Positions 1-35,129 of a stretch of DNA of 35,129 nt are shown here, piece by piece. Source of the DNA: a virus; the IMG/VR virus record IMGVR_UViG_3300047299_000011, positions 1 through 35,129 of that record; one strand, given 5' to 3'. The number at the start of each line of letters is the position of its first letter. The first letter of the stretch is position 1. The translations under genes were made by a program, and so were the position numbers. Below the pieces are notes generated by a model, which was not told the origin of the DNA, searched no databases, and saw nothing but the letters and a program-made list of their open reading frames with translations.

Positions 1-130
1 GTTCAGCACTCTTTCCAATAGAGGCTTGCTTTTGCTCCTCAAGATGCTTCATAGCCGCTTTTTGCAGCTCAACAACAGCAGTCATCTGCTCGTCAGGAGT
101 CAATCCCTCAAGGTTTTTCAGAAGTTCCAT
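1..130 (-). CDS. Tail fibre protein, N-terminal 43 residues (cut by the window edge)
   Basis: This is the same gene start as at 35082. It begins with MELLKNLEGLTPDEQ and runs off the left edge of the window. The ATG overlaps the portal stop codon as TAATG, so translation is probably coupled to portal. The single base difference between the two copies makes residue 27 Met here and Ile in the right-hand copy. The full gene is annotated at 32887-35082. Confidence 0.9.
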   Translation of the reverse strand, partial: MELLKNLEGLTPDEQMTAVVELQKAAMKHLEEQKQASIGKSAE

Positions 131-177
131 TATTTCAATTCCGAAGTGATGCGGTCTAAGAAGGCTTTTTCCATTTT
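1..177. repeat. Left copy of the 177-bp terminal overlap
   Basis: This stretch is identical to 34953-35129 except at base 50 (C here, T at 35002). It spans the first 43 codons of the tail-fibre gene and the last codons of the portal gene. The simplest reading is a circular or circularly permuted genome of 34,952 bp cut open at an arbitrary point, because the overlap falls inside coding sequence. A genuine short terminal repeat is possible but less likely here. Confidence 0.9.
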
Positions 178-2142
178 ATCTGACATTTGCATCTCCACAA
201 TCTTGGATTTGTTCTTAATGTCAGCCTCTTTGAGCATCAACTCAGCAATCTTTACCCGTTTGTCAAACTCAGCAGGTTCATTTCCATTAGGAAGGTTTTT
301 TGTCGTGCTAGAAATCACCTTGGCTTGAATCTCTTGAGGCATCAATTGAGCCTCAGTCATCAATTTAGCCGCTTCAGCACGATTTTGCTCTGCTTGGGTC
401 GTATTAACAGCAATCTGAGCTTGGGCCGCCTGTAAAGCCAACTGTTGCTGAGCTTGTTGCATCTGCTGTGCTTGTGGATCAGGCTTAGCCATGTCATCCA
501 ACATCTGAATCAACTCATGTCGGTTAGACAAAGATGAGTTAGCCATGATTCCCTTAAGAATCACAGGCAAAACAGGTGTATTTGGGCCAAGAGTCTGGAG
601 CAAAGAGATGAACTGTTGTTGTTCATGCTCACGAGCAATGATACCCAATGCGGCGGTCGGAATAAACTTCATGTCCACAGTAGGATAACGCTCTGGGTCA
701 AACTGCATATAACGATAAGCAGCCTTCATAATGAACGGAATCATAAAGTCTTCTTGGAAGTTTACCAAGGTACGCTTGTACTTCTTGATAATCGAAGCCA
801 CAGCCATCGAAATACCGCCTTGACCAGCATCTCGGGCTACAGAAGACACCATTCCTTGTGAATCAAGAGTTCCAGTAGCTTGTAAAAGCATACGCTCAAA
901 CTCTTTAGCCGTGGTCATGTTAGAACCATCGGTGTTTCCAAACTTAAATGGGAACAGAATCTCAGCAGGATTACCATTGGTAAGGAGTGCCTTGCCTGGT
1001 TTGATCTCAAATTTAGCACCACGAGGCAGTCTTGTGGCATCCATAGCCATCATAGGGCTAGTAGTCAATGCTAAAGAGTCCAAATGTGAACGAATCTGTG
1101 CGTCTACAGCCTTTTGAGAGTTGTAAGCCTTCTCTACAGTACCACGACCTAACAAACGATTAGGAACTGTATCGTCCTGATAAGCCAGAACTGGTCTGTC
1201 TTTCATCATGTATGGGTTTTTCTCTGCTTTGAGAAGAACACCATCATTGGCAATCACAACAATCGCTTCTACGAGATCAGAATAATCATCTTGTACAGAG
1301 TCTTCAGGGAATAAATCCTCTACTTCTTTCTCATTTTCCAGATTCTCAATGTACTCTCTAGGAACTAAACCATAGTAAGTCAAAAGTTTAACTTTATCGT
1401 CTTGGTATTGGCTTAGGTCTTGGGTAGGCTCAAGGTCAGTATCCTCGGCATCAGTACCAATCTCTACTTTTCGGTAGATTCCTTCTTCTTGACCACGAAC
1501 AATCTTGTGGATAGAGACATACTTCTCGATTGCCACACCCATGCAGTCATCAATGGATGTGCCGTTAGGGTCAAACAAGAAGTTCTTAGGGTTAACAGGA
1601 ACAATCTTGACCCCAATTCGGTCTTTTTCTATGACTCCAATAGCAGCTTGACCAACTTGACCAGGTATTGGTTGGGTACTAGGAACGTAGATTTTCTCTG
1701 TTTTGACAACAATCTCGCCAATACCAGTTCCGTAAATCTCTGCCATCAACTCAATTTGGTCAATAGACTTACGAATCTTATCAACTTTGAAGTCTTCCAT
1801 CAGTTGAGCCTTGATCATGGCTACATCTAATGGAGTACCATTTACATCACGGATGTCATCTTGGATGTCAAAAAACTCACCTTGACCAAAGATAGCCTCC
1901 ATGATCTCGGCATGACGGGTTTCTACAGCTTGTTGGGTAGCGGGGGTGACGATTCTTGAACGCTCGGAATCACGGGTTTTGTCTTGAGCATCCCACTCAC
2001 CAGTAAAGATTCGCTCGTACTCCAACCAATCGGATAGAAAGTTGGTATTGCGATAATCTCTCCAACGATCACAATGGTCTACAACAAAGGAAACTAGTTC
2101 TTTGTCGCTATCTGTTGGTTCTTCAAACTGGTTAAATTCCAT
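130..2142 (-). CDS. Portal protein
   Basis: A 670-residue protein directly downstream of the terminase genes, where phage portals sit. It would form the dodecameric ring at the capsid vertex through which DNA is packaged and ejected. Length and organisation fit podovirus-type portals: a tryptophan-rich N-terminus (CDRWRDYRN, then SDWLEYERIFTGEWD) and a long mixed core. The C-terminal third is rich in Gln and Ala (around residues 560-610), a likely helical barrel or coiled coil. The start has a GGGAG-type ribosome site about 8 nt upstream. The stop overlaps the tail-fibre ATG. The portal call rests on position, size and general resemblance; no catalytic motif can be expected. Confidence 0.85.
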   Translation of the reverse strand: MEFNQFEEPTDSDKELVSFVVDHCDRWRDYRNTNFLSDWLEYERIFTGEWDAQDKTRDSERSRIVTPATQQAVETRHAEIMEAIFGQGEFFDIQDDIRDVNGTPLDVAMIKAQLMEDFKVDKIRKSIDQIELMAEIYGTGIGEIVVKTEKIYVPSTQPIPGQVGQAAIGVIEKDRIGVKIVPVNPKNFLFDPNGTSIDDCMGVAIEKYVSIHKIVRGQEEGIYRKVEIGTDAEDTDLEPTQDLSQYQDDKVKLLTYYGLVPREYIENLENEKEVEDLFPEDSVQDDYSDLVEAIVVIANDGVLLKAEKNPYMMKDRPVLAYQDDTVPNRLLGRGTVEKAYNSQKAVDAQIRSHLDSLALTTSPMMAMDATRLPRGAKFEIKPGKALLTNGNPAEILFPFKFGNTDGSNMTTAKEFERMLLQATGTLDSQGMVSSVARDAGQGGISMAVASIIKKYKRTLVNFQEDFMIPFIMKAAYRYMQFDPERYPTVDMKFIPTAALGIIAREHEQQQFISLLQTLGPNTPVLPVILKGIMANSSLSNRHELIQMLDDMAKPDPQAQQMQQAQQQLALQAAQAQIAVNTTQAEQNRAEAAKLMTEAQLMPQEIQAKVISSTTKNLPNGNEPAEFDKRVKIAELMLKEADIKNKSKIVEMQMSDKMEKAFLDRITSELK

Positions 2143-2170
2143 TACTCATGCTCCCGATACTATTTCTGAG

Positions 2171-3430
2171 CTAAAAACCACTTACAATATCCATAGGCTG
2201 CCACTCGTCATCATCTGAATCATCAAAATATGATGTAACAGCCAACTGGTCAACATAGCTAGCACTGTCGATCAAATCGTCGTGTACACCATTTGACGGA
2301 AACATAAGCAACTGGTCTATGAATGTATCCCAGTCTTCATCCTGATTTAAGATGATTCTGCCATGTTCAAACCTGCCTTGCAATGACCAAATGATTCTAT
2401 CCGCTTTTTTTCTATTTCCATGAGTCAAGTCAACAATATGGGCGTACACATTATTTTTCCTCATTAAGTCGCTCAAGTAGGGCAAAACAGCGTTTTTCAA
2501 AGCTCCACGCTCTATTCCTACTGACATAGGTCTGTATTCTCGTATAGCCAACAGAATCTTGGCGGCAGTCTCGCGAATGTCCCACCTTCCGTGGATGATC
2601 TCTTTGACAAACCACTTACCATCATCCGTTACCTTCACTACAGAGATAGCAGACTCATCTAACCGCTTCTTAGCATTACCTGCTTGTTTGGCAACCTCTT
2701 CAAACCCAGCCAAGTCAATCGCTATGAAGTAGCTCCCATGTTGAGGTTCTTCCCCATATTTAATCCACTCTTCCTTGAAAACATCACTCCCCGCATTGGA
2801 GAACGATGCCATAAACTCCTGTTTAAAGGCAAATGTTGATAGTGTTTTCTTAGCAGATTCTATTTCCGATGGGTCAATAAGTGGATTGTCAGCAGTAGTG
2901 AAATGCCAAGACTTCCAGTCTGGATCCTCACCAGACTCACCCAGTTTGAACAAATCATAGAAAAAATTGCGCCCTTTGGGTGTTCCCAGAAATAAAGCGC
3001 TACCTTTTTTGTCGGACAAAGATGCTCGGATAACCTGCTCCCAAGCCTCTGGCTTAATATCCGCTACCTCGTCCAGTACCGCATAAGTCAAAGACACACC
3101 ACGAAGGGTATCAGGACGATCAGCACCACGAACATAAATCCTAGCCCCGTTTATCAAGGTAATGTCTAGGTTATTTACGTGGGAAGACTGGATAACCTCT
3201 CTCCCAAGGTCTAACAATAAGTCCCATATGATTTGCCTCGATTGTCCCATGGTAGGACTCACATAAAGCACAGCAGAGCCTTGTGGACATCTTAATCCTT
3301 CAATCAACAAAGTAATTGCACACAAGCGTGATTTACCGCATCTACGCCCAGCAGCAATGACCTTGAACCTCGTTTTGTCACGAAACACAGCCTCTTGCCA
3401 CGGGAGTAGCTTAAAGTTCAAATCAGCCAT
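2171..3430 (-). CDS. terL: Terminase large subunit (ATPase-nuclease)
   Basis: The 419-residue DNA packaging motor. A Walker A motif is visible at residues 28-34 (GRRCGKS), and a Walker B motif with catalytic acids at D120-E121 (YAVLDE). A coupling-type segment follows (LFLGTPKGR). The C-terminal RNase H-like nuclease shows YFIAIDLAG (around residue 235) and HDDLIDS near the end, which supply metal-binding aspartates. It would cut concatemeric DNA and translocate it through the portal encoded next. The gene overlaps terS by 8 bp, and portal follows after a 28-bp gap. All key motifs are intact. Confidence 0.95.
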   Translation of the reverse strand: MADLNFKLLPWQEAVFRDKTRFKVIAAGRRCGKSRLCAITLLIEGLRCPQGSAVLYVSPTMGQSRQIIWDLLLDLGREVIQSSHVNNLDITLINGARIYVRGADRPDTLRGVSLTYAVLDEVADIKPEAWEQVIRASLSDKKGSALFLGTPKGRNFFYDLFKLGESGEDPDWKSWHFTTADNPLIDPSEIESAKKTLSTFAFKQEFMASFSNAGSDVFKEEWIKYGEEPQHGSYFIAIDLAGFEEVAKQAGNAKKRLDESAISVVKVTDDGKWFVKEIIHGRWDIRETAAKILLAIREYRPMSVGIERGALKNAVLPYLSDLMRKNNVYAHIVDLTHGNRKKADRIIWSLQGRFEHGRIILNQDEDWDTFIDQLLMFPSNGVHDDLIDSASYVDQLAVTSYFDDSDDDEWQPMDIVSGF

Positions 3431-3791
3431 ACTTTGCCTCTACATCTTCTGCTTCATCAGGGTTTAGCAAGGTTGGCTCTCCAATCCCTGTAATGTTAAT
3501 GGTCACTGCCGAACGCTGTGATTTATCCTTCTCAAACATCGATATTGGTAATGTCCGGTCAATACACATCTTCAATGCCGCCATTTGACCAGGATGCTCG
3601 TCATTCAACGCTATCTCTATCACCTTCTGAGCAACATCCTTGCCTCCGGAACGTATCATCAGTTCTTTGAGTTCCTTGAGGCGTTGGTGATCAGTCTTAG
3701 GCAATACAGCAGGAGGATTATCCGCAAACCTCTGTATCGTCATCTTCACAGAACCCTTTGGTCTACCACGACCCCTCTTCAATTGTTCCAT
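3423..3791 (-). CDS. terS: Terminase small subunit (putative)
   Basis: A 122-residue protein immediately upstream of, and overlapping, the large terminase. The N-terminus carries an AT-hook-like basic segment (KRGRGRPKGSVK), a plausible DNA contact. The middle is helical (residues 35-80). The start is well supported by an AAGGAGG ribosome site four bases before ATG. It would recognise the packaging site and load TerL. Small terminases diverge strongly, so the name rests on size, basic N-terminus and position. The repeat-rich gap just upstream (3792-4076) is a candidate binding site for it. Confidence 0.75.
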   Translation of the reverse strand: MEQLKRGRGRPKGSVKMTIQRFADNPPAVLPKTDHQRLKELKELMIRSGGKDVAQKVIEIALNDEHPGQMAALKMCIDRTLPISMFEKDKSQRSAVTINITGIGEPTLLNPDEAEDVEAKYG

Positions 3792-4076
3792 TTGTCCTCC
3801 TTGGATGGAATCCTAATTTACCGTTTTCGGTGTAGGGGATGTACCACAAATTTCTCACACCCAACCCTACCCCTCCCCCCCCATCATCACACCAACCCAG
3901 TACTTTCCCTACTGTCTATCCATACAGACTAGGGTTTACCCTACTGTACAGATCACCAGGTCAAATGTCCTATTGTTCTATTGTCCTAATGTCCTATCTA
4001 AATGCGAATGATTCTCATGCACCTTTTTCGGGGTACTTGTTCTAATGTTTATCAAGGTTCTGTCCTTATCATTCCC
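3792..4076. promoter_or_regulatory. Repeat-rich gap upstream of terS (late control, pac or origin candidate)
   Basis: A 285-bp stretch without a convincing gene. It holds a small inverted repeat ACCG-TTTT-CGGT (3820-3831), a C-rich tract near 3860-3890, and CCCTACTGT twice (3907-3915 and 3939-3947). It also holds a CTGTACAG palindrome (3944-3951) and four tandem 8-bp repeats (3966-3997). Looser copies of the 8-mer recur further right, near 4040-4065. Iterated sites of this kind are typical of terminase recognition sites or replication origins. I could not identify a sigma70-type promoter with confidence. Confidence 0.5.
3966..3997. repeat. Four tandem 8-bp repeats (TGTCCTAT type)
   Basis: The units are TGTCCTAT (3966-3973), TGTTCTAT (3974-3981), TGTCCTAA (3982-3989) and TGTCCTAT (3990-3997), abutting without spacers. 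Two units are identical and the other two each differ at one position. The array lies 175 bp upstream of the terS start. Confidence 0.8.
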
Positions 4077-4328
4077 TTATGTTTCCCTTACCTTATCTAC
4101 TATTGAATCATCTTCATTGGGGCTGTTTGTTGTTTCCCGACCTATAATTAAAAAACCCGTTTCCATGCTTGGGCGGTATCCTTGATTATGGGCTTCCTGG
4201 TAGAGGGCTAGCACGTTTGCAAAACCCTTGATCAAATTACCCTCGCCAGCCGCTAAAAGTATTAGCTTTTCTGGGGCTGTTAACTGTCTCTGAAAGTATC
4301 GGGTTTGCGGGGTTGACGGCCTTGGCAT
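4077..4328 (-). CDS. Hypothetical protein, 83 aa
   Basis: I do not assign a function. The first 20 residues are basic and proline-rich, followed by a helical, amphipathic core (KLILLAAGEGNLIKGFANVL) and an acidic tail. The core resembles small phage proteins of unknown role that sit near DNA-binding genes. It is on the same strand as terS but separated from it by 285 bp. It diverges from the plus-strand island across 4329-4452. No clear ribosome site precedes the ATG, which lowers confidence in the start. Confidence 0.6.
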   Translation of the reverse strand: MPRPSTPQTRYFQRQLTAPEKLILLAAGEGNLIKGFANVLALYQEAHNQGYRPSMETGFLIIGRETTNSPNEDDSIVDKVRET

Positions 4329-4452
4329 GGTGATCTGATAAATAATTAAAATAATTGTACTTTATTAGGGTTTTTCCTAATAGTTTTTTGTTTTTTTGGC
4401 GTTACTATCCTAATGCGTTCAAACCGAACGGGTAACCTAAAAAGGCGTAAAA
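4329..4452. promoter_or_regulatory. Divergent intergenic hub between the late strand and the plus-strand island
   Basis: This AT-rich 124-bp gap separates a minus-strand gene (start 4328) from a plus-strand gene (start 4453). It contains a strong hairpin with a T-tract (4363-4397) and a second inverted repeat CGTTC-AAACC-GAACG at 4416-4430 that could be an operator. Promoters in both directions are expected from the gene layout, but no unambiguous -35/-10 pair stands out. Confidence 0.5.
4363..4397 (+). terminator. Terminator-like hairpin or attenuator ahead of the plus-strand island
   Basis: A perfect 7-bp stem TATTAGG / CCTAATA (4363-4369 and 4376-4382) with loop GTTTTT is followed by GTTTTTTGTTTTTTT. 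It has the form of a rho-independent terminator reading rightward. No plus-strand gene lies to its left, so it may act as an attenuator for the island or block antisense transcription out of the late genes. Confidence 0.55.
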
Positions 4453-4758
4453 ATGGATAAAGTTACACTCTCAAAAGAATCACTTTCACGGGCTAAAAAT
4501 GGTGATTCTCTGGCAAACTATCCCGCTATTTTCCAAGGGTTTGCAGCCAAGGGTATCAGCGCAAACGATATCAAACCACGGGAAAACGTTTTTACATATA
4601 ACGCATGGAAAGCATTAGGGAGACAAGTACGCAAGGGCGAAAAGGGCGTACGCGTGGTTACTTGGATACCCGCAAAAGACAGCGATTCTGAAAATAGCTT
4701 CATGCTTTGCAAGCACTCTACAGTTTTCCACGTATCGCAAACCGATCCAATTCAGTAA
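4453..4758 (+). CDS. ArdC N-terminal-domain-like antirestriction protein, 101 aa
   Basis: The central segment (ENVFTYNAWKALGRQVRKGEKGVRVVTWIP) matches the hallmark of the ArdC-type ssDNA-binding domain: a residue triplet before a helix, then GxQVRKGEKG and a beta strand. ArdC proteins of plasmids protect incoming DNA from restriction. Full-length ArdC is about 300 residues with a C-terminal metalloprotease. Here only the N-domain is present, and it ends soon after a predicted strand (SFMLCKHSTVFHVSQT). This is the short, single-domain form seen in many phages and plasmids. It is the first gene of the island and is preceded by the leader AAAGGCGTAAAA. The function is inferred from the family. 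Confidence 0.75.
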   Translation: MDKVTLSKESLSRAKNGDSLANYPAIFQGFAAKGISANDIKPRENVFTYNAWKALGRQVRKGEKGVRVVTWIPAKDSDSENSFMLCKHSTVFHVSQTDPIQ

Positions 4759-4775
4759 GGGTATATCCCTATTTT

Positions 4776-4797
4776 CTAGGGGTTTGATTGCCCCTAG
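4776..4797. other. Perfect 7-bp inverted repeat between island genes
   Basis: CTAGGGG (4776-4782) and CCCCTAG (4791-4797) flank the loop TTTGATTG, directly after the ArdC-like gene. No T-tract follows, so it is more likely an RNA-stabilising or partial-attenuation hairpin than a full terminator. Confidence 0.5.
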
Positions 4798-4831
4798 AAT
4801 TCAATCATCAATTCAATGAAAGGCGTTAAAA

Positions 4832-5029
4832 ATGAAAGAACTTCTACTCTACGGCTTAGAACAAGGCGAAACCCGTGATTACATGGAAACTTTGCTTTTA
4901 AGTGGCGCGAAAACAATGGCGGAAATTGAAAAAGTGATTGAGCTAGCAACCAATGCGGGCTTTCACTCTTTCCGCGTTGCCTCATTCAATGGCGAAAAAC
5001 CTAACTTTTCTAAGGCGGTCAACGTATGA
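4832..5029 (+). CDS. Hypothetical protein, 65 aa
   Basis: No family is recognised. The protein is predominantly helical (MKELLLYGLEQGETRDYMETLL, then AKTMAEIEKVIELATNAG) and ends in a short strand-forming segment. It is preceded by AAAGGCGTTAAAA, the same leader as the ArdC-like gene. Its stop overlaps the next ATG as ATGA (5026-5029), which ties it to the small membrane protein downstream. Confidence 0.65.
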   Translation: MKELLLYGLEQGETRDYMETLLLSGAKTMAEIEKVIELATNAGFHSFRVASFNGEKPNFSKAVNV

Positions 5030-5121
5030 AAAACGATCTCTTAGACTATCTGACGGCCATTGGCTTAGGGCTTTGCTTATGCGCGGGGCTTTTGGCTTAT
5101 TTTGACGTTTTGGTCAAATAA
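5026..5121 (+). CDS. Small membrane protein, 31 aa
   Basis: The ATG overlaps the preceding stop as ATGA. After a short charged start (MKNDLLDY) comes one hydrophobic segment (LTAIGLGLCLCAGLLAYF, about residues 9-26), then DVLVK. It is a single-pass membrane micro-protein of unknown role, supported by translational coupling and the clean transmembrane pattern. Confidence 0.55.
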   Translation: MKNDLLDYLTAIGLGLCLCAGLLAYFDVLVK

Positions 5122-5148
5122 TCTCTTTTTTTGTTAATAGGCGTAAAT

Positions 5149-5796
5149 ATGATCAAAATTTCAAATACTTCCAAATTAAATGCTAGGTCATGGAGCTTGC
5201 AAGCCCTTGATACTTGTCCTGGCTCATGGGCAGCGCCTGGTGAACTAGTAGACGCCTGTAAGGGCTGCTATGCAACTACAGGAAATTACAATTATCCCAA
5301 TGTAAAAGCGCCTAGATTATCTAATCGGGAGGATTGGCAGCGGCTCGATTGGGTTGATGATATGGTCAGCGAATTAGATCAGGATCGATATTTCCGCTGG
5401 TTCGATTCGGGAGATGTTTATACTCTTGGATTGGCTGAAAAAATACTTGAGGTAATGATTCGCACACCATGGTGCAATCACTGGCTGCCAACCCGAATGC
5501 ATAAATTCCCCAAATTTGCGCACGTTTTTGCTCAAATGGAAGCTTTGCCAAACGTAAAAGTGAGGTTTTCCAGTGATTCAATTCAGGGCGAATATATCGA
5601 GGGCTTGCATGGATCGGTGATCGGGCCAGATGTTGCCACTTTTCAAGCACGGGAAGGGGTTAAATTGTGCGAAGCATATGCTCACGGCGGTAACTGTAAC
5701 GGCTGCCGCGCTTGCTGGAGCAAAGACATTCCCTTGATTGCATATCCCGCTCATGGCCAAAAAATGGCTCGGGTTATCAAGCTCAAGCAAATTTAA
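5149..5796 (+). CDS. GP88-like phage protein (unknown function)
   Basis: A 215-residue protein beginning MIKISNTSKLNARSWSL. It has the pattern of the Gene product 88 family of phage proteins: an early aromatic/Ser-rich strand, CPGSW followed by DACKGCYA (Cys-x2-Cys), a central RWFDSGDVY strand, and a second cysteine cluster near the C-terminus (CNGCRACW). The cysteines suggest a bound metal or cluster. The biochemical role of the family is unknown to me. The start at 5149 is preferred over a TTG codon at 5131 because it follows the same AGGCGTAAA leader as the other island genes. Confidence 0.7.
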   Translation: MIKISNTSKLNARSWSLQALDTCPGSWAAPGELVDACKGCYATTGNYNYPNVKAPRLSNREDWQRLDWVDDMVSELDQDRYFRWFDSGDVYTLGLAEKILEVMIRTPWCNHWLPTRMHKFPKFAHVFAQMEALPNVKVRFSSDSIQGEYIEGLHGSVIGPDVATFQAREGVKLCEAYAHGGNCNGCRACWSKDIPLIAYPAHGQKMARVIKLKQI

Positions 5797-5806
5797 GGGG
5801 TTAAAA

Positions 5807-5977
5807 ATGACACAAATTGATGCATTAACCCAGTGTTTAATCCTAGCTTTAACCGCTCCAAATGATAAAAAAGCCCAGCAAGCCAGTGATTTAGCGGAAA
5901 AATTAGCCTATGGCTTGACAGATGAACAAGTTGAAATCTGCAAATTTGATGCGCTTGAATTTGTGGGGTTCGAATGA
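5807..5977 (+). CDS. Hypothetical protein, 56 aa
   Basis: A short helical protein, MTQIDALTQCLILALTAPND at its start and an acidic C-terminus. The start is chosen from the leader AAGGGGTTAAAA directly before ATG; an in-frame upstream ATG at 5738 lies inside the GP88-like gene and lacks such a leader. The pattern of two amphipathic helices suggests a small soluble partner protein. Function unknown. Confidence 0.65.
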   Translation: MTQIDALTQCLILALTAPNDKKAQQASDLAEKLAYGLTDEQVEICKFDALEFVGFE

Positions 5978-6024
5978 TCTATGCCACGATTGCCCTAATC
6001 TTACGAATACTTACAAAACGCTAG
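5974..6024 (+). CDS. Possible 16-aa hydrophobic micro-protein
   Basis: The ATG overlaps the preceding stop as ATGA and is preceded by GGGG five bases upstream. The product, MIYATIALILRILTKR, is hydrophobic with a basic end, like small membrane peptides. It ends just before the terminator at 6031. Such a short frame could be chance; the coupling and position are the only support. Confidence 0.3.
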   Translation: MIYATIALILRILTKR

Positions 6025-6030
6025 ATTCTG

Positions 6031-6056
6031 ACCCGCCATTGTGCGGGTTTTCTTTT
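6031..6056 (+). terminator. Rho-independent terminator of the plus-strand island
   Basis: ACCCGC (6031-6036), loop CATTGT, GCGGGT (6043-6048), then TTTTCTTTT. It lies just after the last island gene and reads rightward. Confidence 0.85.
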
Positions 6057-6060
6057 GCCC

Positions 6061-6088
6061 AAAAAAGCCCTTAAATCAGCGTTTAAGG
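6061..6088 (-). terminator. Rho-independent terminator of the early minus-strand block
   Basis: Read on the minus strand, CCTTAAA (6088-6082) pairs with TTTAAGG (6075-6069) across a 6-nt loop. GC and a run of six T (6066-6061) follow. It lies 44 bp beyond the stop of the HNH-like gene and faces the plus-strand terminator at 6031-6056. Confidence 0.75.
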
Positions 6089-6131
6089 CGTTTTACCCTC
6101 AGTCTGTGTTGTCCGATATCGCAAAACACGC

Positions 6132-6470
6132 TCAAAACTCGTTTAAATCGGTTTTAGAGCTATTTCCAAGCCCTTGGTTAACCAAGTTTTCGATTGTGTT
6201 GTTCAGTGCGTCTAATTCGTCCATCTTATAAACCCTCCAAAGCGCTTTAGTTCCATGCAAGCTATTGTGACAATCACGGCACAAAGCTACCACGCAAAAT
6301 TGTAGTTTTTGCTTGATATGGTGGCCGTCACTTGGCCCGTGTTTCCCGCATACTGAGCACGGCAACATTTTTACCCGTCCGATATGCTCTCTTTGCTTTG
6401 GGGTTAGTTTGTTGTTCAAGTTGTGGCCTTCATCTCGATGCGGGCTGAGAACATTTCCGTTCTCCAGCAC
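6132..6470 (-). CDS. HNH/Ref-like zinc-binding nuclease
   Basis: The core reads LPCSVCGKHGPSDGHHIKQ, then VVALCRDCHNSLHG. This is a CxxC - HH - CxxCH arrangement typical of HNH-superfamily nucleases with a structural zinc, resembling the RecA-dependent Ref type of phage P1 and small phage relatives. The C-terminal WRVYKMDELDALNNTIENL helix is characteristic of phage versions. It probably nicks or cuts DNA during recombination. The longest frame starts at 6470, but a TTG at 6419 overlaps the upstream stop as TTGA with GAAGG seven bases before it and may be the true start. It is the last gene of the early block. Confidence 0.75.
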   Translation of the reverse strand: MLENGNVLSPHRDEGHNLNNKLTPKQREHIGRVKMLPCSVCGKHGPSDGHHIKQKLQFCVVALCRDCHNSLHGTKALWRVYKMDELDALNNTIENLVNQGLGNSSKTDLNEF

Positions 6471-6739
6471 TCGATACGGGCTTGGGCTGCCGTCATAAGC
6501 CAGCGGTACTTTTCTTCGGTTTCAACAGCTTCCCTGATTCCTCTTAGGATCAAAGCATAGTCCTCATGTGCATAAGCATAAACCTCTTGTTTTCCAAGAA
6601 CCTCAGTTCCAGCTTGTGCCATGAGTTGTGCTTTTCTTGATTTAACAAAGCTCTCCAAGTAAATGCGGTCGGCTTTGGCTTTTGCATACAAAGGTGCAGT
6701 GTCGATAAGATATTGAATCGCTTTGGTTGGTTCGTTCAT
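6416..6739 (-). CDS. Conserved phage protein, 107 aa, helical
   Basis: An almost entirely helical protein of a type I recognise from many proteobacterial phages (pattern VYAYAHEDY, then LREAVETEEKYRWLMTAAQARIECWR), of unknown function. It regularly accompanies small HNH/Ref-like nucleases, as here. It is basic at the N-terminal third (LESFVKSRKAQLMAQ) and probably forms a helical bundle. Its 3' end overlaps the longest frame of the HNH gene by 55 bp, or by 4 bp if that gene starts at TTG 6419. Confidence 0.7.
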   Translation of the reverse strand: MNEPTKAIQYLIDTAPLYAKAKADRIYLESFVKSRKAQLMAQAGTEVLGKQEVYAYAHEDYALILRGIREAVETEEKYRWLMTAAQARIECWRTEMFSARIEMKATT

Positions 6740-6740
6740 G

Positions 6741-7022
6741 TCATCTCCGATAGTAATGCTCTAAAGGTTTCCAATTGGGGTCTCGCCATCCATCTGATTC
6801 AATATCTTCCTCATATTCACTAAATTCTGCTGGGAATTCGATTCCATTTTCATCAATTAACCTTATGTAACTGCCTGTTGTTGCGGTTTTAATTTGTACA
6901 GAATATGGGTCGCAATATTCATCTATTGCAAAATACAGCAGGTCTTTCACTAGGAGGCAAACTTCTGCCACAAAAATGTTTGTATGAGTTTCCGCATTTG
7001 CAAACCCATTCAACCATTCCAT
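6741..7022 (-). CDS. Hypothetical protein, 93 aa, acidic
   Basis: No family is recognised. The N-terminal half is helical and hydrophobic (FVAEVCLLVKDLLYFAIDEY). The C-terminal half is acidic and tryptophan-bearing (EFSEYEEDIESDGWRDPNWKPLEHYYRR). It lies 1 bp from the next gene in a tight run of small early genes. Such acidic early proteins are sometimes inhibitors of host enzymes, but nothing here proves that. Confidence 0.6.
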   Translation of the reverse strand: MEWLNGFANAETHTNIFVAEVCLLVKDLLYFAIDEYCDPYSVQIKTATTGSYIRLIDENGIEFPAEFSEYEEDIESDGWRDPNWKPLEHYYRR

Positions 7023-7031
7023 CTAAGCTAT

Positions 7032-7304
7032 TCATGTGTTCTTCTCCTTGAGTTTGGCTTCAATGCGTCTCAAAACATTTTTTGGATTGCCCTTATGCTC
7101 GTCAAACCACACATTCATAAGTATTCCAAATCCTGTTTCATCGATTATTTCTCGAAGTTCCTCATCCGTCAGCCCAACCCATGTGCGCTGTGGTGAAACA
7201 GGCGGAACAAACTCCCAAGCACATTTACATTGAGGCATTGCCAACCCCATTGGCTCTTGACTTGATGCGCGGGTAAGTCCGCATCTTCCACATTGATACA
7301 TCAT
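7032..7304 (-). CDS. Hypothetical protein with N-terminal zinc-ribbon-like motif, 90 aa
   Basis: The start (MMYQCGRCGLTRASS, then PQCKCAWEF) has CxxC and CxC pairs that could bind one zinc ion. A proline-rich linker follows, then a module beginning WVGLTDEELREIIDE, a linker-helix unit common in small phage proteins. Its ATG overlaps the upstream gene as ATGA. Function unknown. Confidence 0.65.
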   Translation of the reverse strand: MMYQCGRCGLTRASSQEPMGLAMPQCKCAWEFVPPVSPQRTWVGLTDEELREIIDETGFGILMNVWFDEHKGNPKNVLRRIEAKLKEKNT

Positions 7305-7819
7305 ACTTCCCCCTTCCGCTCCGTAGGAGCATAAATGCCGTGCGCGGCTTCGACTTCACGCAAACAACGGACAAGTGATGCGAATGAACCGCTAAACTTT
7401 TTTGCAATTTGCTCCATATCCTCATCCGTCAGCGGCTTGCTTGCTGGTGGGGATGTGTAGAGGGGTTGATAAGGAGAACCATTTGGAACATGCTTTTTCT
7501 TTGCAACGTATCTCCAACCAGAACGCAAATCAGATGGGTCTTCTTTGAAACGAAAAGCCACGGGGTTTTGCTGTTCCCCCGATTCAAGTAAGGCTTCAAC
7601 GGTTTCAAATTCAATCCATTCGCCATTTTTATCCTGAACCATGTACCCCTCGGCGTCTAAGTGATAGCGCAGAAGTTCAACCGCCACCGGCTCCTGCTGT
7701 TTACCATCCCACAGCATCCCATAACCATGTTTATCAGCGCCAGCAATCCACAACCAACATCCAGACATAGGTTCTCTTACAAATTTGCTTTCATGCTTGT
7801 TAATGTCTTCTCTGTTCAT
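7301..7819 (-). CDS. Hypothetical mosaic phage protein, 172 aa
   Basis: The N-terminus (SGCWLWIAGADKHGYGML) matches the opening strand pair of HNH homing endonucleases, but the HNH residues do not follow. Instead there is a middle domain (YHLDAEGYMVQDKNGEWIEFETVEALLES), then WRYVAKKKHVPNGSPYQPLYTSPP and an LTDEDMEQIAKKF module found in many small phage proteins. It looks like a fusion of an endonuclease remnant with a phage module. The start has AGGAGG five bases upstream. Function unknown. Confidence 0.65.
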   Translation of the reverse strand: MNREDINKHESKFVREPMSGCWLWIAGADKHGYGMLWDGKQQEPVAVELLRYHLDAEGYMVQDKNGEWIEFETVEALLESGEQQNPVAFRFKEDPSDLRSGWRYVAKKKHVPNGSPYQPLYTSPPASKPLTDEDMEQIAKKFSGSFASLVRCLREVEAAHGIYAPTERKGEV

Positions 7820-7820
7820 A

Positions 7821-8165
7821 TCAACCTCCTGGCATGTCAGGAATGCACTTAATTGGATGACGAGGCATAGAATCTAAAGTTGTAGACCCGTCGTACTGCG
7901 TAACCCATATCACACGTTTGTTTGTCCAAATGTAAGTTGCGTAGCACAGTGGCGCTCCATAGCCTCCGTAGTATCTCCATCCATCCATCATTGGCTTGGC
8001 TTCCTGAAGGGTTAATAAAACGCCTTGCTTGTCTTCGGGTACAAAGATTGTGTCTTCACTGTACCCACTCCACCCATATTCACCAAAGACTAAGCCTTCT
8101 ACAAACTCGTCTTTGTCTAAGTAATCTATCAAGTCTTCGTATGCGTTAGCTTCATCTCTGTTCAT
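7821..8165 (-). CDS. Hypothetical protein, 114 aa
   Basis: Acidic N-terminal half (residues 4-30), then a beta-rich, aromatic region (GWRYYGGYGAPLCYATYIWTNKRVIWVTQYDG). The overall form suggests a small alpha/beta fold. It overlaps the upstream 77-aa gene as ATGA and lies 1 bp before the mosaic gene. No family recognised. Confidence 0.65.
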   Translation of the reverse strand: MNRDEANAYEDLIDYLDKDEFVEGLVFGEYGWSGYSEDTIFVPEDKQGVLLTLQEAKPMMDGWRYYGGYGAPLCYATYIWTNKRVIWVTQYDGSTTLDSMPRHPIKCIPDMPGG

Positions 8166-8395
8166 ACATCCTCCAACTTATAGTTAAGTTTGTGATGTTG
8201 AAAGCGCATGGCTGCCTCGATCTCTAATTCTTTGAACTGTTCATCAGACAGTAAGCCAATGACATCACGACCATTGAACCAGATTTCTTTGATTGACTCG
8301 TTATAGGTTGAATCTTGGTCGGATTCATACTCATAAACGACTGTGACTACTTCGCTACCTGCACCTGTTGTGGTGTCAAATTCCCATGTGGACAT
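8162..8395 (-). CDS. Hypothetical protein, 77 aa
   Basis: Starts MSTWEFDTTTGAGSEVVTVVYEYE. Beta-rich first half, then a helix (SDEQFKELEIEAAMRFQHHKLNYK). A good AGGAG site lies six bases before ATG. It opens a run of small overlapping genes after a 65-bp gap (8396-8460) that is AT-rich and might hold a promoter, though none is clear. Function unknown. Confidence 0.65.
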   Translation of the reverse strand: MSTWEFDTTTGAGSEVVTVVYEYESDQDSTYNESIKEIWFNGRDVIGLLSDEQFKELEIEAAMRFQHHKLNYKLEDV

Positions 8396-8460
8396 TATTT
8401 ACTCCTGTTAAAAACTGTTAATTTACGCTTGTTTTTTTCTTTTTGAATAGGGACTAACCC

Positions 8461-8889
8461 TTACTCCAAGCACTCTTTCACACAAATATCGACACCTGGC
8501 TCACTAGAAAACACCTTGGTAACGTGAATGTTGATGATCTGTGAATCATCCTTGTAGACAACCCCATTCATGCCGTCCTCCACGCTTTTGAGAATATTAC
8601 TTGCATCGGGTTTCTTGATTGGTTTCTCTGATCCATCGGCAATGGCTTGTAGGCGCTTTTTGGTTGCTGATGCAGGGATAGGAACTCTGATGTACAGATA
8701 CAGGCTTACAGGGGTTTCTAACGGCTCTGTGCCACCCATTGCTTGCCTAGAGGCATCTTTGATCAAGGTTTCATAAGTTCTTGTTTTCTCAGGGGTGTAG
8801 GCTTGGACAAAGTTTCCCCTTTTGACATACCTTGCTCGACCCTTGGGGACTGGTACGCCATCTACTTTAAATGTCACCATGAAGGTCAT
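8461..8889 (-). CDS. rusA: RusA-family Holliday junction resolvase
   Basis: A 142-residue protein with the RusA signature. The N-terminal strand ends VPVPKGRAR, and the catalytic region KKPDASNILKSVEDGMNGVV is followed by KDDSQI. The aspartates in these segments and the lysine between them are the residues that bind metal and cut four-way junctions. It would resolve recombination intermediates made by the annealing protein, before packaging. The start at 8889 is preferred because its ATG overlaps the stop of the methyltransferase remnant as ATGA and has GGAG upstream. An in-frame ATG at 8919 gives 152 residues. Confidence 0.9.
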   Translation of the reverse strand: MTFMVTFKVDGVPVPKGRARYVKRGNFVQAYTPEKTRTYETLIKDASRQAMGGTEPLETPVSLYLYIRVPIPASATKKRLQAIADGSEKPIKKPDASNILKSVEDGMNGVVYKDDSQIINIHVTKVFSSEPGVDICVKECLE

Positions 8890-9058
8890 TTCAGGATTCT
8901 CCATGCGGTGGCTGCACATAAGGGGACTTGTCCATTCCCAATGGCTTTAATTCGCTCCATCCGAGCAAGTGTCCCCCAAGGATTCCACCGCCTGCGCCTG
9001 CGAAGAGAGCGAGTTCATTAAGGCTTTGCTGATTAACCAGGTCATTCAATTGTTCCAT
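8886..9058 (-). pseudogene. Internally deleted cytosine-5 DNA methyltransferase (two ends only)
   Basis: From ATG 9058 the frame reads LNELALFAGAGGGILGGHLLGW, the motif I (SAM-binding) opening of C5 methyltransferases. At about 8957 the coding switches to another frame: 8960-8886 encodes MERIKAIGNGQVPLCAATAW and ends RILK. This is the conserved motif X C-terminus of the same enzymes. Motif IV (catalytic Pro-Cys), VI, VIII and the target-recognition domain are missing, so no activity is possible. The first frame continues to a stop at 8891 (55 aa). The fusion point, GATGGAG, fits a short-homology deletion. Confidence 0.8.
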
Positions 9059-9254
9059 TTTTCATTAAACTCATGTAATTTCGGACTCTATCTCTAGCAC
9101 CAGTCCCATAAATTCGTTCACACCTTTCAAGTCTGGCACGAACAAAGTCGTTATCTCTGGTTGTCTGCCAAGAGTGGAATATTTCCCTTGCTTCGGCTTT
9201 CTCCAGAACTACTCTGTCGCCTGCATTGGATATGTTTTTCCTTGAAAAGAACAT
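9042..9254 (-). CDS. Hypothetical protein, 70 aa, basic
   Basis: A helical, arginine-rich protein (KAEAREIFHSWQTTRDNDFVRARLERCERIYG). Charge and pattern would suit nucleic-acid or protein binding. It overlaps the methyltransferase remnant by 17 bp. No strong ribosome site is visible, so the start is uncertain. Function unknown. Confidence 0.6.
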   Translation of the reverse strand: MFFSRKNISNAGDRVVLEKAEAREIFHSWQTTRDNDFVRARLERCERIYGTGARDRVRNYMSLMKNGTIE

Positions 9255-9260
9255 AGGTGT

Positions 9261-9368
9261 TTACTCTAGGTCGCCAGTAAGCTCTAAAGCCTTGTTTATC
9301 AGGTGTAGAGGGTATGCCACACCCTCTTTAACCTTGTCTAAAAGTTTGTGTGCGTCTGCGTGGCTCAT
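9261..9368 (-). CDS. Small hypothetical protein, 35 aa
   Basis: MSHADAHKLLDKVKEGVAYP followed by a helix ending ALELTGDLE. The ATG overlaps the stop of the active methyltransferase gene as ATGA, so it is probably translated by coupling. The motif of a helix, a proline turn and an 'NKALxLTGDL' helix is one I associate with short phage proteins of unknown role. Confidence 0.55.
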   Translation of the reverse strand: MSHADAHKLLDKVKEGVAYPLHLINKALELTGDLE

Positions 9369-10450
9369 GCAAAGTCCAATGATTTTTGTGCTGTACGCTT
9401 CTTTTGAAGTATCCCATACTCAGGATTTAACTCGCATCCAATGTACTGTCTCCCAAGGTCTTGGGCTACTTGGGCGGTTGTTCCTGAACCCATAAAAGGA
9501 TCAAGAACTATTCCTCCAATGGGAGCGCCAGCAATGATGCAAGGCTCAATTAGATCAGTAGGGAAAACGGCAAAGTGTGAACCAGAATAAGGCTTTGTCG
9601 CAACATTCCAAACACTTCTCTTGTTCGCCATTTCTTGAGATTTCTCTAAACCAGTGTGAGGCTGTAAACCAGTGCCTTCATTGTGGTACTTCCCATTTGT
9701 TCTATCTCTTGTTCCCCAATCTTGTTTGACTGGCTCTTTGATCGCAACATGATCGAAGTGATATTTATGAGATTTGCTTAACAAAAAGATGTACTCATGG
9801 GATTTTGTGCATCTATCCTGAACAGACTCAGGCATAGGATTAGGTTTGCTCCAAATAATGTCCTGACGCAAATACCATCCATCAGCACGAAGCGCAAAGG
9901 CTAACATCCAAGGTATGCCAATCAGGTCTTTTGTTTTTAATCCTGTTTCATGCAACTTATCCAGCTTTCTATCGTTGGCTGGCATATTGTTTCTGCCTTC
10001 ACGCTGATACTCAGGACTAGCTCTGGCAAAGCCATTGCTGTTGCAGTAGCTGTCACCAATATTGACCCATAGCGTTCCATCATCTTCAAGCACATCTCTG
10101 ACGCACCTGAATACTTCGACCATATTGGCAATGTACTCTTCAGGAGTATCTTCAAGTCCTAATTGTTCATCAATGCGTTTAGCACCACAGATATGACATG
10201 ATGCCGATGATCCTCCACGATGTCCTACCTCTGGTCGCAAAACACTTGTCCCTCGCTTTGGATCATTCCACTTTGTAGGCATTGAGATTGAGTGCTGGCA
10301 ATCAGGATCGCCACCTTCCCATTTAGCCGTTCCATAGTCACGCAAGCCGTAATATGGTGGGCTGGTTACACAAGTTTGAGCCTTAACACCTTGTGATGCC
10401 CATTTACGCATAATTTCACGGCAATCACCAAATTCAATCTTGTTCATCAT
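9365..10450 (-). CDS. DNA methyltransferase (N6-adenine or N4-cytosine type)
   Basis: A 361-residue enzyme of the N6/N4 family in beta order. The catalytic TSPPY is at residues 29-33 and the SAM-binding DPFMGSGTT at 317-325. Between them lies the target-recognition region with a CHIC pair (about residues 100-105). It would modify phage DNA, most simply to evade host restriction, in line with the ArdC-like gene. All key motifs are intact. ATG at 10450 overlaps the upstream stop as ATGA, and a second ATG follows directly at better distance from AAGGAG. The recognition sequence cannot be told from the protein. Confidence 0.92.
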   Translation of the reverse strand: MMNKIEFGDCREIMRKWASQGVKAQTCVTSPPYYGLRDYGTAKWEGGDPDCQHSISMPTKWNDPKRGTSVLRPEVGHRGGSSASCHICGAKRIDEQLGLEDTPEEYIANMVEVFRCVRDVLEDDGTLWVNIGDSYCNSNGFARASPEYQREGRNNMPANDRKLDKLHETGLKTKDLIGIPWMLAFALRADGWYLRQDIIWSKPNPMPESVQDRCTKSHEYIFLLSKSHKYHFDHVAIKEPVKQDWGTRDRTNGKYHNEGTGLQPHTGLEKSQEMANKRSVWNVATKPYSGSHFAVFPTDLIEPCIIAGAPIGGIVLDPFMGSGTTAQVAQDLGRQYIGCELNPEYGILQKKRTAQKSLDFA

Positions 10451-10809
10451 TTACTCCTTAATTGGGCTAATCTTGCTCGGATGTGTTCAGGAATAGGGGC
10501 GGCTTTTTTTCTATCAGCCTCAATCTTTGCCAAAGCAGGGTCAATTTGTACTTCAACTTTGACCCCGAAGGATTCTGGAATCTCTGCTCCATCCCATCTT
10601 TGTTGGTTCAAGTAGACCAAAGGTGCAGGGATAAAAGCTCCATCGTCTTTTCTCCAAGCATCTGTTGTTTTCATCCACTCTATGTGCTTAATGATCTGGT
10701 CTGCACAGGTATCGCAGTAAAACTTCTTCCATTTCACTTTACAGGCTGATTTACCGCCTTTTCTAAATGATTTGGGCCATGTGTTCCAGAATCTTTCAAA
10801 GTTGTCCAT
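10447..10809 (-). CDS. Replication-protein-like domain (phage O/DnaT-like C-terminal type), 120 aa
   Basis: The pattern FERFWNTWPKSFRKGGKSAC, KWKK, then FIPAPLVYLNQQRWDGAEIPE matches the C-terminal part of phage replication initiation and primosome proteins (FWxxYPK, then FIPxPxxWLNxxRW). The N-terminal DNA-binding domain of such proteins is absent. It may therefore recruit the host helicase or act with a separate DNA-binding partner. ATG 10809 is preferred because AAGG lies six bases upstream. In-frame ATGs at 10815 and 10851 overlap the preceding gene. Confidence 0.65.
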   Translation of the reverse strand: MDNFERFWNTWPKSFRKGGKSACKVKWKKFYCDTCADQIIKHIEWMKTTDAWRKDDGAFIPAPLVYLNQQRWDGAEIPESFGVKVEVQIDPALAKIEADRKKAAPIPEHIRARLAQLRSK

Positions 10810-11005
10810 GTTCATCCTTGTATGTGTGTATTTGTTTCCAAACATTTCCACACATTAAACAAATTTCACGCCCTTGTGAATCGGGAAAAACCCTGTATTT
10901 TTTCTTTCTCATGCCACCAGTTAAATACATCTTGCAATAAGTGTCTCCATCATCCCAAATGTGAGCACGAGAGGAAGGTTTATTCGGGTTAACCAAGTAG
11001 TTCAT
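10796..11005 (-). CDS. Hypothetical protein, 69 aa, with CxxC pair
   Basis: Contains TYCKMYLTGGMRKKKYRVF and ICLMCGNVW. One clear CxxC plus an upstream Cys and several His could bind zinc. Basic middle. Its 3' end overlaps the next gene, consistent with coupling. It is the first coding gene after the structured RNA region. AGGG lies seven bases before ATG. Function unknown. Confidence 0.6.
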   Translation of the reverse strand: MNYLVNPNKPSSRAHIWDDGDTYCKMYLTGGMRKKKYRVFPDSQGREICLMCGNVWKQIHTYKDEHGQL

Positions 11006-11056
11006 ACATTTCCCTATATATGCTAGTTCAGTTCAGTCGGGTTCGTAATTGGCAAA

Positions 11057-11528
11057 TACTCACCTAATCCTGAGTTAACAAGATTAGTGAGTACCTATGC
11101 TAGTTTCAGACGAGTCTGGGACATACATTGGGCTATACCTTACTGATTGCATAGCTTGCAGGATTACACGCCTCAGAGCGTCCTGTCTGCCCGTTCCTGC
11201 ACCCCTTTCGGGTCACTCATGTGGGCTTGGCTTGGGACAGTTCCCCCGTTGCCTCTCAACACAGTTACGGCGGCCTTACGAGCGGTCTACCTGTGTCCAG
11301 TCTCTTATGGCTAGGTTCTGAGTCCTACTTTATTTGCAGCAAACTTTGGTCTGCAATCCAATCAGTACCCAAATGCAAAAACCCCCAAACTCTTTTGGTG
11401 ATCTTGGCCTTGGCGAGGCGGCAAGCAAACGATTGGCACGACCCAAACATTCATTTACTGCTTTGCAAGACCACCAAAAAAATTCGGGGGTTCTTAAGAT
11501 CGTGCTATCGTCTGATGCCACTCAGACG
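11057..11528 (-). ncRNA. Candidate large structured non-coding RNA (about 470 nt)
   Basis: The 560-bp gap 11006-11570 has no convincing gene but a dense array of paired segments when read on the minus strand. At the 5' end is a perfect 7-bp hairpin (11528-11509). Next comes a 25-bp stem between 11490-11466 and 11406-11382 (21 Watson-Crick and 4 G-U pairs). After that come a nested stem TTTGCA/TGCAAA with TTTGG/CCAAA (about 11378-11332), ACACAG/CTGTGT around 11295-11260, a CCC-GAAA-GGG tetraloop hairpin near 11210, and CAGGA/TCCTG enclosing ACGC/GCGT near 11190-11160. The 3' end is a 12-bp hairpin (11093-11057). The four G-U pairs would be A-C mismatches on the other strand, which favours the minus-strand RNA. 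A promoter ends 7 nt upstream. I do not recognise the family. Confidence 0.6.
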
Positions 11529-11534
11529 GGTTGA

Positions 11535-11561
11535 ATTATACACAATCTTTTAATGTGTCAA
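11535..11561 (-). promoter_or_regulatory. Sigma70-type promoter of the structured RNA
   Basis: On the minus strand TTGACA (11561-11556) and TATAAT (11540-11535) are both perfect consensus hexamers, though the spacer is only 15 bp. The predicted start, near 11528, falls at the base of the first hairpin of the RNA. The promoter lies directly after the stop codon of the winged-helix gene. Confidence 0.75.
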
Positions 11562-11570
11562 GAGGTTTTT

Positions 11571-11912
11571 TCAAATATTTTGATGATTTGTGATGTCTTT
11601 TGAAAAATCGTGTCTTTTGTACAACTTGTTCAGTTGAGCTTTCATGGCTCGGTATTCAGCAGGAGTAAAGATTCCTTGAGTCTGGATTCCACAAAAAACA
11701 GTCTGGCTAGGCTTTGGAACATCCTCTTCCAAGGTGTATTGGTTGATCCAGAACTTCCCAGATTTCACCAGTTTGGCAGTCAATTTACCTTGATTGCGTA
11801 GTTTCTTGGTTGTTGAGATAACTGTTGCCTGGCTCATTCCTGTGATCTCTGCCAGTTCGTGAGAAGTTAGAGGGCCGTTTTGTAGGGCATCAATGATCTG
11901 TGCTTGTGTCAT
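11571..11912 (-). CDS. Winged helix-turn-helix transcription regulator, 113 aa
   Basis: The N-terminal 60 residues form a winged-helix DNA-binding domain: IIDALQNGPLTSHELAEITG, the recognition helix MSQATVISTTKKLRNQGKL, and a wing (KSGKFWINQYTL). The C-terminal half (PAEYRAMKAQLNKLYKRHDF) is basic and helical. It is probably the early regulator acting on the divergent hub at 12089-12209 and perhaps on the RNA promoter. AGGAG lies eight bases before ATG, and the ATG overlaps the upstream 59-aa gene as ATGA. It is not related to CI-type repressors by any motif I can see. Confidence 0.8.
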   Translation of the reverse strand: MTQAQIIDALQNGPLTSHELAEITGMSQATVISTTKKLRNQGKLTAKLVKSGKFWINQYTLEEDVPKPSQTVFCGIQTQGIFTPAEYRAMKAQLNKLYKRHDFSKDITNHQNI

Positions 11913-12088
11913 TGGTAAAACTCCTGAATGTTGATTGGTCGGTTTAAGTGGTTTTCTAGCGTTCTGGCAAGCAAAGCCACGACTGCAGCGTTGAAGTCTT
12001 CAGGCTCGTCAACATAGGCGTTGCACATGACAATTGCGTAATCAAGCAATGTTTCTGCGCATTTTTGTTCAATTTGTTCGATGTTCAT
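11909..12088 (-). CDS. Hypothetical protein, 59 aa, possibly leaderless
   Basis: MNIEQIEQKCAETLLDYAIV, then an acidic turn (VDEPEDF) and a helix (AAVVALLARTLENHLNRP). Its stop overlaps the regulator start as ATGA. The -10 hexamer of the upstream promoter lies only six bases before the ATG, so the message may begin at the start codon itself. No Shine-Dalgarno sequence is visible. A partner of the winged-helix regulator is a reasonable guess; function is unknown. Confidence 0.65.
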   Translation of the reverse strand: MNIEQIEQKCAETLLDYAIVMCNAYVDEPEDFNAAVVALLARTLENHLNRPINIQEFYQ

Positions 12089-12094
12089 ACCAGT

Positions 12095-12123
12095 AGCCTA
12101 GCATGAAAAAAAAGTACTGTCAT
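12095..12123 (-). promoter_or_regulatory. Promoter of the early minus-strand block
   Basis: On the minus strand ATGACA (12123-12118), a 17-bp spacer containing eight T, and TGC followed by TAGGCT (12100-12095) form a -35 and an extended -10. The predicted transcription start coincides with the ATG at 12088. Confidence 0.6.
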
Positions 12124-12124
12124 T

Positions 12125-12177
12125 TAGGGAAAACCCCTAGATATTTCTTGCAAAACCTGTGGCACATTATCGATGTG
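12125..12177. promoter_or_regulatory. Two inverted repeats in the divergent hub (operator candidates)
   Basis: TAGGG-AAAAC-CCCTA at 12125-12139 and CACAT-TATCG-ATGTG at 12163-12177. Both are perfect 5-bp arms with 5-bp centres, in the 121-bp gap between the divergent early blocks. Their equal geometry suits dimeric regulators, such as the winged-helix protein encoded alongside. The plus-strand promoter that must lie here was not identified. Confidence 0.5.
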
Positions 12178-12209
12178 GACAACAAATAAGCCACGTTTAA
12201 CAGGAGTAA

Positions 12210-12413
12210 ATGATGCCGATACTGAATGGAAAGAAGGTTATAGACCTAGAAGTAGATGGAGTAGACCCAAGAGATTATCCAGATTTTGCGGATGCCTACT
12301 TTTCTTACGGATGCTACGAAGATGGAACAGAACTAACAGAAGATGAGTTGAATAGCCTCACCGATCTGGCAAGCGATGTTCTGTGGGAAATGGCTTTTGA
12401 TAGGTTGCACTAA
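12210..12413 (+). CDS. Hypothetical protein, 67 aa, acidic
   Basis: MMPILNGKKVIDLEVDGVDP, followed by DYPDFADAYFSYGCYEDGTELTEDEL and a final helix. The pattern is that of short phage proteins of unknown function found before recombination genes. AGGAGTAA precedes tandem ATG codons at 12210 and 12213; the second has the better spacing. It is first in the recombination block, and its stop overlaps the next start as TAATG. Confidence 0.65.
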   Translation: MMPILNGKKVIDLEVDGVDPRDYPDFADAYFSYGCYEDGTELTEDELNSLTDLASDVLWEMAFDRLH

Positions 12414-12589
12414 TGAAAACATTATTCCAGACCTATTTAGAAGAGTTCTCAGACATTCAATACTGCGGACATTGTTTGACAAACAAAACACCAAATTGTT
12501 GCGAACACAGCCACTATGTTGAGTTCAAGGATTTAACAGTAGTTCAGCAAAAGCAAATCATCAATCAAGAGTTAGATAAATATCTTTAA
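12413..12589 (+). CDS. Hypothetical protein, 58 aa, Cys/His-rich
   Basis: MKTLFQTYLEEFSDIQYCGH, then CLTNKTPNCCEHSHYVEF and a Gln-rich helix. CxxC, CC and HxH in about 17 residues suggest a small zinc-binding knuckle. The ATG overlaps the previous stop as TAATG. AAAGGAG of the next gene follows the stop. Function unknown. Confidence 0.6.
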   Translation: MKTLFQTYLEEFSDIQYCGHCLTNKTPNCCEHSHYVEFKDLTVVQQKQIINQELDKYL

Positions 12590-12599
12590 AGGAGTTAAT

Positions 12600-13262
12600 A
12601 TGAGTTCATACACACAAGACCCGCATCAATCAGGACTTTTGGTTGACCGCAAAGAGTTAATTGAGAAGTTGTTGGCAAAGAACGTCAATGAGCATCTTGA
12701 GAAAAAGAATGGTCTATCCTACCTATCGTGGGCATGGGCATGGGCAGAAGCCCTTAAAGCCGATTCTAGCGCCACTTACAAGATAGAGATGTTCGATGGC
12801 AAGTGCTTTATGGATATTAACGGCACAGCAATGGTGTTCGTTACTGTGACCATGTTTGGCAAACCAATGACTTGCCAATTGCCCGTGATGGACTACCGAA
12901 ACAAAGCCATTCCTAAGCCTGATGCTTTTGCGGTCAATACAGCCATCATGCGCTGCATGACAAAGGCTTTAGCTTTACATGGCTTGGGACTGTACATTTA
13001 CGCTGGTGAAGACCTACCAGAAGAGGGTAAATCAGTCGTTATCACACCGACTCAAGGTGCAACAGACAACATTCCTGAAGAGGAATTACGATACCTAGAG
13101 GAATTAGCAATTGAATTGATTGCTACTTGCGAACAGGGTGACCCCAAGGCAGCTTGGGTGAGATTGGAAGAGCAGAACCTAGATGGGGAACAGAAAATTG
13201 CTCTCTGGACACTTCTGCCAAGCAAAGTAAGAAGTGCACTTAAAAAGGCGAAGGAGTTTTAA
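12600..13262 (+). CDS. Single-strand annealing protein, Sak3/DUF1071 family
   Basis: A 220-residue recombinase. The N-terminal part has the family core NGLSYLSWAWAWAEALK followed by strands (TAMVFVTVTMFGKPM), then the highly conserved VNTAIMRCMTKALALHGLGL with a YIYAGEDLPE end. These proteins anneal complementary single strands and drive phage recombination and concatemer formation. The variable C-terminal 80 residues are acidic and helical. The SSB-like gene, MazG and RusA in the same genome complete the set. An endonuclease gene starts directly at its stop codon. Confidence 0.85.
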   Translation: MSSYTQDPHQSGLLVDRKELIEKLLAKNVNEHLEKKNGLSYLSWAWAWAEALKADSSATYKIEMFDGKCFMDINGTAMVFVTVTMFGKPMTCQLPVMDYRNKAIPKPDAFAVNTAIMRCMTKALALHGLGLYIYAGEDLPEEGKSVVITPTQGATDNIPEEELRYLEELAIELIATCEQGDPKAAWVRLEEQNLDGEQKIALWTLLPSKVRSALKKAKEF

Positions 13263-13270
13263 ATGGAAAA
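13251..13270 (+). repeat. Left copy of 20-bp direct repeat flanking the HNH gene
   Basis: AAGGAGTTTTAAATGGAAAA, containing the ribosome site, the SSAP stop and the HNH start. An identical copy lies at 13750-13769, exactly 499 bp away. Removing one copy and the DNA between would join SSAP to the SSB-like gene with its own ribosome site. Confidence 0.9.
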
Positions 13271-13775
13271 CCTAGCAATTAGCCACGACTATGTTTTGTC
13301 AGCATTTGATTATCAAGATGGAAATCTGATTAGAAAGACTGGACGACTAGGCGAAGTTGGTCAAGTTGCTGGTTGTGTTCATAAGGCTACTGGATATATC
13401 CATATTAAGATAAAAGCAAAAGCCTTCAAAGCACATCGTCTTGTTTTCTTGTATCACCACGGCTATTTGCCTGAGTTTGTTGACCACATTGATGGAGACA
13501 AAACAAACAATAGGATAGAGAATTTGAGAGCTGCAACCAAAGAGGAAAATTGCCGAAATCAAAAGATTCGATCAACAAACAAATCAGGTTGTAAAGGAGT
13601 TAGATGGAATAGTCTTTCAAAAAAATGGCAAGTTGGTATTTGTAAGAACTACAAAAATATCCATCTTGGAATGTATGAAGATTTAGAGTTAGCAAGTCTT
13701 GTTGCTATCGAAGCAACTGAGTTAATACATGGCAGATTTTCTGCTTACAAAGGAGTTTTAAATGGAAAAACGTGA
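13263..13775 (+). CDS. HNH homing endonuclease with AP2-type DNA-binding domain
   Basis: A 170-residue free-standing homing endonuclease. HNH core: FKAHRLVFLYHHGYLPEFVD, then HIDGDKTNNRIENLRAAT (residues about 58-92). AP2-like domain: SGCKGVRWNSLSKKWQVGI and KNIHLGMYEDLELA (about 110-150). Such genes cut DNA lacking them and spread by repair. It separates the annealing protein from the SSB-like gene and starts right at the SSAP stop. Its last codons (YKGVLNGK) are read through the second copy of the 20-bp repeat and overlap the next gene by 14 bp. HNH residues appear intact. Confidence 0.9.
   Translation: MENLAISHDYVLSAFDYQDGNLIRKTGRLGEVGQVAGCVHKATGYIHIKIKAKAFKAHRLVFLYHHGYLPEFVDHIDGDKTNNRIENLRAATKEENCRNQKIRSTNKSGCKGVRWNSLSKKWQVGICKNYKNIHLGMYEDLELASLVAIEATELIHGRFSAYKGVLNGKT
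13750..13769 (+). repeat. Right copy of 20-bp direct repeat flanking the HNH gene
   Basis: Identical to 13251-13270. Here it supplies the ribosome site and start codon of the SSB-like gene and, in another frame, the tail of the HNH protein. Confidence 0.9.
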
Positions 13776-14001
13776 TAACAGTGGCGTACTTTTCAAGTCC
13801 GATAAGCGTGATAACGAACGCGCCCCACATTATCGTGGAAACATAACCATTGATGGTCAGGATTACTGGCTATCAGCATGGATTAAAGAGGGTAAAAGCG
13901 GTAAGTTCATGGGTTTAGCAGTAGCCCCTAAAGAACCTATTGCAAAGCCTTCTGAGCGTTCTAAATCAACTGGTTTCGATTCAGACGAAATGCCATTTTA
14001 G
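13762..14001 (+). CDS. SSB-like single-strand DNA-binding protein, 79 aa
   Basis: One compact beta domain (SGVLFKSDKRDNERAPHYRG, NITIDGQDYWLSAWIKEG, GKFMGLAVAPKE) of the kind seen in short phage OB-fold-like and DUF736-like proteins. A basic linker and an acidic end, DSDEMPF, follow. That end imitates the DDDIPF tip by which bacterial SSB recruits partner proteins. With the annealing protein upstream, a role in binding single strands during recombination is likely, though no enzyme motif can confirm it. The start uses the 20-bp repeat. Confidence 0.7.
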   Translation: MEKRDNSGVLFKSDKRDNERAPHYRGNITIDGQDYWLSAWIKEGKSGKFMGLAVAPKEPIAKPSERSKSTGFDSDEMPF

Positions 14002-14196
14002 TTTACGAAGCCCAAAGCGGGTGCTGTGCCAGAGCAAGGTCTATTGGTGACCAATCTAAAGAGTTTTAAGGGCCGATTGGGGCAATGCTTAGAACTCCGT
14101 GAGTTCGAATCTCACCAGACGCAGCGAGTAGGCTTCACCAATACGGGCGAAAGCGGACAGAAATGTCGGACGAACGTTAGTAGCCCACTTTTTTAA
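14002..14196 (+). ncRNA. Candidate structured RNA with tRNA-like T-arm
   Basis: This 210-bp gap lacks an open frame but is rich in plus-strand stems. An outer GAAGCC/GGCTTC pair spans 14007-14012 and 14131-14136. ATTGG-TGA-CCAAT lies at 14043-14055. A 10-bp stem with one G-U pair joins 14061-14070 and 14088-14097. A perfect 5-bp stem with a 7-nt TTCGAAT loop at 14099-14115 is identical in form to a tRNA T-arm. GACA-GAAA-TGTC lies at 14156-14167. A run of six T ends it at 14189-14194. I could not fold a full tRNA: the best acceptor pairing (14017-14023 with 14116-14122) has two mismatches, and no CCA follows. It may be a decayed tRNA, a tRNA mimic or a leader RNA. Confidence 0.45.
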
Positions 14197-14211
14197 TAAT
14201 GATAGGAGTGA

Positions 14212-14544
14212 ATGATGACATTAGATAAATCATGGTTTGGTGGTCAAGTAGAGAAATTCTTTGGTTCTCCACCATTTAAGTTGGTTAGAAAAGAAGACCC
14301 TGCAACGAGTCATGAAGCGGCTCTAACAGTTGACACCACCAAGCTCGAACAAATGGTCTATGAGGCTATTAAAGGCTTCCCAGAGGGCTGTATTTCAGAT
14401 GAAGTCCTAGAGTTGTTCCCGCAGTACCCATATTCCTCGATAACAGCAAGATACAAGGCTCTGTTAGACAAGGGATTCATTGAAATTACTGGTGTTCGCA
14501 CTGGTAAATCAGGTCGCAAACAACGAGTGATGCAAGCAAAATGA
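14212..14544 (+). CDS. Winged-helix-like DNA-binding protein, 110 aa
   Basis: The segment RKEDPATSHEAA is a familiar opening of small phage proteins. It leads into a winged-helix region: LEQMVYEAIKGFPEGCISDE, SITARYKALLDKGFIE, and a basic wing ITGVRTGKSGRKQRVMQAK. Probably a DNA-binding accessory protein. AGGAGTGA precedes tandem ATG codons (14212 and 14215), the second better spaced. Its stop overlaps the next ATG as ATGA. Confidence 0.7.
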   Translation: MMTLDKSWFGGQVEKFFGSPPFKLVRKEDPATSHEAALTVDTTKLEQMVYEAIKGFPEGCISDEVLELFPQYPYSSITARYKALLDKGFIEITGVRTGKSGRKQRVMQAK

Positions 14545-14723
14545 TTGAAAAACCACCTTATTCAAAGATCAGTTATCCCTCTGTGCCAAACAAGGATTTC
14601 AAATGGTCATCTGGTTCTGATGTTCAAGCAATATGGAGAAAGTATGGATGGACTCCTCCTTCAGAAAAGATGATTGCCCCACCGCCAGAGAAGTATCAAG
14701 AACCTTTAAGGAGAGTTAGATGA
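14541..14723 (+). CDS. Hypothetical protein, 60 aa, proline-rich
   Basis: MIEKPPYSKISYPSVPNKDF, then VQAIWRKYGWTPPSEK and a proline-rich tail ending RRVR. Rich in Pro and aromatic residues and mostly extended, with one helical WRKYGW segment. Joined to both neighbours by ATGA overlaps, which strongly supports translation. Function unknown. Confidence 0.65.
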   Translation: MIEKPPYSKISYPSVPNKDFKWSSGSDVQAIWRKYGWTPPSEKMIAPPPEKYQEPLRRVR

Positions 14724-15022
14724 CTTACGCAGCAGTAGAGATGAAAATCATACAATGGGCCGAGGCTCGTAAGATTATCCCCAACAGCACCCCAGAAGTT
14801 CAGCTTCTAAAAGCAATGTCAGAAATGGGAGAACTAGCAGATGCGACCATTAAGAAAGACAAGGAAGTTATTATGGATTCTGTTGGTGATGTCATGGTCT
14901 GCCTTGTTAATTACTGTGCTCTTCAAGACATAAATTTGGTAGACTGTATGGAAGTTGCATACGATCAGATCAAGAATAGGCGTGGTATACTTTTGTCAAA
15001 TGGAGTATTTCAAAAGGATTAA
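14720..15022 (+). CDS. MazG-like nucleotide pyrophosphohydrolase, 100 aa
   Basis: An all-helical protein with the MazG-fold metal-binding pattern: LLKAMSEMGELADATIKKDK (ExxE) followed by DSVGDVMVCLVNYC (DxxxD-type). Phage MazG proteins hydrolyse (d)NTPs or lower ppGpp and keep host metabolism favourable. The extreme C-terminus (NRRGILLSNGVFQKD, 14978-15022) is repeated in diverged form at the end of the following endonuclease gene. This end was probably supplied by the inserted endonuclease and the original end displaced. ATGA overlap with the previous gene. Confidence 0.8.
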   Translation: MTYAAVEMKIIQWAEARKIIPNSTPEVQLLKAMSEMGELADATIKKDKEVIMDSVGDVMVCLVNYCALQDINLVDCMEVAYDQIKNRRGILLSNGVFQKD

Positions 15023-15024
15023 GT

Positions 15025-15696
15025 ATGCGTGGTGTTGCTCAAGACATGATAGGCAAAAGAAGCGGAAAACTTCTTGTAACTGATGGACCTTTTAAGCGAG
15101 ATGGAATGAAAGGTTTATTTTGGCAATGCAAGTGTGATTGTGGAAAATTAGTTTCTCATTACATTGGCACACATCAAATTCTAAAAAGCAGAGCGAAAAG
15201 TTGTGGTTGTTTAGTAATTGAAAGAGTTATAAAAGCAAACACAACACATGGCAAATCTAAGACGGGTGCATACAATTCTTGGAGATCTATGTGGCAGCGA
15301 TGTACCGATACCAAATACAAGAGCCATCATTTATATAAAGATAAAACACCTGTTGATCGATGGAGATCGTTTAAGTGTTTTTTAGAAGACATGGGGGAAC
15401 GACCACCTAATACTTCTATAGAGCGAATTGATAATTCAAAACCATATAGTCCAGAAAATTGCAGATGGGCAACTAATGCTGAGCAACAACAAAACAAAAA
15501 TACAAATATATTTGTAGAGATTGATGGTAAGAAAGTTTGCCTTAAAGAGGCTTGTAGACTTAAGAATATCAAATATAGTAGAGTTAAAGCAAGGATTTAT
15601 TATGGATGGGATCCTTTGGATGCTATTATGCTTCCATCCTTTTCAAGGAGGGGTACTCTTTTGCCAAACGGAATATTTCAGAAAGACGCTACTTAG
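15025..15696 (+). CDS. Putative homing endonuclease, 223 aa, fused to displaced mazG tail
   Basis: The N-terminal domain (LFWQCKCDCGKLVSHYIGTH, then KSCGCL) is a zinc-ribbon-like unit. The middle (GAYNSWRSMWQRCTDTKYKS, WRSFKCFLEDMGERP, SIERIDNSKPYSPENCRWAT) is a signature of phage HNH-related putative endonucleases. The last 17 residues, RRGTLLPNGIFQKDAT and neighbours (from 15646), have nothing to do with that family. They match the end of MazG just upstream, 10 or more of 14 positions. The gene starts 3 bp after the mazG stop. Inserted mobile endonuclease is the clear reading. Confidence 0.8.
   Translation: MRGVAQDMIGKRSGKLLVTDGPFKRDGMKGLFWQCKCDCGKLVSHYIGTHQILKSRAKSCGCLVIERVIKANTTHGKSKTGAYNSWRSMWQRCTDTKYKSHHLYKDKTPVDRWRSFKCFLEDMGERPPNTSIERIDNSKPYSPENCRWATNAEQQQNKNTNIFVEIDGKKVCLKEACRLKNIKYSRVKARIYYGWDPLDAIMLPSFSRRGTLLPNGIFQKDAT
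15646..15696 (+). repeat. Diverged second copy of the mazG 3' end
   Basis: Encodes RRGTLLPNGIFQKDAT, versus RRGILLSNGVFQKD at 14978-15022. Several DNA differences are silent or conservative, so the copies have been apart for some time or come from different strains. This copy is likely the original mazG end. Confidence 0.8.
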
Positions 15697-15832
15697 CAAG
15701 TAAGTAAAGACCCACATTTGAAAATGCGTACCCTGCGTACACAATAGCCATGTGTGGGTTATCTTTCCATAGTTGTTCGCCAGCTATGTAGGCGTAGATT
15801 GCCCCTGTGAGAATAATTAACCAAGAACTCAT
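15689..15832 (-). CDS. Small membrane protein, 47 aa
   Basis: MSSWLIILTGAIYAYIAGEQ followed by a polar turn and MAIVYAGYAFSNVGLYLLAK: two transmembrane segments in a helical hairpin. The ATG overlaps the phosphoesterase stop as ATGA. It is the last gene of the late block, and its 3' end overlaps the plus-strand endonuclease gene by 8 bp. A role in membrane events late in infection is possible. Confidence 0.6.
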   Translation of the reverse strand: MSSWLIILTGAIYAYIAGEQLWKDNPHMAIVYAGYAFSNVGLYLLAK

Positions 15833-16818
15833 AGTTCGCTCACATCAATCACTTCACCTCTGAACTCTACATGGTCTTCAGCAAACTTGTGGACTAGTTC
15901 AGGCCATAACAATTGACCATTAAAAAAGGTCAGCACCGCAAAGCCTGACCTGTGATTAGAGGGATTTAACTCGCCATAAGTAAACTGTGGGCCATCTGGC
16001 TCTGCAAGTGTTCCTGTATCCACTCCAAAACGATTGCCGTTGTAATCAGAGAAAGGTGTAACTTTTAATGAGTGCAAATGTCCAGTAACGATTGATACGC
16101 CAGCGTTTACTGTGTTGTTATGAGCCGCATGAACACCGTTTTTATATCTGTGTTTGACAACAACTTTCTCAGTAGGCCAACAAACCCAACAAAAGTCCCA
16201 ATCTGGGATATGGTCAGTCAACTTAAAGCCTAAAACATCTTTAAATTGTGGTGCGTGTTGAGCAAGCCTATTGCCAAATCGGATGTCATGGTTGCCCCAT
16301 GTAAACACTAGCTTTACATTGTGTCGCTCAGCTTTGGCTGCTTCTTCAATTTCATCCAACGCAAATTGCGTAGCTTTTAACTCCTGAATGACAGAAGTTT
16401 GTGGTAAGTCAGTAACGTCATGTCTCGATATAGACGCACCATCAAACGCATCTCCATTACATATCACCGCCTTTGGTTTGAACTCTTGTATAGCCCATAA
16501 AAGACCTTTAAAGGCGGTAGAGCGTTGACCAGGTATGAAATGGGCATCAGAGAACACCAGAACCACGCCATTCTCAATGCCAAGATGTGTTTGTTTTAGT
16601 GGAGAAAACGATTGTTTCCTAGCATCATACAAAGCACCCTTAAAGTCAGACGCACTTAGTTTAATGTTATGGAATTTCTCCATATTGCGTCTTCTTAAGT
16701 GTATGTTCCTTACATTTACACCAAGTATTTGCGACAGTTTTTGAGCAGATTTATGCTTTTCCCAAAGAGCAATAAACTCTTCATCAGAACATTTCTCATT
16801 ATGATTTTGAGCCGCCAT
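15829..16818 (-). CDS. Calcineurin-like metallophosphoesterase with N-terminal helix-turn-helix
   Basis: 329 residues. The catalytic domain shows the full set of metal motifs: SDAHF (around 87), NGDAFDG (about 120), GNHD (about 174) and VTGHLHS (about 245). The N-terminal 60 residues (EEFIALWEKHKSAQKLSQIL, then NVRNIHLRRR) look like a helix-turn-helix, as in other phage phosphoesterases of this type. Substrate unknown; phosphodiester or nucleotide. It is late-transcribed. AAGGA lies five bases before ATG, and the gene overlaps the zincin gene by 20 bp. Confidence 0.85.
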   Translation of the reverse strand: MAAQNHNEKCSDEEFIALWEKHKSAQKLSQILGVNVRNIHLRRRNMEKFHNIKLSASDFKGALYDARKQSFSPLKQTHLGIENGVVLVFSDAHFIPGQRSTAFKGLLWAIQEFKPKAVICNGDAFDGASISRHDVTDLPQTSVIQELKATQFALDEIEEAAKAERHNVKLVFTWGNHDIRFGNRLAQHAPQFKDVLGFKLTDHIPDWDFCWVCWPTEKVVVKHRYKNGVHAAHNNTVNAGVSIVTGHLHSLKVTPFSDYNGNRFGVDTGTLAEPDGPQFTYGELNPSNHRSGFAVLTFFNGQLLWPELVHKFAEDHVEFRGEVIDVSEL

Positions 16819-17179
16819 TGGAATCCTTAGTAAGCAAGTTTTCTAGCAGATTGACAATCCTGTGTTCTTGCATGGACACATCATCTTCAGATGACTTTGC
16901 ATCCTGAGCAACAATCAACAGATCGTGCAAAAAGATGTGCAGACACTCATGCAAAGCAGTCTTATCAAGGCTGTCTGGAGTTATCTTTTCAGCACCAAAA
17001 TCACCCAACCGATAAGTAGCCAATCTTGCAACATCGTTGAACTCAACAGAAGCCATTGCTTGTTTGGCTGGCTTCATGCCTTTTTCAATCCTCCAATCAC
17101 CAAGTGACAATACTTCTTGCCACTTTTTAATTGATTGAGCAAAGATTTCAGCGTCTTTTGGGGTTGGTATGTTAGGCAT
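16799..17179 (-). CDS. Zincin-type metallopeptidase-like protein, 126 aa
   Basis: Contains HECLH (residues 77-81) in a helix TALHECLHIFLHDLL, the HExxH zinc-binding site of SprT/WLM-like zincins, and a later EHRIVNLLE helix that may give the third ligand. The preceding strand SVEFNDVARLATYRL fits the family. Short phage versions are common beside lysis genes. Whether it cuts protein is unproven. Confidence 0.75.
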   Translation of the reverse strand: MPNIPTPKDAEIFAQSIKKWQEVLSLGDWRIEKGMKPAKQAMASVEFNDVARLATYRLGDFGAEKITPDSLDKTALHECLHIFLHDLLIVAQDAKSSEDDVSMQEHRIVNLLENLLTKDSNGGSKS

Positions 17180-17204
17180 TACAGCACTTTAAAGGTGAAT
17201 TATG

Positions 17205-17708
17205 TCAACTTAAAAACAATGCTATCTCTGCTTTGCGTCTTTTAACAAGCCCAGCAACTTCTTTCCCACCAGCTTTAGTCCATGACATAAAAGCCTCAGC
17301 AGCGCCATCCCAGTCGCTTCTGTTAACTTTCATGCGAATGGTAGACCTTTGATAGTTCCCTAGCCCAGCATTGTAGGCAAAAGAGACAATAGCGTCGAAT
17401 TTGCTTTGATGACCAACAAGATTAGGAGAAAGTCGAAGAACACCACGTTCAAAAGAATTGATGTCCACCTTGAACAAATCAACCAACTCCTCTTTCGACC
17501 AAACACGATTATCTTCTCCCTTAAGTTGATAGTCAGACCTAATTAACCCTGTATAACCTTCTTTACGAAGGTTTGGGAGGCTTAGTTGGTCAGGATACAT
17601 AGCGTGACCCCAACCAACCGTCCAAATCGCCGCAGAACAGCGATAAGGCTTGTTCCTGTAGCCTTCAAAGAAGTGCATCAGGTCTTCACCAGCCTTGCTT
17701 ACCTTCAT
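17205..17708 (-). CDS. Endolysin, GH24 lysozyme
   Basis: A 167-residue muramidase. E15 (FFEGYRNKPY) is the catalytic acid. C24 takes the place of the usual Asp and T30 completes the E-8-[D/C]-5-T pattern, followed by VGWGH. The C-terminal lobe (FDAIVSFAYNAGLGN, RRKAEIALFL) is intact. It hydrolyses peptidoglycan at the end of infection. There is no signal peptide or SAR segment at the N-terminus, so it needs the holin encoded just upstream, with which it overlaps as ATGA. Confidence 0.9.
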   Translation of the reverse strand: MKVSKAGEDLMHFFEGYRNKPYRCSAAIWTVGWGHAMYPDQLSLPNLRKEGYTGLIRSDYQLKGEDNRVWSKEELVDLFKVDINSFERGVLRLSPNLVGHQSKFDAIVSFAYNAGLGNYQRSTIRMKVNRSDWDGAAEAFMSWTKAGGKEVAGLVKRRKAEIALFLS

Positions 17709-18208
17709 TTCTTAGACCAAGAACGTGAACCAAACCAAAACCCAATTATTCCTCCAAGCATCGCCATTTCATCGCTAGAGAAAATAATGTCAGAAACACG
17801 AACTAAATCATCCATGTTTAAGACCAAATGAGGATTGTTATAGATATAAAAAGCCAACCAAGCATTGATTGCACACAACTCTGTAATAAAAATGTAAGTT
17901 ACAGTAGGGCGAACAGTACCAATGTAACTGGCAACCCATGTGCTTGCCTTCTCTAAAATTTGTTTGTCATGGTCATAAGCCGCTACAGTCATTTGTGCGT
18001 CGGTCTGCATGGCAATTTGATCTGTACGTATTTCCTCCATACGCTCTTGAGCCGCAAACCCAGCCGCAGCCATTTGCAGTTGTAACTCTACTTGAACACG
18101 AGCCAAAGCAAGTTCATGCCGTTGGTCATCTTTATTTTGGAAAAACTCTAATAACTTTGGTAAACCAGAGATTAACAAGCCACCAAGTGTTGAAAATAAA
18201 GAAAGCAT
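17705..18208 (-). CDS. Holin, three-transmembrane (GTA-like 3TM) type
   Basis: 167 residues with hydrophobic segments at about 2-23 (LFSTLGGLLISGLPKLLEFF), 105-125 (VTYIFITELCAINAWLAFYI) and 149-160 (AMLGGIIGFWFG). They are joined by a long amphipathic helix (residues 26-90). This fits the 3TM phage holin family. It would permeabilise the inner membrane and release the lysozyme encoded next. The ATG overlaps the preceding stop as TAATG. Confidence 0.8.
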   Translation of the reverse strand: MLSLFSTLGGLLISGLPKLLEFFQNKDDQRHELALARVQVELQLQMAAAGFAAQERMEEIRTDQIAMQTDAQMTVAAYDHDKQILEKASTWVASYIGTVRPTVTYIFITELCAINAWLAFYIYNNPHLVLNMDDLVRVSDIIFSSDEMAMLGGIIGFWFGSRSWSKK

Positions 18209-18360
18209 TATCCAAGTCCAATCTTTTCTAAAAGTAAATTCATGATTCTGTCTGACAAGAAGTTAGGAAGCACTTTCATCACATCAAAGAACAAGTTAAA
18301 TGCCCAATATGCACCTACTATCTTAAAAGCCATATTTGCTTGCTTTTGATAGAAGTTCAT
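18208..18360 (-). CDS. Hypothetical protein, 50 aa, membrane-associated
   Basis: MNFYQKQANMAFKIVGAYWA then a hydrophobic stretch (FNLFFDVMKVLPNFL) and an amphipathic end. Coupled on both sides (ATGA upstream, TAATG downstream). Position beside the holin suggests a lysis accessory such as an antiholin or spanin-like helper, but sequence gives no proof. Confidence 0.6.
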   Translation of the reverse strand: MNFYQKQANMAFKIVGAYWAFNLFFDVMKVLPNFLSDRIMNLLLEKIGLG

Positions 18361-18854
18361 CGCCCACATCTAATTTTTGCACAGTGGTCGAGCACCTCAA
18401 AGATGCCTATGCCTACCAAGAAAATAACCAAGCAAAGTCCTGAAATCAAAAGGATCAACTCATTCATCTCGTCTTGCTGTTTCTTTTTCTTGGCAGCATC
18501 TTCTTTTTCCTTGCGAGCATTGTGTGCGTCTTCCACGTCGCTTGCGGCGGCTCTGGCTTTAATTCTTGCCCACACGTCCATCTTGTTAGCTTGGAAAAAT
18601 AGCAATTCCACACTTTTCTCAAATTCACGAGCTTGTTCTAAAGCCATCTCAATCTGAATGGCCGCGCCCATAGACGAACCGCCCTTTTTCTTGGACTCTG
18701 CGACAGCTTTTGATGCAGTGGACTTGGCGTCAAAGTACTTACCCAATAGTGGCCCAAGCGAAGCCACATCATCAACAGTCTTAGAAGCCTGTTTAATGAG
18801 TTTTACAGCACTCTGGATGCCGTTTAGAGCTTGTTCTGGGCTTATGGGTAACAT
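18357..18854 (-). CDS. Coiled-coil protein with C-terminal membrane anchor, 165 aa
   Basis: The N-terminal 60 residues are Ala/Ser-rich and helical. Residues 70-130 form a charged coiled coil (IEMALEQAREFEKSVELLFF, ARKEKEDAAKKKKQQDEMNE). One transmembrane segment follows (LILLISGLCLVIFLVGIGIF, about 132-152), and then a short Cys-bearing tail. It could be an internal virion or lysis-linked membrane protein. Its start is overlapped by a 30-aa gene. Confidence 0.65.
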   Translation of the reverse strand: MLPISPEQALNGIQSAVKLIKQASKTVDDVASLGPLLGKYFDAKSTASKAVAESKKKGGSSMGAAIQIEMALEQAREFEKSVELLFFQANKMDVWARIKARAAASDVEDAHNARKEKEDAAKKKKQQDEMNELILLISGLCLVIFLVGIGIFEVLDHCAKIRCGR

Positions 18855-18934
18855 ATTACTACCATGTAACTACAAAAGATGACAAACACAGTAACTACGG
18901 CTGCCGCAATAAATGCTTCAGCCCAGTCAATCAT
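18842..18934 (-). CDS. Very small membrane protein, 30 aa
   Basis: MIDWAEAFIAAAVVTVFVIF followed by CSYMVVICYP. Nearly the whole protein is one transmembrane helix. The ATG overlaps the stop of the large virion protein gene as ATGA, and its 3' end runs 13 bp into the next gene in another frame. Confidence 0.5.
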   Translation of the reverse strand: MIDWAEAFIAAAVVTVFVIFCSYMVVICYP

Positions 18935-21216
18935 TGCATTGACAAAGGCACTTTAGCCCTTGCCGCCTCCATTAACAAAGAACTCAAATCACGAGTTGTT
19001 CTGTTAACACCAGTCTCATCGCCAGAAGCCTGTTGAGCCATTGAACGAGTAGTTAAATCTTTCAATTCTTGATTCCAAATAGCTTGACGCTGTTGGTCAA
19101 TGGTTGTTTTTGGTTGAGGTGCTGGCGCTCCAAATTCTGGAGGCATTTCAATTCCAGTTGGCAATTCAATACTAGGTTGTTTTGCCATAAATTCTGGAGG
19201 CATTTCAATATTTGGAGGCAACTCAATTGTCGGCTCTTGTGTTGGTTGAGCAACTTGTTGTGTAGTTGTTGGTAAAGCAGTAGTAGCCGCTGCAAATGGC
19301 AATACTGGACTTGCCTTATCTAAATCAACCAATGACTGAAGAGTATTTTTACTTTGAGGTGAAATAGCTGCATTCTGCAAGAACTTCTTGCCTTCACTAG
19401 AAAGCAAAACATTCATCAACTGTTGTTCTGTTAAACCTCTATCTCTAAAGATAGCATTTACTGCATCAGTAGTTAAACGAGTGGCTTTTCCAAACTGGTA
19501 GCCACCAACTGTTCCTGCTAGCGCTTCAATGTCACGAGAAATTGTTGGAGTTAACAAAGTTTCTTCAGCTTGAGGTGCGCCAATCTTGATCTTGCGAGTA
19601 AAAACAGCCGCATCTTTCATTCTTCGAGAGAATTCATTTGCATTTGTGCCCAAAGCATCTGCTATCTGACCAGCCAAATTAGAATCAGTAGCTTTTACAG
19701 TATTCCATTTATCGGAAATAGCACCCAAATCATAGGTAAAAGTACCATCTGGTTGCTTTTTATAAGTGTCTTTTAAGAAGTCATCAAAGACTTTTTTATC
19801 AATTGCCTTCAATGATTCCGCACGATTTTCGCCAACCCACTCTCTAAACTGTTGACGTTGTGCAGGATTGGTTTGTTGATAGGCCTTCGTTAAATCTTCT
19901 AATGTTATTTCATCCAAAGATTTATTTTGTAAAAACTTAGGCACGCCTTGAGCAATTAAAGCCTCATATTCGTCAGATGCTTTTTTATATTGATCTCGTG
20001 CTTGAATAAGATAGCCTGCAGCCTTTTTCTGGTTTACATCGCCAACTGTTTTTGCGGCATTAGACAAATCATTTCCTAACCCGCTAAACAAAGCATTGTT
20101 GATTCTTTTCATATCATCTAAAGCTAAACCAGTTACAACAGAATCACCAGTTTCTGCTTTCTTACCAAAATCGTGCAAAAATCCTTGCAGTCGTTGAACA
20201 GTAAGTTTGTCAGGTACTGTTCCTGTTGGCGTATCAACAAGCAACTTGTTTTCTAGTTTGTTTAGATAAGACAAAACCGCATCATTATCTGGATATTGCT
20301 CACGAAGTTTGTTGATGGTTGCTCTTGTTGCATTTGTTTCAACAAAAGGCGCATCGCCTGCTTGTTTAAATGCCTTTTCAAAAGCATCGTTGCCAGCAGT
20401 TCTACGAGCTTCTTTAACAGCATTAAGTTTATCTTGTATCGTTTTAGCAATGCCTGTAGCCGCCTCTTCTGGGGTCTGTGTTGAGCCTTTTGGTCGAATA
20501 CCTTTCAGTGCCTGCTTAGCGGCTTCTTGCTCCATTGCTGAGAACAGTTCTGAATATTTAGGATTGGTACGAACCTTCTCAATCATTGCAGCTACTTCTG
20601 GCGAAGATGAGCCTTGTCCACGAACCATGTAGTTTTGGAACATATTGCGCTCAGAAGGATTTAATTCTCCAAGAAGTTCATCAGCCTTAGACATTAACTT
20701 TTTATCTTTAAAGGCTCTCCAACCAAACTGTGCAAGTTGTGTAAGACCAACCAAACCAACAGCAATATCAGGTGCTGATTGTGTAAAAGCACCTTCTTTT
20801 GATGTTGCTTCAGGAGTCATGCCTGCAAACTCTAGCGTTCGTTCACGCAAAGATGGCAATTTACCCGCTTCTTCGCCAAACAAACCTTTTTTCCCTGAAA
20901 CTAACTCAGATAATGTTGGTGAACGATTCTCTTGATAAATGTTATATCCACCTATTGCAATGTCAGGAATGCCAGTCAGAAGCCCTGTAGCGGCAGAAGT
21001 AATGCCTGCACCTAATTCCCCAATAAAACCAGTAGAACGTATTTGGTTTTGAATGCGATCAATCTCTTTAGCATACTTGCTATTAATGATTGCACGAGAG
21101 TCATTTGGAACTTCACCGCTTTTAATTGCGGCATTCAAACGATCTTTAGCAGAATTTAGCTGTTTAACAAGCGCATCGTATGCTTCTTGTCTTGTGTTAG
21201 GACGATTGTCAGCCAT
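18931..21216 (-). CDS. Large internal-virion-type protein, 761 aa
   Basis: Highly helical, with an N-terminal coiled coil (residues 8-60), a glycine-rich hydrophobic patch (GELGAGITSAATGLLTGIPD, about 65-90) that could contact membrane, and long Ala/Lys/Gln-rich helices to about residue 640. The C-terminal 100 residues are Pro/Gln-rich and contain a 19-residue tandem duplication (IELPxxIEMPPEF twice). Size, composition and position after the tail genes fit an ejection protein of short-tailed phages. No lysin motif is seen. Confidence 0.6.
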   Translation of the reverse strand: MADNRPNTRQEAYDALVKQLNSAKDRLNAAIKSGEVPNDSRAIINSKYAKEIDRIQNQIRSTGFIGELGAGITSAATGLLTGIPDIAIGGYNIYQENRSPTLSELVSGKKGLFGEEAGKLPSLRERTLEFAGMTPEATSKEGAFTQSAPDIAVGLVGLTQLAQFGWRAFKDKKLMSKADELLGELNPSERNMFQNYMVRGQGSSSPEVAAMIEKVRTNPKYSELFSAMEQEAAKQALKGIRPKGSTQTPEEAATGIAKTIQDKLNAVKEARRTAGNDAFEKAFKQAGDAPFVETNATRATINKLREQYPDNDAVLSYLNKLENKLLVDTPTGTVPDKLTVQRLQGFLHDFGKKAETGDSVVTGLALDDMKRINNALFSGLGNDLSNAAKTVGDVNQKKAAGYLIQARDQYKKASDEYEALIAQGVPKFLQNKSLDEITLEDLTKAYQQTNPAQRQQFREWVGENRAESLKAIDKKVFDDFLKDTYKKQPDGTFTYDLGAISDKWNTVKATDSNLAGQIADALGTNANEFSRRMKDAAVFTRKIKIGAPQAEETLLTPTISRDIEALAGTVGGYQFGKATRLTTDAVNAIFRDRGLTEQQLMNVLLSSEGKKFLQNAAISPQSKNTLQSLVDLDKASPVLPFAAATTALPTTTQQVAQPTQEPTIELPPNIEMPPEFMAKQPSIELPTGIEMPPEFGAPAPQPKTTIDQQRQAIWNQELKDLTTRSMAQQASGDETGVNRTTRDLSSLLMEAARAKVPLSMQ
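19132..19209. repeat. 57-bp tandem repeat in the internal virion gene
   Basis: A 21-bp perfect match occurs at 19132-19152 and 19189-19209, offset by 57 bp (19 codons), giving the duplicated IELPxxIEMPPEF unit. A third, weaker match follows at about 19210-19225. Confidence 0.75.
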
Positions 21217-21225
21217 TATGATTCC

Positions 21226-22548
21226 TTAAAGATCATTGTTTTTACGCAAGAACTCCCTAGCCTGTTCTCTAGTGACATCTAGGTTTCTTTCTTTTTTGTT
21301 ATATTGTATTAATCTATCAATTTTCTGATCTACTGATAAATTGCTCCAGCCACTAGGTTTTTCTGTAGGTTTAGGAGTTTGTTTTTGTTCAGTTGGTTTA
21401 GGTGTAGGAACTTCTTTTGCTGGTTGACCCTGACGCTGCAAAGAATCTCTACGAACCTCCAACTCTTCTTTATATCCAGCTTCGGCTTTTTTCAAATAAT
21501 CAATAGCACCTTGCATTCTTGCGGAACTATAGAAGGTCGATGGAGATGCAATTTGATCTTTTGCTCGCTGTGCATCATCTTTGGCTTGGACACCTTTAGC
21601 ATTATTTAGAACAAAATTAACACGCTCTGTAAATGCTCTAGTAAATTCATCTTTCTTTACTTGATTGCCAACTTCTTGACCTCCAAATATTGGAGGAACA
21701 ACAGCGCCAAGAAAGTCAAACGCATTTGCTGCGGCATTGAATTTCACATCACCAGATTTAAGAGATTTAGAAAATTCATCTAATTGAGGGCCTGATTTTG
21801 AAAGTTTAACTAAGTCTGATTCAATTTCAGCAATTTCTCTTTGTGATTGTGCTGGCAAATTACCTGTTGTGGCAGTTTGTACTGTAGGCTTAGGTACGGC
21901 AATACCACCTTCAGCCTCGGTCTTAGCCATAGCTTTAAATGTTTCAGGAAAGGCTTTAGATGGGTCTGTAGCAGGAATCGTAACTGTTTGACCACTAGCT
22001 TGATCAAAGAAACTACGAGGTTTGGAAATCATTTGAGCCGCAATATTGGCATTTGACAAATCTATTTTAGATGGTTGTTCACCAGCTTGAATCATCGTTT
22101 CTACTTTACGCAAATCAGCAATATAACGCTCATCACCTGTTAATTTATTTGGTTGTAATGCTTTTAATGTTTGAGCCTGTTGCAAAGCAGTTTTAGTTGC
22201 TGATTCTTGTGCTTTACGCGCATAATCCATTAAAGCCATAGCACCTTGTTGATCACCAATAGATTGCAATTGTTTTATTGCTACTACTATTGAATTTGGG
22301 TCTGTTTGATCTAATTGACCAATAATCTGTTGACGAGCGCTAATTAGCTTCATCTGTGGGTCTTCTACACCCAACATTCCACCTGCTGTACGGCCTAAAC
22401 CAGCACCTGCTGAGTAAATGCCAGCAATTGCTCTGTCTTCAGGAGCCATTCGTGCGTAAGCCGCACCTTCATTCATAGCCGATTGACGAATGCCTTGTTC
22501 GTACATTTGTGGCGTTAAGCCAAACAATCCTGCAATATCTGTTGCCAT
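21226..22548 (-). CDS. Internal-virion-type structural protein, 440 aa
   Basis: The N-terminus (LFGLTPQMYEQGIRQSAMNE, then GIYSAGAGLGRTAGGMLG) has a form I associate with podovirus-like internal or tail structural proteins of uncultured phages. The middle is helical and Gln/Ala-rich. The C-terminus carries a Pro/Lys/Thr linker (KPTEQKQTPKPTEKPS) and ends in a charged helix. It is coupled in order with the 627- and 761-aa proteins. Probably ejected with or around the DNA. Confidence 0.6.
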   Translation of the reverse strand: MATDIAGLFGLTPQMYEQGIRQSAMNEGAAYARMAPEDRAIAGIYSAGAGLGRTAGGMLGVEDPQMKLISARQQIIGQLDQTDPNSIVVAIKQLQSIGDQQGAMALMDYARKAQESATKTALQQAQTLKALQPNKLTGDERYIADLRKVETMIQAGEQPSKIDLSNANIAAQMISKPRSFFDQASGQTVTIPATDPSKAFPETFKAMAKTEAEGGIAVPKPTVQTATTGNLPAQSQREIAEIESDLVKLSKSGPQLDEFSKSLKSGDVKFNAAANAFDFLGAVVPPIFGGQEVGNQVKKDEFTRAFTERVNFVLNNAKGVQAKDDAQRAKDQIASPSTFYSSARMQGAIDYLKKAEAGYKEELEVRRDSLQRQGQPAKEVPTPKPTEQKQTPKPTEKPSGWSNLSVDQKIDRLIQYNKKERNLDVTREQAREFLRKNNDL

Positions 22549-22563
22549 GATTTTTCCTTTAGA

Positions 22564-24447
22564 TTAGCCGTTCCAAACAGAAGTAGGTGTGAAATATGGA
22601 TTTATCACCGCATTCTGATCAGCAGTTGGGTTATATCCAGTAATGTAGTTAGCCAAACCTTGTCCTAGTGTAGATGTTGGAGAAGCCAAACCACTTAAGA
22701 AAGCCGCATAAGGATTGTTTGTCACCGCAGGGCTTGTCAATAGGTTGCTAGAGATTTGTGCGCCTGTAAGACCCATTCGACCCGCATTAGCACCCGCAGT
22801 AGCCGCTGTTTGACCAAGTTGAGCGCCAATCTGAAGCGGTTGTTGTCCAAGAGACTCTAAGTTCTGTACTTGTCCCAAGGCAGTCGTATAAGGAGCGTAA
22901 GCGGCTTGTTGACCACCATAGTAGTTAGTTAATTTTGCAGTGCCTAAATCATACAAATTACTTCCGAATAAAGTGTTTGCTCTACCTTCTTGTTGTGCTT
23001 GTGAAGCCAACTGCAAGTCTTGCATTGCACGAGCGTTATACAAAGCTTGTAGTTCAGGAGTAGTAGCACCTAAAGTACCGCCTTGAGCAACAGAAACGCC
23101 AGTTCTACCTTGTTGGAAAAGTCTGTTTTGCAGATTTGCTAAATCCAATTCACGGCTAGGAGCTAATAATTGCATCTGCTTATTGATGTAATCTTGAGCC
23201 GCTTCTTCAGGCGATTTTGCAATGTATTGACTACCTAGTGAATATAAGTTTTGAGCTGCTGTTTGAAGAGGTGCAAACTGTGCTTGTGCTTGTTCTACTT
23301 GTGTCAAACCACGACCTGCAAAGCCAACCAAACGATCTTGAGCCGCTTTAGCTTCAGGACTTAGTTGATACCCCGCAGAAGTCATACGACCCGTTACAGG
23401 GTCATAAGTGTAGTTAGATGTACCAAAACGAGTGGTCATGCCAACAGGACGGAACTGTGAAGCCTCTACAGCTTGTTGAGTAGCTTTGGCAATATCTTGT
23501 GCAGCAGTTGTAGCCGCTTGTTTAGATTGCTGTTGCTGGATAACACCACCTGCTAAACCCAATCCACCAGTTACTGCGTCACCAAGTAACTTTGTGCCAA
23601 CATTAGTCAACAACCCATTACCTGCAAGAGTTCCAAGACCTGCGCCAACACCAGTTGATAAACCACCTAAGGTAGAGCCTAAAGTAGAACCGCCAAGCAA
23701 AGTGTTTCCTACGCTTAGTTCACCAGCCGTAAGACCTGCGCCAGTTCCCAAACTTCCTAAACCACCTGTAGTTGATAAACCAAGTCCAGTATTTGCAGTT
23801 GACAAACCTGTTCCTGCACCCATGCCAGTGACAGCAGAACCACCAGTTAATAATCCACCTTCTGCACCTGCAACAACATCAGCAACATTGGTAGCAGTAG
23901 CAAGATTGTTAGTGTTTAGACCTAATTCACCAAGTGTTAGACCTTCTGTAGCACCTAATGCTCCTGTAGCACCACCACCCAATAAATTACCATAAGCAGC
24001 ACCACCAAGAGCCGCTAATACTACGGGGTCTTTAAAGGCATCAACCAAGCCACCAAAGAATGATTGGTCTTTCTTAATAGTTCCAGTACTCTGATATGTA
24101 CCATCTGGACTTAATACTTGATATTCAGAGCCTACAGGGGCTTTGTAATTTGCATCACCAGTTGTTTTATCAACATAAATAGCCTCAACACCACCAACTT
24201 GACGATCTTCTCCGCTACCAATAACTTGATATTGTGGTGCAATTCGTGTGTCACCAAGGGTAACAGATTGACCTTCAGGAACTACAGCAGCCACACGAGA
24301 GATAATCTGTCCTTCAGGAATACCAAACGTCTGGGAGACTTGAGCAGGGCTAATCCCTTGTTTCTCCATTAAGGAAACAATCTGTGCATCCGACATATTC
24401 GGATTAGCAAGAAAGATGTTAAATAACTCTTGATTTGTTACTGCCAT
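22564..24447 (-). CDS. Glycine-rich structural protein, 627 aa
   Basis: The N-terminal 40 residues are helical (ELFNIFLANPNMSDAQIVSL). Residues about 140-300 are extremely rich in Gly, Leu, Thr and Ala (GLGSLGTGAGLTAGELSVGN and similar), an elastic or membrane-active region. The remainder is Gln/Ala-rich helix (EQAQAQFAPLQTAAQNLY). The composition is typical of DNA-ejection or internal core proteins. First of three large genes of this kind. Confidence 0.6.
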   Translation of the reverse strand: MAVTNQELFNIFLANPNMSDAQIVSLMEKQGISPAQVSQTFGIPEGQIISRVAAVVPEGQSVTLGDTRIAPQYQVIGSGEDRQVGGVEAIYVDKTTGDANYKAPVGSEYQVLSPDGTYQSTGTIKKDQSFFGGLVDAFKDPVVLAALGGAAYGNLLGGGATGALGATEGLTLGELGLNTNNLATATNVADVVAGAEGGLLTGGSAVTGMGAGTGLSTANTGLGLSTTGGLGSLGTGAGLTAGELSVGNTLLGGSTLGSTLGGLSTGVGAGLGTLAGNGLLTNVGTKLLGDAVTGGLGLAGGVIQQQQSKQAATTAAQDIAKATQQAVEASQFRPVGMTTRFGTSNYTYDPVTGRMTSAGYQLSPEAKAAQDRLVGFAGRGLTQVEQAQAQFAPLQTAAQNLYSLGSQYIAKSPEEAAQDYINKQMQLLAPSRELDLANLQNRLFQQGRTGVSVAQGGTLGATTPELQALYNARAMQDLQLASQAQQEGRANTLFGSNLYDLGTAKLTNYYGGQQAAYAPYTTALGQVQNLESLGQQPLQIGAQLGQTAATAGANAGRMGLTGAQISSNLLTSPAVTNNPYAAFLSGLASPTSTLGQGLANYITGYNPTADQNAVINPYFTPTSVWNG

Positions 24448-24456
24448 GATATTTCC

Positions 24457-25431
24457 TTAACTAGCTTTAATTGCTACATAAATTACTGTGCCTGTAACTG
24501 CACCAAGCGTAAACCCGTCAGACTCCACAGTTATGTTATTAGACGTAGTTGTTTCTGCATCAGTAGTGTTTGGCTTTAGTAGTTGAGCAGGTGAACCTAC
24601 GGGCATACCCCTTTGGCTATCAACAATCTGCCAATATTCTGAAAAATCCTTTGATTTGTAAAGAATCCATTGAGGCTGATAGCCTAGTGTTACTTTTGAA
24701 CCATTAGTACTACCACATGAAATTACATTGTCAGAACCATAACCGCCAAAACCACCAGCATTGTGAGCGAATAGATAGGCAACATAGGTTGTTCCGCTGT
24801 TATTTAAATCTCCAGCGTTTCCGATGGTAAATTGCGTTGATGTCGGGGCAACGACTGTGCTGTTGTCACCAAAATAGTTAGATGGAAAACTGTTTGTTTG
24901 TGCAGCCGTACTGTTGAGTACTAGGCGATACCCAGAAGACAACGATGTATGCCATACAATCCAATCAGTAGCGCTACTTGTACATTTAACAAAAATACAA
25001 CCAGGTGTTGAACCAAGACCATGAGCAATATTTTGTGTTGAGCTATTACCAGTCCATGTCACTACATCAAAAAACTTTGGCGCTTGGCGAAATGTCCATG
25101 AAACATAGTTCTTAGTTGGATCGTTTGGGCCATTGCTTCCAATAGAAAACCCATTTGAATTAAAGGCAGTAAAAGAGTTTGCTAATGTTGCTGAAGCATC
25201 AGTATTTTGTGTTTGCAAATATTGGTTGATACCTCGTTCTGTATCCGATAGCCAATGGTTACTCGCAGAATCACGATTTTTACACCACACCAAACCACCA
25301 TTGGTTGATAAATCAATATCATTTGTGATGGTTTGAGATGAACCATTGCCCGTGTATAGCGTTGTGCTAAACACATCTATGATGCGTGAACCACCACCGC
25401 CTGTTTGGAAAGCATTAAGTGCGGCAAACAT
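24457..25431 (-). CDS. Tail fibre or receptor-binding protein, DUF7483-like, 324 aa
   Basis: The pattern VFSTTLYTGNGSSQTITNDI, WCKNRDSASNHWLSDTERG and SWTFRQAPKFFDVVTWTGN is characteristic of the DUF7483 beta-sandwich found in aquatic phage tail proteins. Repeats of VVTWTGNSS, GxxPGCIFVK and TYVAYLFAHN follow. It probably binds a surface sugar of the host. The N-terminus is short and Gly-rich (FQTGGGGS), perhaps a flexible attachment. It begins where the 192-aa tail protein ends. Confidence 0.75.
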   Translation of the reverse strand: MFAALNAFQTGGGGSRIIDVFSTTLYTGNGSSQTITNDIDLSTNGGLVWCKNRDSASNHWLSDTERGINQYLQTQNTDASATLANSFTAFNSNGFSIGSNGPNDPTKNYVSWTFRQAPKFFDVVTWTGNSSTQNIAHGLGSTPGCIFVKCTSSATDWIVWHTSLSSGYRLVLNSTAAQTNSFPSNYFGDNSTVVAPTSTQFTIGNAGDLNNSGTTYVAYLFAHNAGGFGGYGSDNVISCGSTNGSKVTLGYQPQWILYKSKDFSEYWQIVDSQRGMPVGSPAQLLKPNTTDAETTTSNNITVESDGFTLGAVTGTVIYVAIKAS

Positions 25432-26009
25432 TATGGTGTGTATCCTTGTGTGACATTGCCATACCAGTTAGTACCATCGCTAACAAACGAGAAGATGTCC
25501 ATCTTGCCAGCAGTAGCAGTCATCGTTGGTGTGCCAGCAGCGCTCCACTTAACACCAGTAAAAGTAGCCGTACCATTACCAGTAGATGCCGCTTGTTTCA
25601 ACAACAAGATAAACGACTTACCCGCAGTAGCAGTAGGCATCGTAAAAGTACAGGCAGTAGAAGCAGTAAGAGTTGCTGTTTGAACAGTACCAGAAGTTAG
25701 TGCAATCGTGCTAGAACTTGTCACAGTACCAATCGCTACAACACTTTCAACATAGTTCGTAACAGTTGGGTTTGTCAGGGTCTTGTTTGTCAAACCTTGA
25801 GTATCTGTCGTGCCAACAACATCACCAGTAGGGGCAGTCTTGAGTGCAAAGGCGGCTAGATCAGCATCATAGTCTTGCTTCGTAGCAATAGCCGTAGCAA
25901 TATTGTTGAACTCAGTATCAATCTCTGTACCCTTGACAATCTTTAAAGGATTGCCAGAGGTTAAGTTATCTTTACTGGCGAAGTTCGTGGTCTTACTGTA
26001 ATCGCTCAT
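25431..26009 (-). CDS. Tail fibre-associated protein, 192 aa
   Basis: The N-terminus (PLKIVKGTEIDTEFNNIATAIATKQD) is a unit common at the start of phage tail fibre and appendage proteins. LTNKTLTNPTVTNYVES is the familiar fibre-linker repeat. The C-terminal 100 residues are Thr/Ala/Ser-rich beta structure. Probably a short fibre or adaptor between the baseplate-like hub and the receptor-binding protein downstream. Confidence 0.75.
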   Translation of the reverse strand: MSDYSKTTNFASKDNLTSGNPLKIVKGTEIDTEFNNIATAIATKQDYDADLAAFALKTAPTGDVVGTTDTQGLTNKTLTNPTVTNYVESVVAIGTVTSSSTIALTSGTVQTATLTASTACTFTMPTATAGKSFILLLKQAASTGNGTATFTGVKWSAAGTPTMTATAGKMDIFSFVSDGTNWYGNVTQGYTP

Positions 26010-27562
26010 GATAATTTCCCATTTTTCGCTTGGATTTCAATCTTTTGGATCGACAACTGTGAGCCGTTAATATCAGACTCATAACCAGTTTGAACAACCT
26101 TACCTGCACCAGTAGCAGACACTTTCAATGTATTCAACGCAACACCATCAGAGTACTCTGCAACAACAGTCGCATTAGCACCATATTCAGCAATTCCATA
26201 CTCAGATACACCCTGAACAGGAATAGTCGTAGTGGCACTCAAGTAGTTGGTCTTAAAGTCAAAGCCCCACTTGATAAACACATTCTGGTTTGTGCCACCA
26301 ATCACCACCACAGAAATCTTCTTCAAGATAGATGTCTGATTCACATTACCAAGGTCTGCATGGTTTGTGTAGTACTGCATCCGATAAGTGGACTGGTAGT
26401 CGTTATAACCACTGTACAGACCAATATATCCGTTCTTACCAATGTAGACAGAACCATCTCTTAATGATGCCAAACAAGTGGGTGTAATAGAGTCCCATGT
26501 CGTTACTCTTCGTGAACCATCTTGTAAAACAACCTTCGTATCAAAGCAGTAAACAGACTGAGTAACAGGCATCGTCAACAGATAGAAGCCTTCTCTCTCT
26601 GAATAAACAGACTTGATGTTTGCCAATGTTTGAGAAGCAACATCACTCATCAAATCATTACGAACATTCTTAGACAAATCACCTTCAGGAGCAGACTTCT
26701 CTTGAATCGTTCTCATTAATGAACGAACACCAGAGTTTGACAAGAAGATCACATCAGAACTGGTTGTCTGAACACTATCCCTTGCCAAACAACCAATCCC
26801 CCCTACTGTGTCAGATAACGACATCGTAGAAGGAGTAGTAGCCCCCTGATAAACAAGAATCTGACGTTTACCAAAGATAAACAAGAATCCATTGTGAGCA
26901 GCCAATGCCTGAACTTCATCAGCACCATTAGGCCAAACTCTGCTTGTATCCAAAGAACCAGTCGTACCACCAGACCATACATGACCTGCAATCAAGTCAG
27001 AAAAGCTAATCGTTACCTTATCTGTACTTGTAGAAGCCACCCACAAACGACCATAAGCAGATAAAACAATATTCCCACTAGGAACAGTCCCTACATACCC
27101 TGTTTTCTCAGAAACTCTGCGATAAGTAGTAGTACTTACAGCAGGGTCGTAAATTAAAGGATCATGCCCTGTTTGAAAGAAATAAGTAATCCCATTCAAA
27201 GATGCACACTGCCAATTATTTGCAGAGATGGTAGGAGCAGAACCACCACCCCCATAGGTCAATTCAGTAACTGTTGTGCCACTAAGTTTGAATATCTTAT
27301 TGTTGCCAGCAAACAACACAGTCAATGTGCCATCAGTCTGTACCAACTCATGGATCACACCAACATCGTTAGCACCAAGATTGCCAGAAGAAGAATTAAC
27401 CCTTGTCCAACCTTTTCTTGAGCCAATACGACCATATTGGTCAATCACACAGTTAGTAGCAACCAAAGCAAAGCCTTGCGCCAAATCAAGAGGCGAGTCC
27501 TGAGTGTTGAGTCCGTAGAACCCTGGTGCGCTAATGCTGAATGTTTGGATTGGTTGAGCCAT
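26006..27562 (-). CDS. Tail/stabilisation-type structural protein, 518 aa
   Basis: Opens SISAPGFYGLNTQDSPLDLAQG, FALVATNCVIDQYGRIGSRKGW, the typical start of a large phage beta-propeller-like protein placed at the head-to-tail connection in many podoviruses. Repeated GNxKxFKLSG and LxAHNGFLFIFGKR strands follow. It may close the portal channel and hold packaged DNA (comparable in role to P22-type stabilisation or tail tubular proteins). ATGA overlap with the fibre gene. Confidence 0.7.
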   Translation of the reverse strand: MAQPIQTFSISAPGFYGLNTQDSPLDLAQGFALVATNCVIDQYGRIGSRKGWTRVNSSSGNLGANDVGVIHELVQTDGTLTVLFAGNNKIFKLSGTTVTELTYGGGGSAPTISANNWQCASLNGITYFFQTGHDPLIYDPAVSTTTYRRVSEKTGYVGTVPSGNIVLSAYGRLWVASTSTDKVTISFSDLIAGHVWSGGTTGSLDTSRVWPNGADEVQALAAHNGFLFIFGKRQILVYQGATTPSTMSLSDTVGGIGCLARDSVQTTSSDVIFLSNSGVRSLMRTIQEKSAPEGDLSKNVRNDLMSDVASQTLANIKSVYSEREGFYLLTMPVTQSVYCFDTKVVLQDGSRRVTTWDSITPTCLASLRDGSVYIGKNGYIGLYSGYNDYQSTYRMQYYTNHADLGNVNQTSILKKISVVVIGGTNQNVFIKWGFDFKTNYLSATTTIPVQGVSEYGIAEYGANATVVAEYSDGVALNTLKVSATGAGKVVQTGYESDINGSQLSIQKIEIQAKNGKLS

Positions 27563-28209
27563 TAGACAGCCTCAAAAGTGCCAAACTCAGGATAACGAGT
27601 AGCTTCCATCGCAATGTAGTCAGAAAGCATAGATTTGTAGAGCAGATAAGCCTCTGAAGACGACAATCCACCATCCTCACCACGCTCAACCAAAGCACGA
27701 GCATAGGCATTCTGAACGATTAACTCAGAAGGCATGAGGACTACTGTTGAATCAGAAGAGAGAGTCGCTTGTGGCACGATTAAGCTAAATCTTAGGCTAT
27801 ACACGCCATCAGGAACAGGAAATAGTGTTACCTTGGTGTCGTAAGAAGCATCTACACCATCAAACGCATAGTAGGTAGGTGTAGCATTAGAAGGATTGCC
27901 AAAGTTAAGAAAACGATTCATGTTGGCAAAAGGAATGTTAGTCATCCCATTGTTTGCCGTATCGTTAATCACATCTTGAACACGGAACTTTTGACCAGCA
28001 CCAGTCAAAGAATAAGAAGAAGTACCCGCAACAGTAGAAACAACTACTGTAGTCCCCAAGATATTCCACTCATAAGCATCTTCAATTGCTCGTTTGGCAT
28101 CGTTAACAAATTTGCCAATCAAAGAAGAATAAGTAGTCTCAGAAACAGTAGATACTGTCTCCTCACGAAGTCTCACAAGGACATCATTTACAAGTTCTAA
28201 GTAGGTCAT
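27562..28209 (-). CDS. Head-tail adaptor/connector protein, 215 aa
   Basis: The N-terminal pattern MTYLELVNDVLVRLREETVS, ..FVNDAKRAIEDAYEWN resembles the helical connector or tail tubular A-like proteins that dock under the portal. Beta strands follow (SYSLTGAGQKFRVQDVIND, KVTLFPVPDGVYSLRF), and the protein ends in helices (SEAYLLYKSMLSDY). Its stop overlaps the start of the next gene as TAATG. Connector role inferred from form and position. Confidence 0.75.
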   Translation of the reverse strand: MTYLELVNDVLVRLREETVSTVSETTYSSLIGKFVNDAKRAIEDAYEWNILGTTVVVSTVAGTSSYSLTGAGQKFRVQDVINDTANNGMTNIPFANMNRFLNFGNPSNATPTYYAFDGVDASYDTKVTLFPVPDGVYSLRFSLIVPQATLSSDSTVVLMPSELIVQNAYARALVERGEDGGLSSSEAYLLYKSMLSDYIAMEATRYPEFGTFEAV

Positions 28210-28541
28210 GTTCTTGTCAGCCCTATTTGTTCAAATGTTGCCAATACAGTAAAAGTACTTCCAGCCTCTGTTGTCACACGGAACTGATCACCCTCTTCCA
28301 TCACAATATAAGCACTACCATCAAACTGTAAGTAAAGTTTAGATGTGAAGTTATATTCGCTAAGAATGTCAAAGGAAGTCGCTGCACTTGCGTCATACCA
28401 CTGTACTGTGATGTGTTTTGTTGATCCACCAGTATTGTGGATATACATGACTGTAAATTTAGCGTAATAGCCTGTCGGCACTGTGTAAACAGTGGTCAGT
28501 GTCGCTGCAGTTGGCGATGATCCGACAGTTATTGGTCTCAC
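28206..28541 (-). CDS. Small virion protein, beta-rich, 111 aa
   Basis: A beta-sandwich pattern (LTTVYTVPTGYYAKFTVMYI, HITVQWYD, EEGDQFRVTTEAGSTFTVLA), like minor capsid or connector trim proteins. It lies between the connector gene and the small basic genes, with ATGA overlaps at both sides. No specific family named. Confidence 0.65.
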   Translation of the reverse strand: MRPITVGSSPTAATLTTVYTVPTGYYAKFTVMYIHNTGGSTKHITVQWYDASAATSFDILSEYNFTSKLYLQFDGSAYIVMEEGDQFRVTTEAGSTFTVLATFEQIGLTRT

Positions 28542-28831
28542 TTCTTATTCCTCTTAGAGATAGCCTTTGCTTTCGCTCTAGCATCTTCTTTGGACGTTGC
28601 GCCCCAAGCTCTAAGAGATAGAAGTAATCGAGTCGGCTTACCATCTTTCATCTCAGCGCCAGGCATATTGCCCATACGTGCTAAAAAGGAGGCCCTTCTC
28701 GGGTTGTCGCCTGACTTTACTGGGGCTTTTAAATTGCCACCAGTTTCTGCATTATACGATGCTCTTCCTTTGGCATTCAAGCCCCCTTTGGGGTTTTTAC
28801 CTTCTTTTGTTTGCCAAACAGGAGATTTCAT
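28538..28831 (-). CDS. DUF6321-like basic phage protein, 97 aa
   Basis: Opens SPVWQTKEGKNPKGGLNAKG and continues RRASFLARMGNMPG, then a helix ending SKRNKK. This is the DUF6321-type pattern found in phage structural regions. Strongly basic. Function unknown; binding packaged DNA or acting in head assembly are options. Coupled to its neighbours by overlaps. Confidence 0.75.
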   Translation of the reverse strand: MKSPVWQTKEGKNPKGGLNAKGRASYNAETGGNLKAPVKSGDNPRRASFLARMGNMPGAEMKDGKPTRLLLSLRAWGATSKEDARAKAKAISKRNKK

Positions 28832-28989
28832 TATTTCACCTTTTTAGGCTTCTTTGCAGTTTTAGCAGCCGCTTTAAAAGCCGCCTCAGTAGGAGCGCCT
28901 TTAGAGCCGACCTTACGCATTTTTTCACCAGAACCAGCTTTTATGCGTTGTTGTTTGGCATGGATGTTAGCGTAAAGACCTTGCTTCAT
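28831..28989 (-). CDS. Small basic phage protein, 52 aa
   Basis: MKQGLYANIHAKQQRIKAGS, then GEKMRKVGSKGAPTEAAFKA and a Lys/Ala tail. A recognisable type of small lysine-rich protein in aquatic phages, generally next to DUF6321/DUF6496 genes. Overlaps: ATGA upstream and TAATG downstream. Function unknown. Confidence 0.7.
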   Translation of the reverse strand: MKQGLYANIHAKQQRIKAGSGEKMRKVGSKGAPTEAAFKAAAKTAKKPKKVK

Positions 28990-29135
28990 TTCTTCTTCCT
29001 TTTAGATTCAGAAATAGCAATCGCAATAGCTTGATCTTTAGACTTTACTACTGGGCCTTTTTTGCCAGAATGAAGCGTTCCCGCCTTAAATTCTCGCATG
29101 ACCTTGCTGATTTTCTTCTCAGCCTTAGTCTTCAT
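28986..29135 (-). CDS. DUF6496-like small basic protein, 49 aa
   Basis: KISKVMREFKAGTLHSGKKG followed by VVKSKDQAIAIAISESKRKKK. This matches the DUF6496-type pattern (KVMxEFKxGxLxSGxxGxxV, then QAIAIALSEA). Strongly basic, with a C-terminal helix. Function unknown. Coupled on both sides by ATGA. Confidence 0.75.
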   Translation of the reverse strand: MKTKAEKKISKVMREFKAGTLHSGKKGPVVKSKDQAIAIAISESKRKKK

Positions 29136-29275
29136 TTCTTGGCTTTCTTTGCCATGTTCTTGGCAGTACGCTCACCACGTTTAGGCATGGGCTTACCAAC
29201 AGCAACCATAATGGTCAAAGGCATAGCCTTCTTTTCCTTTTTAGGCATCTTGGGACTGGTTGTTTTTCCGTACAT
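29132..29275 (-). CDS. Small Lys/Met-rich protein, 47 aa
   Basis: MYGKTTSPKMPKKEKKAMPL, then TIMVAVGKPMPKRGERTAKN and a Lys-rich end. Extremely basic, with almost no predicted secondary structure. First of four adjacent basic micro-genes, overlapping the next by ATGA. Function unknown. Confidence 0.65.
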   Translation of the reverse strand: MYGKTTSPKMPKKEKKAMPLTIMVAVGKPMPKRGERTAKNMAKKAKK

Positions 29276-29279
29276 GATT

Positions 29280-29483
29280 TCACCTTACAAGTTTGGTTGC
29301 GATAAAAGAAATGATGCCTCCAACAACAGAAGCAACTGCCATACCGACAAAGAAGCCACCTTTGGACTTGTTTGCCATCTCTAAAAGGGTTTTGATGTCT
29401 TGGCGAAGTCCATGAACTTCTGCTTGGAGAGCCTCTACTTGGGCTTCCAACTTACCAAATTCTCGTGGGTCAATATCAGACAT
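29280..29483 (-). CDS. Coiled-coil membrane protein, XhlA-like, 67 aa
   Basis: Residues 8-40 form a heptad coiled coil (EFGKLEAQVEALQAEVHGLR, QDIKTLLEM). One transmembrane segment follows (FFVGMAVASVVGGIISFIA, about 45-63) and a short basic end. This is the layout of XhlA/haemolysin-type holin-associated proteins. It lies well away from the lysis genes, within the head genes. Confidence 0.7.
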   Translation of the reverse strand: MSDIDPREFGKLEAQVEALQAEVHGLRQDIKTLLEMANKSKGGFFVGMAVASVVGGIISFIATKLVR

Positions 29484-29676
29484 TTGCGACTTTCTTAGGT
29501 CTACCCATCTTCTTGATTGGAGTAGGAGGGGCTAGAACAACAGGTTTATCAGTAGATTCGACCATTTCTTCTTGGTCGATGCGTACATAGCCCTGATGAC
29601 CTTTCATTGAGTCAATATCATGTTGATACGTGAAAGTAACAGTTTGACCACTTGCTAAACACCGAAAGGTTGCCAT
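29476..29676 (-). CDS. Hypothetical protein, 66 aa, with AT-hook-like tail
   Basis: The N-terminal half is beta (MATFRCLASGQTVTFTYQHD), followed by an acidic turn, and the C-terminus is Pro-rich, ending KKMGRPKKVANV with the GRPKK AT-hook-like motif. Similar short proteins accompany capsid genes in phages. It might fill the head-tail interface or bind DNA. Its ribosome site sits within the terminator-like hairpin region. Confidence 0.6.
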   Translation of the reverse strand: MATFRCLASGQTVTFTYQHDIDSMKGHQGYVRIDQEEMVESTDKPVVLAPPTPIKKMGRPKKVANV

Positions 29677-29689
29677 AAGAACTCCGTGG

Positions 29690-29712
29690 AAAAGGGGGTT
29701 ATTAGCCCCCTT
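29690..29712 (-). terminator. Terminator-like hairpin after the 107-aa head gene
   Basis: On the minus strand AAGGGGG (29712-29706), loop CTAATAA, CCCCCTT (29698-29692), then TT and CC. A stable 7-bp stem with a very short T-tract, so termination is probably partial. It lies 4 bp after the stop of the 29716-30039 gene. Confidence 0.6.
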
Positions 29713-29715
29713 GGA

Positions 29716-30039
29716 TTACACCATGCGAACAATAATAATGTCCATTGTTGCAGATGCTAAGTCAACTGTTGAACCAGATTCATTTTGAATGCGGAACTTA
29801 ACTGTGTTTGCGGCAGAAACATAACCTGTTACTGTCAAACCAACCAAGTCAACTGCCAAAGATGAACACAAAACCATGTCGCCAAGGGCAACACCAGGTA
29901 CTGTGACATCATCTGTTTCACCAGCGCCATCAACCAATGAACCTGCGTTCAAAGTTGCTGTAACTGCCCATGTATCGCTGAACAAGCCACGGAACTGATC
30001 GTTACCACGACGAGTTACTACCGAAGATGCGGTCGCCAT
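29716..30039 (-). CDS. Head-associated protein, 107 aa (decoration candidate)
   Basis: A small beta-rich protein (SDTWAVTATLNAGSLVDGAG, TVPGVALGDMVLCSSLAVDL, VTGYVSAANTVKFRI) directly after the capsid gene and enclosed by two terminators. The isolated, high-expression position and size suit a capsid decoration or cement protein. Similar short proteins follow capsid genes in many phages. No diagnostic motif. Confidence 0.65.
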   Translation of the reverse strand: MATASSVVTRRGNDQFRGLFSDTWAVTATLNAGSLVDGAGETDDVTVPGVALGDMVLCSSLAVDLVGLTVTGYVSAANTVKFRIQNESGSTVDLASATMDIIIVRMV

Positions 30040-30060
30040 AATTTATCCTCCTAGATTAAG

Positions 30061-30089
30061 AAAAAAACCCCCCACCCGAAGGCGAGGGG
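30061..30089 (-). terminator. Strong terminator after the major capsid gene
   Basis: On the minus strand CCCCTCGCC (30089-30081), loop TTCG, GGTGGGGGG (30076-30068), then seven T (30067-30061). Nine pairs with two G-U. A UUCG tetraloop and a T-run make it a strong intrinsic terminator, 12 bp beyond the capsid stop. Confidence 0.9.
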
Positions 30090-30100
30090 AAATGGCAACA

Positions 30101-31075
30101 TTAGGCTGGTACTGCCAACGCAAAAGCGCCAGAAGCATTAGCGGCAGAGCTAGTAGCGTTTGTACGCAGAGCTTTAACACCATAAATAGTGTCAGCAGTA
30201 AACAATGTACCAAGGTACTCTTGTTTGTACTGAGTCTGTGAACGAATACCAAGTTGCTCAACCAAGACCATAGAGTCTTTATGACCCATCAAGCAAATGC
30301 GGTCAGCACCAGAAGAACCAGCACCGAAGTCAGCATTAGAAGATGCAAACACAGCCATGCCGTACAGTTGACCGATTTCACCATTGCGGATCGCATCGCC
30401 GTTACCAACGAATGCTTGCTCAGTGTAACGAGCCAAACCCATCAAAGTGTTGCGGCTTGAAGGAGGGATCAGGAAGAAACGACCATCCATAGGAATGTCA
30501 TTGTCGTCCAAACGCTGAATAGTGCGGCGGATAGCAGCATCAGTCAGGGCGGCGGCGTTAGAAGATGTGCTGTTGTAAGCAGTAGTACCATCAGAACCGA
30601 TATAGGCTTTGGTGGTTGTATTGCTTGTAGCATAGTCATCAGTACCAATTGTTGCGCCGTTAAAAGCACGACCCAATTGAACCAAATCTGTGTCGATACG
30701 CTTAGCCAAGGCATAACCAGCGTCTTCTGTGTAGAAAGAACGCAAAGATGTCAGGGCTTGAACTTCAACGATGTCTTCGATCAAACGTGAGTATTCATAG
30801 TGCTTGTTGATCAAGACTTGAATGTTTGTGTCGCTCTCAGCGATCAAAGTCACAGCATCTGTAGCGGCTTTAGCAGAAGCAGAACCACGAGCAGGGCTAG
30901 GAATGTTAACAGTGTCACCCTTTTTGCCTTTGAAAGACATCTTCTTGACCAAGTTGGCCAAAACGAGGTTCTTTTTATAGGCGGCAACGATTTCATCACT
31001 CCAAATCTCTGGAATGAAGTTAGCTGCGGATGTAGTGGTTACACTATTTGTGGGGGAAAAGGCGGTATTTGCCAT
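30101..31075 (-). CDS. Major capsid protein
   Basis: A 324-residue protein with an N-arm (SAANFIPEIWSDEIVAAYKK) and the conserved strand-helix pattern FKGKKGDTVNIPSPARG, then YEYSRLIEDIVEVQ, of HK97-fold capsid proteins. The A-domain follows (LDDNDIPMDGRFFLIPPSSR, ALVNGDAIRNGEIGQLYGM-like), and the end is IYGVKALRTNATSSAAN. It directly follows the scaffold gene and ends in a strong terminator, as expected for the most abundant virion protein. Confidence 0.9.
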   Translation of the reverse strand: MANTAFSPTNSVTTTSAANFIPEIWSDEIVAAYKKNLVLANLVKKMSFKGKKGDTVNIPSPARGSASAKAATDAVTLIAESDTNIQVLINKHYEYSRLIEDIVEVQALTSLRSFYTEDAGYALAKRIDTDLVQLGRAFNGATIGTDDYATSNTTTKAYIGSDGTTAYNSTSSNAAALTDAAIRRTIQRLDDNDIPMDGRFFLIPPSSRNTLMGLARYTEQAFVGNGDAIRNGEIGQLYGMAVFASSNADFGAGSSGADRICLMGHKDSMVLVEQLGIRSQTQYKQEYLGTLFTADTIYGVKALRTNATSSAANASGAFALAVPA

Positions 31076-31099
31076 AATTAAATCTCCAAAAAGTTACGA

Positions 31100-31828
31100 T
31101 TACTTAACACGCCCCTCTGAATACGCTTGCATGATTTCATCAGATAGCGCTTCATATCGAGCAGGGTCTTGCATTTTCAGCCGAATAAGGTCAGCCCTAC
31201 GATAAACTCGTTTTGATGACTCTCCAGAACCACCAACATCAACACCTGCGGCCTTTAAATTCTGCTTACGAGTTGCTTCTCCAGCATCACTCGTTTGCTT
31301 CTGTTTAACAGCACGAAGCTCTTTGTATGTTGATAACAGTTCATTGGCTGAATCATAGTCGAATTCTGCGTCAGCCTTCTTGAACAAGTCAATGCGTACA
31401 GGGCTAGACTTCACCCAGTTTGCAAAGTCCTCATTTTTAGCAATATCGCCAAAATCAGGATGTTCTTGAGCCAAACGCTGTTGAATTTGCGCCCTCTTTA
31501 ACTCCATCGTGGCTTGACGTGCCGCAATGATGTCAGGGTGACTATCCACAGTCTTTTGAACTGCCTTCTGAGGATTCTCAAAGAAATCTACTTCAGGCTC
31601 AACTTCTTTAAATTGTTGCTGTTTAGTTGTGAGGTTCTGCCTAATGAGTTCATCTGCGAGCTTTCGGACTTCTCCGACCTCTTGCGCTTGCTTACCAATG
31701 AGTTTTTCAGCCTCTTGGTGCATACGCACGACCTCATCAAGACTCTTATCCCGATATTTCTCAGGGAGTTCTGACTTTGGTTGTTGCTCAACAACTTCTA
31801 GTTCATTTGGCTCATCATCAATCAGCAT
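31100..31828 (-). CDS. Scaffolding protein
   Basis: An acidic, highly helical 242-residue protein just upstream of the capsid gene. It opens LPEKYRDKSLDEVVRMHQEA with a coiled coil, has charged Gln-rich helices (KRAQIQQRLAQEHPDF), then basic C-terminal helices (RRADLIRLKMQDPARYEAL, DEIMQAYSEGRVK) that would bind the capsid protein. This matches head scaffolds in composition and place. AAGGAA precedes the start. Confidence 0.8.
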   Translation of the reverse strand: MLIDDEPNELEVVEQQPKSELPEKYRDKSLDEVVRMHQEAEKLIGKQAQEVGEVRKLADELIRQNLTTKQQQFKEVEPEVDFFENPQKAVQKTVDSHPDIIAARQATMELKRAQIQQRLAQEHPDFGDIAKNEDFANWVKSSPVRIDLFKKADAEFDYDSANELLSTYKELRAVKQKQTSDAGEATRKQNLKAAGVDVGGSGESSKRVYRRADLIRLKMQDPARYEALSDEIMQAYSEGRVK

Positions 31829-31885
31829 ACTTATTTCCTTTTCCTGCCGTTATCGGTTGTAGGAGATTCAACTCGGCACTATTGC

Positions 31886-32113
31886 TTATGAGTTGAGTTT
31901 CTGCTCAGATTTCAACTTGTCGGTATGGCTCTTACCAAACTTGCTATAAGCAGTAGGAAAAGAACCAGACCAACCTTCTAGCCGAAAAGCTGGCGCAGAG
32001 AGAGAGCGGTTGGCTGTAGCGCCGCACTCACACTTCAAGTCTGTTGCCTCATAATCAACAAACTTTTCTGTTTTGTGTCCGTTTTCACAGACATAATCAT
32101 AGAATTTCTTCAT
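31886..32113 (-). CDS. FmdB-type zinc-ribbon protein, 75 aa
   Basis: YDYVCENGHKTEKFVDYEAT, then LKCECGATANRSLSAPAFRL. This is the FmdB-like single zinc ribbon pattern (C-x-NGH or CxxC, then CxCG), common in phage genomes. Basic tail. The role in phages is unknown; protein or nucleic-acid binding is likely. Overlaps the upstream gene by 17 bp. Confidence 0.85.
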   Translation of the reverse strand: MKKFYDYVCENGHKTEKFVDYEATDLKCECGATANRSLSAPAFRLEGWSGSFPTAYSKFGKSHTDKLKSEQKLNS

Positions 32114-32324
32114 ACGCTCTTTCGCTGATCTCTTTAAGATTTCTCAGCCAAGTAAGAATAGATAGTTCACCTTTTTTGAATTGTAGGTCTTTCTCACTAT
32201 CTATTGTAGAAATATTATTCAAAGAAGCAATGATTTTGTCAACATCTTCCATGAGATCAGCCCAACCAGGCTGGGACATCATCTCAAATCGGTCGGTGTA
32301 GTACTTTTCCAGTTCTGGAGTCAT
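32097..32324 (-). CDS. Hypothetical helical protein, 75 aa
   Basis: MTPELEKYYTDRFEMMSQPGWADLMED opens a fully helical small protein (DKIIASLNNISTIDSEKDLQF, LTWLRNLKEISERAYEEIL). It resembles small head-assembly helpers that precede the scaffold in phages. It overlaps both neighbours (ATGA upstream, 17 bp downstream). No firm family. Confidence 0.7.
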   Translation of the reverse strand: MTPELEKYYTDRFEMMSQPGWADLMEDVDKIIASLNNISTIDSEKDLQFKKGELSILTWLRNLKEISERAYEEIL

Positions 32325-32590
32325 GCGTCCTCTGCACCTTCAAACTCAGGCTTTTGCTTGATGATTTGGTATAGGGCTGCTCGGTCTGCACCTGCTACAT
32401 ATTCGTCACCAGAAATCTGTACTTTTCCTGCGCTCAAAGGCTGTTTACCAGAATCACGGGCTTCTTTAGAAGCGTATCCGTAAAAGGTTACTTCTGTTCC
32501 ACGACCTTTAAAGTCTTCTTGAACAGCACCAATATTCCAATAATTGGCGGGGATGCCAAAGTCTGTTTCTACTGATTTGATAAGAGCCAT
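32321..32590 (-). CDS. Hypothetical virion-type protein, 89 aa (paralogue of next)
   Basis: MALIKSVETDFGIPANYWNI, TEVTFYGYASKEARDSGKQP, then a helix near the end (DRAALYQIIKQKPEFEG). Two-layer alpha/beta fold expected. The strand followed by AxxEARxxG at residues 40-49 matches the neighbouring 89-aa protein, though other parts have drifted. It may be a small fibre-assembly or head protein. Confidence 0.65.
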   Translation of the reverse strand: MALIKSVETDFGIPANYWNIGAVQEDFKGRGTEVTFYGYASKEARDSGKQPLSAGKVQISGDEYVAGADRAALYQIIKQKPEFEGAEDA

Positions 32591-32601
32591 GTTTTTTCCT
32601 T

Positions 32602-32871
32602 TTAAATATCGGTTGCACCAGAATATTGGGTTAAAGTTTTTAAAACTGCATAAATAGCAGGAATTAAATCACCTTTTAAATCTTCGACATTAATGTAATG
32701 TGATTCTTGCTGAATAGAAGGCCATCCTGCTTGGCGGGCTTCTTCGGTTGCATGAATTTCAACTTGCACCATAATAGAATTTTTATTTCCATGCAAATTT
32801 GTGATTCGGGCATAGGCTTGGGTTTCCTGTTGTCCGTTTGTGTTGTTAATTGCTGTGATTTTTAAAGCCAC
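32602..32871 (-). CDS. Hypothetical virion-type protein, 89 aa (paralogue of previous)
   Basis: MALKITAINNTNGQQETQAY, ARITNLHGNKNSIMVQVEIH, ATEEARQAGWPSIQQESHYI, then LIPAIYAVLKTLTQYSG. Same length and order of strands and helix as the downstream protein, with ATEEARQAG at the corresponding site. Located just after the tail fibre, so an assembly partner of the fibre is possible. Confidence 0.65.
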   Translation of the reverse strand: MALKITAINNTNGQQETQAYARITNLHGNKNSIMVQVEIHATEEARQAGWPSIQQESHYINVEDLKGDLIPAIYAVLKTLTQYSGATDI

Positions 32872-32886
32872 GATTTTCCTTTTAAA

Positions 32887-35082
32887 TTAAGCGATAACTG
32901 CTAATTTACGAACTGTACCACCACTATCAACGATTTCAATGTAACCCTGAATTGTTAAAGCCATATTAGCGGTGTAAGTTCCAAACTTGACTCGACCTGT
33001 TCCCTTTGGTGTCAGGGCTAGGTCTATGTTAGTGTCTGAGCCTTGTACAGCAACAGACGGGGCAGCTCCAGCAGCAGTACCGCCTAATTGAAGATAGTTA
33101 ACAGCAGACCCGTTTGTTCCAATAAATACTTGGCGCGCGCCGTTCATCAAAAGGTCAATGCCACTTGACGAGCCTTTTGCGTTAAGAACTAAACGTGCGT
33201 TGGCATCGGAGCCTTGCGATGAAATAATAGGACTTGAACCAGTAGCCGCCCCTGTCACCTGTACATAGTTAACAGCAGAGGCTGTGTGGGATATACGGAA
33301 TTGTTCACTTCCACTATTTCCCGATATTGCAGGATTAGAGGCATTGGAAGAAAAAGACATTGCGCCAGTTCCGCCCCACGAAAAATATGGGCCAGAAATA
33401 AACCCCATTACGGGTGCGCCAAAGTTGCTTTGCGGAGGAATTAAACCAAAAGCGGCAGATGTATTGGTTGGGTTACCACCAGAAGTATTTTTTGCTCGTA
33501 AATGAAGAATTGTTGTTGTATCAACAAGCGTTTCAATTGATGCACCTAATGAACGAACAGTCGTCCCAGACCCCACAGTCGGATAAGCCGCCGCACCAGA
33601 ACCACCGCCACCGCTAAAGGTTACTGTTGGTTGTTCTACATAGCCTGAACCTGCGTTTGTGATGGTGATGCCTGTAAGAGAACCTGCGCTAACTGTGGCG
33701 GTCGCCGTTGCTTGAACTCCACCCGCAGTTGTAGGGGCTGTAATAGCAACAGTAGGCGCAGAGGTATAACCCGTTCCGTTATTAGTCCTCGTAATAGCAG
33801 TAACAGTCCCACCATTAGAGATGTTAACCCCTAAACTACCTGCGGCTAGGTCTATTGCTCCTGTGCCTTTGGATTGGAAGACAGCTGATACGTTGGTGTC
33901 TGCACTTTGAGTAGCAACACCAAACACAGGAGCAAATGCTGTTGCTGAGCTTGCTACGCCAAAATAGTTTGTACCTACGCCAGCCCCATCAATTCGGAAT
34001 TGGCGTTGAGAACTACCATTGTGGAAGACAACTGGAGAAGTACCTTTTGACTGCAAAGCCAAAGAAACAGATGCATCACTACCTTGAGCTGAAATTACAG
34101 GAATTCCTGTAGTAGCCGCACCAGTTACTTGAACATAGTTGACTGCGCTAGCGGTGTGGGAGACTTGTGCTTGAGTTGTGCCTCCAAAACCAAGAGTCGA
34201 GGCTGTTTGTAAAACAATTGAGCCTGTATTACCTGTTGTGATGTTTAATTGTGCGGAAGACCGCAAAATGCCTGCACCAAATCCAACTTGTGGTGGAATG
34301 AAAGACAAAGCAGGAGCAGTAAAACTTGCTGTGTCACTTGTGACTGTATTGTTGCGATAAATGCGAACAACATCAGTAGTGGTTGTGCCACCTAAAGAAG
34401 TCTGTCCAGTAGCAGTAAGAGTAGTAAACACTCCTGTAGAGGGTGTTGTTGCTCCTATTGTGGTGTTGTTGATTGCACCACCAGTAATCGCTACATTGTT
34501 GGCATTCTGTGTCGCCATCGTTCCATAAGTAGCAATCGTGGCTTGAATCGCAGTAATAGCGTCCAAAACAGTCTGTGAGTCACCACCAGCACCAGTCTGG
34601 ATGTTATGTGTAACCTTCTGAATCTGTTTGGCAACATCAACTGATACAACCTCACCACAGTTGATCTCTCGACCATCTGTAAGGCTAATCACCAAAGAAC
34701 CATCAAAGTCGATCTTAGCGTCTCTTACGCCAATACCATCAACTCCATCTACACCATCTTTTCCGTCTTTACCATCTCGTCCATCACGACCATTAGAGCC
34801 ATCTAAACCACGCTCTCCCTGATCACCTTTTGGGCCTTGGAGTCCTTGTTCACCATCTTTTAAAGAGGCTACTTTGGTCTGAATATCGTAGTTTAGTGAG
34901 TCAAATTTGGCTTCAAAGTCGGATTTAATCTTCTTTAAACCTTGAATGACAAGTTCAGCACTCTTTCCAATAGAGGCTTGCTTTTGCTCCTCAAGATGCT
35001 TTATAGCCGCTTTTTGCAGCTCAACAACAGCAGTCATCTGCTCGTCAGGAGTCAATCCCTCAAGGTTTTTCAGAAGTTCCAT
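32887..35082 (-). CDS. Collagen-like tail fibre protein, 731 aa
   Basis: Residues 1-75 are helical (coiled-coil trimer likely). Residues 77-118 are 14 Gly-X-Y triplets (GPKGDQGERGLDG, GRDGRDGKDGKDG), which fold as a collagen-like triple helix. The C-terminal 600 residues hold repeats of a beta unit, ASAVNYVQVTGAAT...QGSDA....LALxxKGT, in at least four copies (around 305-350, 360-405, 600-650 and 650-700). They end in strands suited to host contact (GYIEIVDSGGTVRKLAVIA). It is the main tail fibre or spike. Its placement between portal and head genes, rather than with the other tail genes, is unusual. Confidence 0.85.
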   Translation of the reverse strand: MELLKNLEGLTPDEQMTAVVELQKAAIKHLEEQKQASIGKSAELVIQGLKKIKSDFEAKFDSLNYDIQTKVASLKDGEQGLQGPKGDQGERGLDGSNGRDGRDGKDGKDGVDGVDGIGVRDAKIDFDGSLVISLTDGREINCGEVVSVDVAKQIQKVTHNIQTGAGGDSQTVLDAITAIQATIATYGTMATQNANNVAITGGAINNTTIGATTPSTGVFTTLTATGQTSLGGTTTTDVVRIYRNNTVTSDTASFTAPALSFIPPQVGFGAGILRSSAQLNITTGNTGSIVLQTASTLGFGGTTQAQVSHTASAVNYVQVTGAATTGIPVISAQGSDASVSLALQSKGTSPVVFHNGSSQRQFRIDGAGVGTNYFGVASSATAFAPVFGVATQSADTNVSAVFQSKGTGAIDLAAGSLGVNISNGGTVTAITRTNNGTGYTSAPTVAITAPTTAGGVQATATATVSAGSLTGITITNAGSGYVEQPTVTFSGGGGSGAAAYPTVGSGTTVRSLGASIETLVDTTTILHLRAKNTSGGNPTNTSAAFGLIPPQSNFGAPVMGFISGPYFSWGGTGAMSFSSNASNPAISGNSGSEQFRISHTASAVNYVQVTGAATGSSPIISSQGSDANARLVLNAKGSSSGIDLLMNGARQVFIGTNGSAVNYLQLGGTAAGAAPSVAVQGSDTNIDLALTPKGTGRVKFGTYTANMALTIQGYIEIVDSGGTVRKLAVIA

Positions 35083-35129
35083 TATTTCAATTCCGAAGTG
35101 ATGCGGTCTAAGAAGGCTTTTTCCATTTT
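34953..35129. repeat. Right copy of the 177-bp terminal overlap
   Basis: Matches 1-177 at 176 of 177 positions. The difference (T at 35002, C at 50) changes tail-fibre residue 27 from Met to Ile. One mismatch over this length is more like a population variant or a sequencing error than a separate repeat. Confidence 0.9.
35082..35129 (-). CDS. Portal protein, last 15 codons (cut by the window edge)
   Basis: The right-hand copy of the portal 3' end (KMEKAFLDRITSELK then stop), identical to 130-177. The full gene is at 130-2142. Confidence 0.9.
   Translation of the reverse strand, partial: KMEKAFLDRITSELK

Follow-up and report, generated by a model that had tools for sequence, protein, structure and literature searches.

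Among the closest described counterparts of the locus reported here are the WHO elements, which occupy FBA1 in yeasts of the genera Torulaspora and Lachancea (eLife 2020; PMC7282813). In these elements the target gene is cut, repair swaps in a resistant 3' end, and the old end comes to lie downstream of the enzyme gene as a potential right-hand homology arm; allele-specific cutting was demonstrated by experiment (PMC7282813). A comparable anatomy has been described for the mORFs of fungal mitochondria, which are found in atp6, atp9, cox2 and nad3 of Glomus and in atp6 of Allomyces (PMC3630166). Among phages, the free-standing Seg and Mob enzymes of the T4-like group spread by repair of the break with co-conversion of the flanks (PMC2988022). 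Here we describe a locus in a 35-kb virus record, analysed as a single stretch of 35,129 nucleotides (the window), that probably represents an HNH homing element of the 3'-end-replacement type, consisting of an HNH gene and, upstream of it, a diverged mazG 3' end.

The plus strand of the window carries mazG (14720-15022, 100 aa, C-terminal end NRRGILLSNGVFQKD) and, starting 2 bp past its stop codon, an open reading frame for a predicted endonuclease (15025-15696, 223 aa) that terminates in SRRGTLLPNGIFQKDAT. The mazG product matches PHROG 1992 (E=1.5e-29) and PHROG 715 (E=3.5e-24), and it also matches the Pfam MazG family (E=1.5e-4) with 22.4 bits, barely above the cut-off of 22. Alignments to the 60 best distant phage MazG matches run through to the last part of the tail, so that its loss should matter. 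The two tails, at the end of mazG and at the end of the endonuclease gene, are homologous, with an end-anchored score of 60, the highest score among 706 mismatched pairs being 36, and they share 74% DNA identity over 13 codons. This agrees with an earlier note on this DNA, made from the letters of the window, which had described the downstream end as a diverged copy of the mazG end. Within the replacement mazG tail, six bases ahead of the endonuclease ATG, lies an AAGGA that could possibly serve as the ribosome-binding site of the endonuclease gene. The features of the locus are collected in Table 1.

Table 1. Features of the mazG-endonuclease locus, in coordinates of the window.
Feature	Position	Strand	Basis
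mazG body, native part, through ...AYDQIKN	14720..14977	+	MazG-like NTP pyrophosphohydrolase; PHROG, Pfam and L001 comparison
Foreign replacement mazG 3' end, RRGILLSNGVFQKD, stop TAA	14978..15022	+	Drop in identity to L001; best native match 82%
AAGGA, possible ribosome-binding site for the endonuclease gene	15014..15018	+	Read from sequence; putative function
Predicted HNH endonuclease gene, non-mazG part	15025..15648	+	PHROG 374/3377, AlphaFold, PacI match
Displaced native mazG end with TAG stop, forming the endonuclease C-terminal residues RGTLLPNGIFQKDAT	15649..15696	+	Flank continuity in relatives
Whole insert, 671 bp, replacing one native Arg codon (CGT)	14978..15648	+	L001 and other uninterrupted relatives

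The earlier note had proposed, as a check, to compare the mazG ends of relatives that lack the endonuclease. The 80 nearest mazG loci in IMG/VR, which encode proteins 84-93% identical to that of the window, all lack the endonuclease gene. Their mazG is typically 101-102 codons long with an end like NRRGTLLPNGVFQKDAT, and most of them end like RRGTLLPNGVFQKDAT. In the closest relative, L001 (~90% identical DNA), the site is uninterrupted and joins window position 14977 to 15649: one alignment covers 14243-15004 of the window at 90.6% and a second covers 15649-17187 at 82.7%, with the two overlapping at L001 3262-3285. The boundary at 15649 recurs in the comparisons with L003-L008 and L022, where the downstream copy is likewise continuous with the normal downstream flank. 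Because L001 is continuous across the empty site, the original mazG tail must have been pushed downstream by the 671-bp insert. Comparison with these relatives thus identifies 14978-15648 as the insert and 15649-15696 as the former mazG end, stop codon included. Homology to native tail DNA starts with the motif's second Arg codon, at 15649, and the residues just before it (...PSFSR) are the endonuclease's own. Read in frame, the displaced tail supplies the last 15 residues and the stop codon of the endonuclease, just as the earlier note had suggested when it derived the endonuclease C-terminus from the displaced mazG tail.

We then asked which of the two tails is the foreign one. The identity of mazG to L001 is 96.1% across the first 255 nt, compared to 62% over the 13 tail codons, with the number of matches per 15 nt falling to 9, 12 and 7 from 14975 on. 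Among 82 distinct native genes, the best match to the upstream tail reaches 82%; for native mazG tails, the median identity to the nearest neighbour is 95%. For the displaced tail, on the other hand, identity to the native L008 tail is 95%, and the DNA of 66 of the 81 distinct usable native tails is closer to the downstream copy, 10 being closer to the upstream copy and 5 tied. Based on its low identity to L001 and to all natives, and on the native character of the displaced tail, the upstream mazG tail is the foreign one by sequence comparison. The endonuclease gene thus stands directly downstream of a complete target gene whose identity to L001 changes from 96% to 62% across 14977, and the displaced native 3' end is kept behind it.

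These comparisons also bear on an insertion with target duplication, in which the mazG end would have been copied on both sides of the insert and the copies would then have drifted apart. A direct repeat of the mazG end does flank the endonuclease gene, as such an event would produce. However, duplication predicts most drift in the unselected downstream copy, and we find the reverse, the downstream copy being 95% and the upstream copy at most 82% identical to natives; furthermore, the mazG body is still 96% identical to L001. We therefore regard this explanation as highly improbable.

The earlier note had held that the inserted gene brought a recoded mazG end. While the end is indeed foreign, its recoding does not stand up. 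The 74% identity between the two tails of the window is about equal to that of random native allele pairs, whose tails have a mean identity of ~78%; 5 of the 10 residues common to both tails use the same codon, and all codons of the upstream tail are found among natives except TCA. A Ser at the TCA position is present in the uninterrupted phages L095 and L098, and alleles whose tail starts with AGG occur in L084, L099 and L100. For these reasons we rejected a special recoding: judged from its codons, the upstream tail is simply a divergent allele of the usual kind, which could alter a recognition site, and systematic recoding is not seen. The replaced tail of 45 nt is too short for a tree. A scan for the protein sequence of the replacement tail found no donor, and scans for Ser-containing or AGG-first tails returned only other alleles without this endonuclease, so that no donor with the window's mazG tail was found.

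A foreign tail and an adjacent endonuclease could also be the product of two unrelated events, ordinary recombination having given mazG its divergent end and a separate event having added an endonuclease with a captured mazG tail. Recombinant mazG tails are indeed common in this phage group, where, without any insert, pairs of genes with heads at least 95% identical have tails with identities down to 69%, and the mazG end appears to be an insertion hotspot, since L099 has another kind of HNH gene there. Two independent events would nonetheless have to account for the start of the foreign tail coinciding with the exact interruption of the native DNA and with the point where the displaced copy starts, and for the same pairing being found again in ninB and in a head gene. 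The chance that they produced this locus seems to us very small.

The L099 gene (L099:3461-4095, a 186-codon frame) lies at the last mazG codons behind a tail that starts with AGG-CGT like that of the window. We considered whether it is the same element and rejected this, as it is a different HNH gene with no displaced tail and represents an independent event at this position. The 3' end of mazG may be a hotspot where endonuclease genes insert. Another endonuclease gene, of the HNH_3/AP2 type, lies upstream in the window (13263-13775), between the gene for a Sak annealing protein and a small gene (13762-14001). It is flanked by a 20-bp exact repeat, AAGGAGTTTTAAATGGAAAA, which corresponds to the ribosome-binding site and start of the next gene. 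That next gene is 72% identical to L001, with its surroundings at ~90%, and may be a co-converted foreign neighbour. The region from 14000 to 14212 is non-coding and contains a tRNA T-arm-like sequence, gtgagttcgaatctcac, with 14116-14218 being 92% identical in L001; ARAGORN and Rfam found nothing in the window, including this region.

The endonuclease matches PHROG 374 over residues 2-192 (E=1e-46) and PHROG 3377 over residues 72-208 (E=3e-40), and a Pfam search gave no HNH match and no intein family. Nine phage relatives in the alignment are 34-39% identical to it. Matches to the endonuclease stop near residues 191-221, mostly 199-213, and relatives end at ~204-213 without a mazG tail. An AlphaFold model built with 43 sequences has a pLDDT of ~95 up to residue 200, over most of residues 81-200, and of 51-54 over residues 211-223 in the mazG-derived tail. 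The best aligned solved structure was the HNH restriction enzyme PacI (Z 6.1, 76 residues, 2.8 Å); this fold match to the model is weak to modest and agrees with the HNH annotation. Foldseek returned no match to the model at E<=0.001, and a sequence search of the PDB found no relative. The conserved residues include a zinc-ribbon-like CxCxC...SCGC set and an R...Y...NC.W pattern. When we looked for close relatives of the endonuclease in IMG/VR with six 8-residue patterns, only proteins 34-35% identical were found, and GTDB genomes contained no close relative. As a single copy of the mazG element was found in these searches (IMG/VR patterns, GTDB), its own mobility is something we only infer.

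To see how far the layout recurs within the enzyme family, we collected 80 further members from IMG/VR as well as members from cultured phages, and compared, anchored at their ends, the end of the gene before the enzyme with the open frame ending just after it (89 loci). Compared to the null of mismatched pairs given above, higher scores were obtained for the window (60), L117 (54), L182 and L183 (both 52) and L092 (45), and L181 and L105 were recognised as having the layout by inspection; the majority of family members at these loci do not have it. L139, which had the top score in a wide duplication test, was rejected, the sequence in question being a paralogous gene and not a displaced tail. 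In total, the layout was found in three unrelated genes within one enzyme family: mazG, ninB and a head morphogenesis gene.

In L105 and its sister L117 the enzyme lies in ninB, with a full-length ninB upstream and a displaced fragment downstream, the displaced tails aligning with positions 73-131 (E=1e-16) and 73-128 (E=1e-15) of the NinB Pfam family. The two enzymes are identical at 195 of 214 residues; over the last 65 codons of the upstream ninB genes, 56 residues are the same and 23 third positions differ. The displaced tails share 33 of 67 residues and are therefore much farther apart than the element itself. They differ at 43 third positions, compared to 23 first and 23 second positions, and are thus still marked by selection on the protein. 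By its sequence this pattern suits entry of the element into two different recipients. The spacer between ninB and the endonuclease (3862-3981 in both L105 and L117) is 97-100% identical between the two, where the coding parts differ by ~15%, and is possibly a regulatory or recently exchanged segment.

The third gene was found in the cultured Acinetobacter phages AP22, YNAF and Ab59. Here the head morphogenesis gene ends CRK(C/Y)LIIDIPETI and is followed by the enzyme and then by CR(K/A)KLIIEIPD. IME-AB2, a relative without the enzyme at this site, has an intact head gene that ends NCRCRKKLIIEIPESMA. The head gene of AP22 is 81-99% identical to that of IME-AB2 over the first 540 nt and 58-64% identical after this point, and for AP22, YNAF and Ab59 together the identity to this HEG-free phage drops from 81-99% to 58-66% in the 3' part. 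The displaced head-gene ends behind the HNH gene (L092:2802-2858 in AP22, L182:4082-4130 in YNAF) are unannotated in the records. Both L105/L117 and AP22/YNAF combine a like element and a common right-hand junction with different displaced tails, which at the sequence level suggests entry into different recipients. For ninB and the head gene, some of this divergence between genomes could also be due to displaced tails that have no function and therefore drift faster.

The main rival to a homing element is a one-off illegitimate insertion during intronless homing of the T4 type, leaving the displaced tail as debris. The donor would have had a free-standing endonuclease behind a divergent mazG; repair of the cut would have copied both the mazG tail and the endonuclease of the donor, and the right end would have been joined by chance inside the recipient's tail. 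This would fit an endonuclease that starts 2 bp past the mazG stop, like a free-standing gene, and that has no stop codon of its own, as if it had been cut off; moreover, free-standing T4 enzymes are known to spread with co-converted flanks (PMC2988022), and one copy of the mazG element is known. A chance joining would not, however, be expected to give the same layout in three unrelated genes within one enzyme family, and the common right junctions with differing displaced tails in L105/L117 and AP22/YNAF fit better with a repeatable process. We consider the one-off insertion unlikely, although it deserves more weight than the other alternatives.

In the homing mechanism that we propose, the starting points are the insertion, the displacement, the foreign tail and the recurrence in other genes, as seen in the sequence comparisons; cutting, the route of repair, resistance and continued MazG function we infer by analogy. 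During a mixed infection, the endonuclease would cut the mazG end of an element-free phage near the codons for KN|RRG, with the cut site proposed near AAGAAT/CGTAGGGG. Repair of the break would be templated by the element-bearing genome, with a left crossover in the mazG body and a right crossover in the displaced tail that lies past the endonuclease. This would leave the recipient with a complete, chimeric mazG ending in the foreign sequence, followed by the endonuclease gene and then by the recipient's former tail. The foreign tail would keep mazG complete; its differing sequence probably makes mazG uncuttable, and the protection from cleavage that the earlier note had proposed would fit the layout. 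The foreign tail may also be too unlike the displaced copy for ready recombination between the two, by which the element would be lost. In the window, the old tail is in frame and gives the endonuclease its stop codon.

The likeness to mobile endonucleases that the earlier note had pointed out holds, as the layout matches both WHO elements (PMC7282813) and mORFs (PMC3630166). Like a WHO element, the locus has an endonuclease behind a chimeric target, an element-borne 3' end and a displaced old 3' fragment downstream, and the target is similar over its 5' portion but divergent over its 3' portion; in WHO elements, differences between alleles confer resistance. However, the WHO enzyme is intein-derived and has zinc fingers, whereas that of the window belongs to an HNH family, so that by sequence this locus falls outside the WHO elements sensu stricto. 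WHO elements furthermore lie in nuclear yeast genes, form clusters of successive insertions and have had their cutting shown by experiment, whereas the phage case is known from sequence. With mORFs the locus shares the order of foreign C-terminal end, endonuclease ORF and native C-terminal end, with a native copy that resembles the empty-site relative and a divergent inserted copy. In contrast, mORF enzymes are of the LAGLIDADG or GIY-YIG type and reside in organelle genomes, and some mORFs are fused in phase to the host gene, whereas in the window it is the displaced native end that is in frame with the endonuclease. Similar to the T4-like Seg and Mob enzymes, the endonuclease is phage-encoded without an intron or intein, but those enzymes are usually intergenic or interrupt a gene so that it is encoded in two pieces (mobE in nrdA), and replacement of a target 3' end with the displaced copy kept is not described in PMC2988022. 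The HNH enzyme of AP22 (NC_017984) and its kin belong to the same PHROG-374-like family and have the same layout in the head morphogenesis gene; they differ in the target gene, in the enzyme, which is 31% identical to that of the window, and in the displaced tail, which lies past the enzyme's own stop codon but in the window is fused to the enzyme. No phage example of such an arrangement turned up in a search of open-access papers in PMC, a limited library. Both the enzyme family and 3'-end replacement as a strategy are already known; within the literature covered, the occurrence in phages is apparently the new part.

Our results suggest a route into the coding sequence of a useful phage gene that a homing gene can take with neither intron nor intein, namely by bringing a complete but different target end. 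This anatomy was previously known from fungal mitochondria and yeast. We see about an even chance of a broader picture, in which one phage HNH family repeatedly enters coding genes by 3'-end replacement, each element carrying an uncuttable target end and each recipient's old tail being kept as right homology arm and fossil, a natural cleave-and-rescue element independent of the fungal ones. Crosses and assays are simple in phages, and since the cultured phages AP22, YNAF and Ab59, with the HEG-free relative IME-AB2, provide one of the cases, the WHO homing model would be directly testable in Acinetobacter phages. The layout also explains one source of the mosaic gene ends and unannotated gene-end fragments in phage genomes.
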